Source: Halobacterium sp. R2-5
Lineage (GTDB): Archaea > Halobacteriota > Halobacteria > Halobacteriales > Halobacteriaceae
Direction: 5' to 3'
DNA length: 64,000 bases
Assembly: GCF_011734195.1 (NCBI RefSeq)
Contig: NZ_JAANTH010000001.1
Coordinates: 992,001 to 1,056,000, forward strand
Positions 1 through 64,000 of this stretch are shown here, piece by piece (within the stretch, counting starts at the first letter, position 1; every line of letters starts with the position of its first letter). The translations under genes and the position numbers were made by a program. A model generated the notes under the pieces. It saw only the letters and a list, made by a program, of their open reading frames with translations. It searched no databases and was not told the origin of the DNA.

Positions 1-2439
1 GCGCTGGAAGTTCGTGCCGAGCAGGAGGTTCGCGTACTTCGCGCCCCGCACCTGCGCGGTGTCCGTGTCGTAGTTGTCGAGGCACTTGCCGATGCCGCCC
101 GGGATGCCGATGTCGTCGAGGTCGACGGCGCCGTCCTGGTACTCCTCGATGACGTCGTGGACGTACTCCTCGACGGCGTCGACGTCGCCCTCCTTGACGA
201 TGAGCTCGATGACGCGCTTCTGGACGCGCTTCGTGATGGGCGCGATGTCCGAGCGCTGGTACTCGAAGCCCGTGATGTCGATGTCGTCGACGTCCTTGCC
301 CTCCTTCCAGACGATGTGGCCGGCGTACCGCTTCTTCTTGCCCGCCTGGAAGAACCGGCGGTAGAGCTTCTCGAACTCGATCTGGAAGCGGTGTTCGTCG
401 GCGTTGAGCTCTTCGCTGGCGAACTCGTCGTAGGCCGCGTTGATGTGGTCCTCGATGTCGAAGGACGCCTCGATGGCCTCCTCCTTCGAGAGGTCCGGTC
501 CGAGCTCCAGCATCACCGAGTCGGTGTCGCCGTACGCCACCTCGTGGCCGATGTCGTTGGCGGCCTCCTCCGTGAACGAGATGACTTCGCGGCCGGTCGC
601 GGTGACCGCGGCGCCCATCTCCTTGTCGTAGAGCCGGAAGCGCTCCCAGCCCAGCACGCCGTAGAGGCTGTTCATGATGACCTTCACTGCGGCCTGCTGG
701 CGGTCGTAGCGGTCGTAGGCTTCGCTGTCCGGGTCGTGGTCGTTGCGTGCGGCCTTCTTCTGCTCGCGCTCCGCGAGCGTCTCGTCGATGATCTCGCGGA
801 TGATGCCGTCCGGCTCCTTCCGGAAGTGCGTGCCGTTGGGCGCGCGGTACGTCTCCCCGTCGTAGCTCTCGGGGTCGACTTTGGTCTCGGGTGAGGCGTT
901 CGTCGTCACCATGCACATCGGGTAGAGGCTCTTCAGGTCGAGCACGGTGACGTTCTCGCGGACGCCCGTGATGGGGTCGAAGACGGCGCCGCCCTCGTAG
1001 TCCTCGGACTCCTGCTGGCCCTTCGACGGCAGCACGAACCGGCCGTACGCCTTGTGCAGGATGTACAGGTCGACCGCGTCCCCGGGCGTGGTGGCGTCCT
1101 CGAGCTTGCAGCCGACGAACTCCGCGACCTCCTTCCAGAACGGGACGATGTTCTGCTTGCGGTCGATTTCCACGCAGAGCTCCACGTCCCTGACGTTGTA
1201 CTCCAGCAGGCGCTCGGGGTCGTCCTCCCAGAGGTCGCCGATGTCGCCCGTGTACCGCTCCTTCCCGGCGTCGAGTTCCTTCTCGCCGACCGCGTCCAGC
1301 CGGTAGGAGTCCAGCTCGGAGCGCTGCATCCGCTGGTAGCCGTACAGCAGGTCGAAGACCACGCGGCCCTTGATGTTCGGGCCGCCCCAGCCCGACGTCC
1401 ACACCTCACCGACCCGCGAGAGCCTGTCCGAGTCGATGTCGTGCTCGCCGTACGAGCCGAGTTCGTCCAGCCGGTCGACGTAGTAGGGGGCGTCGAAGTC
1501 GTCGAAGTTCCAGCCCGTGAGCACGTCCGGGTCCGTCTCCTCGAGGTAGTCGAGGAACGCCTCGTGCATCGCCTCCTCGCTGTCGAACGCCCGTACTTCG
1601 AGGTCTGCGCCGTCGTCCATCAGGTCGTGGTCGACGAGCGCCTCGGGCGACGGCGCGGTCGCCTCGGGCGCCTCGTACAGCCACGCGATGTACTCGTCGT
1701 CGTAGGAGTCGTGGCTGGTCAGGCAGACGATGGGCTCCTCGCCGTCCTCCGGGAAGCCGGAGCGGTCGTCGACCTCGATGTCGAAGGTGTTGACGCGCAC
1801 GTCGGCGTCCACGTCGCAGGTCTCGATCTCGTCGTGGTGGACGTAGACGGCGCCGTCGTCGGCGCGGCGCTCGGGCACGCGCAGCCCGCTCGTGATGTCC
1901 TTGTCGATGAGCAGGCGGTTCGGGAACAGGATGTCCGCCTCGTAGTGCTCGAAGCGGTCGCGGATGTTCCCGACGTCGCGCGGCGTCCGGCCGAAGATCT
2001 TCGTGAGCTTCTCGCCCCGGATGGACTCGTAGGGCTCGCCGTTCTCGTCGGTCTCCTCGGAGCCCGTGATGACGTCGTCGGTGAGGTCGTCCTCGTCGAG
2101 GCTCTCGGTCGGCGCGTAGAAGTACGGCCGGAACCCGTGCACGCGGACGTGCTCGGCGGTGTTGTCGGCGGTGCGGCCGAACACGTGGACGACGGGGCGC
2201 TCGCGGTCGCCCTCGCCCTCGACGGTGTAGTCGACCTGCGTCACCATCAGTTCGACGTCGCCGTCGACGTCCGGGAGCGCGTCCGCCTCCGCGGAGACGA
2301 TCTCGTTCACCACGGGGTCGCCGTCGCCCGCGACTACTTCCGCTTCCGCGCGGACCGTGTCGTCGGGGACGCTCTCCGACGCGTCTCCGTCGGCGTCGGC
2401 CCCCTCGTGCATGAACTCGGAGAGGTCCGTGTCTTCCAT
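1..2439 (-). CDS. polB: Family B DNA polymerase, C-terminus beyond window
   Basis: Replicative family B DNA polymerase with proofreading 3'-5' exonuclease; 813 codons are visible and the C-terminal thumb region lies outside the window. Seen: exonuclease motif I FDIE at residues 219-222, Exo II around GWNFDDFD (309-316), Exo III around YNVRDVE (414-420). Polymerase motifs are DLKSLYP (501-507), KVIMNSLYG (586-594) and YGDTDS (636-641), all intact and uninterrupted, so the usual intein sites at these motifs are empty. The ATG at 2439 is chosen because a TATA-like box (2464-2472) lies about 27 bases upstream, suggesting a leaderless mRNA. Acidic insertions between domains fit halophilic adaptation. 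The family call is near certain from the motifs. Confidence 0.97.
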   Translation of the reverse strand, partial: MEDTDLSEFMHEGADADGDASESVPDDTVRAEAEVVAGDGDPVVNEIVSAEADALPDVDGDVELMVTQVDYTVEGEGDRERPVVHVFGRTADNTAEHVRVHGFRPYFYAPTESLDEDDLTDDVITGSEETDENGEPYESIRGEKLTKIFGRTPRDVGNIRDRFEHYEADILFPNRLLIDKDITSGLRVPERRADDGAVYVHHDEIETCDVDADVRVNTFDIEVDDRSGFPEDGEEPIVCLTSHDSYDDEYIAWLYEAPEATAPSPEALVDHDLMDDGADLEVRAFDSEEAMHEAFLDYLEETDPDVLTGWNFDDFDAPYYVDRLDELGSYGEHDIDSDRLSRVGEVWTSGWGGPNIKGRVVFDLLYGYQRMQRSELDSYRLDAVGEKELDAGKERYTGDIGDLWEDDPERLLEYNVRDVELCVEIDRKQNIVPFWKEVAEFVGCKLEDATTPGDAVDLYILHKAYGRFVLPSKGQQESEDYEGGAVFDPITGVRENVTVLDLKSLYPMCMVTTNASPETKVDPESYDGETYRAPNGTHFRKEPDGIIREIIDETLAEREQKKAARNDHDPDSEAYDRYDRQQAAVKVIMNSLYGVLGWERFRLYDKEMGAAVTATGREVISFTEEAANDIGHEVAYGDTDSVMLELGPDLSKEEAIEASFDIEDHINAAYDEFASEELNADEHRFQIEFEKLYRRFFQAGKKKRYAGHIVWKEGKDVDDIDITGFEYQRSDIAPITKRVQKRVIELIVKEGDVDAVEEYVHDVIEEYQDGAVDLDDIGIPGGIGKCLDNYDTDTAQVRGAKYANLLLGTNFQR

Positions 2440-2463
2440 TGCGCGATAGTTCGGCCCTGCCGC

Positions 2464-2472
2464 CTAAAAACT
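2464..2472 (-). promoter_or_regulatory. TATA-like box of polB
   Basis: On the minus strand the sequence reads GTTTTTAGG about 27 bases before the polB ATG. The spacing fits an archaeal core promoter feeding a leaderless transcript. No other element is visible. Confidence 0.45.
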
Positions 2473-2543
2473 CGCCCTTCCGGTCGGCGAAATCGGCCAC
2501 CGGGAGAAGGCTTATGGTATGATACGTCTTACCACGATTCGAG

Positions 2544-2735
2544 GTGACAGACGTGACTGACCACGCAGCGGGTGACGCGCACCGCAACGACGTCTCGCAG
2601 CTGCCCGAAGCAGCAGACGCCCGAGAGACAGTCGAGTCCTACGACACAGAGGACGGCGTCGTATTCTACGACGCCGACAATCCGCTCGCGTGGCTCAAAG
2701 CCACGAACGCGACGTCGCTGGGCGACGTGCTCTGA
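2544..2735 (+). CDS. Small acidic haloarchaeal protein (DUF7331-like)
   Basis: A 63-residue acidic protein of unknown function. The C-terminal half, with the stretch DGVVFYDADNPLAWLKA, resembles a haloarchaea-only small protein family I associate with DUF7331. The start is GTG; an alternative GTG lies at 2553 and would remove three residues. An AT-rich patch around 2509-2516 could be its promoter. It is divergent from polB. There is no signal peptide, membrane segment or catalytic motif. Function unknown; the family name is from memory. Confidence 0.7.
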   Translation: MTDVTDHAAGDAHRNDVSQLPEAADARETVESYDTEDGVVFYDADNPLAWLKATNATSLGDVL

Positions 2736-2773
2736 TAGGCAACGCTTTTCTCCGCCACCGCCGTTTTCCGCAC

Positions 2774-3151
2774 GTGTTCGACGAAGAGGACGCGGACGGC
2801 GACCACGACTTCCTCGACGAGGAACCCAGCGAGGCCGAACAGGAGCTCGCGCCCGAGGTCGACGTCCCGTCCGTCGACGCGCCCACGGTCCCCGACGGCT
2901 CGGACGCACCGGCTCCGCTCCGCCGGAAGTTCTGGACGCTCGTCGCCACGTTCAACGTCGCGCTGCTCGCCGTCAGTCTCGGCCTGATGTTCGTCGCGTT
3001 CCGCGGCCGCTGGCAGTACGGCGGCGCCGCAGTGATTCTCGGCCTCGTGCTGTTCGCGTTCGGCTACCGCCGCTACCAGCGCTACACCAGCGAGGACGCC
3101 GACGAGACGAGCGACGACGGGGACAGCGACACCAGCGACGGCGACGACTGA
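2774..3151 (+). CDS. Small two-TM membrane protein (DUF7322-like)
   Basis: 125-residue membrane protein. The N-terminal ~45 residues are acidic and probably disordered; two hydrophobic segments follow (about residues 57-76 and 82-98), and the C-terminus is an Asp/Ser-rich tail. GTG 2774 is preferred to an upstream start at 2690 because the upstream extension is basic and overlaps the end of the preceding gene. It resembles a haloarchaeal family I associate with DUF7322. No enzymatic motif is visible, and the function is unknown. Confidence 0.7.
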   Translation: MFDEEDADGDHDFLDEEPSEAEQELAPEVDVPSVDAPTVPDGSDAPAPLRRKFWTLVATFNVALLAVSLGLMFVAFRGRWQYGGAAVILGLVLFAFGYRRYQRYTSEDADETSDDGDSDTSDGDD

Positions 3152-3191
3152 GCCCGGAAGGCCTAACGCCCCGGAACCGCTCGTTTCCCAC

Positions 3192-3617
3192 ATGCGCACG
3201 GTCCGCGACGGCGACGGCCGCCGCTACCTCCTCCTCAAACAGAGCAGCGACAGCAGCCTCGTCCGCGACCCCGAGACCGGCGACGAGCGCCACGTCCCCA
3301 ACGACGACCTCGAACCCGCGGACGGCGAGGGGCCGCTGGACGCGCTCGCGAGTGCGGTTCCCGAGCCCGCGCGCCGCGTCGTCACCGCCTGCCACGACGA
3401 CTGGCACCTCGGGCTGCTCGTCCACCTCGCAGACGGCGGGCCGCTCGCCGCCCGCGAACTGCTCGGCGCGTCCGACGCCTGCGAGAGCGACCTCGTCGGC
3501 GCCGTCACCGAACTCCGCGCCGCCGGCCTCGTCGAGGAAGCGACGGTCAACGGCGAGCGCGGCTACCGGCTCACGGAACTGGGGAGCGAGGGAATCGAAG
3601 ACCTCCGCGGGGATTAG
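3192..3617 (+). CDS. Predicted winged-helix DNA-binding protein
   Basis: 141 residues. The first ~45 residues form a small beta-rich segment; residues ~60-135 fit a winged helix, with the helix-turn-helix around [20 protein letters not shown] and a wing ending in [11 protein letters not shown]. It resembles haloarchaeal HTH proteins of unknown target (DUF7346-like). The ATG at 3192 is the only sensible start. The stop codon overlaps the end of rad50 on the other strand by four bases, so the two genes converge. A regulator is likely from the fold; its target cannot be inferred. Confidence 0.75.
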
Positions 3618-6277
3618 TCTGCGAGCGCTTCCTCGGGGTCCCGGACCACGCGCGAGCGGTTCGACGTCGCGTCTTTCTCCACGCGTACCACGTCGTCGGC
3701 GGCGTCCACGAGCTCGTCGTCGTGGCTCACCACGACGATCTGCTCGACGCCCATGCGGCGCATCTGCTCGACGAGCTCCACGAGCTGGGAGACGTGCCCG
3801 GAGTCGAGGAACACCGTGGGCTCGTCGAGGATGAGCGGCGGGAGCGGCGCCTCGCCGTCGATGCCCTCCGCGAGCAGCCGGTAGATGGCACAACGCAGGC
3901 TGAGGTTGAACAGCGCGCGCTCGCCTCCGGAGAGCTGCTCGGGTTCGAGGGGCTCGCCGTCCTTCTGGTAGACAGTGAGCTCGTAGTCCCCCGAGAGCTC
4001 GATGCGGGCGTACGAGTCGTTCTGGTAGACCAATTCGAACGTCTCGTTCAGCAGCCGTTCGAGCTTCGCGACGTTCTGCTGGCGGAGCTCCGCGCGCAGG
4101 TCGCCGTACATCGATTCCAGCTCCGAGACCTCCTCGTGAATCTCCCGGAGCTCGTCGAGACGCGCGGCCACCGTCTCGCGCTGGTCGCGGAGCTCTTCTA
4201 ACTCCTCGATGGCGTTCTCCGCGGCGCCAATCTTCCCCTGTAAGTCGTCGCGGCGCTCGCGGAGGTCCTCCAGCTCGGGCTCGACCTGTTCGAGGTAGTC
4301 CTCCGCGCGCTGCTTGTCCTCCTTCGCCGCCTCGATGCGGTCCTCGTCGAACTCCGCTTCGAGGGTCTGCTTGCGCTCGCGGAGGTCGCCGAGCCTGTCC
4401 CGGCGCTCGTCGTTCCGGTCGTCGAGGTCCGCGCGCTTCTCCGCCAGCTGGTCGGCGGACTCGCGGTGGCTGGCGGCTTCGTCCAGCACGTCCGCGAGGT
4501 CGTCGAGGCGCTCGATGCGCTCCTTCAGCGCGGACTGCTCGGCGTTCAGCTCCGCGAGCGCCTCGCGCTTGTCCTCGGCCTGCTCGCGCTTCGATTCCGC
4601 CTCTTCGCGGGCGTCCTCGGCCTCGGCTTCGAGGTCGTCGGCTTCCTCGCGCTTCTCCGCCGCCGCCGCTCTGGCTTCGCTCGCGGCATTCTCGCGGTCG
4701 TCGCGGCGCTCGACGGCGCGCTCGCGGTCGCGTTCGAGGTCCGCGACCTCCCGTTCGCGCTCCACGAGGTCCTCGGTGCGGTCGATGCGCGCGGTGACGT
4801 CCTCGACGTCTTCCTCGACGGTCTCCAGTTCGGCTTCGAGGTCCGCGACGCGCGCTCGGTACTCCTCGACGCCCTCGACGTGCGGCGACCCCTCGACGGG
4901 CTGGCCGCACTCGGGGCACTTCCCGGCGTCGAGTAGCTCCTCGGCCTCCTCGACGCGGTCCTCGGCGGACTGGAGGTCCGCGCGCACGCCCTCGCGTCGC
5001 TCGCGGAGGTCGTCGAGGTCCGCGTTCAGCGATTCGAGGTGCGCTTCCGCGTTCCCGAACGCGATAGGGGCGTCCTCGAAGGCCGCCTTCGCCGCCTCGA
5101 TTTCCGCGTCCAGCTCCTCGATTCGCTCGACGGCCTCCTCGTGTTCGTCTTCGAGGTCGTCGGCGTCGGCTTCGAGGTCGTCGGCCTCCTCGCGGAGATT
5201 CTCGGCGCGAGTTTCGAGGTCCTCGGCGCGCTCGGCGGCGTTGTCGGCCTCCGTCGAGAGCTTCGACACCTCGGGCGCGACCTCGGAGACGCGCTCGGTC
5301 ACGTCCTCGCGCTCGGCCGCGACCTCCTCGCGCTTGGCCGCGGCGGCCTCGGCGTCGGCCTCTTCGAGTCCAGTTTCCGCGACCAGCTCCTCGGCCTCGG
5401 CTTCGAGGTCGTCGGCGCGCTCGCGGTGCTCGCTGACCTCCTCGGCGAGGCCTTCGCGTTCGCTCTCGGTCTCCGCGATGGCCTCGCGGACCTCGGCTAT
5501 CGTCTCCTCGACGTCTTCGAGCTCCGCGCGCTTCTCCTCGTAGGACTCCAGCACGCTCTCGGCGTCTTCGAGGGTCTCGCGGGCGGTGTCGCGCTGCTGC
5601 TCGTAGTTCTCGATGTCCTCGGTGACGTCCGCGAGCTCTGACTTCAGGTTCGCCAGTTTGTCGTGGGGGTTCTCGGCTTCCTTCGCCTCGATCTGCTCGT
5701 CGAGCTGGTCGAGCTTCCCCGCGACGTTGCTCTCGACGTCCTCCACGCCGAGCCGGGCGTCCCCGGCGCGCTGGCGGTAGTCCTCGAGCTTCCCGAGCTG
5801 GAGCAGGTCGTCGAGCATGTCTTGGCGCGTGCTCGGCGACGCGTTGATGAGCTTGTTCACCTCGCCCTGCCGGACGTACGCGCAGTTCACGAACGCCTCC
5901 GCGTCCATCCGCAGCAGGTCGCCGACGTACTCCTCGACGTCAGTGACGCCGTCGATGCTCCCCGAGGGTGTCTCCAGCGTGCAGTCCGGCGTGGACGCGC
6001 GCTCGCCCGTGTTCCGGACGCGGCGGTGAATGTGATAGTCGTTGCCCGCGTGCGTGAACCAGAGGTCGATTTCCGCCTCCTCCGCGCCGATGGTGACGAT
6101 CTCGTCCAGCGTCTTGTCCAGCGCGCTCGCGCCGTACAGCGCGAAGAAGCACGCCTCCAGCAGGCTGGACTTCCCGCTGCCGTTCAGTCCGTGAATGACC
6201 GTGACCCCGCGGTCGAGGCGCACGTCGGCGTCCTCGTAGCACTTGAAGTTCTTCAGGGAGACGCGCGTGAACCTCAC
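3614..6277 (-). CDS. rad50: DNA double-strand break repair ATPase Rad50
   Basis: SMC-like ATPase that bridges DNA ends with Mre11. 887 residues. Seen: Walker A GLNGSGKS at residues 30-37; two long Glu/Arg-rich coiled-coil arms; the zinc hook CPECGQP near residue 453; ABC signature LSGGE near 780; Walker B LILDEPT near 817. The start is GTG at 6277, which overlaps the mre11 stop by four bases (GTGA) and gives the expected N-terminus [12 protein letters not shown] longer upstream reading would run through mre11 in another frame and is rejected. Translational coupling with mre11 is likely. Length is typical. Confidence 0.97.
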
Positions 6278-7446
6278 GAGAAGTCCTCCATGGTGGTTGC
6301 CTGCGCTCGGCCGGCCGGTTCGTCCTCGCCGTCGGTGTCTGCCTCCTCGGCCGCCTCGTCCTCGAGGACATCCTCGACGCGCCGTTTCACGCGCTCGCGG
6401 ACGTTCGAGTCCGCCACGTCGAGGTCGCGGACCGTGTCGTCGATGTCGAGGCTCGCCTCGCCGAGCCCCATCTCGCGGACGCGCTCGCGGACCGCCTCGT
6501 CGGGGTCCGCGAACGACACCTCGACGTCCTCCTCGGCCTCGACCTCCCGGCGGTCGTTGACCCGGGTGAGCAGCGCGCCGCGCTCGTCCCCGAAGCGCTC
6601 GACCTCCGCGGGCGTCACGGTGTCGCCGTCGCCCTCGACGGTGACGACGACGACGGCGTCCTCGACGTCGCGCTCCCGGACGCGCTCGCGGACGTACTCG
6701 GTGCCGTCCTCCGGCCCGAGGTCGACGTCCACGAACACGAAGTCCCGCGTCTCGATTCCTTTCCGGGAGATGGCGACGTCGCCGTCGTCGAACTCCACGA
6801 CGTTGTAGCCGCGGGGGTCGCGCTCGCTGGCGCTCGCGCGCTCGGTGGACCCGCAGTACGTGATCCACGTGTCGCCGACCTGCGCGGTGTCGGCGGCGTG
6901 GTTGTCGCCGAGCAGGACGGCGTCGAAGTCGACGTTCGACTCGCCGAGTACCGTATCGAGGTCCCAGTTGGCGTGCGCGAACGGCGTGAACAGGCCGTGG
7001 GAGACGAGCGCGGCGTGCTCGGCGTCCGGCTCGTCGAACTCGTAGTCGAGGGCGGGGCGCTTGGACTCGGGGACGTAGTCGAGCCCGTAGAACGCGGTGT
7101 CGCCGACGCGGCGACCGCTCTCGTCGAGGCGCTCGGCGAGTCCTAGCGTCTCGAAGAGGTCGAGCCACTGGGCGTCCCGCGTGCCCTCGTGGTTGCCGAC
7201 GATGGCGAGGAACGGGATGCCGGCGTCGCGGAGCGGCCGTAGCGCGTCGATGGTGCCGAGAATGTCCCGGAGGCCGGGGCGGCGGTCGTGGTAGAGGTCG
7301 CCGGCGTGGACGACGGCGTCGACGTCCGCCTCGACGGCGTCCTCGACGACCGCCTCGAAGGCGTTGAGGAAGTCACGGCGGCGCTCGGGGGAGTGGTACT
7401 GGCGGTAGCCCAGGTGGGTGTCCCCCGTGTGGATGACGCGAACCAT
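6274..7446 (-). CDS. mre11: DNA repair nuclease Mre11
   Basis: Mn-dependent exo/endonuclease partner of Rad50. 390 residues. The phosphoesterase motifs are present: GDTHLG (D9, H11), HAGDLYH (D50), GNHE (N85, H86), SHG in the middle and LGDNH further on. The C-terminal third is acidic, with an Arg/Glu-rich helix that would contact the Rad50 coiled-coil base. It is first in a two-gene operon with rad50. A region of about 115 bases with no recognisable gene separates it from the next gene upstream. In haloarchaea Mre11-Rad50 is known to restrain homologous recombination repair; that role is family knowledge. Confidence 0.97.
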
Positions 7447-7561
7447 TGCTGTGAAACTGTAGCGCTACGCCGGATAAAGGTTCGGCGCTTCCGGGGACGA
7501 GTCGGGGGACTGCAGGACGGGAGCCGGCACAGCAGGATGGGCGCGGAGGGCGACGCCTCGC

Positions 7562-7804
7562 TCAGGCGAGCGTGTAGATGCGCTTGCGGGCGTCCGAGAA
7601 CGAGAAGCGGGACTCGACGACGTCCTGCTCCTCGAGGCGGGTGAGCGCGTAGCGGACGGTGCGGGCGGGCAGCAGCGTCTCCTCGGCGAGCTCGCTCTGC
7701 GTGAGGGTGTCGTTGTACTCCAGCACTTTCGCGACGAGCTTCGCGCTCGGCGGCAGGTCTTCGAGTGCTTCGACCGTGTCTCCGTCCATTGCGGTGGCGC
7801 TCAT
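7562..7804 (-). CDS. Small winged-helix transcriptional regulator (MarR-like)
   Basis: 80-residue single-domain winged-helix protein. The recognition region is LTQSELAEETLLPARTVRYA, followed by the wing segment VVESRFSFSDARKRIYTL. Such stand-alone MarR/TrmB-like domains are common in haloarchaea. The ATG at 7804 is chosen because a TATA-like box (7825-7834, minus strand) lies about 26 bases upstream; 7789 is an alternative internal ATG. It is divergent from pan, with a palindrome between them that could be its operator. Its target is not established. Confidence 0.85.
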   Translation of the reverse strand: MSATAMDGDTVEALEDLPPSAKLVAKVLEYNDTLTQSELAEETLLPARTVRYALTRLEEQDVVESRFSFSDARKRIYTLA

Positions 7805-7824
7805 ACCCACCCGTACTGAATGCA

Positions 7825-7834
7825 CTTAGATAAT
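7825..7834 (-). promoter_or_regulatory. TATA-like box of the winged-helix gene
   Basis: On the minus strand this reads ATTATCTAAG, about 26 bases before the ATG at 7804, fitting a leaderless archaeal promoter. A 14-base palindrome abuts it on the upstream side. Confidence 0.45.
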
Positions 7835-7836
7835 GC

Positions 7837-7850
7837 TTTCGCTATCGAAA
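7837..7850. promoter_or_regulatory. Palindrome between divergent regulator and pan
   Basis: TTTCG-CTAT-CGAAA is a perfect inverted repeat with 5-base arms. It lies at the BRE/TATA region of the winged-helix gene and about 55 bases upstream of the pan TATA-like box. A direct repeat AATGCAC flanks it (7819-7825 and 7850-7856). It is a candidate operator for the adjacent small regulator; this is inference from position and symmetry. Confidence 0.4.
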
Positions 7851-7902
7851 ATGCACAATGGTTATTGACAGGCCTCCGAGAATGTGGGTCACCCGAAGCC
7901 TC

Positions 7903-7908
7903 TTATGA
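7903..7908 (+). promoter_or_regulatory. TATA-like box of pan
   Basis: TTATGA lies about 26 bases upstream of the pan ATG at 7931, the spacing expected for a leaderless archaeal transcript. Confidence 0.45.
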
Positions 7909-7930
7909 ACTAGCACCCTACTCAGTAGTG

Positions 7931-9145
7931 ATGACTGAGACCGCAGAGGACGCCGAGCTGCCCTACGACGACGGCGCCTCTCTCCAGGAGAAGATCGAGG
8001 CGCTCGAGGAGCAGCTCTCCGCCCTCGAGGACGAGAACGAGGAGATGCGGGACCGCCTGCTCGACGCCAACGCAGAGAACAACAAGTACCAGCAGAAGCT
8101 CGAGCGGCTCTCCCACGAGAACAAGAAGCTCAAGCAGTCGCCGCTGTTCGTCGCCACCGTCCAGGAGCTCAACGACGAGGGCGCCATCATCAAACAGCAC
8201 GGCAACAACCAGGAGGCCCTCACCGAGGTCACCGACGACCTCCGCGAGGACCTCGAGCCCGGCGCGCGCGTCGCCGTCAACAACTCTCTCTCGATCGTCG
8301 AGCGCCTCGACGACGAGGCCGACGTCCGCGCCCGCGTCATGGAAGTCGACGAGTCCCCCGACGTCGGCTACGAGGACATCGGCGGCCTCGACGACCAGCT
8401 CCGGGAGGTCCGCGAGACCGTCGAACTCCCGATGAAGGAGCCCGAGATGTTCGACACCGTCGGCATCGACCCGCCGAGCGGCGTGCTCCTGCACGGCCCG
8501 CCGGGCACCGGGAAGACCCTGATGGCGAAGGCCGTCGCCGCCCAGACCGACGCGACGTTCATCAAGATGGCCGGCAGCGAGCTCGTCCACAAGTTCATCG
8601 GCGAGGGCGCGAAGCTCGTCCGCGACCTCTTCCAGGTCGCGCGCGACCACGAGCCCGCCGTCGTCTTCATCGACGAGATCGACGCCATCGCTTCCAAGCG
8701 CACGGACTCGAAGACGTCCGGCGACGCGGAAGTCCAGCGGACGATGATGCAACTGCTCTCCGAGATGGACGGCTTCGACGAGCGCGGCGACATCCGCATC
8801 ATCGCGGCGACGAACCGCTTCGACATGCTCGACCGCGCCATCCTCCGCCCCGGCCGCTTCGACCGCCTCATCGAGGTGCCGAACCCCGACGAGACCGGCC
8901 GCGAGAAGATCTTCCGCATCCACACGCGGGGCATGAACCTCTCGGAGGACGTCGACTTCACGCGCCTCGCCGCCGAGACCGACGACAAGTCCGGCGCGGA
9001 CGTCGCCGCCATCTGCACGGAGGCCGGCATGTTCGCCATCCGCGACGACCGCGAGGAGATCACGATGCAGGACTTCGAGAACGCCCTGGAGAAGCTCGAA
9101 CAGGACACCGACGCCAGCGCCGAACCCTCGCGCACGTTCGCGTAA
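7931..9145 (+). CDS. pan: Proteasome-activating nucleotidase (PAN)
   Basis: AAA ATPase that unfolds substrates and feeds them to the archaeal 20S proteasome. 404 residues. Order: N-terminal coiled coil (about 17-70), OB domain (about 70-140), AAA domain with Walker A GPPGTGKT at 189-196, Walker B VVFIDEID near 245, and sensor/arginine-finger region RPGRFDR. The C-terminus is RTFA, so Phe stands where the HbYX proteasome-docking motif has Tyr. ATG 7931 is chosen over an upstream in-frame ATG (7820) because the extra segment is not protein-like and the TATA-like box lies between the two. Confidence 0.97.
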   Translation: MTETAEDAELPYDDGASLQEKIEALEEQLSALEDENEEMRDRLLDANAENNKYQQKLERLSHENKKLKQSPLFVATVQELNDEGAIIKQHGNNQEALTEVTDDLREDLEPGARVAVNNSLSIVERLDDEADVRARVMEVDESPDVGYEDIGGLDDQLREVRETVELPMKEPEMFDTVGIDPPSGVLLHGPPGTGKTLMAKAVAAQTDATFIKMAGSELVHKFIGEGAKLVRDLFQVARDHEPAVVFIDEIDAIASKRTDSKTSGDAEVQRTMMQLLSEMDGFDERGDIRIIAATNRFDMLDRAILRPGRFDRLIEVPNPDETGREKIFRIHTRGMNLSEDVDFTRLAAETDDKSGADVAAICTEAGMFAIRDDREEITMQDFENALEKLEQDTDASAEPSRTFA

Positions 9146-9248
9146 CGGCGTTCGCACCCTCGTTCTCTCCTCGCCGCTCCGGCTCGTAGCGTAGCCGCCG
9201 CCTTCGTTGGCCCGAGAACGTTTCCGGTTCCGTCCTGTCTGTGCGGCC

Positions 9249-10565
9249 GTGGCATCGACGAGCGCTGCGACGGCTGCCGACGCGGCCCCGGGAGACGCGC
9301 GTCGCGCGGTCGCCGTGGTCGTCGGCGTGGTGTTCATCGACCTGCTCGGGTTCGGCATCATCATCCCCGTCCTCCCGTTCTACGTGCGCTCGTTCGGCGT
9401 CAGCGACGTCTTCATCGGACTGCTCGCGGCGTCGTACTCGCTGGCGCAGTTCTCCGCCGCGCCCGTCCTCGGGCGCGTCTCCGACGAGCGCGGCCGCCGT
9501 CCCGTCCTGATGCTGTCGGTCGGCGTCGCGGGCGTCGCGTGGCTCGTGTTCGGCTTCGCTTCGGAAGTCGGGGACGCAGTCGGGACGACGGCCGGCCTCG
9601 CGGTGCTGTTCGGCGCGCGGCTGCTCGCTGGCGGCGCGGGCGGGAACATCTCGGCGGCGCAGGCGTACATCGCGGACGTGACGCCGCCGGAGCGCCGCGC
9701 CGGCGCGCTCGGGCTCGTCGGCGCCGCGTTCGGCCTCGGGTTCGTGTTCGGGCCCGCCGTCGGCGGTCTGCTCGCCAGCGAGACGGCGGTGTCGGCCGCA
9801 CGCGCCGCTCTCCCCGCGTTCGTCCCCGTCACCCAGTTCTCGCTGCCGTGCTTCGCCGCCGCCGGCTTCTCGTTCCTCGCGCTGCTGGCCGCCGCGGTCG
9901 TGCTCGAAGAACCGGAGCGAACGCGCGGCCCCGCGGCGCGGACGACGTTCGTCGCGCAGTTCCGCTCGGCACTCGCCGACGCCGACCTCCGGCCGCTGGT
10001 CGTCTCCTTCTTCCTGACGTCGCTGGCGTTCACCGGCATCACGGTGATGTTCGTGCCGTTCGTCGCCGACTTCTTCGGCTACGGCGCGACGGAGGCCGCG
10101 ATGTTCCTCGCGTACATCGGCGCGCTCGGTATCGTGAACCAGGGCGTCCTCGTCGGCGCGCTCTCCCGGCGCTTCGGCCCCCGGCGCGTCGCTCGGGCGG
10201 GCGTCGTCTCGCTGTTCCTCGCGCTGCTCGTGCTCGCGGTCTCCCCGCTCGCCGGCACGCGCGCGCTGACCGCCGACGGGCCCGCGTGGCTGACCTCTGG
10301 GTTGGTCGTGTTGCTCGCGTTCGGCGCGCTGGTGTCGTTCGGGAACGGCGCCATCACGGTCGGGCTGGCGACGCTGGTCTCCGGGGCGGCGTCGACGGAC
10401 ACGCAGGGGTCGTCGTTCGGCGTCACGCAGAGCGCGGGGAGCCTCGGGCGGACCGTCGGCCCGCCGCTGGCCGCCGCCGCGTACGTCGTCGTCTACTGGT
10501 CGCCGTTCGTCGCGGGCGCGCTGCTGCTGGTGCCGGTCGGCGTCCTGCTGCGGACGCGGGCGTAG
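9249..10565 (+). CDS. MFS transporter (multidrug/tetracycline-efflux-like)
   Basis: 438-residue major facilitator protein with about 12 membrane segments. The motif A region between TM2 and TM3 reads GRVSDERGRRPVLM, typical of drug-H+ antiporters. An Arg/Glu central loop separates the two halves. The start is set at GTG 9249, giving a short N-terminal tail before TM1; in-frame upstream codons exist but give a basic extension. It follows pan by about 100 bases and its stop codon abuts the stop of the converging small gene exactly. Substrate unknown. Confidence 0.88.
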   Translation: MASTSAATAADAAPGDARRAVAVVVGVVFIDLLGFGIIIPVLPFYVRSFGVSDVFIGLLAASYSLAQFSAAPVLGRVSDERGRRPVLMLSVGVAGVAWLVFGFASEVGDAVGTTAGLAVLFGARLLAGGAGGNISAAQAYIADVTPPERRAGALGLVGAAFGLGFVFGPAVGGLLASETAVSAARAALPAFVPVTQFSLPCFAAAGFSFLALLAAAVVLEEPERTRGPAARTTFVAQFRSALADADLRPLVVSFFLTSLAFTGITVMFVPFVADFFGYGATEAAMFLAYIGALGIVNQGVLVGALSRRFGPRRVARAGVVSLFLALLVLAVSPLAGTRALTADGPAWLTSGLVVLLAFGALVSFGNGAITVGLATLVSGAASTDTQGSSFGVTQSAGSLGRTVGPPLAAAAYVVVYWSPFVAGALLLVPVGVLLRTRA

Positions 10566-10703
10566 CTACAGCAGCGTGAACGCCGCGTACGGCACGAGGA
10601 ACAGCAGGACGGTCATCACGGCGAGGACGAGGCCGTAGCTCGCGAACGTGGCCAGCGCGGTCACCCACGAGGGGTGCTCGAAGTCGGGGAGCGCCGCGGT
10701 CAT
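10566..10703 (-). CDS. Very small membrane protein (45 aa)
   Basis: 45-residue protein read from ATG 10703 to TAG. The first ~13 residues are polar (PDFEHPSW) and the rest is one or two hydrophobic segments ending in FLVPYAAFTLL. It resembles a short conserved haloarchaeal membrane protein of unknown role that I have seen in other genomes. Its stop codon immediately adjoins the MFS transporter stop on the other strand. The sequence composition (PDFxxPxWVTALA) looks conserved rather than random. No function is proposed. Confidence 0.65.
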   Translation of the reverse strand: MTAALPDFEHPSWVTALATFASYGLVLAVMTVLLFLVPYAAFTLL

Positions 10704-10741
10704 ACTCGCACGTCGCGGCGCCGCGACCTAAAAGTTCGCGT

Positions 10742-10936
10742 CTACACGATGTCGCCGATGCGCCGGGGCTCCCCGGACAGCGACGGGTCGTCCTCCACGA
10801 GCTTGAGCACCTCGTGGTCGGTGACCTCGTGGTAGTCCTTCTGTGTGGCCTCCTCGATGAGCGTCCGCTCCATCCTGAACTCGGTGCCTTCGTAGACGAC
10901 GTCGACGCCGTCGTCTTCGAACGAGAGCGCAGTCAT
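10742..10936 (-). CDS. DUF5800 family small protein
   Basis: 64-residue acidic soluble protein. The sequence, with DDGVDVVYEGTEF near the N-terminus and DPSLSGEPRRIGDIV at the C-terminus, matches my recollection of the haloarchaeal DUF5800 family. The start ATG 10936 follows directly on an intergenic promoter region shared with the divergent bactofilin-like gene. It could be cotranscribed with the small membrane protein 38 bases downstream. Function unknown. Confidence 0.82.
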   Translation of the reverse strand: MTALSFEDDGVDVVYEGTEFRMERTLIEEATQKDYHEVTDHEVLKLVEDDPSLSGEPRRIGDIV

Positions 10937-11002
10937 ACCCGCCGGTAGGCGACAGCCGGACAAAAGTCCGCCGTCCGACGCCCGGCGTGCGTTCTCGCGG
11001 GG

Positions 11003-11008
11003 TTTATT
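11003..11008 (+). promoter_or_regulatory. TATA-like box of the bactofilin-like gene
   Basis: TTTATT lies about 28 bases upstream of GTG 11033. This spacing is the reason for preferring that start over GTG 11012. Confidence 0.4.
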
Positions 11009-11032
11009 GGCGTGCGGGGTATTTGGACGGGT

Positions 11033-11878
11033 GTGCTCGGCCCGAACCCGATAGACGAACTCGTCGTGCCAGACGGTACCACCGTACAGGAGCACGACGT
11101 CGTGGTCGACGGCGACGTGCTCGTCGGCGGGCAGTCCACCGTCGAACTCGGGGTTCGCGGCCGCAGCGTCGTCGCGGGCGAACGGGTTTCGTTCGCGGGC
11201 GACATCGAGGCCGACGGCGACTGCCGGCTGGATATGTGGTGCGACGTCGACGGGAACGTCCTCGCCAGCGAGGACGCCTACCTCGGCGAGCGCGTCCACA
11301 TTACCGGCCGGCTGGTCGTCGGCGGTGACCTCGATATCGGCGACGACGTCGACATCGAGGAGGGGTTCGAGGCCTCGGGCTGGATCGTCATCCGGAACCC
11401 GATGCCCACGATCACGTTCTTCGTCGTCTACCTCACCCACCTCCTGCAGATCGGCGAGGAGGAGGAGGCCGAGGAGCTCGCCGCCGAATTCGCCGCAGAC
11501 GGCGACGCTCAGCCGCTGACGATTCCGCGCTCGGGCAGCGTCTCCGACGACGCGTGGCGGGTGTCGACGCCCGCGACCATCGGCGACGGCTGCCGGCTGC
11601 ACGGGAACATCCGCGCGACCAGCATCGACGTCGGCGCGGAGAACAACATCTTCGGCAGCCTGCGTGCCCAGGACGACGTCAGCGTCGACTCGGACACGAA
11701 GATTCACGGCGACGTCACCACACGCGACGGCGACGTGCGCATCGAAGCCGACGCCACCGTCCTCGGCGACGTCTCCGGGCAGGACGTCCACGTCCACCCG
11801 GACGCCGACGTGGACGGCGTCATCCGGGCCCGCGGCGAGATGCACCTCGGCAGCCGCGCGGACCGCGACCCCGAATAG
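11033..11878 (+). CDS. Bactofilin-like polymer-forming protein
   Basis: 281-residue protein rich in short beta repeats of the form VxxDGDVxxxxD/GDVxxGxDVxVxxDAxVxGDV, the pattern of a bactofilin-type right-handed beta-helix (polymer-forming cytoskeletal family). A central segment with one hydrophobic stretch (about residues 120-145, PTITFFVVYLTHLL) splits two beta-helical halves. The start is GTG 11033, based on promoter spacing; GTG 11012 would add seven residues. Bactofilins polymerise into membrane-associated scaffolds in bacteria; an equivalent role here is inference. The central hydrophobic segment is unusual and could tether the protein to the membrane. Confidence 0.75.
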   Translation: MLGPNPIDELVVPDGTTVQEHDVVVDGDVLVGGQSTVELGVRGRSVVAGERVSFAGDIEADGDCRLDMWCDVDGNVLASEDAYLGERVHITGRLVVGGDLDIGDDVDIEEGFEASGWIVIRNPMPTITFFVVYLTHLLQIGEEEEAEELAAEFAADGDAQPLTIPRSGSVSDDAWRVSTPATIGDGCRLHGNIRATSIDVGAENNIFGSLRAQDDVSVDSDTKIHGDVTTRDGDVRIEADATVLGDVSGQDVHVHPDADVDGVIRARGEMHLGSRADRDPE

Positions 11879-11982
11879 TTCAGTCGGTTTCTCGACCTGT
11901 CCCGGGCCGCCGGCTACCCGCTCGTCGGTCGCTCCCTCCTGTTCCTCGCGATTGGAAGCGCCCCGACGTGCCAGCGCGCCGA

Positions 11983-13050
11983 TTAACTCTCGCGCTCGTC
12001 GTCGAACGGGTCCTCGACCTCGCCGGCGATGGCTTCCAGCGCGTCCGTGACCGTGACGAGCCCGACGACGCGGTCGTCCTCGTCGGTGACGAACGCCAGC
12101 TCCTGGCGTTCCGACTGGAAGCGGTCGATGGCGTCACTGACGGGTAGCGACGCCGGGAGCGTCATCGGCGGCTGGGCGACGTCCCCGAGCGTGTCCTCGC
12201 CCGACCGGAGGTCGTCGAGGTCGCGGAACACCTCCGGCAGGTAGACGATGCCGCGGAAGTCGTCCAGGGTCTCGCCGACCAGCGGGTACCGGACGTGGGG
12301 GGTCTCGCTCATCCGTTCGAGGTTCTCCTCGAGGCCGACTGCCGCCGACAGCGCGACCACGTCGTCGGCGTCGACCATCACGCTCTCGACGGGCATCTGG
12401 TCGATGTCGAGCGCGCCCAGGACTTCCTCGCGGCGCTCCCGGGAGAGGTCGGACTCGCCGAGCACGGACCCGAGGCGGTTCCGGAGGTCGGCGCGCGACT
12501 CGATGACGTCCTCCTCGGTTTCGAGCCACGCGCCCGTCATCTCGACGCCGAACAGCTTCAGCGTGGCCTTCGCGATGCCGTCGCCGAGCTTGATGATCGG
12601 CGAGATGGCGAAGTGGAACCAGTACAGCGGCCCGGCGCCGTACTTGGAGACGAACCGCGAGCGCTCCACGCCGAGGTAGGTCGGCGTCTGTTCGCCGTGC
12701 GTGAGGTGGACGAGGTTGATGATGAGGAACGCGAGGACGGCGCCGCCGCCGACCGAGGCAAGCACGGTGTTCCGGAACACCGGCTCGAAGATGGCCGCGA
12801 GCGCCGGCTCGGCGACGATACCGACCGCAATCGAGGACGCCGTGATGCCGACTTGACACGTGGTGAGGTAGAGTTCGAGGTCGTTGGTCATCTCCCACGC
12901 GCGCTCCAGGGAGGGGTTGCCGTCGACGAACTCCGCCTCGGTGAACTGGCGGGCGCGAGTCAGCGCGAACTCGATTGCGACGAAGAAGCCGTTCGCGAGA
13001 ATCAGCCCGATCCCCGCGACGAGGCGGATCGTGACCTCTAGGGTGTTCAT
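11983..13050 (-). CDS. CNNM/CorC-type membrane protein with CBS pair
   Basis: 355 residues. The N-terminal ~190 residues carry three to four membrane segments of a CNNM (DUF21) domain, including GFFVAIEFALTRAR and a later amphipathic portion. The C-terminal ~140 residues form two CBS domains, with VESVMVDADDVVAL and VTDEDDRVVGLVTVTDALE. The usual C-terminal CorC/HlyC transporter-associated domain is missing, so it is a short version. CNNM proteins are linked to Mg2+ or Co2+ efflux; CBS domains sense adenosine nucleotides. The start ATG 13050 precedes TM1 directly. About 100 bases without a gene separate it from the bactofilin-like gene. Confidence 0.9.
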   Translation of the reverse strand: MNTLEVTIRLVAGIGLILANGFFVAIEFALTRARQFTEAEFVDGNPSLERAWEMTNDLELYLTTCQVGITASSIAVGIVAEPALAAIFEPVFRNTVLASVGGGAVLAFLIINLVHLTHGEQTPTYLGVERSRFVSKYGAGPLYWFHFAISPIIKLGDGIAKATLKLFGVEMTGAWLETEEDVIESRADLRNRLGSVLGESDLSRERREEVLGALDIDQMPVESVMVDADDVVALSAAVGLEENLERMSETPHVRYPLVGETLDDFRGIVYLPEVFRDLDDLRSGEDTLGDVAQPPMTLPASLPVSDAIDRFQSERQELAFVTDEDDRVVGLVTVTDALEAIAGEVEDPFDDERES

Positions 13051-13144
13051 CGTCCGGTGGTTCCGCTGGACGCCGAATATCCCTTGTGGTGGCGCGGGTC
13101 GCCGGACCGAAAGCCATTCTTCCGCGCTCGCGCTACCCCGTGGT

Positions 13145-14326
13145 ATGCTCTCTATCGCGCTTGCCGGGAAGCCGAACGCCGGCAAGTCGACGTTCTACAC
13201 CGCCGCGACGCGCTCGGAGGTGGACGTCGCGAACTACCCGTTCACCACTATCGACGCGAACCGGGGCGTGACCCACGTTCGCACAGAGTGTCCGTGTCTG
13301 GAGCGCGAGGAGCGCTGCGGCCACGAGCACTGCCACGACGGCAAGCGCTACGTCCCCGTCGAACTGCTGGACGTGGCGGGCCTCGTACCGGGCGCCCACG
13401 AGGGCCGGGGCCTCGGCAACCAGTTCCTCGACGAGCTGTCGAACGCGGACGTCATCGTGAACGTCGTCGACGCGTCGGGCGCGACCGACGAGGAGGGAGA
13501 ACCGGTCGAAATCGGCGAGCACGACCCCATCGAGGACATCGACTTCGTCGAGGAGGAGATGGACCTCTGGCTGGCGGGCATCGTCGAGGACAACTGGGAG
13601 AGCGTCGAGCGGGCGTCCCGGTCGCCGGGATTCGACATCGAGGAGGCCGTCACGGACATGATGACGGGCTTCGGTGCGAGCGAGTACCAGGTCGCGGGCG
13701 TCCTCCGGGACATCGACTACCCCGAGGACCCGATCCAGTGGACCGACGAGGACCGCGAGGCGCTCGCCCGAGGGGTCCGCGAACGCACGAAGCCCATCGT
13801 CGTCGTCGCGAACAAGGTCGACGTCGCGCCCGAGGAGAACGTCCAGCGACTGCTCGACCTCGACAAGCCCGTGGTTCCCGCGACCGCGCAGGGCGAGCTC
13901 GCGCTCCGCCGCGGCGTCGACGCGGGCTTCCTCGACTACGACCCCGGCGACGAGGACTTCGAGGTGACGGGCGAGGTCAGCGACGGCCAGCGCGACGCCC
14001 TCGACGACCTCCGCGAGACGATGGCCGAGTACGGCGGCACGGGCGTCCAGGCGGCGCTGAACCACGCGGTCTACGACCTGCTCGACATGGTCACCGCGTA
14101 CCCCGTGCAGGACCAGTCGAAGTGGACCGACGCGAAGGGCAACGTCCTCCCCGACGCGTTCCTCTTAGAGAACGGCTCGACGCCCGTGGACCTCGCGTAC
14201 GCCGTCCACTCGGACATCGGCGACGGCTACCTCCACGCGGTGAACGCCAAGACGAACCGGGAGGTCGGCGAGAGCTACGAACTGGAGGAGGGCGACGTCG
14301 TGAAGATCGTCTCCACCGCGAAGTAG
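13145..14326 (+). CDS. DRG/Obg-like (YchF-type) GTPase with TGS domain
   Basis: 393-residue P-loop GTPase of the Obg-HflX superfamily. G1 is GKPNAGKST near the N-terminus, G3 is DVAGL followed by GAHEGRGLGNQF, and G4 is NKVD near residue 222. A Cys/His-rich insertion (CPCLEREERCGHEHCH) sits between G2 and G3, which may bind metal. The C-terminus is a TGS domain (VDLAYAVHSDIGDGYLHAVN). Archaeal homologues are annotated as redox-regulated ATPase YchF and thought to act at the ribosome. Divergent from the CNNM gene. Confidence 0.93.
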   Translation: MLSIALAGKPNAGKSTFYTAATRSEVDVANYPFTTIDANRGVTHVRTECPCLEREERCGHEHCHDGKRYVPVELLDVAGLVPGAHEGRGLGNQFLDELSNADVIVNVVDASGATDEEGEPVEIGEHDPIEDIDFVEEEMDLWLAGIVEDNWESVERASRSPGFDIEEAVTDMMTGFGASEYQVAGVLRDIDYPEDPIQWTDEDREALARGVRERTKPIVVVANKVDVAPEENVQRLLDLDKPVVPATAQGELALRRGVDAGFLDYDPGDEDFEVTGEVSDGQRDALDDLRETMAEYGGTGVQAALNHAVYDLLDMVTAYPVQDQSKWTDAKGNVLPDAFLLENGSTPVDLAYAVHSDIGDGYLHAVNAKTNREVGESYELEEGDVVKIVSTAK

Positions 14327-14356
14327 CGGAACCGGTCGGGCAGTCTTCAGCCGGAC

Positions 14357-14782
14357 TTACGACTCGTCCGGGGTGAGCGACAACCCCAGCTGGTCGCAGA
14401 CGTCTTCGAGCACGGACACCACGGACTTACTCTGGGCCGATTCCGAACCCCAGTCCCACCTCAGTGAACTCAACCCGGTCGCGCCGCCGCCGACTATCAC
14501 CGTCACGGACGCCCGGTCGCTGGCTTCCTGCTCGAAGACAATCGTCGTTTGGAGGTCCGAGTTCGTCCGGAGGTAGTACTGCTCCACGACGATGACTTCG
14601 AACCCGTCGCCGGCGTGTCTCAGTACGGATGTCGCGTCCCGCTCCTCCGAGTCCCCGTACAGTGACCCGCCCAGCTGTACCGTTTTCTCGTCTCTCTCGC
14701 CGGCCCGACGGAGCTCGTCGTACAGTGAGTCCGGTAGCTCTCCGACCGCCGTTCCGCGTACTTCCAGCGCCTTCCGATTCAT
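14357..14782 (-). CDS. Uncharacterised protein (possibly DUF6054-like)
   Basis: 141-residue soluble alpha/beta protein without signal or TM segments. The central strands IVVEQYYLRTNSDLQTTIV and the Gly-rich GGGATGLSSLRWDWGS recall DUF6054, a small family of unknown function, but I am not confident. ATG 14782 is preferred over GTG 14842 because a TATA-like box (revcomp of GGTAAAACC, about 14810-14818) lies between them. Its base composition is visibly less GC-rich than its neighbours, which may indicate a more recent arrival. It converges with the GTPase gene. Confidence 0.6.
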   Translation of the reverse strand: MNRKALEVRGTAVGELPDSLYDELRRAGERDEKTVQLGGSLYGDSEERDATSVLRHAGDGFEVIVVEQYYLRTNSDLQTTIVFEQEASDRASVTVIVGGGATGLSSLRWDWGSESAQSKSVVSVLEDVCDQLGLSLTPDES

Positions 14783-14901
14783 TGCCACTGCGTTCCATCC
14801 ATACTGGGGTAAAACCACCTCCCTCGTTGCGAATCGGCTCACGGAGCGGCCGAACGTTGCGAACGTTCACTCAGCGTGCCGACTGAAGAACCCGTATCCC
14901 G

Positions 14902-15684
14902 CTACTCGCTGGCCGACGCGACGAACGCGCCGGCGACGCGGTCGACTTCGAACGCGTCGTCGCCGGTTCTCTCGCGGAACGCGTCCTCCAGCGCGAACGC
15001 GTCCGCGCCCTCGAAGCCGGGCAGCGAGAGCAGGTACGCGACCACCGGCTCCGGCTTCGTGATGCGGAGCGTGTGCTCGACGTCCCGGCGCTCGACGTCC
15101 GAGAACGCCTCACGGAGCTGTGCGGCGCCGTTCTCCAGCGTGAACCCCGACGCGTCCGGGAGCGTCCCGTACGACTCGGCGACGTCGAACACCTCCCGCA
15201 GGTCGGCCTCGCCGTTCGCCGCGGCGTACAGCGTCCCGTCGGCCTTCAGCACGCGCCGGATTTCTCGCAGGGCCTGTTCGCGGTCGGCGTCCGTGAGGTG
15301 CGAGAGCACGAAGTGCGCCGTCACGGCGTCGAACGTGTCCTCGGGGTACGGAATCTCGCGGGCGTCGACGGCGTCGAAGTCGAACTCGCGGTCGACGTCC
15401 TCCAGGGCCTCCATCGCGTCCATCACCATCCCCGGGTAGTTGTCCGTCACCGTGACGTCCCAGCCCGCGGGAATCCGGTCGGCGTTGGCGGTCCAGAGCG
15501 CGCCGTGGCCGGCGCCCAGCGACAGCACCGTCGCATTCTCGGGCAGGTCGAACTGGTCGAACAGCCACTCGTGGACGGATTTCTCGGCGGTCGAGAAGCG
15601 CGCGTGCAAGACCTGTCGGGCGGCGAGGTTCGACGCGTCCGCGTACTGGTCGGCGAGCGCGTCGTCGTCCTGCCAGGCGTCCAT
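14902..15684 (-). CDS. Class I SAM-dependent methyltransferase
   Basis: 260 residues. The Rossmann-type SAM site is VLSLGAGHGALW near residue 54 (motif I, GxGxG variant LGAGHG), with the acidic residue after strand 2 in VTVTDNYPGM, DAREIPYPEDTFDAV as motif III, and a C-terminal lid. The HFVLSHLTD segment matches Methyltransf_11/25-type enzymes acting on small molecules or lipids. The substrate cannot be told. It lies just downstream of UbiA on the same strand (about 50 bases), so a role in lipid or quinone methylation is possible but unproven. Confidence 0.88.
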   Translation of the reverse strand: MDAWQDDDALADQYADASNLAARQVLHARFSTAEKSVHEWLFDQFDLPENATVLSLGAGHGALWTANADRIPAGWDVTVTDNYPGMVMDAMEALEDVDREFDFDAVDAREIPYPEDTFDAVTAHFVLSHLTDADREQALREIRRVLKADGTLYAAANGEADLREVFDVAESYGTLPDASGFTLENGAAQLREAFSDVERRDVEHTLRITKPEPVVAYLLSLPGFEGADAFALEDAFRERTGDDAFEVDRVAGAFVASASE

Positions 15685-15732
15685 GGCCGGTCTGTCGCCG
15701 CGCCCGCCCTTCAGAACACCGCTCTCGCCCGG

Positions 15733-16584
15733 CTACGAGAGCGGGCGGAACCACACCGCCGCGACCAGCACCGCGAGGAAGACGTAGCAGCCCCGCACGA
15801 GCAGCATCGTCGCGATAGTGGGGTCGGCGCGCGCCGCGAACGCCGCGACCACGGCGAACGCGGCCACGGCGACGACGGCGCTCGGCGGGAACACCGAGAG
15901 CGCGGCGAGCGCCGCGACGGCGACCATCGCGGCCGCCATCAGGCCGTACGCGAGCCGGCGCGCGCCCGGCTTCCCGAGCACGACGGCGACGCTGCGCTTC
16001 CCGATGGAGCTGTCGTAGTCGTAGTCCTGGGCGTCGTCGACGACCTTCACGCCGGAGAGCAACACGAGCAGCACGCCCGCGAACGCCACCGGCCGGACGG
16101 CCAGCGACCCGACCTGCGCGTAGTAGCCGCCGAGCAGCGAGACCGCGATGCCGAGCGGGTAGCCCGTCGTCGTCGTCACGGGGTTCGTGTCGAGCTGGGG
16201 CGCGTGGTGGTACGCGATGAGCCACGCGGGCACGGCGAGCGCGGCCGCGCCCGGTCCGACGAGCCACCAGAGCGCGGCGGCACACGCGAAGAACGCCACG
16301 GACGCTGCGCGGATGGCGACCCGACAGCCCGCGGCGGTGAGCGGGTGGTCGTCGTCCTCGCCGCGCACGTGGAAGTCCACGAAGCCGTCCTTCACGTGCG
16401 CCGTGTAGACAGCGAAGAACATAGCGGCGACGTGGACGCCCGCGACGCCCAGCGAGAACTCGCCGGCGAGCACGGCGCCGAACCCCGACGCCGCCAGCGG
16501 CGGCAGCATGAAGACCGGGTGGATCTGGGACGTCAGCGCCGCGGCCGTCGCGCGAGCCCCCTCGCCGTGGCGTGCCACGTGCAT
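15733..16584 (-). CDS. UbiA-family prenyltransferase
   Basis: 283-residue polytopic membrane enzyme that would transfer an isoprenoid chain to an acceptor. About eight membrane segments are visible. The second Asp-rich motif is clear: VKVVDDAQDYDYDSSIGKRS. The first motif, normally NDxxDxxxD, appears here as AHVKDGFVDFHVRGEDDDH, so it is divergent. ATG 16584 gives a short tail (HVARHGEG) before TM1, like homologues; upstream in-frame ATGs at 16611 and 16632 are possible. The acceptor (quinone head group or archaeal lipid precursor) cannot be assigned. Confidence 0.86.
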   Translation of the reverse strand: MHVARHGEGARATAAALTSQIHPVFMLPPLAASGFGAVLAGEFSLGVAGVHVAAMFFAVYTAHVKDGFVDFHVRGEDDDHPLTAAGCRVAIRAASVAFFACAAALWWLVGPGAAALAVPAWLIAYHHAPQLDTNPVTTTTGYPLGIAVSLLGGYYAQVGSLAVRPVAFAGVLLVLLSGVKVVDDAQDYDYDSSIGKRSVAVVLGKPGARRLAYGLMAAAMVAVAALAALSVFPPSAVVAVAAFAVVAAFAARADPTIATMLLVRGCYVFLAVLVAAVWFRPLS

Positions 16585-16654
16585 ACACACACCAACGGCC
16601 GCGTGCCGCATAACTGTCAGGGCACGAACCACCCGGGGTCCAGCGGAGCCGCCG

Positions 16655-17776
16655 TTACCGCAGGGCGTTCGTCGCCGCGCGCATCACGTCCAGCGCCTCG
16701 CGGAGCTGCTCGGTGTCCGTCGCGTACGAGATGCGGGCGTACCCCTCGCCGTGCTCGCCGAACGCGTCACCGGGCACGACGACGACGCCGCGGTCGAGCA
16801 CCTCGTCGACCCAGCCCTCGGGCACCTTCGGCATCGCGTAGAACGCGCCCTCCGGTTTGGGGACGTCCAGCCCCATGTCTTCGAGGCCGTCGAGCACGAG
16901 GTCGCGGCGCTCCTCGAAGGACGCCACCATCTCGCCGACGACGTCCTGCGGGCCCGTGAGCGCGGCCTCGGCGGCGTACTGGGCGGGCGCGCTCGCGCAG
17001 GCCTGCGAGTACTGGTGGACGCGCAGCATCCGCTCGGCGCGGCGCTCGCTGGCGGCGACCCAGCCGAGCCGCCACCCCGTCATCGAGTACGTCTTCGAGC
17101 ACGCGTTCACCACGACGACGTTGTCCGTCTCCGCGAACTCCAGCGGCGAGCGGTGCTCGCCGTCGAAGACGATGTGCTCGTACACCTCGTCGGAGATACA
17201 GAGCACGTCGTGCTCGTCGGCGATGCGCGCGAACTCCCGCATGTCCTCCGGGGACTGTACCGCGCCCGTCGGGTTCGCGGGCGAGTTCACGACGAACGCC
17301 GCGGTGTCCTCGGTGATGTGCTCCTCGACGGTCGCGGGGTCGAGCGTGAGGTCCTCGCGCAGCGGCAGGCCGACCGGCTCGCCGCCCGCGATTCGCGTGA
17401 GCGCGTCGTAGGAGACGAACCCCGGGTCCGGGAACAGCACTTCCTCGCCGGCGTCGACGTGGGCCTCCAGCGCGAGGTGGAGCGCCTCGCTCCCGCCGGA
17501 CGTCGCAATCACGCCCTCCGGTGCCACGTCGACGCCGTTGTCGCGGGCGTGCTTCTGGACGATGGCGTCCACGAGGTCGGGCGTCCCGCGGTTGGACGTG
17601 TACGCGTCCGCCTTCCCCGCCTCGATGGCGTCGACGGCGGCCTGCCGTGCGTGCTCGGGCGTCGGGAAGTCGGGCTGGCCGAGTCCGAGGTTGATGGCGT
17701 CCTCGCCGGCCGCCTCGAACACTTCCCGGATGCCGCTGATGGAGATGGCTTCGACTCGCTGGGAGAACTCCGTCAT
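16655..17776 (-). CDS. PLP-dependent class I aminotransferase
   Basis: 373 residues, fold type I aminotransferase of the aspartate/aromatic (subgroup I-gamma) kind. Key residues are N168 in NSPANPTG, D196 and Y199 in SDEVYE, and the Schiff-base lysine K228 in ACSKTYSMTGWRLGW; the substrate-carboxylate arginine is in GYARISYA near the C-terminus. ATG 17776 gives the usual N-terminus ahead of VEAISISGIREVFE. A longer open frame upstream would overlap the divergent gene and is not protein-like. Amino-acid substrate not determinable. Separated by 100 bases from the divergent luciferase-like gene. Confidence 0.94.
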   Translation of the reverse strand: MTEFSQRVEAISISGIREVFEAAGEDAINLGLGQPDFPTPEHARQAAVDAIEAGKADAYTSNRGTPDLVDAIVQKHARDNGVDVAPEGVIATSGGSEALHLALEAHVDAGEEVLFPDPGFVSYDALTRIAGGEPVGLPLREDLTLDPATVEEHITEDTAAFVVNSPANPTGAVQSPEDMREFARIADEHDVLCISDEVYEHIVFDGEHRSPLEFAETDNVVVVNACSKTYSMTGWRLGWVAASERRAERMLRVHQYSQACASAPAQYAAEAALTGPQDVVGEMVASFEERRDLVLDGLEDMGLDVPKPEGAFYAMPKVPEGWVDEVLDRGVVVVPGDAFGEHGEGYARISYATDTEQLREALDVMRAATNALR

Positions 17777-17879
17777 ACGTTCGAGCGGTACTGCGGCCGC
17801 CATAACTCTACTCCTGTCGACCCGCCACGAGGACTGCTGGGAGCCGAACCGTTTTCTCCCGCAGACCACGAACCAGCGT

Positions 17880-18908
17880 ATGGACCTCTCTGTCGTCGAC
17901 CTCTCTCCGGTCCCCGACGGCGGCACCGCGACGGACGCCTATGCGAACACCGTCGAAGCCGCCCAGCAGGCCGAACGGCTCGGCTACGAGCGCTTCTGGG
18001 TCGCCGAACACCACGGCATGGGCGACACGCTCGCCGGGACGACCCCCGAAGTCTTGCTCGGCCACCTCGCCGCCGAGACGGAGTCGATTCGGCTGGGCTC
18101 GGGCGCGGTGCTGCTCAACCACTACAGCCCGTTCAAGGTCGCCGAGCAGTTCGGCGCGCTGGACGCGCTCGCGCCCGGCCGGGTCGACGCCGGGCTCGGC
18201 CGCGCGAACGGCTCCCCCGAAGTCGACCGCGCGCTCGGCACCGAGCGCCACGTCCGCAACCCCGACGAGGACCACCGCGAGAAGATTGAGGCCGTCGTCA
18301 ACCACCTCTACGACGACTACCCGGAGGGCCACGCGTACGCGGACATCGAGATTCCGCGCTCCGCCGGAGAGCCGCCCGTCCCGTGGGTGCTCGGCTCCAG
18401 CCCGTCGAGCGCGGAGATCGCGGGAAAACTCGGGCTGCGCTACTGCTTCGCGGCGTTCATCCGCCCGCAGTTCGCCGCCCACGCGATCGAGACGTACCGC
18501 GAGCACTTCCGACCCGGACCGCTGGCGGGCAGCGTCGACGAACCCGAGGTGATGGTCGCGCTCAACGCCGTCTGCGCGGAATCCGACGAGGACGCCGCGC
18601 GGCTGCGGGCGACCGCCGAAGCGTCGTTCCAGCGCATGAAACGCGGCGTCACCGGCACCGCGCCCGCCGTCGAGGAAGCCATCGACGAGCTCGGCGGCGT
18701 CCCCGAGCCGACTCCCGAGACGCTCGACAGCGGCGAGTGGCCGCGCGCCATCTCCGGCAGCCCGGAGACGCTGAACGGGCTGTTCGAACAGCTCTCAGAC
18801 CGAGTCGGCGCCGACGAGCTGATGGTCCAGCACGTCGTCGCCGACCACGACGACGCGCTCCGCTCGCACGAACTCATCGCCGACGGCGTCGGACTCTCGC
18901 CGCGCTGA
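17880..18908 (+). CDS. Luciferase-like flavin-dependent oxidoreductase
   Basis: 342-residue TIM-barrel protein of the bacterial luciferase-like monooxygenase (LLM) class, FMN or F420 dependent. Typical segments are FWVAEHHGM in the N-terminal third, IRLGSGAVLLNHYSPFKVAEQFG, and APGRVDAGLGRANG. Bacterial homologues are annotated in the MsnO8 or alkane-monooxygenase-like subgroup. Start at ATG 17880. It converges on the histidine kinase gene. Substrate unknown; haloarchaea have F420, so F420 dependence is possible. Confidence 0.92.
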   Translation: MDLSVVDLSPVPDGGTATDAYANTVEAAQQAERLGYERFWVAEHHGMGDTLAGTTPEVLLGHLAAETESIRLGSGAVLLNHYSPFKVAEQFGALDALAPGRVDAGLGRANGSPEVDRALGTERHVRNPDEDHREKIEAVVNHLYDDYPEGHAYADIEIPRSAGEPPVPWVLGSSPSSAEIAGKLGLRYCFAAFIRPQFAAHAIETYREHFRPGPLAGSVDEPEVMVALNAVCAESDEDAARLRATAEASFQRMKRGVTGTAPAVEEAIDELGGVPEPTPETLDSGEWPRAISGSPETLNGLFEQLSDRVGADELMVQHVVADHDDALRSHELIADGVGLSPR

Positions 18909-18915
18909 CGAATAT

Positions 18916-20529
18916 CTAGGTTTCCGACGCCGTGCGCTCCTCGACGGGACCGGCCTCCATTTCGGCGCCCGTGAACTCGAAGCGCGCACCTCCCGTTTCG
19001 CTCTCGGTGACGCGGACGTCCCAGCCGTGGGCGTCCGCGATGCTCCGCACGATGTTCAGCCCGAAGCCCGTCCCGTCCGCGGCCGTCGAGAACCCCGCGT
19101 CGAACACCTCTCCGCGGTCGCTATCGGGGATTCCGGGGCCGTCGTCCGCGACGTAGAAGCCGCCGTCGAGTTCGCCGACTGTCACGGAGACATCGTCGTT
19201 CGTGTGCTCGACTGCATTCCGGAAGAGGTTCTCGAACAGCTCTCGAACGCGGCTCTCGTCGCCGGCCACCGGCCCCAGCGACGCCGCCACGTCGAGTGTC
19301 GCGTCCTCGGTCGCGGTCGTCTGCCACGCGCCGGCCGCGACCTCGCGGAGGTCGACGCTCGCGAACTCGCTGACGCGCTGGCCGGTCCGCGCGAGCGTCA
19401 GGACGTCCTCGACGAGCTCGTTCATCCGGTCGAGCGCCCGGGACGCCCGCTGGAGCGCCTCGCTGTCCCGCTCGGTGCGCGCCAGCTCCACCGACCCTTC
19501 CGCGACGTTCAGCGGGTTGCGGAGGTCGTGACTGAGCACGCTCGCGAACTCCTCCAGCCGGTCGTTCTGGGTGGCAAGCTCGCTCTCCCGGTGGCGCAGT
19601 TGCTCGCGCGCATCGAGGGACGTCACCGCGTGCCCGATGGTTTCCCCCAGCTCCGTCAGGATTTCCCGCTCGCGCTCGTCGAAGACGTACGAGCGGTTCG
19701 CGTACACGCTCAGGACGCCGTAGACGGCGCCGTCGTCGACGATCGGGACGACCGCCACCGACTCGACGCCGTGGGACTCGAAGAGGTGGTGCCACGGCTC
19801 CATCGACGGGTCCGCGAAGACGTCCTGCGAGCACTGTATCTCGCCGGTGCGGACGGCGCGCCCGCCCGGCCCCCGCCCCAGCGGTTCGTCCTCGTCGAGC
19901 GTGACGACGACCGACTCGTAGTACTCGTCGTCCAGCCCCGCCCACACGTCCGGCGTGACTTCGTCGTCGCCGGGCTCACAGCGACCGATCCACGCCGACT
20001 CGTAGAGGACGGACTGCTGGAGGCGTTCGCAGACCCGGCGCTCAAGTTCGTCGCGGTCGTCCGCGTCGACGACCTCCCTGGTGGCGATGCGGAGCGTGTC
20101 GTTGATGCGGTTCAGCTGGTCGACCTGGACCTGCTGCCGGCGGTGGCCCGCGTCGTGGACGCCCACCAAGAACCCGACGAGTCCGCCGAGCGTCGCGGCG
20201 TTCAGCACCGTCAACGCGGTGTTCGGTGGCAGCGGCCCGACGACCAGCACGCTCGCGAACAGCCACGCCGTCGCCGCTGCGAGCACGACCACGCCGACGC
20301 CGACCCACGCCAGCACGCGCGGAACGAACTGCTCGGCGACGACCTCGCCGCGAGCGAGTCGCACGCCCGCGACGACCACGGCCGCGGCCAACAGTGCTGG
20401 AACGGCCCCGTTCACGAGAACGCGCGCCGGCTCGCCCCACAGCACGGCGACTGTCCGCGCGTGGAACGCGACGAGGGCGAGCCCGAGCGCCGCGACGGCG
20501 ACGCCGCCCGCCCGCCCGGAGACTGACAC
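18916..20529 (-). CDS. Membrane sensor histidine kinase with GAF domain
   Basis: 537 residues. Four hydrophobic segments occupy about residues 1-125, then a short coiled coil, a GAF sensor domain (about 145-310, with WIGRCEPGDDEV and VYGVLSVYANR), the HisKA dimerisation box FASVLSHDLRNPLNVAEG (phospho-acceptor His), and an ATPase domain with N-box NLFRNAVEHT, G1 DDGPGIP and G2 GTGFGLNIVRSI. The start is GTG 20529. No response regulator lies next to it, as is common for haloarchaeal orphan kinases. The signal is unknown. Confidence 0.93.
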   Translation of the reverse strand: MSVSGRAGGVAVAALGLALVAFHARTVAVLWGEPARVLVNGAVPALLAAAVVVAGVRLARGEVVAEQFVPRVLAWVGVGVVVLAAATAWLFASVLVVGPLPPNTALTVLNAATLGGLVGFLVGVHDAGHRRQQVQVDQLNRINDTLRIATREVVDADDRDELERRVCERLQQSVLYESAWIGRCEPGDDEVTPDVWAGLDDEYYESVVVTLDEDEPLGRGPGGRAVRTGEIQCSQDVFADPSMEPWHHLFESHGVESVAVVPIVDDGAVYGVLSVYANRSYVFDEREREILTELGETIGHAVTSLDAREQLRHRESELATQNDRLEEFASVLSHDLRNPLNVAEGSVELARTERDSEALQRASRALDRMNELVEDVLTLARTGQRVSEFASVDLREVAAGAWQTTATEDATLDVAASLGPVAGDESRVRELFENLFRNAVEHTNDDVSVTVGELDGGFYVADDGPGIPDSDRGEVFDAGFSTAADGTGFGLNIVRSIADAHGWDVRVTESETGGARFEFTGAEMEAGPVEERTASET

Positions 20530-20578
20530 GATTATGCCTCCCGTTCGCCCGGGCGGGACAAGAGTCTACCCCCTGTCC

Positions 20579-21391
20579 TCACAGCTCGATGCGCTCGACG
20601 AGCTGGTCGCTGTCGCCGCCCGTGTTCAGCGCGACGATGCGGACGTCGTCCTCCAGGCGGGACTCGTGGAGCTTCTCCTTCAGGAGGTTGTCCACCTGGT
20701 AGACGCCCGCCGCGTTCCGCATCTCGATCTCCACGAGCACCGGGCGGTCGTCGCCGTCCTGGAGGGTGACCGACTCGATGGCCTGACTGGAGATGGTGTT
20801 GATGCCGCGGCCGCCGCGCTCGTACGGCAGCCGCGACCGCCCGTACTCCATGTCCAGGCCGTCCGCCACCCGGATGACCCCCGCCTCCGTCGTCAGCGGC
20901 GTCTCCGCCGTGTGGTGGCAGAGAATCGCGTGCAGCACCTCGCCCTTCACCCGGACGACCTCTTCCGTTTCGTAGAACTCGTCGAGCACGCGGTCGAGGA
21001 CGTCCGACGCGAGCGGGATCGAGTAGTAGGGGTGGGCGTCCCGGTGGACGACGTGCCCGATGTCGTGCAGCGTCGCCGCGAGCGCGATGATGACCGCCTC
21101 GTCGGCTTCCTCCAGGCCCTGGTCGGCCGCGCCGTTGAACTCGACACCGCCGCGCTTCAGGAGGTCGTACAGCGTGAGCGCACGGTTCCGGACGATCTCG
21201 ATGTGTTTCTTCCCGTGGTCGTTGTACCCCTTCCGGTTCACCGGGTTCACGTTCTGGGCCTCTAGGTACGTCGTAATCTCGCGGTCCTCGGTGACGAACT
21301 CGAGCACACGGTTCAGGCGCTCGTCGGGGAACGCGTGGTCCCCCTCGGGGTCGTACTTTCGACTGGAGCCGGACGGCGTGGCGTCGCTCAT
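20579..21391 (-). CDS. HD-domain phosphohydrolase
   Basis: 270-residue metal-dependent HD superfamily protein. Metal ligands are visible in NDHGKKHIEIV, LHDIGHVVHRD and ILCHHTAETP, with a further Asp in VIRVADGLDMEYGRSR. The C-terminal ~60 residues form a separate small alpha/beta domain. ATG 21391 (MSDATPSG) is chosen; the in-frame upstream segment is basic and intergenic in character. Substrate may be a nucleotide or cyclic nucleotide; the family does not tell which. A 185-base divergent promoter region separates it from tatA. Confidence 0.9.
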   Translation of the reverse strand: MSDATPSGSSRKYDPEGDHAFPDERLNRVLEFVTEDREITTYLEAQNVNPVNRKGYNDHGKKHIEIVRNRALTLYDLLKRGGVEFNGAADQGLEEADEAVIIALAATLHDIGHVVHRDAHPYYSIPLASDVLDRVLDEFYETEEVVRVKGEVLHAILCHHTAETPLTTEAGVIRVADGLDMEYGRSRLPYERGGRGINTISSQAIESVTLQDGDDRPVLVEIEMRNAAGVYQVDNLLKEKLHESRLEDDVRIVALNTGGDSDQLVERIEL

Positions 21392-21576
21392 GACTCGAAC
21401 GTTCGCGCGCCGGCGTGAAAAGTTGCCATGGCGGCCGCCTGCCGACCGCGGCGACCCCCTGTCCCCGGCCAGTAGGTTCCCAGGTAGAGACACGCTGGCA
21501 CCCGGGTGGAGACGTTCCTACGGGGCTGAAAGGAGCATAAAGCCTATAATTGCGACAGGGCTACCAACGAATAGCG

Positions 21577-21906
21577 ATGTTCACCAGCACCCCCCTGTTC
21601 ATCGGCGGTCTGCCGGGCGGCATGGAGTGGGCAGTCATCCTGCTCATCGCCGTGCTCCTGTTCGGCGCGAACAAGATCCCGAAGCTCGCTCGCTCCAGCG
21701 GCGAAGCAATCGGCGAGTTCCAGAAGGGCCGCGAGGAAGTCGAACAGGAACTCCAGGAGATGCGCGACGGCGCCGACCCGACTGCCGAGGACGACAACCT
21801 CGACTCCGACACCACGCTCGATTCCGACACCACGCTCGACTCCGACACCACCACGGAGACGACCACGGACTCGGACACCGACTCCGAGACGCCGGCCGGA
21901 AACTAG
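21577..21906 (+). CDS. tatA: Sec-independent translocase subunit TatA
   Basis: 109-residue pore-type subunit of the twin-arginine translocase, the main export route for folded proteins in haloarchaea and the path for several Tat substrates in this window. One membrane segment (about residues 14-30, WAVILLIAVLLFGANKIP) carries the FGxxKIP hinge, followed by an amphipathic helix and an acidic Thr-rich tail. The tail contains LDSDTT three times, encoded by an 18-base repeat. ATG 21577 follows an AT-rich promoter (about 21537-21551). Confidence 0.95.
   Translation: MFTSTPLFIGGLPGGMEWAVILLIAVLLFGANKIPKLARSSGEAIGEFQKGREEVEQELQEMRDGADPTAEDDNLDSDTTLDSDTTLDSDTTTETTTDSDTDSETPAGN
21799..21852 (+). repeat. 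18-base tandem repeat in the tatA tail
   Basis: Three in-frame copies of an 18-base unit (21799-21816, 21817-21834, 21835-21852), with one or two mismatches, encode LDSDTT repeats in the disordered C-terminal tail of TatA. Copy number could vary between strains. Confidence 0.8.
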
Positions 21907-21912
21907 CGTAAC

Positions 21913-21920
21913 GGTTTTTC
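21913..21920 (+). terminator. T-tract after tatA
   Basis: GGTTTTTC follows the tatA stop by seven bases. T-tracts terminate archaeal RNA polymerase. It also lies about 30 bases before tRNA-Arg, so it could instead belong to the tRNA promoter. Confidence 0.4.
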
Positions 21921-21946
21921 TCTGCCCCGCCCTCTCCCGACGTAGA

Positions 21947-22019
21947 GGGCGTGTGGCCAAGCGGATACGGCGAGAGGTTCCTAACCTCTAGATCGCGGGT
22001 TCGAGTCCCGCCACGCCCG
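21947..22019 (+). tRNA. tRNA-Arg (anticodon CCT)
   Basis: A full cloverleaf of 73 bases. The acceptor stem pairs GGGCGTG (21947-21953) with CACGCCC (22012-22018). D-stem GCC/GGC; anticodon arm AGAGG-TTCCTAA-CCTCT with anticodon CCT at 21980-21982, reading AGG codons. Five-base variable loop AGATC; T-arm GCGGG-TTCGAGT-CCCGC. The discriminator base is G and CCA is not encoded. No intron is present. Partial copies of the T-arm and 3' acceptor strand follow downstream. Confidence 0.97.
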
Positions 22020-22112
22020 TTTTCTGCCGAGCGAAGCGAGGCGAAAACGGGCAGGGGCTCGAATCCTGCCAGTCGCGCACAGCGAACGGAGTGAGCGAGC
22101 ACGTCTGGCTCC

Positions 22113-22134
22113 GGTTCGAGTCCCGCCACGCCCG
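22113..22134 (+). repeat. 22-base copy of the tRNA-Arg 3' end
   Basis: Exact match to tRNA-Arg positions 21998-22019, from inside the T-stem through the acceptor 3' strand and discriminator base. The 5' part of the tRNA is absent. It looks like an attachment-site duplicate left by tRNA-targeted integration. Confidence 0.75.
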
Positions 22135-22193
22135 CTCGTTCACTTCGTTCACTCGCGGGCATGACGTACCTCGCGAACGCGGAGCGTTCGCTC

Positions 22194-22210
22194 AGTCCCG
22201 CCACGCCCGT
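22194..22210 (+). repeat. 17-base copy of the tRNA-Arg 3' end
   Basis: Exact match to 22004-22020 (tRNA T-stem 3' strand, acceptor 3' strand and one flanking base). It is the second partial copy downstream of the intact tRNA. Confidence 0.7.
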
Positions 22211-22232
22211 TCACTCGCTCGCGCTCGTTCGC

Positions 22233-22282
22233 GGGCGTGGCGTTATCTCGCTCGCTGCGCTCGCGAGACTCCCGCCACGCCC
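22233..22282 (+). repeat. Inverted repeat resembling the tRNA-Arg acceptor ends
   Basis: GGGCGTGGCG at 22233-22242 and CGCCACGCCC at 22273-22282 form a perfect 10-base inverted repeat with a 30-base loop. The left arm begins like the tRNA 5' acceptor strand and the right arm is a third copy of the 3' strand (13-base match from 22270), so it may be a collapsed tRNA remnant. Confidence 0.6.
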
Positions 22283-22429
22283 TCCCTCCGACGCCTGTTC
22301 CAATGCTGGAGAGATAGCTGAGCTAATTGCGATTTCACTACGTTTGGTTACCAGATACGTACGTGTTCGTGGTCGCTCGCCGACAGCCCCCCGTCAGGTT
22401 CTTGCCGGTTACCCGCCAAGCGGGGAGGC

Positions 22430-23755
22430 ATGGACGCGCGCGGGCAGACTGAGGTCGTGGGGGTGGTGTTGCTGCTCGCCATCACCATCGCCGGAGTCGG
22501 GGCCATCGTCGCAGTGGGCGGCAGCGCGCTGGAGACGGCGCAAGACCAGTCGTCGGTCCAGCGCGCCGAGCAGTCGATGAGTCTCTTCGACGCGCGCAGC
22601 GCGCTCGTCGCGCTCGGGCGGACCGACGGCCAGTCGCTGTCGCTGGCGAACTCCGAGCGCGGCAGCTACGAGGTGCGGCCGGACACGGGACGCATGGTCG
22701 TCGTGAAAGAGACCGACGACAACTCGACCGAGTACCTGAACACGACGCTCGGGTCCGTGGTCTACGCGAACGGCGACAGCGAGGTCGCCTACCAGGGCGG
22801 CGGGGTGTGGCGGTCGCGGGGCGCGGGCGCGGAGATGGTGTCGCCGCCGGAGTTCAACTACCAGGACGCGACGCTCACGCTCCCCGTGATTCGCGTGACC
22901 GGCGGCGAGACGACGGCCGCTGGCGCGCCGACCGCGCGCGTGACGCGCAACGACGCCGAGTCGAACCGCTCGGTGTTCCCGGGGCCGGGGCGGTCGAACC
23001 CCCTGGAGAACGGCACCGTCACCGTCGCCGTGGAGAGCGAGTACTACCGGGGCTGGGCGTCGTTCTTCCGCTCGCGGACGACCGGGAACGTCACCGTCGT
23101 CGACAGCGAGAACCGCGTCGAACTGGAACTGCTCGCGCGCGGGTCGGGCGGCCAGTTCACGCTCGAAGAGACGCCCCTGGAGCTGCGCGGGCTCGCGGGC
23201 GAGGACCCCGTGGAGTCGCTGACGTTCACGCTGGAGCCGAACAAGAACTCCGACTTCAGCGACCTCCACTGGACGCTCGTCGCCGACGACGGCGGCTCCA
23301 AGCGCTTCGAGTTCGACATCCAGGGCGCGAACCTCTGCAACGACAATCAGCCCGAGGTCACGCTGGAGTACACGGACGGCGGGACAACTCACACGTGGAC
23401 GGGCGACGACCGCTTCTCGGAGACCGACTCGACGTACGCGTACAGCTGTGACGACGACGACACGCCGACGATGCACCTCGACCTGACGGGGGACACGAAC
23501 CTGACCTACCAGGGCGACGGGTCGCCGCCGACCGCGGACAACGCAACGGGCACGCTCGTGAACTACGCGCTCGGCGAGATGGGGCCGAACGTCGACCTGA
23601 CGGTGCTCTCGAAGGGCAAGGAGAATCCACCCGGGAACTCCGGGAGCACGGACCTCGACGCGTCGACGGGCGAACTGGAGTACAACTCTTCCGGGGAGCG
23701 CGTCGTCACGTTCCTCCACGTCACGGAGAACGCCGTGAACGTGACCGTCGAGTAG
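22430..23755 (+). CDS. Large pilin-like exported protein
   Basis: 441-residue protein with a class III-type signal: short charged tip MDARGQTE, then the hydrophobic stretch VVGVVLLLAITIAGVGAIVAV, followed by a large acidic extracellular domain. This architecture, with cleavage after RG expected by the prepilin peptidase PibD, is that of haloarchaeal type IV pilin-like proteins. About ten Asn-X-Ser/Thr sequons (for example DNSTEYL, NATGTL) could be N-glycosylated. It faces the pil operon and its stop adjoins the last gene of that operon with no gap. It may be a pilus tip or adhesin component; that is inference. Confidence 0.8.
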   Translation: MDARGQTEVVGVVLLLAITIAGVGAIVAVGGSALETAQDQSSVQRAEQSMSLFDARSALVALGRTDGQSLSLANSERGSYEVRPDTGRMVVVKETDDNSTEYLNTTLGSVVYANGDSEVAYQGGGVWRSRGAGAEMVSPPEFNYQDATLTLPVIRVTGGETTAAGAPTARVTRNDAESNRSVFPGPGRSNPLENGTVTVAVESEYYRGWASFFRSRTTGNVTVVDSENRVELELLARGSGGQFTLEETPLELRGLAGEDPVESLTFTLEPNKNSDFSDLHWTLVADDGGSKRFEFDIQGANLCNDNQPEVTLEYTDGGTTHTWTGDDRFSETDSTYAYSCDDDDTPTMHLDLTGDTNLTYQGDGSPPTADNATGTLVNYALGEMGPNVDLTVLSKGKENPPGNSGSTDLDASTGELEYNSSGERVVTFLHVTENAVNVTVE

Positions 23756-24484
23756 TCAGTCCATGCTGACGTCGACGTAGACGCCCTGTACGTACACTTC
23801 GTCGCCCGGGAGTGGGCACTCCACTTCGCCGGTGCGGCCGTCAGCGGGGCCATCACAGTTCGTGCCGAGCTCTTCCTCTAGGTACCGCTCCCAGGCGGCG
23901 GCCCGCGGCGACGTCACGGTGAGGTTCGCGGGCGTGGAGAAGCGCTCGACGTCGCGGGAACTGACTGCTGTCCGGACGAGCAGTCGGCGCGTGTTGTCCG
24001 TCGCTGCCTCCCGGCTAGCGGCTTCGGTGGCGACGACGGGGACGAGCGTGCGGTCGCCGGCGGCGACGCGCGGCCGCTCGAACATCACGGCGCGGTCGCC
24101 GTACTCGCGGAACAGCGCGCCGTTCGCGTACACCAGCCTGTCGCCGTCGTCCGCGCGGTAGACGATCGGCTCGACGGTCGCCTCGTAGAACCGCCCGCTG
24201 TCCGTGGAGACGTTGAACGAGACCGGGTCCGCGAACCCGAGCGCGCCGTCCGAAAGCAGTACTTCCGTGGTGCGACTGGGCGCGCCGCGGACCGCGAGGT
24301 CCTCGACGTTCGAGTCGAGCACGTCGAACGCGCGCTCGGTGTTCGAGAACTGCTGGGCGTCGCGCGCGCTGGTGAGCGCGTCGAAGCCGCCGACGTAGAC
24401 GACCGCGACCGTCGCGACGATGACGCCGAACACGAGCACGAACCCGAGCGTGTCGCTGACCGCGCGGCGAGTGTCGTTACGCAT
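23756..24484 (-). CDS. Pilin-like protein, last gene of pil operon
   Basis: 242 residues. N-terminus MRNDTRRAVSDT followed by the hydrophobic segment LGFVLVFGVIVATVAVVYVGG, then a soluble domain with Cys residues near the C-terminus (NCDGPADG and EVECPLPG) that could form a disulfide. It belongs to the set of haloarchaeal pilin-like DUF families found next to pilB-pilC. Its start overlaps the upstream gene by eight bases, so translation is probably coupled. Possibly a minor pilin. Exact family number not certain. Confidence 0.8.
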   Translation of the reverse strand: MRNDTRRAVSDTLGFVLVFGVIVATVAVVYVGGFDALTSARDAQQFSNTERAFDVLDSNVEDLAVRGAPSRTTEVLLSDGALGFADPVSFNVSTDSGRFYEATVEPIVYRADDGDRLVYANGALFREYGDRAVMFERPRVAAGDRTLVPVVATEAASREAATDNTRRLLVRTAVSSRDVERFSTPANLTVTSPRAAAWERYLEEELGTNCDGPADGRTGEVECPLPGDEVYVQGVYVDVSMD

Positions 24485-24932
24485 CTTCGACCTCCAGACG
24501 ACTCCCGTCGTAGACGACGACGAAGTCGCCGCCGGAGACGGTGGCGTTCTCGACGGGCACCTCGGTGTGGTACTCGACGGTGATCGTGACGTCGGAGCGC
24601 GCGCGGTCGAGAACGACGGTGTCGTCCCCGGACTCGTTCACGGCGACGTCGTACCGGAGGCCCGCGACGTTCGGCGGCGCCTCGACGACGTACTCGACGC
24701 TGCCGCCGTCGCTGGCGCGCGCGAGCCGGTCGGCGGCCGCGAGGTCCGCGGCGACGCGGTCGCCGACGACGCGGAGCTCCGTCTCGACGGCGCGGTCGCG
24801 CTGGGTCTCCACGAGCGAGCCCGCGGAGAACAGCAGCATCGTCACGAGGATGGCGGCGACCCCGACGTTGAGCACGTAGCCCAGCGCCGTCGAGACGCCG
24901 CGGTCGTCGCGACGCAAGCTCACATCCGCCAT
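24477..24932 (-). CDS. Pilin-like protein (DUF7266-like)
   Basis: 151 residues. Charged N-terminus with RRDDRGVSTA, then the membrane segment LGYVLNVGVAAILVTMLLFS, a short helix with VETQRDRAVE, and a beta-rich soluble domain. It resembles haloarchaeal DUF7266, a family with type IV pilin N-termini. It overlaps the genes on both sides (13 and 8 bases), showing tight operon organisation with pilB and pilC. Likely a minor pilin or pseudopilin of the same machine. Confidence 0.8.
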   Translation of the reverse strand: MADVSLRRDDRGVSTALGYVLNVGVAAILVTMLLFSAGSLVETQRDRAVETELRVVGDRVAADLAAADRLARASDGGSVEYVVEAPPNVAGLRYDVAVNESGDDTVVLDRARSDVTITVEYHTEVPVENATVSGGDFVVVYDGSRLEVEDA

Positions 24933-25528
24933 ACGACCACCTCCACTTCCACGACCGCGTACGAGTGGCCGGGCGCGTTCGGCGCGAAGTACCGCTCGTC
25001 CGCCGCGTCGTCGACGTCCGCGAGCGTCTCGTCGGTCGGGGCGAGTTCAGCGCCGTCGCGCTCGGTCGTCGACTGGTTGTCGTACAGCGTGACCAGCCGC
25101 GTCGCGGCGACGGCGTCCGCGCTCGGCTGCCCGTGGTAGACCAGCCGGCGGACGCGGCGCTCGCCCGCGTCGTTCACGTAGTAGACGTTGACGTTGTACG
25201 CGACGGCGCGCTCGCCGAACGTCTCCTCGACGGCCAGCAGGAACGACACCTCGTGTTCGGGGTCGCCGACGTAGTAGCCGTTCGCGTCGGCGTCCACGAA
25301 CGACGCGCCGGTGCCGTTCCAGAAGCGCAGCGTCCGCGAGAGGTTGCCGTTCGAGCGTTCGGTCTCCAGCAGCCCGGAGGCGGCGCGCTCGTGCTGGGTC
25401 TCGATGTGCTGGCTGGCGGTGCTCGCGGTCAGCGGCGTCACCGCTGTCGCCTGAATCGTGAACGCGACGGTCGCGACGATCAGCAGCGAGGCCGCGACGC
25501 CCTCCAGGGTGTGCGCTTGCGCCCGCAC
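24920..25528 (-). CDS. Pilin-like protein (DUF7288-like)
   Basis: 202 residues. The N-terminus MRAQAHTLEGVAASLLIVA leads into one membrane segment, followed by AVTPLTASTASQHIETQ, a segment I recall from DUF7288 proteins, and a soluble domain. Glu shortly after the putative processing site matches the pilin Glu5 used in assembly. It lies one base downstream of the DUF7287-like gene. Part of the six-gene pil operon. Confidence 0.8.
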   Translation of the reverse strand: MRAQAHTLEGVAASLLIVATVAFTIQATAVTPLTASTASQHIETQHERAASGLLETERSNGNLSRTLRFWNGTGASFVDADANGYYVGDPEHEVSFLLAVEETFGERAVAYNVNVYYVNDAGERRVRRLVYHGQPSADAVAATRLVTLYDNQSTTERDGAELAPTDETLADVDDAADERYFAPNAPGHSYAVVEVEVVVWRM

Positions 25529-25529
25529 G

Positions 25530-25970
25530 CTACCACACCCTCACGACGAGTTCGAGGCGGTCGCCGCCGACGGCCACGGTCCGCCACGCGACGGTGGTGT
25601 CCGCGTCCTCGGGGACTGTCCGGCCGGTCGCGGCGCGCACGTCCCCCTCCCCGACGGTCGTGACGTTACCCTCGGTGTCCTCGATGGTGACGTTCACCGC
25701 CTTGTAGCCGCGGAGCGGGAGTTCCGCGACTTCGCCGTTCTCGAAGAACGCGGCGGTCCGCTCCGCGTCGAGGCTGTACGGGCTGTCCGTCGACCCGAGG
25801 CGGTCGGTCGCGAGGTCGTCGGCGATGCGGTTCGCGGACACGGGGTCGCCGACGTCCGGGTCGGCGAACGGCGTGATGATGCCGGGGACGAACGCGAACG
25901 CGAACGCCACGGTCACGAGGAAGACGCTGACCCCGACCGCGAAGTCCATGGTGGTCTGTGCGCGGGCCAT
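25530..25970 (-). CDS. Pilin-like protein (DUF7287-like)
   Basis: 146 residues. MARAQTTMDFAVGVSVFLVT begins a type IV pilin-like N-terminal helix, followed by a small soluble domain rich in Thr and Val. It resembles haloarchaeal DUF7287. The ATG at 25970 lies two bases after the pilC stop, fixing it as the third gene of the operon. Probably a structural or minor pilin of the PilB-PilC machine; this comes from context. Confidence 0.8.
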   Translation of the reverse strand: MARAQTTMDFAVGVSVFLVTVAFAFAFVPGIITPFADPDVGDPVSANRIADDLATDRLGSTDSPYSLDAERTAAFFENGEVAELPLRGYKAVNVTIEDTEGNVTTVGEGDVRAATGRTVPEDADTTVAWRTVAVGGDRLELVVRVW

Positions 25971-25972
25971 GG

Positions 25973-27988
25973 TCACGCGAAGGAGAACGCTATCAGCGCG
26001 ACGGTCGGCAGTATCACCGCGAACTTCACGCCCGAGAGCAGGTCCGCGTCCCGGATGTAGCCCGCGACGAACCCGGAGATGATGCCCTGCATCGTGACCG
26101 CGTGGAAGAACATCATCCCCAGCTTCTCGGTGTCGATGTTCCCGCCGAAGCTCACCTGGTTGCTCGCGCCCTCCGCGGCGCCCGCCGTCGACGTCTCCAG
26201 TCCGCTCATCGTGCCGAGGAACTTCACCTGCAGGATGACCATCACGGCCAGCAGCGTGAGGTACGTCATCACGATGATGACGACCTGCATGCGGGCCCGC
26301 GACCGCCGCTCGCGCTCGATGTCGTCCTGGTTCTCGCTGGCCTGCGCGGCCGTCGACAGCACCGCCGTGATCTGGCTGGAGGCCTCCTGAGCCTTCGAGA
26401 TGAGCTTCACGGTGCGGGCGAGCCGCGGGATGTGGTACTTGTTGTTGAACTCGACGAGCGCGCGCTTCAGGCTCGTGCCGTAGTTGACCTTCGCGTACAT
26501 CACCTCGAACTCGTGGCCGAGCTTCCCGCTCGTGGTGTCCGAGACGGCGCCGATGGACTCCAGAATCGTCATCCCGGTGTCGTTCGCGGAGGAGAGCTTC
26601 CGGAGGTTGTCCGAGAGCTTGTTCGTGATGCGGCGCCGCGAGCGCACGTTCCACTCGCGGAACACCGCCAGCGGGATGCCGATCAGGTACAGCGGCAGGT
26701 AGACGTAGAGGAACGTCCCCCAGATCGGCGCCTCGACCATCCCGTCGAGGCTGGTCGGCGCGACCCCCGCGAGCACCGTGTTCGTGAGCAGTACGACCGT
26801 CACGGGGACGGTGAACGCGAGCGTGAACAGGGGGTTGTTCCGGAAGAAGCGCGCGGGGTGGCGCATCAGCTGTTTCGTCTCGTAGGTGCCCTCGCGGCGC
26901 TTCACGCGGTCGAAGACCGAGTACTCGCCGACGAAGCGCTCGACCAGCCCGAGGCTGAGCAGGCCGGGCTCGCGGCGGCCGTCGTCGCCGTCGTCGAACT
27001 CCAGGTAGCCGTCCCCGATCTCGTCCTGTTTGACCGTGGAGACGAGCACGAGGAACCCCAGCCCGACGATCGGCGTGAGCACGTAGACGGTGGCGTACAG
27101 CAGCCGCATCTGGGCCTGCCCGAGCATGCTCATGATGACGAGGATGATGATGAGCAACAGCGGGAACAGGGACAGCGTCATGTACATCTCGCCGAACAGC
27201 TCCAGCGTGTCGAGCGTGAGCTCCTGTTGCTGTTTGGCGGTGCGCATGTGCTTGTCCTTCTTGTCCGAGAGGAACTCCGTCATGTCACCGCCGGAGTTGA
27301 TGATGGAGAGCATGTCCGTCAGAAACTGGCTGAGCTCGTCGCTCGGCGTCTCCATCGAGCGATTCCGCACCGCCGTCCGGTAGTCCGTGTCGAAGTACTC
27401 GGTCTCCTGGACGATGCTGCGGAACTCCATGGCGACCTCGCCGTACGTGTCGTCGGCCTTCGCCATCGCCTCCAGAATCTCCAGCTGGTTCATCCCGCCG
27501 ATGGAGAGCGCGTACATGAAGGAGACGGCGTCCGGCAGCAGCATGTTGATCTCGCGCTCCCGGCTGCTCGACCGCATGTACGGCACCGAGAGCAGCCCGC
27601 CGAACCCTGCAGCGAACCCGAGCAGGCCGAAGACGAGCCCGGTGACGACGACGAGCGCGGGAATCTTCAGCGCCTGCACGATGGCCAGGAGCGTCTCGTT
27701 CGGCACGGGGACGCCGATGAGCGTCTCCGTCTCCACGAGCCCCGTGTAGAAGAGCCCGTAGCCGAGCGCGAGCCCGAGCAGCCACAGCACGACGCCGACG
27801 GCGACGCCCACGCCGATGGCCCGCGAGACGAACAGCTCCACGGGGTCGTCCATGCGCGCTTCCGCGAGCTTCGTCTCCACGTCCGCGACGAAGTCGCTGC
27901 CGTCGCTGAACGCCCACTGGTAGACCGGGAAGAACGCGTCCGCGATCGAGTCCGCGCCCTCCCCGAACGCCTGCGACCCCGTGCTCAT
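25973..27988 (-). CDS. pilC: Type IV pilus platform protein PilC (TadC/T2SF type)
   Basis: 671-residue inner-membrane platform of an archaeal type IV pilus. Two T2SF repeats are visible, each with a cytoplasmic helical bundle followed by membrane segments; N-terminal membrane segments lie around residues 48-125 and further clusters near 280-330, 400-450 and 570-670. The start overlaps the pilB stop by four bases (ATGA). In Haloferax, PilB3-PilC3 assemble adhesion pili; orthology here is inferred from the same gene pair plus pilin-like genes downstream. Confidence 0.92.
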   Translation of the reverse strand: MSTGSQAFGEGADSIADAFFPVYQWAFSDGSDFVADVETKLAEARMDDPVELFVSRAIGVGVAVGVVLWLLGLALGYGLFYTGLVETETLIGVPVPNETLLAIVQALKIPALVVVTGLVFGLLGFAAGFGGLLSVPYMRSSSREREINMLLPDAVSFMYALSIGGMNQLEILEAMAKADDTYGEVAMEFRSIVQETEYFDTDYRTAVRNRSMETPSDELSQFLTDMLSIINSGGDMTEFLSDKKDKHMRTAKQQQELTLDTLELFGEMYMTLSLFPLLLIIILVIMSMLGQAQMRLLYATVYVLTPIVGLGFLVLVSTVKQDEIGDGYLEFDDGDDGRREPGLLSLGLVERFVGEYSVFDRVKRREGTYETKQLMRHPARFFRNNPLFTLAFTVPVTVVLLTNTVLAGVAPTSLDGMVEAPIWGTFLYVYLPLYLIGIPLAVFREWNVRSRRRITNKLSDNLRKLSSANDTGMTILESIGAVSDTTSGKLGHEFEVMYAKVNYGTSLKRALVEFNNKYHIPRLARTVKLISKAQEASSQITAVLSTAAQASENQDDIERERRSRARMQVVIIVMTYLTLLAVMVILQVKFLGTMSGLETSTAGAAEGASNQVSFGGNIDTEKLGMMFFHAVTMQGIISGFVAGYIRDADLLSGVKFAVILPTVALIAFSFA

Positions 27989-30960
27989 TCGGTTCCCTCC
28001 TCGCGCTCGCTCGCCGGCTCGCCGCCGTCCGTCGCCTCGCCGTCCGGCTCACTGTCCGTGGGCGCCGCCGGTTCGAAGCTCCCGAACCCGTCGTCGGTGT
28101 CGTCGACGCGCACGACGGCCGCGTCGAGGTCGTCGTCGGCGAACGGGTCCGGCGACGGCTCGGTGTCGGGTTCGGATGCGGGCGCGGTTTCGTCGCCGTC
28201 CGCCGACGCGCGCTCGCTGCCGGGCGCGAACTCCGCGTCGGTCACGCGCTCGATGGCGGCTTCGAGGTCGTCCGGGTCGAGGCCGCGGGCCTCCGCGACC
28301 ACGTCCTGGTCGGCGGCGTCGGGCGCCAGCGCGGACGCCAGCGAGTCCGGCACTTCGTCCTCGTACTCCGCGAGCACGCCGCCGTCTCCCCGCGCGGTCT
28401 CGAGGATGCCCTCGGCCTCTTCGAGCACGCTCTCGGAGGGGTCGGGGCGGGGGACCATCGCCTCCTTGTCCGGGTCGACGTCGATGAGCACGCTCTCCAT
28501 CCCGCGGAGGTCTTCGAGCGCGTCCTCCAGCTGGTCGTTCGCGACGAGCGTGAGGATGGTGTCGGGGTCGTTGATGTACGCCTGCGCGGTCGCCGCGACC
28601 TGGGCGTACTCGTTGAGGCCCTGCTCGATGAGGTACGCCAGCAGGACGCGGCGCTCCTGGAGCTGGCGGTCGAGCTCCTGCTGGGTCCACCCGCGGTCGA
28701 ACTTGATGTCCTCCAGCGTCGAGGAGTCCGCCGTCTGGCGGTAGGTGTCGTCCTCGGGCTCCCACTGGAACACGTCGTTGACGTTGATCTCGTCGTTCTC
28801 GGGGTCGTAGCGGTTGATCTCCGTGATGGAGCGGTTGCGCCGGACCTTCTGTCCCCTGACCCGCGTCTGGGACTGCACGGAGACGAGGTCGAGCGCCGTG
28901 AACAGCGTCTTCGAGACGTTGATGGGCTCCGTGGTGAAGCGCTTGAGGACCTCGCCGACGTTGTCCGCGTGGAAGGTGGTGTACGTGGTGTGGCCGGTGG
29001 ACATCACCTGGAAGAGCGTGCGGCCCTCCTCGCCGCGCACCTCGCCCATCACGATGTAGTCGGGGCGCTGGCGGAGCGCGGCCTCCAGCAGGTCGAACTC
29101 GTCGATGTCGCCGGTCTCGTCCTCGCCGAAGCTCGGGCGGGTGACGCTGGCGATCCAGTTGCGCTGCGGGAGCTCGACCTCGCGGGTGTCCTCGATGGAG
29201 ACGATCTTCGCGTTGCTCGGGATGAACAGCGAGACGGCGTTCAGGCTCGTGGTCTTCCCGGACGCCGTGCCGCCCGCGAACACGAGGCTCTTGTGGGACT
29301 CGATGCAGAGCCAGAGGAACGCCATCTCGTCGAGGCTGAACGTCTGCCAGTTCACGAGGTCAACGGGGGTGAACGGCACGTCCTTGAACTGGCGGATAGT
29401 GTAGTTGGTGCCGTGGTCGCTGACTTCCTGGCCGAGCGTGAGCTGGGCGCGGGAGCCGTCGCGGAGCGTGGCGTCGACCTGCGGCTGGCGCTTCGAGATG
29501 CCCTTCCCGGAGCGCTGGGCGAGCTTCACGACGAAGTCGTCGAGGCTCTCGCGGCCGTGGTAGACGTTCGTGATGAGGTTCTCGTAGTCGGTGTGGTAGA
29601 CGAACACCGGCGAGTCGTAGCCGTCGCAGGAGATGTCCTCGACGTTGATGTCGTGTTTGATGCCGTCGATGCGCTCGTAGCCGATGAAGTTCCGCTGGAG
29701 GACGTACAGCAGCGTCTCCACCTGGTACTGCGTGAGCGCGTCCGGGTCCTCCGCGAGCACCGCGGGCTCCGGGCGCGCCATGATGCCGTCGAGGTGGCCG
29801 TCGTCGCTCTCGGTTGGGAGCTCGCCGCGGCCGATAGCTGCCAACAGCTTGTCGACGAGCGACTGCTCTCGCCCGACGGGGCCGTCGTAGAGGTCGTAGC
29901 GGTCGAGCAGCTTTCGCGTCTCGCGCTCGATGACGCCGCGGCGCTCGGGGTCGTCGCCGGCCGCCGAGACGTCGTCGCTGGCGTACTTGATGGCGGTGCG
30001 GAGCTTCTCCGTGAGGAACTCCTGGAGGTCCGTCTCGATGGGGTTGCGGTACGGCTCCACGAGGTAGTACTTCTTCTCGTTCTCGCGGTCGGAGTGGAAG
30101 ATGACGACGAACGCGTACGGCTTGTTCACCCAGTAGCGCTCCACCTCTCGGAAGTGCCGTTTCTTCTCCATCGGCACGGCCTTCTCCAGGTCGTAGCGGT
30201 TCGCGATGGTCGTCTGGCCCGCTACGGTGGAGAAGAACGCGTCCTCGTCCATCTCCTCGCGGATGTCGACGGTTCGCTCGTCTTCGAGGTCGAGCATGCT
30301 GTCGGCGGCTCCGTCTTTCACGGACAGCCAGTGCTCGACGTCGTCGGGGTCGAAGCCGAGGTACTCCACGGGGTCGAACCGGACGATGTCGCCGTCGTCG
30401 TCGCGGGGCCGCGTCCAGTCGTTCTCGCCGACGTAGTAGTACTCTCGCTTGAAGTGCTCCCACATCCAGTCGTCTTTCACCACGGGCGTCGTCTCGGGGT
30501 CGGTGAACTCGTCGAAGTAGTCGTGGAAGTTGCTCGCGCGCCGCGCCGCCGTCGCGAGCACGCCGCCTTTCTCCTCGGGGTCGAAGCCGAGGTCGTCGCT
30601 CGGGTCAGCGTCCACGGCGTCCCACTTCGGCTCCGGCGGGTCCGCGCCGAGTTCGTCCCAGTCCGGGTACGGCGGCCCGACCTCCTCGTCGTCCGGCGTG
30701 TCGGTGGCCGCGAGCTCGTGCCGGACGCGCTCGCGGCGCTCGCGCACGCGGTCGGCGGCGTCGCCGTCGCCGTACTCCTCCAGATAGTCCACCCAGGAGT
30801 AGTCGCCGACCGTCGCGCCGCCGTCCGCGAGTTCGATCGCGGGCGTGAGGTGTCGCCAGTCGAAGTCGCGGCCCCGCTCGCTCAGTGTGCCCTCCGCTGG
30901 TGTGTCGTCGGTGCCGCCGCTGGCGGTCGCCCCGCCGGCCCCGGCATCGTCGCCTGCCAT
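27985..30960 (-). CDS. pilB: Type IV pilus assembly ATPase PilB
   Basis: 991-residue hexameric secretion ATPase that powers pilin assembly. After an acidic N-terminal extension of ~150 residues come a conserved N-domain, Walker A FAGGTASGKTTSLNA near residue 565, the Asp box, Walker B with DYIVMGEVRGEEG near 640, and the His-box segment STGHTTYTTFHAD. The C-terminal ~200 residues are a very acidic low-complexity tail, longer than in bacterial PilB. ATG 30960 (MAGDDAG) is chosen over an upstream ATG at 30987. First gene of the pil operon. Confidence 0.94.
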   Translation of the reverse strand: MAGDDAGAGGATASGGTDDTPAEGTLSERGRDFDWRHLTPAIELADGGATVGDYSWVDYLEEYGDGDAADRVRERRERVRHELAATDTPDDEEVGPPYPDWDELGADPPEPKWDAVDADPSDDLGFDPEEKGGVLATAARRASNFHDYFDEFTDPETTPVVKDDWMWEHFKREYYYVGENDWTRPRDDDGDIVRFDPVEYLGFDPDDVEHWLSVKDGAADSMLDLEDERTVDIREEMDEDAFFSTVAGQTTIANRYDLEKAVPMEKKRHFREVERYWVNKPYAFVVIFHSDRENEKKYYLVEPYRNPIETDLQEFLTEKLRTAIKYASDDVSAAGDDPERRGVIERETRKLLDRYDLYDGPVGREQSLVDKLLAAIGRGELPTESDDGHLDGIMARPEPAVLAEDPDALTQYQVETLLYVLQRNFIGYERIDGIKHDINVEDISCDGYDSPVFVYHTDYENLITNVYHGRESLDDFVVKLAQRSGKGISKRQPQVDATLRDGSRAQLTLGQEVSDHGTNYTIRQFKDVPFTPVDLVNWQTFSLDEMAFLWLCIESHKSLVFAGGTASGKTTSLNAVSLFIPSNAKIVSIEDTREVELPQRNWIASVTRPSFGEDETGDIDEFDLLEAALRQRPDYIVMGEVRGEEGRTLFQVMSTGHTTYTTFHADNVGEVLKRFTTEPINVSKTLFTALDLVSVQSQTRVRGQKVRRNRSITEINRYDPENDEINVNDVFQWEPEDDTYRQTADSSTLEDIKFDRGWTQQELDRQLQERRVLLAYLIEQGLNEYAQVAATAQAYINDPDTILTLVANDQLEDALEDLRGMESVLIDVDPDKEAMVPRPDPSESVLEEAEGILETARGDGGVLAEYEDEVPDSLASALAPDAADQDVVAEARGLDPDDLEAAIERVTDAEFAPGSERASADGDETAPASEPDTEPSPDPFADDDLDAAVVRVDDTDDGFGSFEPAAPTDSEPDGEATDGGEPASEREEGTE

Positions 30961-31035
30961 TGGGGGGTACTGGCCGGGCAGCCGCAAAAACCCTTGCGAC
31001 CGATTACCACGGGAGTTGACAGGAGCGCGGCCGTG

Positions 31036-31602
31036 CTACCGGTACTCGTCCACGACCGTCACTTCGCCGTCCGCGACCTCGATGTCCACGAGCGCGGTGA
31101 CGTCGTGGGGCGAGTCCGCCATCGCGCTCGCCGAGCCGACCTTCCGGATGACCACCACGACGTCCGCGATTTCCGCGCCGATGTCGTCGAGGGCGTCCGT
31201 GAGCGCGCGCAGCGTCCCGCCGGTCGACAGCAGGTCGTCCAGCACGAGCACGCGGTCGCCCTCGCTGACGTCGTTGACGTACATCTCGCTCTCCGAGTAG
31301 CCGGTCTCCTGGTGAACCTCGACCTCGCCCGGCAGCCCGTACTCGCGCTTGCGCACGACCGTCACGGGGAGGTCGGTCTGGAGGCTCACCGCCGTCGAGA
31401 TGTGGATGCCCATCGCCTCCGGCGTCACGATCTTGTCCACGTCTTCGAGGTCCGCGACGCGCGTGATGCCGACGACGACCTCCCGCAGCAGCGCGGGGTC
31501 GAGCATCGGCACGCCGTTGCTGATTGGGAGGACGACGTACTCGTAGCCGCCGTCCTTCTCGATGACGGGCGCCCGCTGGAAGGACTCGCGTAACCGCTCC
31601 AT
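31036..31602 (-). CDS. hpt: Hypoxanthine/guanine phosphoribosyltransferase
   Basis: 188-residue purine salvage enzyme converting hypoxanthine or guanine plus PRPP to IMP or GMP. The PRPP-binding loop [13 protein letters not shown] is clear in the second half, with a PPi-loop region [20 protein letters not shown] upstream. Its length matches archaeal Hpt, and the adenine-type family is less likely. It sits between pilB and the metal cluster on the same strand, 75 bases downstream of the pilB start; no functional link is evident. Confidence 0.93.
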
Positions 31603-31641
31603 ACCCCGGGTTCGCCCGCCGAGCCAAAAGGATAGCGGGTC

Positions 31642-32709
31642 TCAGACCGACACGTCAGAGAACTCGAAGAACGCCGTCTCGTAGCCCTCGTGGCGGGAGA
31701 CCTGCGGCGGCGTGTCGACGCTCACGGTCGCGTTCTCGACTCCCTCACCAGTGGAGACGACGGCGCCGTAGTGGTAGCCGATGTCGGCATCGAGCGTCGG
31801 TTCGAGGTCGTTATCGAAGACCCGTTCGCCGCCCGCGTCGACGGTCGCCGACAGCGAGGCGTCCGGGAGCACGAAGTCGTTGTGCGGCGTGCGCAGCGAC
31901 GCCGCGACGTACGTCTCGCCGTCGCCGGCCGCGAGGTCCCCGAACTCGCTCGTGGTCCCGACGACCAGCTCGGCGCCGCCCGTCTCGCCGCGCCCCAGCA
32001 CGGAAATCGGGAACGAGTCCTCCGGAGGCGCCTGTGACAGTCCGACGCTCTCCATTTCCATCGGCTCGACCGCGCCCTCGCTGCCCTCGCGGTCCGCGGG
32101 GATGTCCTCGAAGGAGAGCTCGTCGAGGGCGCTCCTGTCGAACGTGAACGAGAAGCCGAACTCCACGGGGTCAGTGGCGACCGACTCGCCGCTCGACCGC
32201 CGCGTCGACGACGGGACCACTCGGACCGTCACGTCGTAGTTGCCCTCGGGGCCGAGCGAGACGTTGTCGCCGTGGTGGACGCCCATCCGCTGGGAGAGCA
32301 TCTGCCACGGCGTCACCGTCGAGCGCTCGCCGTCCGGGTCGGTGTACTCGACCTCCGGGCTGGCGGTCGGGAGCGCGGTCCCCGTCTCGGCGTCCCAGAC
32401 CGAGGCCATCAGGTGGACGTCGTCCTCGCCGCGGACGTTCACGCGGTCGGTGTCCGCGTCCCGGACGAGCCAGAACCGGTGCGGGAACGTGTACGTCAGG
32501 GCGCACGCGTACCGTCCCCGGGTCTCCATTCCCGCCATCTCCATCCCCTCGACGTGCGAGGGAACGTACGCCGCGTTCGGGCGGTCGTCGGGGAGCGGCG
32601 GCTCGCGGCTCGCGCGCTCGGTTTCGAGGAAGCTCAGGCAGCCCGCGGTCGCACCGAGGCCCGCGGCCCCCGTCGCCGCGAGGAACGCGCGCCGGCTCGA
32701 CTCACGCAT
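31642..32709 (-). CDS. Tat lipoprotein, iron-transport P19/Tp34-like
   Basis: 355-residue exported lipoprotein. The Tat signal SRRAFLAATG is followed by the lipobox ATAGC (Cys near residue 24). The mature part holds Met/His-rich segments such as VEGMEMAGMETRGRY and MGVHHGDN, compatible with copper or iron binding as in periplasmic P19/Tp34 iron-transport proteins, whose beta-sandwich it may share; a second beta domain forms the C-terminal half. Its start overlaps the upstream peroxidase-like gene by eight bases, so they are an operon. Metal and substrate are inferred. Confidence 0.78.
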   Translation of the reverse strand: MRESSRRAFLAATGAAGLGATAGCLSFLETERASREPPLPDDRPNAAYVPSHVEGMEMAGMETRGRYACALTYTFPHRFWLVRDADTDRVNVRGEDDVHLMASVWDAETGTALPTASPEVEYTDPDGERSTVTPWQMLSQRMGVHHGDNVSLGPEGNYDVTVRVVPSSTRRSSGESVATDPVEFGFSFTFDRSALDELSFEDIPADREGSEGAVEPMEMESVGLSQAPPEDSFPISVLGRGETGGAELVVGTTSEFGDLAAGDGETYVAASLRTPHNDFVLPDASLSATVDAGGERVFDNDLEPTLDADIGYHYGAVVSTGEGVENATVSVDTPPQVSRHEGYETAFFEFSDVSV

Positions 32710-33973
32710 CGCTGCCCTCCGGTGTGGGGAGCGCGCGGGTCGACCGCGGCGGCAGCAGGTAGTTGCCGCGGTGCGTGACCGAGAGGTACTGCCGGATGCC
32801 GTTGTTGCGCTTGCGCCCGACCGGCGTCTCGCCGCTGACCTCGTCGCCGTTCATCGCCTCGCGGGTGCGCTCGAAGGCCGCAATCTCGCGCTGGAGCGCG
32901 AGGAAGTGGACGCCAGCGTGGCCGCCGTCCGTCGAGTCGAAGTCCCGGCGGAGGATGACCGGGCGGCCGTCCTCGCGGACGCGCTGGAGCTTCTGGGAGT
33001 GCCCGACGACGCCGCGGTCTTCGCCCGTCTCCACGGGGTCGCCGCAGTCGTCCATCCCGGGGTCGGTGCCGAGGTTCCCGCCGGTTCCCTCGACGGCGCC
33101 GCTGTCGGCGTGCGCGGGACAGAACATCTGTGCGACTCTGGACTCGCGGTCGTCCTGCTCGTACCACTGCGTGAGGTTCAGGTCGATGTGAGAGGCGTGC
33201 TGGGTGGTGCCGCCCGCGAACGGCCCGGACTGGATGGTGACGCGGTCCTCGGTCGCCTGGCTCTTCTCGAAGTCCGACTCGAAGCCCATGTAGAACGGCG
33301 CGTCCTCCGGCACCGGCTCGGAGTCAGGCACGCCGTCCGTGTCCTGATTCTCGGCGGGCAGGCCCTCGCCGACGAATCCGGAGCGGCGGTCCGCGACCGA
33401 GAACACGTCCGCGAGCGCCGCGTCGACGTCGACGCCGTTTGCGGTGTCGCGGTTCCCGCGCACCGCCTCCTCGGCTTCGAGGACGGCGCTGGCGTGGTCG
33501 CTGGCGAGGTGGAGGATGGCGTCGGGCGTGTCCAGCGCGGGATCTTCGAAGTCCGAGAGCGAGCGCGGCTCCGGCAGGTGGACGGACTCCGGGAGCTCGG
33601 AATCGAAGCGGTCGAAGTACACCGGCGAGTAGCCCAGCGTCGCGAGCACGCCGTCGTTCGAGCGCTCGTAGGCGCGTTCGAGGACGCGGAGCGCGGCCTC
33701 GACGGTCTCGCGGTCGTCCGCTGTGGGCGTGTCGTCGAGGTCGAGGTGGACGAGCGCGTGGTGGCGCGGCGGCACGACGTTGCCCGCGTCGTCCCGCGAG
33801 AGGACGTCGTTCCACGCGTGCTGGCGCTCGGGCAGCGACGACGGGTCGTCGACGCCCGACGGGACGTCGACCTCCTCGCGCTCCATGCAGGCCGCGAGCG
33901 CGCTCGCGCCGCCGATGGCGACCGCGGACTTCAGGAACGCGCGGCGGCTCACGCCGCGGGAATCGGGGAGCAT
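32702..33973 (-). CDS. Tat-exported DyP/EfeB-like peroxidase homologue
   Basis: 423 residues. Tat signal SRRAFLKSAVAIGG and a possible lipobox ALAAC. The body matches haloarchaeal proteins (DUF7405-like) placed in the dye-decolourising peroxidase superfamily, whose bacterial member EfeB takes part in iron uptake. Segments ALVHLDLDDTP, GFVGEGLPA and VHFLALQREIAAFERTR fit the ferredoxin-like DyP fold. The canonical GxxDG haem motif is not obvious, so haem binding is uncertain. Together with the P19-like lipoprotein it resembles an EfeB/EfeO-type envelope pair; inference from context. Confidence 0.75.
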   Translation of the reverse strand: MLPDSRGVSRRAFLKSAVAIGGASALAACMEREEVDVPSGVDDPSSLPERQHAWNDVLSRDDAGNVVPPRHHALVHLDLDDTPTADDRETVEAALRVLERAYERSNDGVLATLGYSPVYFDRFDSELPESVHLPEPRSLSDFEDPALDTPDAILHLASDHASAVLEAEEAVRGNRDTANGVDVDAALADVFSVADRRSGFVGEGLPAENQDTDGVPDSEPVPEDAPFYMGFESDFEKSQATEDRVTIQSGPFAGGTTQHASHIDLNLTQWYEQDDRESRVAQMFCPAHADSGAVEGTGGNLGTDPGMDDCGDPVETGEDRGVVGHSQKLQRVREDGRPVILRRDFDSTDGGHAGVHFLALQREIAAFERTREAMNGDEVSGETPVGRKRNNGIRQYLSVTHRGNYLLPPRSTRALPTPEGSDA

Positions 33974-34074
33974 GCACGGGGGTAACGGCTTCCCGCGAAA
34001 AGCCGTTCTGGTGCGGTCGTCGAATTCGACGCGCGTACCAGAACCCGCAAGCCGCTCCGCGCGAACACCCGAGT

Positions 34075-35181
34075 ATGCACCCCCTCCGCGCCGCCGGACG
34101 CACCGGCGGCTTCGCCCTCACAGCGGCCGCGTTCGTCGGCACGGGCGCGGCTCACTCCGGCACCACGCACGCCGGGACGCCGCACTGGCTACTGTTCGTG
34201 CTCGCGCTCGCCGGTCTCGGCGCCGCGGCCGTCACCGTCGCCGCCTACCGCCGCGGTAGCGTCGGCGGTACGACCGCCGCAGTCGTCGGGCTCGCCGCCG
34301 CGCTCGTCGGCGGCTTCGGGCTCGTCGGGCTCGTCGAACTGCAAGTCGTCGCCGACACCGGCCCGGAGATTCACGACGTCTACCCGACGCTGAGCTTCGC
34401 CGTCGGCGCCGCGATGGCCGTCGGCAGCCTCGTCGTCGGTCGGCTCTGGTGGCCGGACCGCCCCCGGTACGCGGGCCTCGGCCTGCTACTCGCGGCGTGG
34501 GTCGTCTACCCCGTCGCGATGCCGAACGGCGGCACTTACCACCCGCTCGGGTACGTGGTCGTCGCGGCCGTCCTCCTCGCGGTCGCGTACGTCCTCTGGC
34601 GGGACGCGTGGGGCGTCGTCCAGAGCCTGCGCCGCGACCGCCGGCCCCTCGGCGCTGGGCTCGTCGCCGGCGGGCTGTTCGCCGTGTTCTTCGCGTTCTC
34701 CGCGGGCACCATCTCGTTCAACCCCGACGCCGGTATCGGCGCGCCGACCGAGGCGACCGTGCTGTTCCTGCCGATCGCCGACCCGCTGGTGGCGTGGCCG
34801 GCAGTCGAGTTCGTCTTCCCCTCGATTCCGCTGGCGGGGTTCGTCTCCGTCGGGACGGTCGCGCTGCTGACGCTGCTCGGGAGTCTCGTCGCCGTCAACG
34901 TCGGCGTGCTCGTCCAGCAGTCCCGGGCCGACAGCGCGGCCAGCGGCAGCACGTCCGCGCTCGGGATGGCCGCGACGACCGGCGCGACCGCGTGCTGCTG
35001 CTGTGCGCCCGCGTTCTACGGCGTGCTCTCGGTCGTCTTCGGCGCCGCCGCGACGCCCGCGTACTGGGCGTTCCTCGACCCCTCCTCGCCCGTCGGCGGC
35101 GTGTTCTTCGCGGTGAGCGTGCTGCTGCTGGTCGGGAGCGTCGTGCGCGCCACGGGCGGCGGCCAGTCGATTGCGGCCTAG
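34075..35181 (+). CDS. Polytopic membrane protein with CCCC motif
   Basis: 368 residues with an N-terminal signal-like segment and about eight to nine membrane helices. The striking feature is ATTGATACCCCAPAFYG near residue 305, a run of four cysteines followed by Pro at the start of a membrane helix, a plausible metal site. His residues occur near the N-terminus (AAHSGTTHAGTPHW). ATG 34075 is the natural start. It is divergent from the DyP-like gene and converges (four-base overlap) with the regulator. I do not recognise a named family; a metal-permease role is a guess from context. Confidence 0.75.
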   Translation: MHPLRAAGRTGGFALTAAAFVGTGAAHSGTTHAGTPHWLLFVLALAGLGAAAVTVAAYRRGSVGGTTAAVVGLAAALVGGFGLVGLVELQVVADTGPEIHDVYPTLSFAVGAAMAVGSLVVGRLWWPDRPRYAGLGLLLAAWVVYPVAMPNGGTYHPLGYVVVAAVLLAVAYVLWRDAWGVVQSLRRDRRPLGAGLVAGGLFAVFFAFSAGTISFNPDAGIGAPTEATVLFLPIADPLVAWPAVEFVFPSIPLAGFVSVGTVALLTLLGSLVAVNVGVLVQQSRADSAASGSTSALGMAATTGATACCCCAPAFYGVLSVVFGAAATPAYWAFLDPSSPVGGVFFAVSVLLLVGSVVRATGGGQSIAA

Positions 35182-35687
35182 TCGAGCAGGTCGTCGAGCA
35201 GGCGCTCGAAGCGGTCGACGAACCGGTCGGCGGTCGACGGGTCGACGGCCGCGAGCAGCCGGACAGTGTCCTCGGGACGCGCGAGCGCGAGCGTGACGCG
35301 GTTGCGCTCGTCGCGGCGCTTCTCCACGACGCCGCGCTCGGTGAGCGCGTCCAGGTGGTGTTCGAGCGTCGAGCGCGCGACGCCGACGCCTTCGGCCACG
35401 TCCGCGGGGCTGGACGGTCCCTCGTCGAGGAGGTAGTAGAGCGCGTCGCGGGCGGTTTCGCGGCGCGCGAGCGCGAGGACGCCGCGCTCCCAGTCGCCGT
35501 ACTCCGGCGGGAAGTAGTGCGTGCGCCCGGAGACGCGCTCGACGGCGAGGTCGCCGGCTCGAACCAGCCGGCGGACGTGGTGCTGGACCTGCCCGGGGGC
35601 GAGGTCCGTGGTCCGGACGACCGCGTTGAAGTGGACGCCGGGGTCGTCCCGGACGCGCGCCGCGATGCGGTCCCGGGCGTCGCTCAC
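35178..35687 (-). CDS. Two-domain winged-helix regulator
   Basis: 169 residues with two winged helices: the first about 8-60 (HFNAVVRTTDLAPGQVQHHV), the second about 85-145 (SPADVAEGVGVARSTLEHHL). This tandem ArsR/MarR-like arrangement is common in haloarchaea. The gene overlaps the following DUF7471-like membrane gene upstream by four bases, so both are one transcription unit. Position next to the metal-related cluster suggests, but does not prove, that it controls it. No Cys metal-sensing motif is seen. Confidence 0.85.
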   Translation of the reverse strand: MSDARDRIAARVRDDPGVHFNAVVRTTDLAPGQVQHHVRRLVRAGDLAVERVSGRTHYFPPEYGDWERGVLALARRETARDALYYLLDEGPSSPADVAEGVGVARSTLEHHLDALTERGVVEKRRDERNRVTLALARPEDTVRLLAAVDPSTADRFVDRFERLLDDLLD

Positions 35688-36019
35688 CGCCGGTCACCTC
35701 CTGCGGGCGTCCGGGAGACCGAGCGCGCGTACCAGACCGCCGCGATGACGAGCCCCGCCATCGCGACGTCGAGGCCGTGTTCGAGGACGTGGTGGACGTC
35801 ACCCGCGAGCAGGCCGCCGACGCTCGCCCCCGCGACCACCGAGCGCGCCAGCAGCGTGGCGAGTGCGAGCGCGACAAGCAGGTACGGCCGCGAGCGCCGG
35901 CGCAGGAACGCCGCCAGCGCTGCGCCCGTGAGCACGGCCGACGCCACGCCCGCGGCGGCGAGCGCGAGCACAAGCGGGACGTCCAAGCCCGCGGTCTGTG
36001 CGTGCGCGACGGGAATCAC
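35684..36019 (-). CDS. Four-TM membrane protein (DUF7471-like)
   Basis: 111 residues, about three to four hydrophobic segments (LVLALAAAGVASAVLTGAAL, YLLVALALATLLARSVVAGA and a C-terminal one). A His pair in DVHHVLEHGLD between helices is notable. It resembles a haloarchaeal family I associate with DUF7471, often next to an HTH gene. It is first in a two-gene operon with the regulator. The membrane protein may pass a signal to the regulator; this is speculation from pairing. Confidence 0.75.
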   Translation of the reverse strand: MIPVAHAQTAGLDVPLVLALAAAGVASAVLTGAALAAFLRRRSRPYLLVALALATLLARSVVAGASVGGLLAGDVHHVLEHGLDVAMAGLVIAAVWYARSVSRTPAGGDRR

Positions 36020-36128
36020 GCTCGACAGTTAGCAGTCGGCACGTGTAGGTGTTCGGTTCGCCGCCTCCGTACGCCGTGATAACACGACAACGGGCAATGC
36101 TTAACAACCGCCGCGGTAATTCTTCGGT

Positions 36129-36533
36129 ATGGACGATATTTTCGTCGGCCGCCTGATGTCGGACGGCCTCCACACGGTGACGCCGGACACGTTCGTCGAA
36201 GACGCTGCGGAGCTCATGCTCGACGAGGGTATCGGCTCGGTCGTCGTCGTCGACGAGGACGGCCACCTCGAAGGCATCCTCACCAACACCGACTTCGTCA
36301 CCATCGTCGCGAAGAGCAAGCCGAAGGCCCGCACCACCGTCGAGCGCTACATGACCACCGACGTCGTCACCGCGGGCGTCCAGGACTCCATCCGCGACGT
36401 CGCCGACGCGATGATCGAACGGGGCTTCCACCACATGCCCGTCGTCGACGACGACGGCACCGCCATCGGCATGATCACCACGACGGACCTCGCGTCCTAC
36501 ATCTCCACCGTCCAGACGCCCAGTCCCGCCTGA
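36129..36533 (+). CDS. Stand-alone CBS-domain protein
   Basis: 134 residues made of two CBS motifs: residues ~8-60 (VGRLMSDGLHTVTPDTFVED, GSVVVVDEDGHLEGILTNTD) and ~70-130 (ERYMTTDVVTAGVQDSIRDV, GMITTTDLASY). Such proteins bind adenosyl ligands and act as regulatory modules. A TATA-like box GCTTAACAA at 36099-36107 lies about 26 bases before the ATG, implying a leaderless mRNA. It stands alone between divergent and co-directional genes. The partner protein is unknown. Confidence 0.93.
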   Translation: MDDIFVGRLMSDGLHTVTPDTFVEDAAELMLDEGIGSVVVVDEDGHLEGILTNTDFVTIVAKSKPKARTTVERYMTTDVVTAGVQDSIRDVADAMIERGFHHMPVVDDDGTAIGMITTTDLASYISTVQTPSPA

Positions 36534-36631
36534 CACGGCGCCCGGATCGCCTCGACGCCTCGAACCACCCGCGGGCGTCAGGGTTGCCGCTTTCGCGACT
36601 GTTATCTGCGCGGTTCGGCGACGATTCGTGC

Positions 36632-37099
36632 GTGAAGACACGGACGCTCGCGTGCGATTTCGACGACGCGCGACTGCTGGTGAAGGGCGCCCTGGAGTTC
36701 GTCGAGGGCGTCGAGACCTACTACGAGGAGGCCGAGGGGGTCGTCGTCGCGAAGACCGGATTCCGGTTCGGCGTGCTCACCTCCAGTTACGGCGAGACCA
36801 TCACCGTGCAACTGCGCGCGGTCGACGACGAGACTACCGAGGTCACGGTCGTCGCCGAGAAGAACGTCGGCCTCGACGTCGGCGCGAACCCCGAGAAGTT
36901 CGTGCTGGCGTTCCTCGACCGGCTCGACGCGCTCGCGGACTCCCCGATGGAGGACGCCGTCGCCGTCGTGGACGACCGCACCCGCGACGGCACCAAGGAG
37001 GTCGCGGACCCGAGCCAGCAGGCCGACGGGACCACCGTCCTCGCGGTCGTCCTCGCCGCCATCTTCGCGTTCTTCCTGCTGACAATCCTCGCCATCTGA
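36632..37099 (+). CDS. Tail-anchored protein of unknown function
   Basis: 155 residues. An N-terminal alpha/beta domain (KTRTLACDFDDARLLVKGAL, then beta strands FGVLTSSYGETITVQLR and TEVTVVAEKNVG) resembles an SRPBCC/AHA1-like or small sensor fold, but I do not recognise the family. A linker is followed by one C-terminal membrane segment (VLAVVLAAIFAFFLLTILAI), so the domain would face the cytoplasm. GTG 36632 is chosen because GTTATC at 36601-36606 lies 28 bases upstream. First gene of a three-gene operon. Confidence 0.7.
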   Translation: MKTRTLACDFDDARLLVKGALEFVEGVETYYEEAEGVVVAKTGFRFGVLTSSYGETITVQLRAVDDETTEVTVVAEKNVGLDVGANPEKFVLAFLDRLDALADSPMEDAVAVVDDRTRDGTKEVADPSQQADGTTVLAVVLAAIFAFFLLTILAI

Positions 37100-37101
37100 C
37101 T

Positions 37102-37800
37102 ATGTCACTGAAAACACTCGGCGCCGCGGGACTGGTTCTCGCGGTCCTGCTGTTCCTGCTCGCGGCCGCCCAGCCAGCGACCGTCTCGGAGTCCTCGACG
37201 GCGTGCGTCGACTCGACGTACTACCAGGACTGCTCGACGGTCAGCTACGAACGCCCGAACCCCCAGCGCGCCCAGCTCTTCTCCGCCGCCGGCGTCGTCT
37301 TCGTGCTGAGTCTCGTCACGTACGGCGTCGGCGCCGCGCGCTCCTCCGGGGACGGCTCGGGAGGCGGTGACGGCCCACAGCCCGGGACGGCCTCCGTCGA
37401 CTCGGGCGGCACCGACACGCTCCGCGAACAGCTCGCAGCCCGCCAGTCCGAACGCGGGGACGACGCGGTGAACGCGGAGGCGACCACGGGAGCGGCCGAG
37501 CGAGCGCACTCGCCACCGGCAGCCGGAACGGCGGCCGCCGAATCGGAGCCCGAATCCAGTGAGCTGGCGGGCGCCGACGCCGAATACGGACGAGACAGAG
37601 ACGCGCTCGTCTCGCCGACCGCCGGGGTCGTCGGGAGCGCGCTCGCCAGCGCGTTCGTCCTGAGCTGGCTGGTCGACTGGGTGACGTACGTCGACAGCGC
37701 GGTCGCACAAACGCTGCTGTTCGCGCTGTTCGCCGTGCCCGGCGTCGCCCTCTACCACCGGTACGGCGGCGCCGGCCGCACGCCGGAGGTGAACGACTGA
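37102..37800 (+). CDS. Membrane protein of unknown function
   Basis: 232 residues. Two N-terminal hydrophobic segments (about 5-23 and 58-76) flank a ~35-residue loop with two Cys (TACVDSTYYQDCSTV) that could form an extracytoplasmic disulfide. A long low-complexity Gly/Ser/Ala/Glu linker (80-165) leads to two further C-terminal membrane segments. ATG 37102 lies two bases after the preceding stop. Its TGA overlaps the ATG of the next gene by one base. No family recognised; the operon context suggests an envelope complex. Confidence 0.7.
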   Translation: MSLKTLGAAGLVLAVLLFLLAAAQPATVSESSTACVDSTYYQDCSTVSYERPNPQRAQLFSAAGVVFVLSLVTYGVGAARSSGDGSGGGDGPQPGTASVDSGGTDTLREQLAARQSERGDDAVNAEATTGAAERAHSPPAAGTAAAESEPESSELAGADAEYGRDRDALVSPTAGVVGSALASAFVLSWLVDWVTYVDSAVAQTLLFALFAVPGVALYHRYGGAGRTPEVND

Positions 37801-38981
37801 TGGACCGCCGTTCGTTCCTGCGGTCGATGGGACTCGGCGTCGGCGCGAGCGCGCTCGTCGGCGCGTCCCCGCTCAACCCCCTCGATTCGCGGCCGGCACC
37901 CGACTCGTCGACCGACACGACCCCGGAGCCGACCTCGACGACCACGGCGGAGCCGACGACCGCCGCGCCCCCCGAGCACTACCGCTGGACCCGCGACCTC
38001 TACGGGACGGTCCGCGGACTGGTCACGGACGGCGCGGGCGAAGAGCTGTACGTCTCCATCGGGCGCAACGTCTACCGGCTCGCCGCCGACAGCGGAGACG
38101 TCGACTGGCAGGCCGAGTCCGAGCAGACCGTCGAAGCGCCGGTCGCGCTCGGCGAGTCCGCCGCGTTCGCGGTCGGCGACGAGGGGCGGCTGCTCTCGAT
38201 CGCTCGATCGTCCGGCGACCGGAACTGGTTCGAGGACGTCTACGTGTACCGGGCGGCGCGACCGCGCGTCTACGACGGCACCGTCGTCGTGCTCGGCCAG
38301 CGCGTCCACGGCTTCGAAGCCGACTCCGGCGACCACCAGTGGCAGTCCGAACAGACGTTCACGACGCCGGGCGCGCTCCGTGACGACGGGTTCCTCTACG
38401 TCGGCTCCGGGCGCACGTTCGCGAAACTCGACCTCGCGGACGGCTCGACGGTCTGGGAGTGGGACGACCGCGACCACCTCGACATGCCGAACGCGGGCTT
38501 CCGCCTCGACGCCGACCGCGGGCTCCTCTACGCGACGTACAACGGCACGCTGTTCGCCGTCGAGACCGAGACCGGCGACGTCGCCTGGCAGGCCGACGGC
38601 AACTACGTCCGCGCGCTCGACCTGTACGGCGACTACCTCCTCACCGTCACGGAGACCGACGCGGACAACACGAAGTTCTCCGCCATCGACCTCGACGAGC
38701 CCGCGGTCGCGTACGAGCAGATCGCGCCGCTTGACGTCGACGGCTGGTCGTACGGCCGCGTGACGACGTCGCTGGCGGCCCACGACTCGTACGCAGTCGC
38801 CGGCACCGACACCGGCCACCTCGTCGCGCTCGACGCCGCGTCCGGCCGCCTCGTCGGCGCGACGGCCGTCGCCGAGGACTCGCTCGCTCGCCTCCACGTC
38901 GACGGCGACGCCGCGTTCGTCTCCGGCAGCGGGTTCCTGCGCAGCGTCGACCTCGCGACCGCGAGTCTCACGGACACCTGA
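37800..38981 (+). CDS. Tat-exported PQQ-like beta-propeller protein
   Basis: 393 residues. Tat signal MDRRSFLRSMGLGVGAS, a Thr/Pro-rich linker (about 40-60) and a WD40/PQQ-like beta-propeller built from repeats such as LYVSIGRNVYRLAADSGDVDW, VHGFEADSGDHQW and LFAVETETGDVAWQ. The tryptophan-docking repeats resemble BamB or quinoprotein dehydrogenases, but no catalytic residues stand out, so a binding or scaffold role is more likely than an enzyme. Third gene of the 36.6-39.0 kb operon, coupled by an overlapping TGATG. Confidence 0.82.
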   Translation: MDRRSFLRSMGLGVGASALVGASPLNPLDSRPAPDSSTDTTPEPTSTTTAEPTTAAPPEHYRWTRDLYGTVRGLVTDGAGEELYVSIGRNVYRLAADSGDVDWQAESEQTVEAPVALGESAAFAVGDEGRLLSIARSSGDRNWFEDVYVYRAARPRVYDGTVVVLGQRVHGFEADSGDHQWQSEQTFTTPGALRDDGFLYVGSGRTFAKLDLADGSTVWEWDDRDHLDMPNAGFRLDADRGLLYATYNGTLFAVETETGDVAWQADGNYVRALDLYGDYLLTVTETDADNTKFSAIDLDEPAVAYEQIAPLDVDGWSYGRVTTSLAAHDSYAVAGTDTGHLVALDAASGRLVGATAVAEDSLARLHVDGDAAFVSGSGFLRSVDLATASLTDT

Positions 38982-39013
38982 GCCGGGACCCGGAGAGAGC
39001 CGAGGAGGAGCCA

Positions 39014-40213
39014 TCAGTCGCCGTCGGTGACGAGCAGCCAGACGGCGAGCGCGGCGGCGAGCGCGAGCGAGACGAACAGCACGCCGAACGCCGTGCGGAA
39101 CCCCGCGTCCTCGGAGACCACTCCGACCACGGCGGGTGCGACGGCGCCCGCGCCCATCAGGATCGTGCGCGCGACGCCGAGGCCGCCGCCCGCCAGCGAG
39201 TCTGGCACCACGTCGACGAGGTAGACGCCGCGCACGGGCCGGAAACCGTGGCTCCCGAGGCCGAACGCGACGACGGTCGCGCCGAGCACGACCGGCGAGC
39301 GCCCGGCGACGAGCAGCCCCAGCAGGCCGCCGGTCGCGAGCGCGAGCGTGCCGACGACGACCGCGAGCGGGCTGAATCGGTCGCTCAGCTCGCCCGTGGT
39401 GAGCTGGACGAGACTGACCGCGAACAGCACGCTGTACAGCAGGCTCGCGGTGGCGCTGTCGAGACCCGCTGCGTCCGCGAGGTACAGCGGGAGGAACGCC
39501 ACGACGCCGTTGTACGCGAACGAGAACCCGACGGTGACCAGCAGGAACACGGCGAAGCGGCGGTCCGCGAGCAGCGCGCGGTAGTCGGCGAGCGCGATTG
39601 TCCCCTCCTCGCTCGCGTTCTCGGGCGTCTCGGCGTCGTCGCGCCTGCCGGCGTCGTCGGGCGTCCGCAGCCAGAACGCGCTCGCGAGAACGAGCGCCAG
39701 TACGCCGGCGCCGAGGAAGAGCGCGCGCCACCCCGGGTCGTCCGCGACCGCGACGACGACCGCCGGCGCGACCACGCCCCCGAACGCTCCGAACGTGTCG
39801 TGGACGCCGAGCGCGCGCCCGCGCCGCGACGGGTACAGCGTCGACAGCAAGTCCACCGCGACCGTCTTGTGGACGCCCGTCCCGAACCCCACGAGCACCA
39901 TCCCGCCGACCAGCACCGCCAGCGGCACCGGCGCAGCCAGCACCAGCGCCGCCACCCCCGTCACTGCCACGCCCCCGGCGACGACGCGGGCCGGTCCGAG
40001 GCGGTCGGCGACCACGCCCGCCGGGAACTGCAGGAGCGCGTACACCAGCATCATCGTCGTGAACGCTGCGCCCAGCACGCCGTTCGAGACACCGTAGAGG
40101 CTCCGCAACTGCGGGAACAGCGGCGGGAACGCGTACCGCAGGAACTTCGCGAGGAACCAGACGCCGGCGGTCAGCAACAGGATGTCGAAGCCGGGCCGGG
40201 TCTGGTCGGTCAT
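39014..40213 (-). CDS. MFS transporter
   Basis: 399 residues, about 12 membrane segments, with the MFS motif A variant GVVADRLGPARVV between TM2 and TM3 and a charged central loop (DDAGRRDDAETPENASEEG). N-terminal segment GFDILLLTAGVWFLAKFLRYAFPPLF recalls the nitrate/formate or sugar-phosphate branches but the substrate is undetermined. ATG 40213 is preferred; a TATA-like box on the minus strand lies about 40244-40252, giving a leader of only a few bases. An inverted repeat TACAC/GTGTA (40297-40313) lies further upstream. Confidence 0.88.
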   Translation of the reverse strand: MTDQTRPGFDILLLTAGVWFLAKFLRYAFPPLFPQLRSLYGVSNGVLGAAFTTMMLVYALLQFPAGVVADRLGPARVVAGGVAVTGVAALVLAAPVPLAVLVGGMVLVGFGTGVHKTVAVDLLSTLYPSRRGRALGVHDTFGAFGGVVAPAVVVAVADDPGWRALFLGAGVLALVLASAFWLRTPDDAGRRDDAETPENASEEGTIALADYRALLADRRFAVFLLVTVGFSFAYNGVVAFLPLYLADAAGLDSATASLLYSVLFAVSLVQLTTGELSDRFSPLAVVVGTLALATGGLLGLLVAGRSPVVLGATVVAFGLGSHGFRPVRGVYLVDVVPDSLAGGGLGVARTILMGAGAVAPAVVGVVSEDAGFRTAFGVLFVSLALAAALAVWLLVTDGD

Positions 40214-40377
40214 CGCGTGCCCTCGTCGTTGGAGGGTCGGCGGCAAAATACATCGGGGGTTACGGACTCTACCAGTGAAAACGATTGTAGCCACGTTACA
40301 CAATCACAGTGTAGGCTCGTCGGGACCGGTCGAAACCGAAGGGTTCGCGAGGGCCGCAGCCTGGCTTCGCTCGTCTG

Positions 40378-40392
40378 CGGGATTTGAACCCG
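40378..40392 (-). repeat. 15-base T-arm copy, same orientation as tRNA-Ala
   Basis: CGGGATTTGAACCCG is identical to positions 40530-40544, the T-stem and loop of tRNA-Ala on the minus strand. No acceptor or anticodon sequence accompanies it, so it is not a tRNA. It lies 3' of the tRNA. Confidence 0.65.
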
Positions 40393-40442
40393 GAACCAGA
40401 CGTTCCTGCTCGCTTCGCTGCGCGGGCTGCGACTGGTAGGGC

Positions 40443-40455
40443 TTCAAATCCCGAC
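40443..40455 (+). repeat. 13-base T-arm copy, inverted relative to tRNA-Ala
   Basis: TTCAAATCCCGAC matches the reverse complement of 40528-40540, so this fragment points opposite to the tRNA. Together with the copy at 40378-40392 it forms an inverted pair 50 bases apart. Confidence 0.6.
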
Positions 40456-40520
40456 TTCGCCACTACGAACCAGTCACCGCGAGCGACACACCAGTCGCTC
40501 GCGGGTGACGTCGGTAGAAG

Positions 40521-40592
40521 TGGACTCGTCGGGATTTGAACCCGAGGCCTTCCCCGTGCCAGGGGGATGATCTACCACTGATCTACGAGCCC
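40521..40592 (-). tRNA. tRNA-Ala (anticodon GGC)
   Basis: A 72-base cloverleaf read on the minus strand. Acceptor GGGCTCG pairs with CGAGTCC (one G-U pair); D-stem GATC/GATC; anticodon arm TCCCC-CTGGCAC-GGGGA with anticodon GGC complementary to 40558-40560; variable AGGCC; T-arm TCGGG-TTCAAAT-CCCGA; discriminator A; CCA not encoded. No intron. A TATA-like TTTATC (minus strand, 40625-40630) lies about 35 bases upstream of the 5' end. Confidence 0.97.
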
Positions 40593-40673
40593 TCGAACGC
40601 AGTCACACGTTGCCCGGGGTCGTTGATAAACCCCGCGATTCGCGGGCAGGCGGCCGTGCGGAGAGATGGAAAC

Positions 40674-40681
40674 CCTTTACG
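40674..40681 (+). promoter_or_regulatory. Probable promoter of the rps15 operon
   Basis: The sequence ACCCTTTACG after a purine-rich GGAGAGATGGAA looks like a TATA box with BRE. It lies about 165 bases before the rps15 ATG, which would give a leader of roughly 140 bases containing two hairpins. Confidence 0.4.
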
Positions 40682-40747
40682 TCCCCGAGCGTGTTCTCGC
40701 CTGTAGGGAACCACACGGCCGTAGATCCGACTGCGCGCCGCGGGCTT

Positions 40748-40812
40748 GACGCGTCTCGCGTCCGCCGGCGGGGCTTGGGACTGCGGTAGTGTTCCGGCAC
40801 CGTCTGGTGCCG
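40748..40812 (+). promoter_or_regulatory. Two stem-loops in the rps15 leader
   Basis: GACGCG-TCT-CGCGTC (40748-40762) and CGGCACC-GTCT-GGTGCCG (40795-40812) are perfect 6- and 7-base stems with small loops, followed 30 bases later by the rps15 ATG. Between them lies the palindrome CGCCGGCG (40763-40770). They could form a regulatory leader or a separate small RNA. Ribosomal protein S15 autoregulates through a leader fold in bacteria; an archaeal equivalent is inference. Confidence 0.4.
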
Positions 40813-40842
40813 TCAGCGTTTCGTGTAGTTCCAATCCGAACA

Positions 40843-41307
40843 ATGGCACGAATGCACACGCGCCGCCGTGGGTCGTCCGGCTCGGACCGCCCGGCGGCAG
40901 ACGAACCACCGGAGTGGAGCGACGTAGACGAGGAAGCAATCGAGGACCGCGTGGTGGAGCTCGCCGAACAGGGGCACGACCCCTCGCAGATCGGCCTGAA
41001 GCTCCGCGACGAGGGCGTGCAGGGCACGCCCGTCCCGGACGTGAAGCTGGCGACGGGGAAGAAGGTCACCGAGATTCTGGAGGAGAACGACGCCGAGCCC
41101 GAGCTCCCGGAGGACTTCCGTAACCTCCTGGAGAAGGCGGTTCGGCTGCGCGAGCACGTCCAGGAGAACGGGCAGGACCACCAGAACAAGCGCGCGCTGC
41201 AGAACACGGAGTCGAAGCTCCGTCGGCTCGCCAACTACTACCGCGGCGACGAGCTCGACCAGGACTTCAAGTACTCCTACGAGAAGGCGAAGGAGCTCCT
41301 CGAATAG
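40843..41307 (+). CDS. rps15: 30S ribosomal protein S15 (uS15)
   Basis: 154-residue archaeal/eukaryotic-type uS15, a primary binder of the 16S rRNA central domain. The archaeal N-terminal extension MARMHTRRRGSSGSDRP is followed by PEWSDVDEEAIEDRVVELA, GLKLRDEGVQGTPVPDVK and the conserved helical core DFRNLLEKAVRLREHVQENG and SKLRRLANYYR. ATG 40843 matches homologues. First gene of a tight operon: the RecJ-like gene starts at the base after its stop codon. Confidence 0.97.
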   Translation: MARMHTRRRGSSGSDRPAADEPPEWSDVDEEAIEDRVVELAEQGHDPSQIGLKLRDEGVQGTPVPDVKLATGKKVTEILEENDAEPELPEDFRNLLEKAVRLREHVQENGQDHQNKRALQNTESKLRRLANYYRGDELDQDFKYSYEKAKELLE

Positions 41308-42372
41308 ATGGCGACGACGGGACGCACTGCGGCCGCGACCGAGCCCGACGCCGAGTCGGTGCTGAGCGACGCGGACTTCGTTCGCGTGGCGGCGGCGCCG
41401 ACCGGCGGGAGCATCGCGGCGGCTGCGATGCTCGCCGACGCGTGCGAGGAGCGCGGCGTGCCGTACCAGGTGCGCGCGACTCGCGGCACGCCGGACTCGG
41501 AGGCGGCCGATGCGTCCCTCGTGGCAGTCGGCGTCGAGTCGCCGGCGGCCGACGCGGTGTTCGCAGAAGACGCGCCGAACGCGGCGTTCGACGCGGCACG
41601 AGCGGTCGGCGCGGACCCCGACCCGGTGCTCGCGTTCGCGGGCGCGCTCGCAGACGGCATCGAGCCGTCCGAGGACGTCCGAGACACCGCGGACCTGACG
41701 CGGCGGCCGGGCGTCGGGATTCCGACCGCGGACCTCGCGGCGGGCCTGGCGCACTCGACGCGCGTCCACGCGTCGTTCTCCGGGGACGAGCAGGCGGCGG
41801 GCGCGACGCTCGCCGAACTCGGCCTCCCGCCGGAGCTCGACGAGGCGGCGCGACGCAGACTCGCGTCCGTCGTCGCGCTCGACGCGACCGACGCCGGGAC
41901 GGCTCGCGCCGCGGACAGCGTCGCAGGCGTGCTCCGCCCGCACGAGACGCCCGACGGCCCCTTCGAGACGGTCGAGGGGTACGCGGACGTGCTCGGTGCG
42001 CTGGCGTGGGCGGCGCCCGGACTGGGCGTCGCGCTGGCGCTCGGCGCGGTCGACTCGCCGGCTGCGCTGGACGCGTGGCGCGACCACGCGAAAGCGGCGC
42101 ACGCGGCGGTCCGGCGCGCGGACCCGTCGCGGTACAGCGCGGTCGAGGTCGTCGAGGCCGACGCCGCGCAGCCGACCGTCGCGCGGCTCGTTCGGGACTA
42201 CCGCGCCCGCGAGCCCGCGGTGCTCGTCGTCGGCGACGACACCGGCGCACTCGCGACGACGGACGCGGACGCCCGCGACGTCCTCCCGAACGGCGCGGGG
42301 ACGTCGACGCTAGCCGTCGCGGACGCCGAACACGAAGCCGACCTCGTGGAGACAGTGCGGGGTGCGCTATGA
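41308..42372 (+). CDS. RecJ-like (DHH family) protein, probably inactive
   Basis: 354 residues. Position between rps15 and pcc1 and overall pattern (N-terminal Rossmann-like FVRVAAAPTGGSIAAAAMLA, RGVPYQVRATR, then ADLAAGLAHSTRVHASFSGD and a C-terminal DHHA1-like part) identify the haloarchaeal RecJ/GAN-like family. The catalytic DxDG motif is replaced by PTGG and no DHH is present, so nuclease activity is unlikely. Archaeal RecJ-like proteins associate with the GINS-MCM helicase or process DNA/RNA ends. Very Ala-rich. Start adjoins the rps15 stop; end overlaps pcc1 by four bases (ATGA). Confidence 0.75.
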   Translation: MATTGRTAAATEPDAESVLSDADFVRVAAAPTGGSIAAAAMLADACEERGVPYQVRATRGTPDSEAADASLVAVGVESPAADAVFAEDAPNAAFDAARAVGADPDPVLAFAGALADGIEPSEDVRDTADLTRRPGVGIPTADLAAGLAHSTRVHASFSGDEQAAGATLAELGLPPELDEAARRRLASVVALDATDAGTARAADSVAGVLRPHETPDGPFETVEGYADVLGALAWAAPGLGVALALGAVDSPAALDAWRDHAKAAHAAVRRADPSRYSAVEVVEADAAQPTVARLVRDYRAREPAVLVVGDDTGALATTDADARDVLPNGAGTSTLAVADAEHEADLVETVRGAL

Positions 42373-42608
42373 CGCGGGCGGCGACGATTCGCACCGAGGT
42401 ACCGGACCCCGGACTCGTCGCGGCCGCGGTCCGCCCCGACAACACCGCCGAGATGGACACGCGAGTCGAGGACGGCGGTGTCGTCACGCGCATCGAGCGC
42501 GACGACACCGGCGGCCTCCAGTCGACGGTCGACGACTACGTCGTGAACGTCACGGTGGCGACCGAAGTTGCACAGCACGCGAACCGACACACGACACACG
42601 AATCATGA
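42369..42608 (+). CDS. pcc1: KEOPS complex subunit Pcc1
   Basis: 79-residue dimerisation subunit of KEOPS, the complex that with Kae1 and Bud32 makes t6A37 in ANN-decoding tRNAs. Typical features: short alpha/beta fold with AAAVRPDNTAEMDTRVEDGG and the helix-forming LQSTVDDYVVNVTVATEVAQ. ATG overlaps the RecJ-like stop and the TGA overlaps the rps3ae ATG, so all three genes are translationally linked. The rps15-recJ-pcc1-rps3ae order is conserved in haloarchaea as far as I recall. Confidence 0.9.
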   Translation: MTRAATIRTEVPDPGLVAAAVRPDNTAEMDTRVEDGGVVTRIERDDTGGLQSTVDDYVVNVTVATEVAQHANRHTTHES

Positions 42609-43228
42609 GCGAACGTTCCGTATCCAAGCAGAACCAGGAGAAACGGTGGTACACCGTGCTCGCGCCGGAGGAGTTCGACCGGCAGGAGCTCGGCGAGACG
42701 CCCGCCGACGAGCCAGAACAGATCTACGACCGAACCATCGAGACGACGCTCGACGAACTCGTCGACGGCGGCGAGAACAACGTCAAGCTCACCTTCCAGG
42801 TGAACGACGTCGGCAGCGACACCGCCTCTACCGAGTTCGTCAAGCACGAGCTCACGCGCGACTACAAGCGTAGCCTCGTGCGCCGCGGCTCCTCGAAGAT
42901 CGGCGTGACCATCACGGTCCTCACGACGGACGACTACCGCTTGAAGGTCCAGCCGGTCGCGTACACCACGAAGCAGGCCGACCAGAGCCAGCAGAAGGCC
43001 ATCCGCCGAACGATGATCGACCTCGTGGAGGAGGCCGGCGAGGACCGCACGTTCGAGGCCCTCATCGACTCCATCATCGAGGGCCGGCTGTCCTCGGCGA
43101 TCTACGACGAGGCGAACACGATCTACCCGCTCCGCCGCGTGGAAGTCCAGAAGACGACGCTCGAAGCGCCGCCCGAGGAAGTCCACGAGGAGGAAGAGAC
43201 GTCGGTCGGCGTCGAGGACGACGCCTAA
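42605..43228 (+). CDS. rps3ae: 30S ribosomal protein S3Ae (eS1)
   Basis: 207-residue archaeal/eukaryotic-specific ribosomal protein eS1. Recognised from KRWYTVLAPEEFDRQELGET, the DELVDGGENNVKLTFQVNDV segment and IYPLRRVEVQKTTLE near the C-terminus, with a final acidic tail (EEVHEEEETSVGVEDDA). ATG 42605 overlaps the pcc1 stop. Last gene of the operon; a palindromic T-rich element follows 22 bases after the stop. Confidence 0.96.
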   Translation: MSERSVSKQNQEKRWYTVLAPEEFDRQELGETPADEPEQIYDRTIETTLDELVDGGENNVKLTFQVNDVGSDTASTEFVKHELTRDYKRSLVRRGSSKIGVTITVLTTDDYRLKVQPVAYTTKQADQSQQKAIRRTMIDLVEEAGEDRTFEALIDSIIEGRLSSAIYDEANTIYPLRRVEVQKTTLEAPPEEVHEEEETSVGVEDDA

Positions 43229-43249
43229 CCGCTCGCGTCACATCAACAC

Positions 43250-43261
43250 TTTTCGCGAAAA
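43250..43261. terminator. Palindromic terminator between convergent genes
   Basis: TTTTCGCGAAAA is a perfect 12-base palindrome between the rps3ae and halocyanin stop codons. It gives a T-run to transcripts from either side and so could end both. Confidence 0.45.
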
Positions 43262-43286
43262 CGTCGCCGCGCAGTCGCAGGTATCG

Positions 43287-43733
43287 TCACTCGGTGACGA
43301 CGACTTTCCCGACCATCCCAGCGCTCTCGTGGGGGATGCAGACGTAGTAGTAGTCGCCGGGCACCTCGAAGGTGTGCTCGTAGGTCTCGCTCGGGCGGAC
43401 GATGCCGCCGCCGTCGATGCTCTGCTCCCACGCCTCGCGGGCGGCCTGCTCGCTCTCGAAGCCGCCGGACGCCCAGTAGTCGGCGCCCTCGGGGAGGCCG
43501 TCGTCGTAGGCGGTGACGGTGTGGTTCCGGGAGCCCGTGTTCGCCCAGACGACGGTGTCGCCGACGGCGGCCTCGAACGTCGGGACGTCCGCGCCCTCGA
43601 CGGCTGGCTCGGGGACGAACGCGTTCGACTGCATGCCGATGTCGTACTCGGAGTCGGACAGCGACGGGCCGACGCAGCCGGCCAGCGCCGCGGTCGCGGA
43701 AGCTCCTGCGGCGAGGAACGCCCGGCGTTGCAT
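43287..43733 (-). CDS. Halocyanin-like blue copper protein
   Basis: 148-residue membrane-anchored plastocyanin-type electron carrier. Tat signal MQRRAFLAAG with lipobox LAGC (Cys20). The cupredoxin domain carries the type 1 copper ligands H71 (NHTV), C132, H135 and M140 in YVCIPHESAGM. ATG 43733 is chosen because it starts the Tat signal; an upstream in-frame extension is Arg/Ala-rich and unlikely. Halocyanins shuttle electrons at the outer face of the membrane to terminal oxidases or reductases. No partner enzyme is adjacent. Confidence 0.94.
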   Translation of the reverse strand: MQRRAFLAAGASATAALAGCVGPSLSDSEYDIGMQSNAFVPEPAVEGADVPTFEAAVGDTVVWANTGSRNHTVTAYDDGLPEGADYWASGGFESEQAAREAWEQSIDGGGIVRPSETYEHTFEVPGDYYYVCIPHESAGMVGKVVVTE

Positions 43734-43867
43734 GGTCGACACTCGGACCGTCCGGCATTTATACGGCGCGGTCCGGGCCCGTGGCGCGGGAACGCGCGAC
43801 GCCACCGCCCTCGCGCGGGCGGGTGCGGATGTAAACACGTAAAGGCGCCTGCCGAGATGCGTGGAAC

Positions 43868-44557
43868 ATGCAGCCCCGCTTCGTCGGCCGGTTGGGCGTC
43901 GCGGACGCCGTGACCGCGGCGAACGCGGCGCTCGGCTTCGTGGCGGTGGTCGCGGCCACCGTCGACGTCGCGCTCGCCGCGCGCCTCGTGCTGCTCGCGG
44001 CCATCGCGGACGGCCTCGACGGCGTGCTCGCCCGGCGGTACGGCGGGACGCCGGCCGGCGAACACCTCGACTCGCTCGCGGACGTGGCGTCGTTCGGCGT
44101 CGCGCCCGCGTTCCTCGCCGCCGCCGTCGCGGGGAACGCCTGGGGGTACGACAGCGCGTGGGGCGGCGTCGCGCTCGCGGTCTGTGCGCTGTTCGTCGCC
44201 GCGGGCGTCGTTCGCCTCGGCCTCTACACCGCCTACGACACGGGCAACGCCCACACGGAGGGCGTGCCGACGACGCTCGCGGCGACCCTTCTCGCTGCGG
44301 GCGTACTCGCCGGAATCAGCGACCCGACCGTGGTCGTCGCGTCCATCGCAGTGCTCACCGTGTTGATGCTGTCGCCGGTCACGTACCCGGACCTCTACTC
44401 GCGGGACGCGCTCGCGATGGGCGCCCTGCAGGCGGCCGCGGTGCTCGCGCCGGCCGTCGTCTCGCGGGTGTTCCCGCGGGCGCTGCTGGCGTGGGCGTGC
44501 GCGTACCTCCTGCTCGCGCCGCGGTTCTACTGGCGGGGCGAAGGGAAACGCTCATAG
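43868..44557 (+). CDS. pssA: Archaetidylserine/phosphatidylserine synthase
   Basis: 229-residue polytopic CDP-alcohol phosphatidyltransferase. The signature is IADGLDGVLARRYGGTPAGE with D48 and D51 followed by D68 and D72. About six membrane helices. In haloarchaea PssA makes archaetidylserine and, with PssD, supplies archaetidylethanolamine needed for archaeosortase ArtA-dependent C-terminal processing of surface proteins; that is family knowledge. ATG 43868. The serine specificity is inferred from similarity rather than proven by residues. Confidence 0.88.
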   Translation: MQPRFVGRLGVADAVTAANAALGFVAVVAATVDVALAARLVLLAAIADGLDGVLARRYGGTPAGEHLDSLADVASFGVAPAFLAAAVAGNAWGYDSAWGGVALAVCALFVAAGVVRLGLYTAYDTGNAHTEGVPTTLAATLLAAGVLAGISDPTVVVASIAVLTVLMLSPVTYPDLYSRDALAMGALQAAAVLAPAVVSRVFPRALLAWACAYLLLAPRFYWRGEGKRS

Positions 44558-44580
44558 GCGCGCTGGCGGAACCAATTGGT

Positions 44581-45870
44581 ATGAGCGACGGGGACGAGGA
44601 ACCCGAGGAGTCGGCCGACGCGCCGGCCCCGGACGTGGACGTAGAAACGCTTCAGGAGCGTCTCGACGACGCCGAGGCCATCCTCGAAGACGCCGAGACC
44701 GAGGCGGACCTCGACGACGCCGAAGCCGTCCTCGACGGCGTCGAGTCCGACCTCGAAGCGGCGGACCTCCCGGAACCCGACGAGGACGACGAGGAGGACC
44801 CCGCGGACGAGGTCGAGTCCCGGCTGTCGGCGCTCCGCGACGACCTCGAAGCCCAGCGCGGGCCGTACGCCGAGGACGTCGTCACGGACGTCGAGGACGC
44901 ACAGTCGACGATCACGTCGACGCAGTGGACCGAGAAAGGCGAAGACCAGCTCCAGGACGCCGTCGACGACTACCTCGACGAGGCCGGGGACGTGCTCGAC
45001 GAGACGTTCACGGGCGCCGAGACCGCCGACCCCGAGGCGCTCGCTTCGGACCTCGACCAGGTCGCCGAGGCCATCGAAGCCGCGGACCTCGACCCGGACG
45101 AGGACACCGAGACGATCGAGGCGCTCGTCGAGGTGACCGATGGCTTCCTCGCTGGCGTCGAGGACGCCCAGGAGTGGGACGACCTCTCGGTCCGCCAGAA
45201 GCTCCGTGCGGAGGGCTTCTACGACGTCATCAACCAGAAGCACAAGGACTACCCGCCGGAGTGGACGGCGCTCAAGCAGTGGGAGCAGCGCGCGAACGTC
45301 GAGATGGTGCTGCTCTGCCTGGAGCACCTCGGCGACTCCGACTTCATGGAGCGCCACTGCATGGAGTCGCTCAAGCGCATCGGCAGCGCGGACGCCCTCG
45401 ACGAGGTCGGCGAGCGCGCCGCGCGCCGCGACCTGCTGGCGGTCGAGATCGTCGGCCGCATCGGCAGCGAGGACGGCATCGAGCACGTCGTCGACTTCGT
45501 GGACGCCGACGGCAACCCCGAACTCCGGAAGACCGCGCTGAAGTCCCTCGGCGAGATCGGTAGCGAGGATGCCACCCAGGAAGTCGCCGACCAGCTCGTC
45601 GCGGACAACGACAGCGTGCGTTCTCGTGCGGCACGCTCGCTCGGCCTCATCGGCGACACGCGCGCCATCGACCCGCTCACTGACGTGCTCGCCGACGACG
45701 ACAGCCACACGGTCCGCGCGTCGGCGGCGTGGGCGCTCGTCCAGATCGGCACCGAGCGCGCGCTCGAAGCCGCCGCCGAGTACGCCGACGACCGCTCGTT
45801 CCTCGTCGAGAAGGAGGCCCAGCGCGCCGCCGACGCCCTCGACTCCGACGCCGCCGAAGCCGCTGCGTAA
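44581..45870 (+). CDS. HEAT-repeat scaffold protein
   Basis: 429 residues. The N-terminal ~220 residues are highly acidic and helical with coiled-coil pattern (VDVETLQERLDDAEAILEDA). The C-terminal half holds about five to six HEAT/PBS-lyase-type repeats, for example MESLKRIGSADALDEVG, KTALKSLGEIGSEDATQEVA and RAARSLGLIGDTRAIDPLTD. Such proteins bind other proteins and have no enzymatic core. Starts 24 bases after pssA, probably cotranscribed. Partner unknown. Confidence 0.9.
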   Translation: MSDGDEEPEESADAPAPDVDVETLQERLDDAEAILEDAETEADLDDAEAVLDGVESDLEAADLPEPDEDDEEDPADEVESRLSALRDDLEAQRGPYAEDVVTDVEDAQSTITSTQWTEKGEDQLQDAVDDYLDEAGDVLDETFTGAETADPEALASDLDQVAEAIEAADLDPDEDTETIEALVEVTDGFLAGVEDAQEWDDLSVRQKLRAEGFYDVINQKHKDYPPEWTALKQWEQRANVEMVLLCLEHLGDSDFMERHCMESLKRIGSADALDEVGERAARRDLLAVEIVGRIGSEDGIEHVVDFVDADGNPELRKTALKSLGEIGSEDATQEVADQLVADNDSVRSRAARSLGLIGDTRAIDPLTDVLADDDSHTVRASAAWALVQIGTERALEAAAEYADDRSFLVEKEAQRAADALDSDAAEAAA

Positions 45871-45929
45871 CGCCGTTCTCCTCGACTCGTCCCCGAACTT
45901 CAAGTGCGAAGCCGGGACCAGCCCGTGGC

Positions 45930-47537
45930 GTGCTCGTGCGCCTCGCGGTCGCCGCGCTGCTCGCCACGGCCACTATCACGGCCGTCGCGCCGAACCCCGC
46001 CAGCGACGGCGACGCCGGCGAGTTCGTCACCGTCCGCTTCGACGAGCCGACCGACACTACGGGCTGGACGCTCGCCGACGACAACGACGCCGCCGCGCTC
46101 CCGAACCGCACGCTCTCCGGTACCGTCGCGCTCTCCACTGACCCGGCGGCCGCGCGCGAGCGCACCGACCACCGGGTCGTCGGTCTGAACGGCTCGCTCG
46201 CGCTCTCGAACGCGGGCGAGCGCGTCGAACTCCGCGCCGGAAACCGGACCGTGGACGCGCTCGCGTACCCGAGCGCTCCCACCGCGGAACGGTGGGACGG
46301 CGGCGAGTGGACGCCGCTGGGCGCGTCCTCGTTCGCGCCGGTCGAAGCAGCGAACGCGTCCGTGTCGGCGTTCGCGCTCCCCGACTCCCCGGGCCCGCCG
46401 CTGGACGTCCTCGAATCCGCGGACAGCCGGCTCTACCTCGCCGGCTACACGTTCACGTCAGCTCGCGCGACTCGCGCGCTCGTCGCGGCCGCCGAACGCG
46501 GCGTGGACGTACGCGTGCTCGTCGAGGGTGGTGTCGCGGGCGGCGCGCCCAGTCCCGAGGACGACAGGCTCGACGTGCTCGCCGCCGCGGGCGTGGACGT
46601 GCGCGTGCTCGACGGCGAGCGCGCGCGGTACAGCTTCCACCACGCCAAGTACGCCGTCGCCGACGACCGCGCAGTCGTGCTCTCGGAGAACTGGAAGCCG
46701 TCCGGCAGCGGCGGCCACGGCAACCGCGGCTGGGGCGTCGCTGTGACAGACCCGCGGGTCGCCGACCACCTCGCGAGGGTGTTCCGCGCCGACACCGAGT
46801 GGGCAGACGCCGAACCGTGGGACGCGGTCCGCGAGAACTTCACCGTCGTCGACGGCGATCCCGCGACCGAGTCGTATCCAACTCGGTTTCCGACGGTCGA
46901 CGCGGAGGCCGACCGCGTCCGCGTGCTGGTCGCACCGGACAACGCTCGTCGTGGCGTCCGCGAGCTCGTCGCGTCCGCCGACGAGTCGCTGGTCGTCCAG
47001 CAGGCCAGCCTCGACCCCAACAGCGCGTTCACCGACTGGACCGTCGACGCCGCACGCCGCGGCGTCCGCGTGCGCGTGCTGCTCTCCGGGAAGTGGTACG
47101 CCCGCGACGGGAATCGGAACACGACCGAGCGCCTGAACCGAATCGCGGCCGCGGAGGGACTGGACCTCGAAGCCGAGTTGGCGGAGCCGCGCTCGCGCTA
47201 CGAGGAAGTCCACGTGAAGGGCGCCGTCGTGGACGGCGAGCGCGCGCTCGTCGGCAGCCTGAACTGGAACGAGCACGCCGCCACGGAGAACCGGGAAGTC
47301 GTCGTCGTGGTCGAGGACGACGCGGTCGCGACGTACTTCGGGAGGGCGTTCCGCGCGGACTGGCGCGGCGGCGCGTGGCGGTTGCCGGTCGGGCTCGCGG
47401 CCGTCGTCGCAGCGGCCGCGATCGCGGTCGCGGGCTGTGCGCGCCGCATCGAGTTCGGCGCGGACTCCGAAGCAGGCAGAGACGGGTTCTGGCAGGACCA
47501 GCGAGGAGAGAGAAGAGATGGGGAACGGGAGCGCTGA
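45930..47537 (+). CDS. Exported phospholipase D-like protein with lamin-tail domain
   Basis: 535 residues. An N-terminal signal segment (LVRLAVAALLATATIT) is followed by a lamin-tail/LTD-like beta domain (about 20-125, EFVTVRFDEPTDTTGWTLAD), then two PLD phosphodiesterase halves with HKD motifs HHAKYAVADDRAVVLSEN and HVKGAVVDGERALVGSLN. A C-terminal membrane segment (LPVGLAAVVAAAAIAVAG) anchors it, so the catalytic part is extracellular. PLD-fold enzymes are nucleases or lipases. LTD domains occur with exported nucleases, favouring nuclease. GTG 45930 or 45936 are both possible starts. Confidence 0.88.
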   Translation: MLVRLAVAALLATATITAVAPNPASDGDAGEFVTVRFDEPTDTTGWTLADDNDAAALPNRTLSGTVALSTDPAAARERTDHRVVGLNGSLALSNAGERVELRAGNRTVDALAYPSAPTAERWDGGEWTPLGASSFAPVEAANASVSAFALPDSPGPPLDVLESADSRLYLAGYTFTSARATRALVAAAERGVDVRVLVEGGVAGGAPSPEDDRLDVLAAAGVDVRVLDGERARYSFHHAKYAVADDRAVVLSENWKPSGSGGHGNRGWGVAVTDPRVADHLARVFRADTEWADAEPWDAVRENFTVVDGDPATESYPTRFPTVDAEADRVRVLVAPDNARRGVRELVASADESLVVQQASLDPNSAFTDWTVDAARRGVRVRVLLSGKWYARDGNRNTTERLNRIAAAEGLDLEAELAEPRSRYEEVHVKGAVVDGERALVGSLNWNEHAATENREVVVVVEDDAVATYFGRAFRADWRGGAWRLPVGLAAVVAAAAIAVAGCARRIEFGADSEAGRDGFWQDQRGERRDGERER

Positions 47538-49430
47538 CTACCGCTTCGGGGCGCTGTGGAGCTCCTCGTCGAGTTCGGCGTCCGCCATCTTCTCGATGAG
47601 GGATTCGAGGACTTCCTCGCGCATCCCGGGGACGAAGCGGATGGAGCCGACGACGAGGTGGCCGCCGCCGGAGACGCCTGCACCCGGCAGCTCCTCGTTG
47701 AGGTCCTCGACCATCGTCGGGATGTCGAGGCGCACGCCGTCGCTGCGCAGGACGGCGAAGTCCGGGCCGTAGCCGATGGTGATGACGGGTTCGCCGGTCT
47801 CCTCGACCTTGCGGTCGTGGATCTCGCCGGTCGTCTTCCCGGGCGCGGGGTACGTGAACCGGTGGGCGTGGTTCTCCACGTCGATGCGGTAGAGGTTCGC
47901 GCCGTTCGCGACGCGCTCGTGCTCGACGTGCGAGGACGCGGCGTCGAGCTGTTCGGTGACGTCCTCGGCGGCGCGGTTCGCGAGGAACGGCACGAGTTCG
48001 CGGTGGCGCTCCTCGTCGCCGTCGACGTTCAGCACGTCGTTGATGAGCTGCGTGCCGGGGTCGTAGCGAAGCATGTACGCCTCGTAGTCGAGGGCCTCGC
48101 TGATGTGCTGGAGGAACTCCTCGTCGTAGCCGGCCTCGCGGGCGAGCTCGAGGTAGTCGGCCATCTCCGTGGCCTTCGAGCGGTCCGAGAGCCCCGCGAC
48201 CGCGGGGACGTGTTCGAGCTCCTCGGTGAGCCCGGGGTAGATCATGCGCGCGAGCTCCACGCAGAGCATCCCCGTGGTGATGCGGTAGTCCTCGCCGTGG
48301 AGGTACGGGTTGACGTGCTCCTCGACGAGCGGGTCCACCGCCTCGGGGTCGGGGTGGTGGTGGTCGACGACGACGATGGGGATGTCGTAGCTGTCGAGGG
48401 CCCTGTAGGCGGGCGTGTCCTCCTCGGTGCTACCGTTGTCCAGCATGAGCAGGAGGGGGAGCTTCTGGCCGTGGCGCGCGCGGTCCTCCAGCGCGAAGTT
48501 CAGGTCGCGGGTGGCGTCCTCCATCTCGTAGTACGGCGCCTTGCTGGGGAGGCGCTTGAGGAGGTGGCGCGCGGCGTCGGCGTCCTGGTGGGCGTCCTCG
48601 ATGAACTGCGTGAGCGCGTACTGGACGGGGACGGCCGCGCACATGCCGTCGCCGTCGGCGTGGTGGCGCATCCGAATCGGGCGGCCTTCGAGGACCGCGC
48701 GGCGGAGCGTGCGCGCGACCGAGCGGAGTTCGGGGAGCATGCCTTCGAGGGCCGGCCAGTCGACGAGCGGGTCGACGTCCAGCGGCTCGGCCCGCTCGGC
48801 GAGCGCGGCGTCCAGCCGGCCCGCGACGTCCGCGGCGTCCTCGTCGTCGAGCACTTCGATGCTCGCGACCTCGATCTGGTAGGTTCCCTCGCGCTCCTCG
48901 ACGTCGCCCTCGACGTGGACGAGGTCACCGACTTCGACGACGGGGTGGGCGCGGACGCCCGCGGCCTCGAAGGCCGTACAGGGGACGGCGCTGGTCTCGT
49001 CGCGCACGCGGAAGATGGTCGGGCCCGCAGTCTGCTTGATCTGGACGACTTCCCCCTCGACGTGGACGGTCTCGCCGACGCGGTCGCCGACCGTCTCGGC
49101 GTCCGTGCGGTCGTAGCTGTGCGCGCGTTCGACGGTCTCGTAGTCGTCGAGGCTCGCGAGCTCGAAGCTCAGGTCGCCGTTGTCCCGGACTTCGGTGAGC
49201 TTCACGACGGCGTCGTCGTCGACGGCGAGGTCGCGGTCGCCGTCGAACGTGGACTCGTGGACGAGCCCGGAGACGTGCTCGGAGAGGTCGACGAAGACGC
49301 CGTAGTCGACGACGCCGTTCACGGTCGCGTGGTAGTACTCGTCGGGTTCGACCTCCTGGGAGGTACACGCGGAGTGGAGGTCGACGACGACCGGGCGGTC
49401 GCCCGCGTCGTCGGCTGAAACGTCAGTCAT
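47538..49430 (-). CDS. DHH-family phosphoesterase with S1/OB domains (RecJ-like)
   Basis: 630 residues. Order: an S1 RNA-binding domain (about 30-95, ATVNGVVDYGVFVDLSEHVS), an OB-fold nucleic-acid domain (about 115-200), then a DHH core with RHHADGDGMCAA (DxDG motif) and VVDHHHPDP (DHH motif), and a C-terminal DHHA1 domain ending with SGGGHLVVGSIRF. All catalytic motifs are intact, unlike the RecJ-like protein at 41.3 kb. The S1 domain suggests RNA as well as DNA substrates. ATG 49430 follows a TATA-like TTAAAAAC (minus strand, about 49452-49462). Confidence 0.93.
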   Translation of the reverse strand: MTDVSADDAGDRPVVVDLHSACTSQEVEPDEYYHATVNGVVDYGVFVDLSEHVSGLVHESTFDGDRDLAVDDDAVVKLTEVRDNGDLSFELASLDDYETVERAHSYDRTDAETVGDRVGETVHVEGEVVQIKQTAGPTIFRVRDETSAVPCTAFEAAGVRAHPVVEVGDLVHVEGDVEEREGTYQIEVASIEVLDDEDAADVAGRLDAALAERAEPLDVDPLVDWPALEGMLPELRSVARTLRRAVLEGRPIRMRHHADGDGMCAAVPVQYALTQFIEDAHQDADAARHLLKRLPSKAPYYEMEDATRDLNFALEDRARHGQKLPLLLMLDNGSTEEDTPAYRALDSYDIPIVVVDHHHPDPEAVDPLVEEHVNPYLHGEDYRITTGMLCVELARMIYPGLTEELEHVPAVAGLSDRSKATEMADYLELAREAGYDEEFLQHISEALDYEAYMLRYDPGTQLINDVLNVDGDEERHRELVPFLANRAAEDVTEQLDAASSHVEHERVANGANLYRIDVENHAHRFTYPAPGKTTGEIHDRKVEETGEPVITIGYGPDFAVLRSDGVRLDIPTMVEDLNEELPGAGVSGGGHLVVGSIRFVPGMREEVLESLIEKMADAELDEELHSAPKR

Positions 49431-49559
49431 CTTTGCCGTCAATTCGGCGTCTGCGTTTTTAACCCTTTTCAAGGCCGTCTCGCGGGCGAACGCGGCGCTC
49501 GCCCGGTCGCCCAGCGGCGTTCCGGAAGCCTCAACAGTCGCCGCCGCGGACTACCGAGT

Positions 49560-50042
49560 ATGCTGTTCGGCGGGCGTCCCGACGTGGTCGGCATCGCGCG
49601 GGAAGCCCTAGAGTTCGCGATGGAAGCGGCCGAGGACAGCCACCCCAACGAGTACCTCGGCCTGCTCCGCGGGACGCCCGCGAAAGAGTTCGACGCCGGC
49701 CCCGACGACGGCTACATCGTCACGGACGTCCTGATGGTCCCCGGCACGGAGACCAACCCCGTGAGCGCGACGTTCAACTCCAGTCAGGTCCCCAACGACT
49801 TCCGCACCGTCGGGAGCGTCCACTCCCACCCCAACGGCGTGCTCGCGCCCTCTGACGCCGACCGCGCGACGTTCGGTCGCGGCGACGTCCACGTCATCCT
49901 CGGCGCGCCCTATGACCCGAACTCGTGGCGCGCGTTCGACCACGAGGGCGAACCACGGAGTCTCGACGTCTACGACGTCCCGCTCCCCGAACCCGAATCG
50001 TTTTTCGACTTCACGCAGGAAGACCTCGACGAGGAACTGTGA
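49560..50042 (+). CDS. JAMM/MPN+ metalloprotease-like protein
   Basis: 160 residues. The Zn-binding JAMM motif is complete: E31, H88-S-H90-P, S98 and D101 (in [15 protein letters not shown]). Small stand-alone archaeal JAMM proteins include desampylases that remove ubiquitin-like SAMPs; whether this one does so is not shown by sequence. ATG 49560 is the start. Its TGA overlaps the GTG of the FAD synthase gene (GTGA), so the two are translationally coupled, which is an unexpected pairing. Confidence 0.9.
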
Positions 50043-50467
50043 GACGAGTCGTCGCGCAGGGGACTTTCGACTTACTCCACCCCGGCCACGTACACTACTT
50101 AGAGGACGCGGCGGCGATGGGTGACGAACTGCACGTCATCGTCGCGCGCCGCGAGAACGTCACGCACAAGGAACCGCCGGTGCTCCCGAACCGCCAGCGC
50201 CGCGACGTCGTCGCCGCCCTCGACGCGGTCGACGACGCCCGCGTCGGCCACCCCTCGGACATCTTCGCGCCCATCGAGGACATCGACCCGGACGTCATCG
50301 CGCTCGGCTTCGACCAGCACCACGACGACGACGCCATCGAGAGCGAGCTCGCCGACCGCGGTATCGACTGCACGGTCGAACGAGCGTCCGGCCGCGAGAA
50401 GCGCTACGACGGCGAACTGCTCTCGACGGGCGACATCATCGACAGGATTCTCGAGCAGCGCGCCTGA
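50039..50467 (+). CDS. ribL: FAD synthase (FMN adenylyltransferase)
   Basis: 142-residue archaeal RibL-type nucleotidyltransferase that makes FAD from FMN with CTP or ATP. Key features: [14 protein letters not shown] with the HxGH motif at 14-17, [21 protein letters not shown], and C-terminal [11 protein letters not shown] (STxxI-like). The start is GTG 50039, overlapping the JAMM gene. Length and motifs match archaeal FAD synthase better than glycerol-phosphate cytidylyltransferase. Confidence 0.92.
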
Positions 50468-50479
50468 GGTTCGGCGGCG

Positions 50480-50668
50480 TCAGCTCCGCTTCTTCAGCGC
50501 GTCTTCGGCCTGCTGGATGTACTCCTCGGCCGTCTCGATCGCTTCCTCTTTCTTCCCGGACGCCTCCCGTTTCGCTTCCGCCAGCTCCTCGCGGAGCTCG
50601 TCCGTGGCGCGCCGGACGGCGTCCGTGCTCCACGTCTCGTCGCTCTCGGGAGTCGTGTCTCGGGACAT
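50480..50668 (-). CDS. Small coiled-coil protein (DUF7553-like)
   Basis: 62-residue protein, charged and helical throughout (VRRATDELREELAEAKREAS, KEEAIETAEEYIQQAEDALK). It resembles a short haloarchaeal coiled-coil family I associate with DUF7553. ATG 50668 (MSRDTTPES) is chosen over in-frame sequence further upstream, which is Pro/Arg-rich. Converges with ribL (12-base gap). Function unknown. Confidence 0.72.
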   Translation of the reverse strand: MSRDTTPESDETWSTDAVRRATDELREELAEAKREASGKKEEAIETAEEYIQQAEDALKKRS

Positions 50669-50744
50669 TGCGGACGGCGATGAGACGGGCCTCGGAAAAG
50701 AATCTGGTGGCGGACGCGGGCTGCCAGTCGCGGCTGCAGGGCGT

Positions 50745-51887
50745 TCAGAGTCCCAGTTCACGTCCGATGACGAGGTGCTGAATCTCGCTGGTGCCTTCGC
50801 CGATTTCCATCAGCTTGGCGTCGCGGAAGAACCGCTGGGGCGCGAAGTCAGTGGTGTAGCCGTAGCCGCCGAGCGTCTGGACGGCGTCCTCGGCGACCTC
50901 GCGGGCGGCCTCGCTGGCGTCGAGTTTCGCGAGCGCGGACTCCTTCGTGACGGGTTCGCCGTTGTCGTAGCGAGTGGCGGCCTTGTGTGTGAGCAGGCGC
51001 GCGCGCTCGGTCTTCCGGTGCATGTCCACGAGCTTGTCGCGGATGGCGTCGAACTCCGAGATGGGCTGGCCGAACTGCTCGCGCTCGACGGCGTACTCCC
51101 TGGCGGCCTCGAAGGCGCCCTGCGCGAGCCCGGTGGAGAGCGCGGCGATGGAGATGCGGCCGCCGTCGAGGGTCTTCTTCGTCTGCTCCCACCCCTCGCC
51201 CTCCTCGCCGAGCAGGCGGTCCGCGGGGATGCGGCAGTCGTCGAACTGAATCTCGCAGGTCGGGGAGGCGTTCAGCCCCATCTTCTCCCACTCGGTCGTG
51301 ACCTCGAAGCCGTCGTCCTCGTCGGGGTCGACGATGAACGTGGAGATGCCGCCGTAGCCCGCGTCCGGGTCCGTGACCGCCTTCACGAGCACGCTGCCCG
51401 CGACGGACGCGTTCGTGATGAACTGCTTGGTGCCGTCGAGCACGTACTCGTCGCCGTCCCTCTCCGCCGTGGTGTCCATGTCGCTGGCGTCGCTGCCGCT
51501 GTCGGGTTCGGTGAGTGCCCACGAACCGAGGTACTCGCCTTCCGCGAGCGGACGCAGCCAGCGCTCCTTCTGCTCGTCGGTGCCGAACAGCTCGATGGGC
51601 TTCGACGCCAGCGAGACGTGCGCCGCGAACGACAGTCCGATAGAGCCCGAGACCCGGCCGAGCTCCTCCGTGACGAGCGCGTACATGAGCTGGTCGCCGC
51701 CGAGCCCGCCGTACTCCTCGCTGACGGGCACGCCCATCATGTCGAGGTCCGCGAGCTCCTCGAACACCTCCGCGGGGAAGCGGTGTTCCTCTTCGATGTC
51801 CCACGCGATGGGCTCGATTTCCGCCTCCGCGAACTCCCGGACGGTGTCCCGAACCATCCGGTGTTCGTCGGGAAGGTCGAAGTCCAT
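50745..51887 (-). CDS. Acyl-CoA dehydrogenase
   Basis: 380-residue FAD-dependent dehydrogenase that desaturates acyl-CoA at the alpha-beta position. Signature ALTEPDSGSDAS (FAD site), middle beta domain with KMGLNASPTCEIQFDDCRIP, and C-terminal QTLGGYGYTTDFAPQRFFRD and IGEGTSEIQ with the catalytic Glu. Length equals short-chain or isovaleryl-type enzymes. TATA-like GTTTATG (minus strand, 51911-51918) lies ~27 bases upstream of ATG 51887. Acyl chain specificity not determinable. Stands alone. Confidence 0.95.
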   Translation of the reverse strand: MDFDLPDEHRMVRDTVREFAEAEIEPIAWDIEEEHRFPAEVFEELADLDMMGVPVSEEYGGLGGDQLMYALVTEELGRVSGSIGLSFAAHVSLASKPIELFGTDEQKERWLRPLAEGEYLGSWALTEPDSGSDASDMDTTAERDGDEYVLDGTKQFITNASVAGSVLVKAVTDPDAGYGGISTFIVDPDEDDGFEVTTEWEKMGLNASPTCEIQFDDCRIPADRLLGEEGEGWEQTKKTLDGGRISIAALSTGLAQGAFEAAREYAVEREQFGQPISEFDAIRDKLVDMHRKTERARLLTHKAATRYDNGEPVTKESALAKLDASEAAREVAEDAVQTLGGYGYTTDFAPQRFFRDAKLMEIGEGTSEIQHLVIGRELGL

Positions 51888-51911
51888 ACTGCAAGCTTTG
51901 CCACCGACCGC

Positions 51912-51918
51912 ATAAACA
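51912..51918 (-). promoter_or_regulatory. TATA-like box of acyl-CoA dehydrogenase gene
   Basis: TTTATGC-type box on the minus strand about 27 bases before ATG 51887, consistent with a leaderless mRNA. Confidence 0.4.
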
Positions 51919-52064
51919 CACCGGAACGACCGTGAAAGACTCCTCTCCTGCCGGGCGTGTCCTGTTCCGGCCACGCCGCTCGCCGCACAGTGGGCTCGCC
52001 ACGACGTGCTCTCCTGCGGTCGAGCACGCGGCTCACGCATCGCTTCGCTCCGCGTTCGCCGTAA

Positions 52065-52089
52065 CGTGGCCTCGCTGCGCTCGGCCACG
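52065..52089. repeat. GC-rich hairpin in promoter gap
   Basis: CGTGGCC (52065-52071) and GGCCACG (52083-52089) form a 7-base stem around CTCGCTGCGC-type loop sequence, next to a CGCTTCGCTCCGCGTTCGC run (52040-52058). The same kind of GCTCGCTGCGCTCGC palindromic text occurs near both tRNA genes. Confidence 0.5.
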
Positions 52090-52101
52090 CGCCCGCTGGA
52101 A

Positions 52102-52108
52102 ATTTATT
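52102..52108 (+). promoter_or_regulatory. TATA-like box of RIO-like kinase gene
   Basis: ATTTATT lies about 26 bases before GTG 52130 and supports that start as leaderless. Confidence 0.45.
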
Positions 52109-52129
52109 CGCGCGGCCCGTCTCGTCGGT

Positions 52130-52981
52130 GTGAGCATTCGCCGGTTCGTCCGCGGGACCGTCCCGTGGGGCTCCCTGGAGGCCGTCGCTCGCGAGGTCGC
52201 CGAGCGCTACGACCAGGAGGAAGTCCGGGTGACGTTCCTGGAGACGGACAACTGGCTGTCGACGCCGTGCGTCGTCAACGACCGGTGGTTCGTGAAAGTC
52301 GTCTCCGGGCAGAACGCACTCGTCCACGCGCTGTTCACGGGCGCGCGCAACCTCGGCGCGTTCTCCAGCGGCCGCGAGGGGTTCTTCGAGCCGTTCGACG
52401 GCCCAGTCGAGATGGCCGAACACGAGCTCGAAGCCACGCGGAAGCTCCAGAGCATCGGCGTGAACGCGCCCGACCCCGTCGAGTCGTTCGAGGTGGACGG
52501 CCTCGGCGTGCTCGTCTTGGAGTACCTCCCGGAGTTCCGGCCGCTCGACGACCTCCCCGTCGAGGACGTCGAGGCGTACGCGCCCGACCTGTTCCGCGCG
52601 CTCGCGGCGATGCACGAGAACGGCGTCGCACACGGCGACCTGCGCGGGGAGAACGTCCTCGTCTACGACGGCGAGCTGTTCTTCATCGACGCGACGAACG
52701 TCGCCGGCGACGGCCTGGAGGGCGCCCGCGCGTACGACCTGGCGTGCGCGCTGGCGGCGCTCGAACCGATTCTCGGCGCGAGCACGGTCGTCCGAATCGC
52801 CCTCGACGCCTACGAGACCGAGGAGAATCCGCGAACGCGGACGGACAACGCCGGGGCGCTGCTAGACGCCCAGGACTTCCTGAGCTTCATCCAGATCCGC
52901 CCCGACCACGACTTCGACAACGCCGCGCTCGCCGGCGAAATCGAGAAGACCGCGAGCGGGTGCGACGAGGCGACGCGCTGA
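52130..52981 (+). CDS. RIO-like serine/threonine protein kinase
   Basis: 283 residues with a minimal kinase-like fold. The catalytic loop is AHGDLRGENVLV (H168, D170, N175) and the metal-binding Asp is D187 in LFFIDATNV, the RIO/Bud32-like arrangement rather than the eukaryotic HRD/DFG. The N-lobe lysine is probably in WFVKVVSG near residue 55. It could be a lipopolysaccharide-kinase/RIO-type enzyme with unknown target. GTG 52130 is supported by TATA spacing. A 276-base stretch without a clear gene follows. Confidence 0.85.
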   Translation: MSIRRFVRGTVPWGSLEAVAREVAERYDQEEVRVTFLETDNWLSTPCVVNDRWFVKVVSGQNALVHALFTGARNLGAFSSGREGFFEPFDGPVEMAEHELEATRKLQSIGVNAPDPVESFEVDGLGVLVLEYLPEFRPLDDLPVEDVEAYAPDLFRALAAMHENGVAHGDLRGENVLVYDGELFFIDATNVAGDGLEGARAYDLACALAALEPILGASTVVRIALDAYETEENPRTRTDNAGALLDAQDFLSFIQIRPDHDFDNAALAGEIEKTASGCDEATR

Positions 52982-53257
52982 CCTCGATCGAACTCGGGGG
53001 GCGCTCGTTGCTCGCCTCGTTCCCACCGGTCTCGTCGCCGCTCTCCTGACTCTCGGTGTCCACGGACTCCTCGCAGGGGAGGGGTTCGTCCAGCGGCGCG
53101 TCACTGCGAGGAACGAGCGCCTGTCCCGGCGTGAAATTCGACGACGAACAGTTTCGACGCACGGCGGGCCACTGCGAGGCCGACCGCCGCGGCCGAGCGG
53201 GCCGAACCCGTCCATGGGAGGTGTACCTTTTTCACCGCTGCGCGCGCAGTTTTTGCC

Positions 53258-54772
53258 ATGACGTACCAGCACTACATCGACGGCGAGTGGGTCGACGGTC
53301 ACGGCTCGGAGACCTTCGAGAGCCGGAACCCCGCGAACGGGGAGACGCTCGGGGACTTCCAGCAGGGCACCGAGGAGGACGTCCAGGAGGCAATCGCGGC
53401 CGCGGACGCCGTAGAGGAGGAGTGGCAGTCGATGTCCCGCATCGACCGCGCGGAGTACCTCTGGGACATCTACAACGAGCTCAAGGACCGCCACCAGGAG
53501 CTCGGCGAAGTCGTGACCAAGGAGTGCGGCAAGGAGATCAGCGAGGGGAAAGCCGACGTCGCCGAGGCCTGGCACATGGTCGAGTGGGCGGCCGGCGACG
53601 CCCGCCACCCGAAGGGCGACATCGTCCCCTCCGAGATTCCGAGCAAGGACGCCTACATGCGGCGGAAGCCGCGCGGCGTCGTCGGCTGCATCACGCCGTG
53701 GAACTTCCCGGTCGCGATTCCGTTCTGGCACATGGCCGTCTCGCTCGTGGAGGGCAACACCGTCGTCTGGAAGCCCGCCGAGCAGACGCCGTGGTGCGGC
53801 CAGATCATCGCGGAGATGTTCGAGGACGCCGGCATCCCGGACGGCGTGTTCAACATGGTCCAGGGCTTCGGCGACGCGGGCGCGGCCATCGTCGACGACG
53901 ACCGCGTCGACACCGTCCTGTTCACCGGCTCCGCGGAGGTCGGCCAGCAGATCGCCCAGGAAGTCGCCGAGGACCCCGGCAAGCTCGCCGCGTGTGAGAT
54001 GGGCGGGAAGAACGGCATCGTCGTCACGGAGGAGGCGGACCTCGACATCGCCGTCCACTCCGCGGTGATGTCCTCGTTCAAGACGACCGGCCAGCGCTGT
54101 GTCTCCAGCGAGCGCCTCATCGTCCACGAGGACCTCTACGACGAGTTCAAGGAGCGCTTCGTGGAGGTCGCCGAGAAGGTCGCGGTCGGCGACCCGCTGG
54201 ACGACTCGACGTTCATGGGGCCCGCCATCGAGCCCGACCACGTCGAGAAGATCCAGAAGTACAACGACCTCGCCCGCGAGGAAGCCGAAAACGTCCTCGT
54301 CGACCGCACGGAGCTCGACGACGGCGAGATTCCCGACGGCCACGAGGACGGCCACTGGGTCGGCCCGTTCGTCTACGAGGTCGACTACGACCCGAACCTC
54401 CGCTGCATCAAAGAGGAGGTGTTCGGCCCGCACGTCGCGCTCATCGAGTACTCCGGCGACATCGAGCGCGCGGTCGAGATCCACAACGACACCCCGTACG
54501 GGCTCGCCGGCGCCATCATCAGCGAGGACTACCGGCAGATCAACTACTACCGCGACAACGCCGAGGTCGGTCTGTCGTACGGCAACCTCCCATGTATCGG
54601 CGCGGAGGTCCAGCTGCCGTTCGGCGGCGTGAAGAAGTCCGGCAACGGCTATCCGAGCGCCCGCGAGGTCATCGAGGCCGTCACCGAGCGCACCGCGTGG
54701 ACGCTCAACAACAGCAAGGACATCGAGATGGCGCAGGGCCTCTCGGCGGACATCAAGACCCAGGACGACTGA
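53258..54772 (+). CDS. Aldehyde dehydrogenase (NAD(P)-dependent)
   Basis: 504-residue ALDH. Cofactor and catalytic residues: PWNFPVAIPFWHMA, FTGSAEVGQQIA, general base E247 in EMGGKNG and nucleophile C281 in TTGQRCVSS; EEVFGPHV and PFGGVKKSGNG near the C-terminus. Sequence features recall haloarchaeal enzymes of the alpha-aminoadipic semialdehyde/succinate-semialdehyde-like branch, but the substrate is undecided. ATG 53258. Gaps of about 260-275 bases on each side contain no gene I can support. Confidence 0.94.
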   Translation: MTYQHYIDGEWVDGHGSETFESRNPANGETLGDFQQGTEEDVQEAIAAADAVEEEWQSMSRIDRAEYLWDIYNELKDRHQELGEVVTKECGKEISEGKADVAEAWHMVEWAAGDARHPKGDIVPSEIPSKDAYMRRKPRGVVGCITPWNFPVAIPFWHMAVSLVEGNTVVWKPAEQTPWCGQIIAEMFEDAGIPDGVFNMVQGFGDAGAAIVDDDRVDTVLFTGSAEVGQQIAQEVAEDPGKLAACEMGGKNGIVVTEEADLDIAVHSAVMSSFKTTGQRCVSSERLIVHEDLYDEFKERFVEVAEKVAVGDPLDDSTFMGPAIEPDHVEKIQKYNDLAREEAENVLVDRTELDDGEIPDGHEDGHWVGPFVYEVDYDPNLRCIKEEVFGPHVALIEYSGDIERAVEIHNDTPYGLAGAIISEDYRQINYYRDNAEVGLSYGNLPCIGAEVQLPFGGVKKSGNGYPSAREVIEAVTERTAWTLNNSKDIEMAQGLSADIKTQDD

Positions 54773-55033
54773 AGCGGCCGCCCCTCCACGTTCTTTCTTC
54801 GAGGCGCCCAGCCGCGGCTGTCGAGTGTGAAAGTGGGAGAGGAGGCGGAAGGGGTGGCGGATTTGGTCCCGCTGACTGCGGCCGCGGGCCGGGGACGCGG
54901 CCGCGCCGGCGGACGCGGAGCGGACGTGGACGCGTTGTCTTGCCGGTGCGACGAGAAAAGCGTCGACTACCGGCACGCGGTAGTAGCGCGCCGCGGCACT
55001 TAAACTCACGTATCCCGGTGACCGGGTTCCGCT

Positions 55034-55831
55034 TCAGGCCCGTCGGTCGTCGAGCGCGGGGAACTCCTCGCGGACGGTCGCGACGCGCTCGGGGTCGAGG
55101 TCGGCGTACACGATACCGGGCTCGTCGCCCGTGCTCGCGACCGCGGTGCCCCACGGGTCGTAGACGGTCGAGCGGCCGAGCAGCCGCGCGTCCTCGAAGT
55201 CGCCGCTGCCGTTGACCGCGGCGACGTACGCGAGGTTCTCGACCGCGCGCGCCTGCGGCAGCAGCTTCCAGTGCTCGACGCGCGGATACGGCCACGCCGA
55301 CGGGACGAGCAGGAGGTCGACGCCGCGCTCGACGAGGCTACGGTAGAGCTCCGGGAACCGGAGGTCGTAGCAGGTCGTGACCGCCGCCGTGAACCCGCCG
55401 AGTTCGGCGGTCGGGACGGCTTCGCCCGGGGTGAGTAGCTGGGCTTCGGCGGACTCGTAGCCGAACAGGTGGTGTTTTCGGTACGCGAGCAGGCGCTCGC
55501 CGTCCGCGTCGAACAGCACGCTCGTGTTCGCGAGGCCGTCCTCCGCGGGGCCGCCGTCGGTCGCCGAGAGGTCCTCGACGACGCTGCCCGCCAGCAGCGC
55601 GACGCCCTCCTCGACGGCCGCGTCCCGGACCGCCGACAGCGAGGGGCCGTCGAGCGGTTCGGCGTCGCGCTGGTAGGCGTCGAACGCGAAGAATCCGACG
55701 TTGAACAGCTCCGGCAGGCAGACGAGGTCCGCGCCCTCGCCGGCGGCCTCCCGGACGGCGTCGACGGCGCGCTCGACGTTCGCATCCACCGCCGCGCCCT
55801 CGACACCGATCTGGGCGAGCGCGACGCGCAT
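55034..55831 (-). CDS. Nitrilase-family carbon-nitrogen hydrolase
   Basis: 265 residues. The catalytic triad is visible: Glu in CLPELFNVGFF, Lys in YRKHHLFG and Cys in TTCYDLRFPELYR. The fold is that of omega-amidase/NIT2-like or deaminated-glutathione amidase enzymes, which cleave small amides. ATG 55831 is adjacent (one base apart) to the stop of the upstream SRPBCC-type gene, so the two are cotranscribed. Exact substrate not known. Confidence 0.93.
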   Translation of the reverse strand: MRVALAQIGVEGAAVDANVERAVDAVREAAGEGADLVCLPELFNVGFFAFDAYQRDAEPLDGPSLSAVRDAAVEEGVALLAGSVVEDLSATDGGPAEDGLANTSVLFDADGERLLAYRKHHLFGYESAEAQLLTPGEAVPTAELGGFTAAVTTCYDLRFPELYRSLVERGVDLLLVPSAWPYPRVEHWKLLPQARAVENLAYVAAVNGSGDFEDARLLGRSTVYDPWGTAVASTGDEPGIVYADLDPERVATVREEFPALDDRRA

Positions 55832-55832
55832 C

Positions 55833-56246
55833 TCAGGCCTCCGCCTCCAGGGCGTCCTGCAGGCCGCCGAGTTCGTCGTCGAGGTTCCGCTCGAAGAACC
55901 GCTCGACGCCCGGCACCTTCCCGTCGACGACGAACCGGTTGGTCACCCGCGAGCCGCCGTTCGCGGACGCCACTTCGTGCTCGCCCGTGACGTCGAAGAT
56001 GCGGGACTGGCCGACGAACTTCACGTACCGCGGCGGGTCCACGTCGACGTCGCGGGTCTCGACCTGGATCGTGCTCCGCACCACCGGAATCGGGAGGCGG
56101 ACGTGCCAGGTCGTCGTGTCGCCGTCGCGCTCGTAGCTGTCCACGACGCTGATTGCGCCCGCGCGCTGCTCCGGGTCCGAGATGAACGCCCACACGTCCT
56201 CGGGAGAGACCGACACCTCGAACGTCCGCTCGACCCGAACTGTCAT
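55833..56246 (-). CDS. SRPBCC-family protein (CoxG/polyketide cyclase-like)
   Basis: 137 residues, START/Bet v 1-type helix-grip fold: beta strand MTVRVERTFEVSVSPEDVWAF at the start, DPEQRAGAISVV, several strands (DTTTWHVRLPIPVV, YVKFVGQSRIFDVTGEHEV) and a long C-terminal helix ERFFERNLDDELGGLQDALE. These proteins bind hydrophobic ligands. ATG 56246; in-frame upstream sequence is basic and non-coding-like. Operon with the nitrilase-family gene. Confidence 0.85.
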   Translation of the reverse strand: MTVRVERTFEVSVSPEDVWAFISDPEQRAGAISVVDSYERDGDTTTWHVRLPIPVVRSTIQVETRDVDVDPPRYVKFVGQSRIFDVTGEHEVASANGGSRVTNRFVVDGKVPGVERFFERNLDDELGGLQDALEAEA

Positions 56247-56283
56247 ACGCGGAGTTGTCCGCCCGCCAGCAAAAAGCCGCCGA

Positions 56284-56511
56284 TTACGCGGGTTCGACGC
56301 GCCACGTCGTCGACTTCGAGCGGCTCCACTTCTCGATGTCGACGTCCTCGGTCTTCTCCGCGAGCTCGGGGAGCCGCACACCGACCTGCTTCGAGGAGAG
56401 CCCGAGGTGGTTCGCGATGTTCTTCGCGCGGAAGTACCGCTCGCCCTTCTCGACGCTCTCGTGGAGGAACTCCAGGATTCGGCGTTCCTCGTCGGTGTAT
56501 TCGTCAGTCAT
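56284..56511 (-). CDS. Small winged-helix-like protein (DUF7123-like)
   Basis: 75 residues. A compact helix-turn-helix-like domain (EERRILEFLHESVEKGERYF, AKNIANHLGLSSKQVGVRLP) with a C-terminal strand region KSTTWRVEPA, resembling a haloarchaeal family I associate with DUF7123. DNA binding is likely from the pattern. No target known. ATG 56511 preceded by a run of AT-rich bases that may be its promoter. Confidence 0.8.
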   Translation of the reverse strand: MTDEYTDEERRILEFLHESVEKGERYFRAKNIANHLGLSSKQVGVRLPELAEKTEDVDIEKWSRSKSTTWRVEPA

Positions 56512-56550
56512 TACCTAGAATCTACGCTCCTCGCCGGTTTATCGCTTTTG

Positions 56551-56736
56551 CTACCCCCAGGCGTGGATGGCGGCGACGCACAGCGCCGACAGCGTGACGG
56601 CGCCGGCGAAGCCGAGTGCGGTCTGGAACTGTCCTGGCGCGACGAGCGTGTACGCCGCCGCGGCGACGGCGAGCAGGCCGAGCGCGAGGCCGACGCCGAC
56701 GCTCATGTCCGTCTCCTGGGTTGACCCAGTCGTCAT
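56551..56736 (-). CDS. Small two-TM membrane protein (DUF7525-like)
   Basis: 61 residues. A short polar N-terminus (MTTGSTQETDMS) precedes two hydrophobic helices, VGVGLALGLLAVAAAAYTLV and ALGFAGAVTLSALCVAAIH. It resembles a haloarchaeal family I associate with DUF7525. Internal ATG 56706 is an alternative start. It lies 39 bases upstream of the DUF7123-like gene on the same strand. Function unknown. Confidence 0.72.
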   Translation of the reverse strand: MTTGSTQETDMSVGVGLALGLLAVAAAAYTLVAPGQFQTALGFAGAVTLSALCVAAIHAWG

Positions 56737-56829
56737 GCCTGGGGGTTGCGTCGGGGGTCCCTTAACTGGTTCTACTCGGAGCAGTCCCGGGCCAACAGAC
56801 TTTCAACGCGGAAGCGCTCGCAGTCCAGC

Positions 56830-58005
56830 ATGGACGTGCGCGCGCTGTTGTTCGGGAGCACACTCCGAATCGCCGTGACCGTCGTCGCCGGCTTCGCGCT
56901 GGCGGTCGGCGGCGCGTTCTTCGCGGGCGCGCTCGGCGTGCCGAGCGTCGAACAGGTCGACAACCGCTTCGGGGCGGTCGACGACACGCGGACCGAGATC
57001 GAGACCGACGTCGTCGTGCACAACCCGAACCCGGTCGGCGTCCGGCTCGGGGACACGAGCGTGAACTACACGGTGTCGATGAACGACGTGGAGATGGCCC
57101 AGGGGAGCAAGGACGGCGTCGGCATCGGCGCCGGGAACTCCACGGTGAACCTGACGACGGACCTCCGGAACGAGCGCATCCCGCCGTGGTGGGTGAGCCA
57201 CGTGCGCAACGGCGAGCGCACGGACCTCTCGGTGACAGCGACCGCGCACTCCGGGCTCGTCGGGCGGTCGGCGACGTTCCAGGCCGCCGACCGCACCATC
57301 GAGACGGACCTCATCGGGCAGTTCAACTCCAGCGAGGACCGTCCCGTGAACGCGGACATGGCGCTCGTCGACGACCCCGTGGCCATCATCCGGCAGACGA
57401 ACGCCTCGTGGGGCACGGTCACCGAGGAGGAGACGCCCATCGAGTTGGAGTTCGGCGTCTACAACCCCAAGGCCTCGCCGCTGGTCGTCTCGAACATCGG
57501 CTACAACATCACGATGAACGGCGTGCCAGTCGGCGACGGCGAGACCGCGGAGACCGAGTCCATCCCGGGGAAGACCTACCGCGTCGTGGAGACGCCGACG
57601 GCCATCGACAACCAGAACCTCGACGAGTGGTGGGTGACCCACGTCGAGAACGACCAGACGACGGAGCTCCGCATCGACTTCTACGCGGAGATCGAGCCGC
57701 CGGGCTCCTCGGAGACGATTCGCGTGCCGCTTGAGGACCTGACGTACACGCGCACCATCGAGACCGACATGTTCGGGACGAAAGGCGAGACGAACGCCGG
57801 TGCGGGCGGCGACACCGACGGGAGCGAGACGACCACCGAGAGCGGGACGACGAGGGAGGAAAGCACGACGAACGGCACGACGAGCGACGAGACGACAACC
57901 GAGGACAGCACCACGACCGAGGAGAGTTCGACTACCGAGAGCGGAACGACGGACGACAGTACGACGACCGACGACGGCCTGCTCCCGCGCGTCGCCCGCG
58001 CCTGA
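56830..58005 (+). CDS. WHy/LEA14-like exported protein with Ser/Thr tail
   Basis: 391 residues. One N-terminal membrane segment (IAVTVVAGFALAVGGAFFAG), then two water-stress/hypersensitive-response (LEA14-like) beta domains, each with the pattern E(T/L)xxxVxNPNPxxVxL: ETDVVVHNPNPVGVRL and ELEFGVYNPKASPLVV. A long tail of ~60 residues almost all Thr, Ser, Glu and Gly ends with a short RVARA. It is likely an anchored envelope protein with a glycosylatable stalk. In other archaea such proteins relate to desiccation stress; function here is inferred. Confidence 0.82.
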   Translation: MDVRALLFGSTLRIAVTVVAGFALAVGGAFFAGALGVPSVEQVDNRFGAVDDTRTEIETDVVVHNPNPVGVRLGDTSVNYTVSMNDVEMAQGSKDGVGIGAGNSTVNLTTDLRNERIPPWWVSHVRNGERTDLSVTATAHSGLVGRSATFQAADRTIETDLIGQFNSSEDRPVNADMALVDDPVAIIRQTNASWGTVTEEETPIELEFGVYNPKASPLVVSNIGYNITMNGVPVGDGETAETESIPGKTYRVVETPTAIDNQNLDEWWVTHVENDQTTELRIDFYAEIEPPGSSETIRVPLEDLTYTRTIETDMFGTKGETNAGAGGDTDGSETTTESGTTREESTTNGTTSDETTTEDSTTTEESSTTESGTTDDSTTTDDGLLPRVARA

Positions 58006-58044
58006 GCGCCACAGCGAGTGACGCGGTCGCACGGGTGGGACAGA

Positions 58045-58050
58045 TTTTTA
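58045..58050 (+). promoter_or_regulatory. TATA-like box ahead of the frameshifted gene
   Basis: TTTTTA lies about 27 bases before ATG 58075. It marks that ATG as the real translation start of the downstream reading frame, whose body is in the +1 frame. Confidence 0.5.
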
Positions 58051-58074
58051 CGCGGCGACTCGCTTCTCTCGAAC

Positions 58075-58528
58075 ATGAACCGGAGTACCCAGGCTCCTGG
58101 TCGAGTTCTCCGACTGTGAACAGTCCATCGCCGTCGAGCCAGACGGCGGCGATATCCGGGTCACCGTCGGCGGCGAAACCATCGAGCTCTCCCGCGAGCA
58201 CGCCGCCGAGCTGCGGGACGCCGTCGGTGACGCGCTGACGAGACGCGAGGAATTCTTCCGCACCGCCTACGAGCACCGCGAGGACGGCAGCTACGTCGTC
58301 GAGCGCCGCAGCGCGGACTCGTCGGGCAACTCCACCGTCTTCGACAGCTTCGCGGACGTCCGCCGGCTGTTCGAGCGGCTGCCCGAGACGTTCGGCGCCG
58401 AGGACCTCTCGGCGGCCGGCGTCACGGGGTCGCGGCGCCACATGCTCGTGCGGCACTTCGCCGAACACCCGGAGTTCGCGTGCACGCTCGCCTCGCGCAA
58501 CCCACTGGAGGCGGAGAAGACGGGGTGA
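58075..58528 (+). pseudogene. DUF7528-like gene with 5' frameshift
   Basis: A protein-like frame runs from about 58079 to TGA 58528 and includes LSREHAAELRDAVGDALT, EEFFRTAYEHREDGSYVVER and GVTGSRRHMLVRHFAEHPEF, matching what I recall of a haloarchaeal family near DUF7528. That frame has no ATG, GTG or TTG near its beginning. The ATG with correct promoter spacing (58075) is one frame away and stops at 58117-58119. One extra base between 58078 and 58117 would explain it. It could be a sequencing error, a true pseudogene or programmed frameshifting. Confidence 0.6.
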
Positions 58529-58537
58529 ACGCCGCGC

Positions 58538-59566
58538 TCAGTTGATGGTCGTGTGCGCGGACTGCTCGTTGAGCGCGAGGTTCGCGGCGATTTCGGCGTT
58601 CCGCATCGCGTACTGGGCGGTCTGCTGGAGGCTCACGAGCACCTCCCGGACTTCCAGGAGGTCGTCGTTTCCCATCTCCGGGAGGTCCGCGAGGATGTCG
58701 CCCTCGCGGTCGCCGAGCTCCGCGAACAGGTCCCGGACCTCGACGGTGGCGTCGTAGTTTCGGGTGACGACCGCCTCGACGGCCGCGGCCGTAATCTCGT
58801 CGACCTGGTCGGTGAACTCCCGGATGCGCCGCATCGTCGACTGGTCGACGTCGAGGCTGTTGCCCTCCGCGTCGAGGACGATCTCCGCGATGTCCTCGGC
58901 GTTGTCCGCGGTGAGCTCCAGGTTCTTCGCGACGGAGCGGTAGCCGATGAGCGGGAAGCCGTCGTCGAGGCCGACGGCGCGCGCGAGGTTCGGGTTCTGG
59001 TAGGCGGTGAAGATGAGCCGGAGCAGCAACACGAAGATCTTGTTCGCCTGGCGTTCGCGGTTGAGCGCGCGCTGAGCCATGTCTGGGCTGCCGTGCGCGA
59101 GCGCCTTCACGGCCTCCTCGCGCATCGTCGAGCCCGTGCTCTCCAGCCGTTCGAGGAGGTTGTCGAGGTCGAAGTCCTCGGGGTCGACCGAGCAGCGGAT
59201 GGTGATGCGTTCGGGGGTCTCCTCGACGACGCCGAGGCCCATGAGCTGCGTCTCGGCCTTGTAGACGGCGTTGATGTGCTCGGAGTCGAGGGCGTCCTCG
59301 CTCTCGACGTGGATGACGCGGCGGCCGAGGACGTACTGGCCGACGATGGCGCGCTCGACGGCGTCGGCGTCGAAGTTCTCGGTGTGAATCGTGGCTTCCG
59401 TCTCCTCGCCGTGCGCGGACTCTGGGGTGACCGTCAGCGAGCCCTTCCCGCTCTCGCGGACGGTGACCTCGTCGCCCTTCTCGACGTCCTGCTTGCGCGC
59501 CCACTCCGCGGGCAGCGTCATCGCGAGCGTCGAGGGACCGAGCCGCTGGACTTTCCGGGTTTCCAT
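58538..59566 (-). CDS. phoU: PhoU-type phosphate regulator with AbrB domain
   Basis: 342 residues. The N-terminal ~45 residues are a SpoVT/AbrB DNA-binding-like domain (METRKVQRLGPSTLAMTLPA), followed by two PhoU helical bundles with the metal-binding ExxxD pattern, e.g. AEDIAEIVLDAEGNSLDVDQ. This AbrB-PhoU fusion is typical of haloarchaea and probably a phosphate-responsive regulator, but no pst genes are adjacent. ATG 59566 is supported by a TATA-like GATTAAG (minus strand, 59591-59597) about 27 bases upstream. Confidence 0.92.
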   Translation of the reverse strand: METRKVQRLGPSTLAMTLPAEWARKQDVEKGDEVTVRESGKGSLTVTPESAHGEETEATIHTENFDADAVERAIVGQYVLGRRVIHVESEDALDSEHINAVYKAETQLMGLGVVEETPERITIRCSVDPEDFDLDNLLERLESTGSTMREEAVKALAHGSPDMAQRALNRERQANKIFVLLLRLIFTAYQNPNLARAVGLDDGFPLIGYRSVAKNLELTADNAEDIAEIVLDAEGNSLDVDQSTMRRIREFTDQVDEITAAAVEAVVTRNYDATVEVRDLFAELGDREGDILADLPEMGNDDLLEVREVLVSLQQTAQYAMRNAEIAANLALNEQSAHTTIN

Positions 59567-59698
59567 ACGTCCGGAAGGCACTGGAATGGCCTTAATCTTA
59601 CTCCTCTCTCCTTATACTCGCCTTAAGGTAGGTTCGTTGACCTGGGGGCGAGGGCGGAATCCGGGAGGCTTTTGCCGGCGCCGCCCTTTCAGTTAGGC

Positions 59699-59872
59699 AT
59701 GGGTTTTGGTAGCTACGACGAGTCCGAGCAGAAAGACCAGAGCGTGGACACGGACGACGACCGCGGGGTCAACGTCCACGAGAACGACCACGACGGGGAC
59801 GTGAGCTTCGACACCGACGCCGACAGCGACGAACTCATCAACCAGCTCCAGTCGATGAAAGACGACGACTAA
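59699..59872 (+). CDS. DUF5786 family small acidic protein
   Basis: 57-residue, very acidic, mostly disordered protein (GFGSYDESEQKDQSVDTDDD, NVHENDHDGDVSFD, ELINQLQSMKDDD). It matches my recollection of haloarchaeal DUF5786. ATG 59699 gives the expected start MGFGSYDESEQ; AT-rich CTTTTG lies about 27 bases upstream. Divergent from phoU. Function unknown. Confidence 0.82.
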   Translation: MGFGSYDESEQKDQSVDTDDDRGVNVHENDHDGDVSFDTDADSDELINQLQSMKDDD

Positions 59873-59906
59873 CCCGGACCCGACGACTCTCTCTCGGCTC
59901 TGCTTC

Positions 59907-60974
59907 CTACACGACTTTCATCATCCGTTCTTCGAACCGCCCGGTCCTGACTTTCGTCCAGCCGCGCAGCGACTCGTCGACGCCCTCGTCGCCCGTGTCC
60001 ACCCGAAGCACGCCCGTCTCGTCGAGTTTCCGGGGCGACGCCACGACGCGTACTTCGCTCCGCTCGATGACAGCCGGGGAAATCTGGTGGTTGCCGCGCC
60101 CGAACACGAACCCCTGTCCGCCGATGGGCGACACGAGAATCACGTTCTCGTCGCCGAGCGCAGCCAGAATCTCGTCCTCGCTGCCGTCCCGCACGACGAG
60201 TTCGCCGTCCCGGTAGACGTCCACGCCGAGCGGCGACCCGTCGACGCCCAGCGCGTCCGCGACGTCGCCGAGCGTGCCGCCCGGACCGAGCACGTACGTC
60301 ACGCCGGGCTCGACCGCGTCGGCGACGGCCTCCGCGAGCGCGTCCGTGCTGCCCGCGTGGACCTGCTTGGCGGACTGGAGGTCTTCTGCGACCGGTACCT
60401 CGACGACTCCCCGCAGGCGCGTGCGTACCTCGCCGCCGCGGTACGCGTCCTCGTCGATGTCGTTGACCTCCCGCGTCTCGGTGTCCTCGAACGCCGCCGC
60501 GACTCGGCCCGCGGCCTCCGGGCGCACCGCGAACACCGACGAGTACACTTTCACGCCCGCGGGCACGCCCAGCACGGGGATGTCCGCGTCGAGCTCGTCG
60601 AGCGCGCTGGCGACGTCCGTCGCGGTGCCGTCGCCGCCGACGAACAGAATCAGGTCGACGCCGCGCTCGGCGAACGCGCGCACCGCCGCTCGCGTGTCCG
60701 CCGCAGTCGTCTCCTCGCCCTCGGGTTCGCCGACGACTTCCGGGTCGAATCCCGCAGCCCTTCCTTCCTCGGCGCCCATCTCGCCGCCGTACGCGAGGAT
60801 TTCGATGTCGGGCGCGCGCTCCCGGAGCGCTTCGAGGGCGTCCCGCGCACGTTCCGGCGCCCGCGGCTCCGCACCGCGTTCGCGGGCTTCTTCGACCTTC
60901 CCGTCGGTCCCCTTCAGGCCGACGCGACCGCCCATCCCCGCGATGGGGTTCACGACGACGCCGACAGTTCGCAT
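59907..60974 (-). CDS. ATP-NAD kinase-family protein
   Basis: 355 residues. NAD-kinase-like fold with the GGDGT motif (FVGGDGTATDV) after an N-terminal Rossmann part (VVVNPIAGMGG) and a second conserved SPIGGQGFVFGRGNHQ in the C-terminal half, which matches the AcoX-like ATP-NAD kinase branch. Catalysis of NAD phosphorylation is plausible, but AcoX-type members may have other roles. ATG 60974 is chosen; the longer upstream frame runs through intergenic sequence. Confidence 0.88.
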   Translation of the reverse strand: MRTVGVVVNPIAGMGGRVGLKGTDGKVEEARERGAEPRAPERARDALEALRERAPDIEILAYGGEMGAEEGRAAGFDPEVVGEPEGEETTAADTRAAVRAFAERGVDLILFVGGDGTATDVASALDELDADIPVLGVPAGVKVYSSVFAVRPEAAGRVAAAFEDTETREVNDIDEDAYRGGEVRTRLRGVVEVPVAEDLQSAKQVHAGSTDALAEAVADAVEPGVTYVLGPGGTLGDVADALGVDGSPLGVDVYRDGELVVRDGSEDEILAALGDENVILVSPIGGQGFVFGRGNHQISPAVIERSEVRVVASPRKLDETGVLRVDTGDEGVDESLRGWTKVRTGRFEERMMKVV

Positions 60975-61031
60975 ACCCGAACTTGGGCGTTCCCGCCGAA
61001 AAGCCGTGCGGTCGGGCGCTTCGAAACGTAC

Positions 61032-61286
61032 ATGAGCGCGCAACGAACCCGGTAGGACGATGCCGACCCCCGACAGGAATCCCTCTACGACCTCGGGACT
61101 CTCCACGCGACCGTGCGGCTGTTCGACACCGGTGTCGTCGTCCACGTCCCGACGAGCGACCGCTCGGGGTACCTCGTTTCGCTCGACGGGGGCGCCGACA
61201 CGACCGGGCGGGGAGTGGTCGCCGTCGTCCGCGACGCGGTCGGGAACGAACAATTAAGGCCGCCCCGCGGGAACGGTCGACCATGA
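61032..61286 (+). pseudogene. Remnant of a haloarchaeal protein gene, internal stop
   Basis: From ATG 61032 the frame meets TAG at 61053-61055 and then continues with sequence of clear protein character up to 61286, including SLYDLGTLHATVRLFDTGVV, VPTSDRSGYLVSLDGG and GVVAVVRDAVGNEQ. The tail resembles the C-terminus of small haloarchaeal proteins I associate with DUF7522. The N-terminal part of such a protein is absent, so it looks like a decayed gene. A shorter protein from GTG within the fragment is possible but unlikely. Confidence 0.55.
61252..61257 (+). promoter_or_regulatory. TATA-like box of the 39-residue membrane protein
   Basis: AATTAA lies about 28 bases upstream of ATG 61283, supporting expression of this tiny gene as a leaderless mRNA. 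Confidence 0.45.
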
Positions 61287-61402
61287 GCCTCCTGTTGAGT
61301 GCCGCGGAGGGCACTGCGTTGCCCATCGGCGTCGTCGGATGGACCGTGACGATTCTCGGACTCGCAATTACGGCCGCGTGGCTCGCCTACCTCTACCGGT
61401 AG
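61283..61402 (+). CDS. Very small membrane protein (39 aa)
   Basis: 39 residues: a short polar N-terminus followed by one hydrophobic helix (VVGWTVTILGLAITAAWLAY) ending LYR. Similar one-helix proteins with PIGxVGW occur next to the CinA-type gene in other haloarchaea, as I recall. Own TATA-like box and start codon spacing support it. It converges with the CinA-like gene (six-base gap). Function unknown. Confidence 0.65.
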   Translation: MSLLLSAAEGTALPIGVVGWTVTILGLAITAAWLAYLYR

Positions 61403-61408
61403 CCCGAG

Positions 61409-62086
61409 TCAGACGCGTTCCCGGAACCAGTCGGCGGCCTCGCGGGCCGTCTCCGGGTCCTCGTGCTGTATCTTCACGCGCACACCGTCGCCCGGGTAGC
61501 TGCCGACGGTGACGCCGAACTCCGCCTGGATCTCGTCCAGCGGGTCGATCAGCGAGCTCTCCGGGGCGTCGACGTGGACGAACTCTACGTGGCTGGCCGT
61601 CCCGTCGAACTCCTCGGCGACGGACTCGAACATCGACTTCATCTCGTCCGGGACGCCCGGGAGCACGTAGACGTTCTCGACGACTGCGCCCGGCGCGACG
61701 CCCTCGTCGTTCTCCAGCAGCCGCGCGCCCGCCGGGAGCGACGCCGTGCCGTCCGTGAGGTCGGCGAACTGGTAGCCGTCGTGGGACTCGAAGTACGCCA
61801 CCGCGTCGTCGTGCTGGACGACCTCGCGGTCGAACGCCGCCGCCACCCCGTCCAGCGTCACGTCGTCGTGGGTCGGACCGACGCCGCCCGTGACGACGAC
61901 CGCGTCGTAGCGGTCGGCGAGCGTCGCCACTTCGGTCGCGATGTCGCCGCGCTCGTCGGGAACGACGACGACGCGCTCGACGGTCGCGCCGCGCTCGGTG
62001 AGCCGCGCGCCCAGCCACGTCGCGTTCGTGTTCTCCGTGTCGCCGACGAGCAGCTCGTCGCCGACCGTGACCACCGCTACCTGCAT
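61409..62086 (-). CDS. CinA-type molybdopterin-binding domain protein
   Basis: 225 residues. MoCF/MoaB-like domain as in the N-terminal part of CinA (competence/damage-inducible protein A): VAVVTVGDELLVGDTENTNA at the start, VVVTGGVGPTHDDVT and a PGVPDEM motif. It lacks the C-terminal nicotinamide-nucleotide amidase domain. Archaeal versions are of unclear function. ATG 62086 (MQVAVVTVG) is preferred to 62092. Confidence 0.9.
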   Translation of the reverse strand: MQVAVVTVGDELLVGDTENTNATWLGARLTERGATVERVVVVPDERGDIATEVATLADRYDAVVVTGGVGPTHDDVTLDGVAAAFDREVVQHDDAVAYFESHDGYQFADLTDGTASLPAGARLLENDEGVAPGAVVENVYVLPGVPDEMKSMFESVAEEFDGTASHVEFVHVDAPESSLIDPLDEIQAEFGVTVGSYPGDGVRVKIQHEDPETAREAADWFRERV

Positions 62087-62125
62087 ACCCACGCGTAAGC
62101 GGCGGGGCGGGAAAAGGGAACGGGG

Positions 62126-62848
62126 TTACTTCTCGTAGTCGAGGCCGGACTGCTCGCGCTCGCGTTCGAGCCGCCGGATGCGCAGCCGGTAGTAGACGAC
62201 GCCGCCGACAGTGAGCACGCCGAGCACCGCGAGGATCGCGGCGAAGATCTGGAGGTCGCGCTGGAGGTAGTACTCCACGCTGATGGTGGCACTGGACAGC
62301 GAATCCCACGCCAGGTGGACGCGGTTGTCCTCGACGGACTTCTCGTAGCCGCCCGGCGAGACGTCCCCGAACACCGGGAACGAGACGCGCATCCCCGGCG
62401 GCAGCACGACCTCGTGGGACCCCTCGAAGTCGAGGGGGGCGCTCACCGACCGGGAGCCCGCGGGCGCGCTGTACGCGAACGTGCCGTTCTCGGCGGGCAG
62501 GTCGACGACGGTGCGCTGGTTCTGCGTGGAGACGCCGATGGCGTCGGCGCCGACGACGGTGCCGTTCTCGTAGCGGAACTGCACCGCCGAGATCGGGAGC
62601 GGGTTCCGGCCGCCGAACCCGCTCGTCGACGCGAGGCGGACGCGCTCGGTGTCGTTGACGTCCGCGACGGTCTGGTACTGTTCGCCCGTGACGGTCACCG
62701 TGACGTCGGCGTCCCCCTCCCAGTCGTAGGTCGCGTTCTGTTCGAGTTGCTGGTCGCTGGGCGCGGGCGTGCCGCCGAGCCCGGTGCCGGCGCAGCCGGC
62801 GAGCACGGCGAGGAGGAGGACGCCGACCGCCAGCTTGAGTTTGCTCAT
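62126..62848 (-). CDS. Lipoprotein with C-terminal TM (DUF5803-like)
   Basis: 240 residues. Sec-type lipoprotein signal (LAVGVLLLAVLAGC, Cys near residue 19), a beta-rich extracellular domain, and one membrane helix near the C-terminus (IFAAILAVLGVLTVGGVVYY) followed by a charged cytoplasmic tail (RLRIRRLEREREQS). It resembles haloarchaeal DUF5803. The start overlaps the DUF2110 stop by four bases. Function unknown. Confidence 0.8.
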   Translation of the reverse strand: MSKLKLAVGVLLLAVLAGCAGTGLGGTPAPSDQQLEQNATYDWEGDADVTVTVTGEQYQTVADVNDTERVRLASTSGFGGRNPLPISAVQFRYENGTVVGADAIGVSTQNQRTVVDLPAENGTFAYSAPAGSRSVSAPLDFEGSHEVVLPPGMRVSFPVFGDVSPGGYEKSVEDNRVHLAWDSLSSATISVEYYLQRDLQIFAAILAVLGVLTVGGVVYYRLRIRRLEREREQSGLDYEK

Positions 62849-63510
62849 GGAACGACTGCGAGCAGCTCCGAGGGGAGGTACTCTCCGATGGCCGCGAGCA
62901 GCCCCGGCGGGTCCGTGTCCTCGCGGCAGACGATGCTCTGTTCGAGCAGGCCGAGGCGTTCGACCGTGACGATGTCGCGGGCGTGGCCGGCGCGGTTGAC
63001 CGTCGCGCGAACCTCGCCGCGGGTCGCGCTGTTGACGTTCAGCCGGCCGGTGCCCCGCGTCCAGTCGTAGAGCCGGTCGCGCTCGTCGTCGGCGAGCGCG
63101 GGCGTGTCGCCGTACGTGAACCGCAGGGGAACGTGCTGGACGAGTCCGAACCGCTCGCGAATCTGGGCGGGCGACCCCGGGCCGAGTCCGAGTTCGTCGG
63201 CGGGCACGAGTACTTCCTCGCCCGCGTCGAGCACGAACCCGTCGTCGTCCCAGGACTCAAGCGTGCCGACGTACGTCTCGCCGTCCTCGAAGCCCGCCGT
63301 GATTTCGCCCCACGTCTCCGCGAGAACGTTCCGCGCGGCGACCTCGTCGGGGCCCTCCAGGGTCACGGTCGGGAAGTCGTCGTGGCGCACCCCGACGTCG
63401 AAGTCGACGTCGAGGTCGCCGACGTCGTTGTCGACCTGCGAGGTGAGGCTGTCGAGCGCGCGCTCGCGCGCCTCTCCCTCGACGTACAGCTTGGTCGCGA
63501 GGACGACCAT
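62845..63510 (-). CDS. DUF2110 family protein
   Basis: 221-residue soluble protein matching archaeal DUF2110, which is regularly next to the TFE gene. Segments such as VVLATKLYVEGEARERALDS and EEVLVPADELGLGPGSPAQI are typical. ATG 63510 shares one base with the tfe stop (TGATG). A role in transcription or translation is suggested only by the constant neighbour. Confidence 0.88.
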   Translation of the reverse strand: MVVLATKLYVEGEARERALDSLTSQVDNDVGDLDVDFDVGVRHDDFPTVTLEGPDEVAARNVLAETWGEITAGFEDGETYVGTLESWDDDGFVLDAGEEVLVPADELGLGPGSPAQIRERFGLVQHVPLRFTYGDTPALADDERDRLYDWTRGTGRLNVNSATRGEVRATVNRAGHARDIVTVERLGLLEQSIVCREDTDPPGLLAAIGEYLPSELLAVVP

Positions 63511-64000
63511 CAGGCCCTCACGCCGAGTTCCGAGCGGAGGTTCTCGATGCGCTCGTCCATCGCCTCGACGAGGTCGGTGTTCTCCATCGCCTCGACGGGC
63601 GACCCGCACTCGGGACACTCGAAGCCGAGGTCCATCGCTTCGCCGAACTCGAAGCGAATCGAGCACACCTCACAGAGGTAGAACTCGTTGTTCAGCTCGT
63701 ACTCGCGGCGCTCGGCGAGCGCCTCCAGCAGGCGGTCCATCTCCTCGCGGAGGTTCTCGGGGACGTTGTCGTACTCGAACGTCCAGAGGTACGTGAGCCA
63801 GCCGGAGTCCTCGTCGCGGACGCGGCGGTAGGTCGCGAGGTCGTTCTCGTAGAGGATGAACAGCGCCCGGCGCACGTCGTTCAGTTCGAGCCCGAGCCGC
63901 TCGGCGAGCTCCTCGTCGGTCACTTCGCCGTCCGGCGGGGACACCGCCACCGGCATCCCCTTCGGACCGACCAGCTCGTGGAGGTACTTCTGAACCACGG
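63510..64000 (-). CDS. tfe: Transcription factor E (TFIIE-alpha-like), 5' end outside
   Basis: 162 residues visible; the first ~10 lie beyond the window. N-terminal winged helix (VQKYLHELVGPKGMPVAVSP, EELAERLGLELNDVRRALFI) and a C-terminal zinc ribbon with two CxxC pairs (LCEVCSIR and FECPECGSP). TFE assists promoter opening by archaeal RNA polymerase with TBP and TFB. Operon order tfe-DUF2110-DUF5803-like is tight, with overlapping start/stop codons. Confidence 0.95.
   Translation of the reverse strand, partial: VVQKYLHELVGPKGMPVAVSPPDGEVTDEELAERLGLELNDVRRALFILYENDLATYRRVRDEDSGWLTYLWTFEYDNVPENLREEMDRLLEALAERREYELNNEFYLCEVCSIRFEFGEAMDLGFECPECGSPVEAMENTDLVEAMDERIENLRSELGVRA

Follow-up and report, generated by a model that had tools for sequence, protein, structure and literature searches.

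Why would haloarchaea keep a RecJ-family protein that has lost its active site, in a compact operon of ribosomal protein and KEOPS genes? The question is raised by a protein of 354 amino acids from Halobacterium sp. R2-5, encoded in the window (the whole stretch of 64,000 nucleotides analysed here). Its lineage is archaeal GAN/Cdc45, within which it falls in arCOG00428 with RecJ2 of H. volcanii, and we refer to it as RecJ2. That haloarchaea carry this gene in an inactivated form, in such an operon and with a likely structural role in replication, is already known and has been in print since 2012. Makarova, Koonin and Kelman (PMC3307487) describe the inactivated DHH domain and the S15/S3/Pcc1 neighbourhood for arCOG00428 of Halobacteria, infer orthology to GAN, which sits in the same operon in T. 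kodakarensis, and suggest that the protein has a structural function dedicated to replication. RecJ2 is placed in arCOG00428 and predicted to be inactive in a 2023 mBio paper (PMC10470531), where RecJ4 is an inactive scaffold. The passages of a 2020 Open Biology review on haloarchaeal Cdc45 treat its identity as a question with four RecJ candidates and leave RecJ2 open. Among the passages retrieved in our literature search on the role of haloarchaeal RecJ2, we found no study that settles it.

The RecJ2 locus

The operon is made up of four genes, as far as it was read from its first gene.

40843..41307, plus strand: rps15 (uS15), the first operon gene read (Pfam)
41308..42372, plus strand: gene of the RecJ2-type protein, 354 amino acids, haloarchaeal GAN/Cdc45 orthologue without an active site (open reading frame, family profile, model, fold, tree)
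42369..42608, plus strand: pcc1, KEOPS subunit (NCBIfam NF011470)
42605..43228, plus strand: rps3ae (eS1) (Pfam)

The recJ2 reading frame is intact (354 codons), and the order is rps15, recJ2, pcc1, rps3ae. The TAG of rps15 (41305-41307) is followed directly, with a junction of zero bases, by the ATG of recJ2 at 41308; the TGA of recJ2 overlaps the ATG of pcc1 (42369) by four bases, and pcc1 overlaps the ATG of rps3ae (42605) by the same length. The neighbours are recognized by profile (S15 and S3Ae by Pfam, Pcc1 by NCBIfam with 62.9 bits). Coordinates and profiles thus agree with the preliminary description, which had placed the gene between rps15 and pcc1 with zero-base and four-base junctions and the eS1 gene following. 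The nearest named relative is from Halobacterium sp. KA-4 (86% identity over residues 12-354). All 80 named haloarchaeal RecJ2 loci have S15 upstream in the same orientation (gap of -1 to 149 bases), and 78 of them have Pcc1 downstream, the other two loci ending early. The operon is followed closely, on the opposite strand, by a lipoprotein-like reading frame (window 43287-43838, minus strand) that by eye resembles halocyanin/plastocyanin.

RecJ2 belongs to the archaeal GAN/Cdc45 lineage

Searched alone, RecJ2 gives no match in NCBIfam or among PDB sequences and no notable match in Pfam, where the best is PTS_IIB at E 0.07; this lies below the cut-off, and the identity was dismissed. The NCBIfam GAN models NF053575 and NF053576 do not match it, although NF053576 is weakly matched by 15 of 26 orthologues (best 1.8e-5). 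A match above the cut-off to the HAN model NF053577 is also missing, as are the S1 and OB domains of HAN. The profile built from the 26 orthologues, by contrast, finds MthRecJ-Cdc45 (7bhi, E 1.1e-4), TkoGAN (5ghr, 3.4e-4) and PfuRecJ (5x4h, 0.0063). Two amidotransferase-like PDB chains at E of about 0.03 look unrelated and were dismissed. Since the single-protein searches failed, the kinship to RecJ is visible only by family profile or fold.

The AlphaFold2 model (70 sequences; mean pLDDT 94.3, pTM 0.92) has the DHH, helical insertion, stem and DHHA1 fold. In Foldseek its top matches are archaeal RecJ-Cdc45 chains (7bih_A, 1.9e-14), and Cdc45 of eukaryotic CMG structures follows at about 1e-5 to 1e-4. 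VIA-align superposes the model on MthRecJ-Cdc45 (7bih_B) with Z 28.3 (329 residues, rmsd 2.9), on PfuRecJ (5x4i) with Z 25.4 (341 residues, rmsd 3.4) and on human Cdc45 (5dgo) with Z 17.5 (328 residues, rmsd 4.2, 11% identity). The comparison with GAN and Cdc45 that had been proposed as a check on this protein gives matches to both RecJ-Cdc45 and Cdc45. For bacterial RecJ, eight entries among the matches listed align over 252-269 residues, consistent with a bacterial RecJ that has no CMG-interacting domain. However, VIA-align pairs only 245-253 residues in the TkoGAN chains (5ght, 5ghs and 5ghr) but 332 in M. jannaschii RecJ2; membership in CMG cannot be read from the aligned length.

The gene tree (58 sequences, 376 columns) comprises 22 operonic and 20 haloarchaeal sequences, 15 of 30 fetched RecJ1-type sequences and the RecJ1 of the genome itself. 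Haloarchaeal RecJ2 and operonic RecJ split from the RecJ1 type with support 100; support is also 100 for haloarchaeal RecJ2 as a clade and for this clade together with the genes of two genomes, G230 and G040, that are described below. The stem of haloarchaeal RecJ2 is long in this tree, and long-branch effects are possible. Profile, fold and tree together confirm the membership in the archaeal RecJ/GAN family that had first been read from position and pattern.

Loss of the catalytic motifs

Four regions were delimited within the gene, with boundaries set from the model and from the domain order in Pellegrini's review.

41392..41415, plus strand: former motif I, codons 29-36 (A-A-P-T-G-G-S-I region), with T32-G33-G34-S35 at the DxDG positions (alignment with 22 intact operonic orthologues)
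41482..41607, plus strand: codons 59-100, shortened, the site of motifs II and III (DHH) in intact orthologues (alignment, conservation)
41695..41943, plus strand: putative CMG-interacting domain (CID), codons 130-212 (limits inferred from the secondary structure of the model and the order of domains in the literature)
41944..42369, plus strand: helical stem and DHHA1-like domain, codons 213-354, followed by the stop codon (boundaries inferred from model and fold)

RecJ2 lacks the catalytic motifs I-III of GAN. Motif I had been described as PTGG in place of DxDG: the PTGG is real and the motif is lost, but the reading is shifted by one residue relative to the aligned positions given above. The reported absence of the DHH motif holds in the alignment with intact orthologues, in which neither motif II nor motif III has a counterpart in RecJ2. 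The spacing from motif I to motif IV is 80 residues, compared with 100-116 in three intact orthologues, and the aspartate of motif IV is still aligned (D116).

Distribution of RecJ2 and timing of the loss

Of 391 genomes from the class, each with a completeness of 90% or more, 387 contain a match to RecJ2. Among the four others, G196 is cut at a contig end, in G199 the contig ends just after S15, and G230 and G040, both placed in class Halobacteria, carry a RecJ gene with its motifs complete at the same position (L195:1104-2213 and L196:998-2257, respectively). A search guided by S15 in 30 genomes located RecJ directly downstream in 22; in seven it is not there, and in one the contig ends. All 22 operonic orthologues (20 from outside the class and those of G230 and G040) keep motifs I-IV, with DADG as motif I in 21 and DVDG in one.

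Neither motif II nor motif III is present in any of 132 main-haloarchaeal RecJ2 proteins, which are an uneven sample of the 387 (105 picked by closeness to the window protein and 27 low-scoring). Motif I has both aspartates in 82 of these (10 of them also with the glycine), one in 22 and neither in 28. The last group includes all 11 Halobacterium proteins (L003-L013) and at least 11 from Haloferax, where the proteins compared are from species other than H. volcanii itself. The motif IV aspartate is found in 13 of the 132 proteins: all 11 from Halobacterium and two from Halosimplex, that is, two of the 121 others. The preliminary description had held that intact orthologues in close relatives would speak for simple decay here. 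Motif II/III-bearing genes are absent from the main haloarchaea sampled, yet the two sister-lineage genomes do carry intact ones.

A few sequences were treated separately. The 27 low-scoring loci come from 30 genomes; those of G034, G320 and G120 were left out of the motif count. In G034 and G320 the match falls in three pieces inside one long frame, in G120 the gene is split over contig ends, and in G274 it is interrupted by a run of N. In G100 (L260) and G287 (L261) the RecJ2 gene is spread over two frames, either by an apparent frameshift or through an error of sequencing. Three fragments (L025, L028 and L030) were set aside, and L073 and L103 were excluded from the 78 references, 69 of which were aligned.

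In a tree of S15 and S3Ae (S15 alone for G230), G230 and G040 branch as sisters of 23 haloarchaea, with support 100 for the joint clade and 77 for the 23 alone. Our guess is that the two genomes belong to the Halorutilales/Afararchaeaceae, a group named in PMC13082222. Given the trees, the intact genes of G230 and G040 and the absence of both motifs from all 132 proteins, the disappearance of motifs II and III maps to the stem leading to the main haloarchaea. By the same sequence comparisons, motif I decayed later, completely so in Halobacterium and some others. In the literature passages on the inactivated gene we met neither the motif-intact genes of the sister lineages nor a loss in two steps, although both may have been published elsewhere.

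The S15-RecJ-Pcc1 order is also found with a four-motif RecJ in 20 genomes outside the class and in the two sister genomes inside it, so the operon predates the inactivation. It was inherited together with a motif-intact RecJ and does not point to a newly acquired function with the ribosome or KEOPS.

Selection on RecJ2

Across 11 Halobacterium genomes (55 pairs, Nei-Gojobori), the median dN/dS of RecJ2 is 0.29 (range 0.143-0.377); in the same genomes it is 0.157 for S15, 0.151 for S3Ae and 0.426 for Pcc1. Along the protein, dN/dS is 0.497 for residues 1-24, 0.321 for residues 25-125, lowest at 0.21 for residues 126-245, and 0.296 for residues 246-354. Across 70 orthologues 14 columns are invariant, G33 among them. 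The most conserved regions are the CID-like stretch (residues 130-212; JSD 0.523, 20% of columns at 90% or above), the stem (213-272; JSD 0.538, 32%) and the strand-helix-strand around former motif I (23-58; JSD 0.523, 25%). Within the fold, conservation is lowest at residues 59-100, where motifs II and III once stood (mean JSD 0.356, 5% of columns at 90% or above).

An active site that is lost in a gene that selection keeps implies a non-catalytic role. This had been suggested at the outset, and the matches in 387 of 391 genomes and the median dN/dS bear it out.

A probable role in the replicative helicase and its alternatives

The computations show the lineage and fold of RecJ2, that motifs II and III are missing, that the gene is kept under purifying selection, and on which branch the loss took place; on these grounds RecJ2 is most probably a non-catalytic, Cdc45-like subunit of the CMG helicase. 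Like Cdc45 in eukaryotes, it would serve as a scaffold without nuclease activity that connects GINS with MCM in a replicative helicase of the CMG type, presumably by binding GINS51 and MCM, and nuclease work may have passed to the active paralogues RecJ1 and HAN. The constant slot between S15 and Pcc1, the good conservation of the CID-like and stem stretches, a GINS-like gene beside PriS in the same genome and the reported binding of GINS by GAN of T. kodakarensis also favour this role. The helicase is accordingly the better supported half of the earlier suggestion of a helicase or ribosome scaffold; the ribosomal half is unsupported, the operon being older than the inactivation. The further suggestion that the tight operon points to a KEOPS link between replication and tRNA modification is unsupported as well, because the same order carries an all-motif RecJ in 22 genomes.

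Four points run counter to the Cdc45 role. According to Pellegrini's review, GINS contacts lie mainly on the DHH domain, which is the most eroded part of RecJ2; RecJ1 is as universal as RecJ2, and the 2020 review, going by arCOG, ranks it first among the candidates for GAN; CMG members are not set apart by their aligned length; and the long haloarchaeal stem leaves room for long-branch effects in the gene tree. The second point leads to an alternative in which active RecJ1 is the haloarchaeal GAN/Cdc45 and RecJ2 is the scaffold of some other assembly, for instance of its operon partners (ribosome, KEOPS) or of a complex for RNA processing, as the inactive RecJ4 bridges RecJ3 and aRNase J. RecJ4 is indeed a published precedent for an inactive RecJ acting as a bridge, and the operon with S15, Pcc1 and S3Ae is tight. 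Universality, however, cannot tell RecJ1 and RecJ2 apart as Cdc45 candidates, since both have it. In the 2020 review, RecJ1, RecJ3 and RecJ4 are reported as non-essential even combined, against essential GINS and MCM (for RecJ1, RecJ3, RecJ4 and GINS alike from unpublished data), and it is RecJ2 that clusters with the operonic lineage, which is GAN's own by position. Scaffolding of operon partners also fits poorly with an operon that held an all-motif RecJ before the inactivation, and with a second RecJ2 copy in the Halobacterium genome G012 that has no S15, Pcc1 or S3Ae nearby. We regard this alternative as unlikely.

Two other explanations start from the former active site itself. At that face RecJ2 might bind a ligand (metal, nucleotide or single-stranded nucleic acid), an ability either retained or newly gained and unrelated to CMG; both motif I aspartates in 82 of the 132 proteins, the invariant G33 and the conserved strand-helix-strand would fit. 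With both aspartates gone in 28 proteins (including all those of Halobacterium), one gone in 22 and motifs II and III gone in all 132, such binding seems quite improbable. That the RecJ2 gene is simply in decay and persists only through its operon is barely credible: the lost motifs, the long stem branch and the apparent frameshifts in two of the 30 low-scoring genomes (G100 and G287) are set against the matches in nearly all genomes of the class, with no stops among the matches listed, dN/dS values of 0.143-0.377 in every one of the 55 pairs and the 14 invariant columns.

The preferred reading, a Cdc45-like RecJ2, can be set beside known systems. RecJ2 shares its lineage, S15/S3/Pcc1 neighbourhood, inactivated DHH domain and proposed replication role with arCOG00428 and H. 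volcanii RecJ2 (HVO_1147); nothing essential differs from arCOG00428 as described in 2012, except that the window protein additionally lacks both motif I aspartates. GAN of Thermococcus, PfuRecJ and MthRecJ-Cdc45 have the same fold, and GAN has the same operon position in T. kodakarensis, where it is reported to bind GINS (PMC3307487; 2020 Open Biology review), but these are reported to be active nucleases with the DHH set, whereas RecJ2 lacks motifs I-III. Eukaryotic Cdc45 is similar in fold over 328 residues and in having no catalytic activity (2020 review); it is larger, and in the scenario of PMC3307487 it lost catalysis independently. Crenarchaeal RecJdbh, likened to RecJ2 by description only, is a RecJ derivative without activity that partners GINS in a CMG-like complex (2020 review); its inactivation was a separate one (PMC3307487). 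HAN/RecJ3 and RecJ4 share the DHH superfamily with RecJ2, and RecJ4 is published as an inactive scaffold; they differ in their S1 and OB domains (seen in the HAN of the window), operon and lineage.

Tree, synteny and timing point to RecJ2 as the haloarchaeal Cdc45, which is directly testable in H. volcanii. We lean, with less assurance than for the role itself, towards a fuller scenario in which the nuclease of the helicase was lost once, on the main-haloarchaeal stem just after the split from the G230 and G040 lineages, motifs II and III going first and motif I later and more than once. If true, a CMG without nuclease activity would have arisen here independently of those in eukaryotes and Crenarchaeota, at a dated point and in genetically tractable organisms that retain an active RecJ1 for repair. 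The intact sister-lineage genes would offer a natural before-and-after pair that bears on the purpose of a nuclease inside an archaeal helicase.

Paralogues and GINS in the genome

A RecJ1 with all motifs is encoded in the same genome (L001), and RecJ1 is found in 382 of 382 genomes, above the cut-off in 381. The window itself contains one paralogue.

47538..49472, minus strand: HAN (RecJ3 type), Hef-associated nuclease (NCBIfam NF053577)

This gene scores 1072.7 bits (cut-off 840), has S1 and OB domains by Pfam and shows, by eye, the motifs HADGDG, LDNGS, VVVDHHHP and GLSDRS. The second DHH protein noted at 47.5 kb does retain all motifs, and the gene is HAN.

Pfam PF05916 did not identify GINS in the same genome. 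A GINS-like gene adjoins PriS (contig C2, L229:2385-3260), overlapping the end of the PriS gene by four bases; it matches Gins51_C at E 1.1e-5, just under the Pfam cut-off, and the NCBIfam Gins23 model at 5.6e-8, far under the cut-off. Such marginal matches in both collections mean that haloarchaeal GINS is easily missed.

The second, diverged RecJ2-type gene of G012 (contig C5, L230:9737-10927) encodes 396 amino acids, with YPDGDS as motif I, among genes that by eye are plasmid- or virus-like. As a query it has no relative among plasmids; the window RecJ2 has none among phages, and no relatives of the haloarchaeal RecJ2 alignment were found in viral contigs. Two further genes were seen in the genome of the window. 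A HAN-like gene on contig C2 (745789-747762, minus strand; 333 bits, below the HAN cut-off) is probably RecJ4. On contig C1 (L002:1414-2823), a DHH-family protein of 469 amino acids has a weak RecJ match and an N-terminal part that by eye is nucleotide-binding-like.
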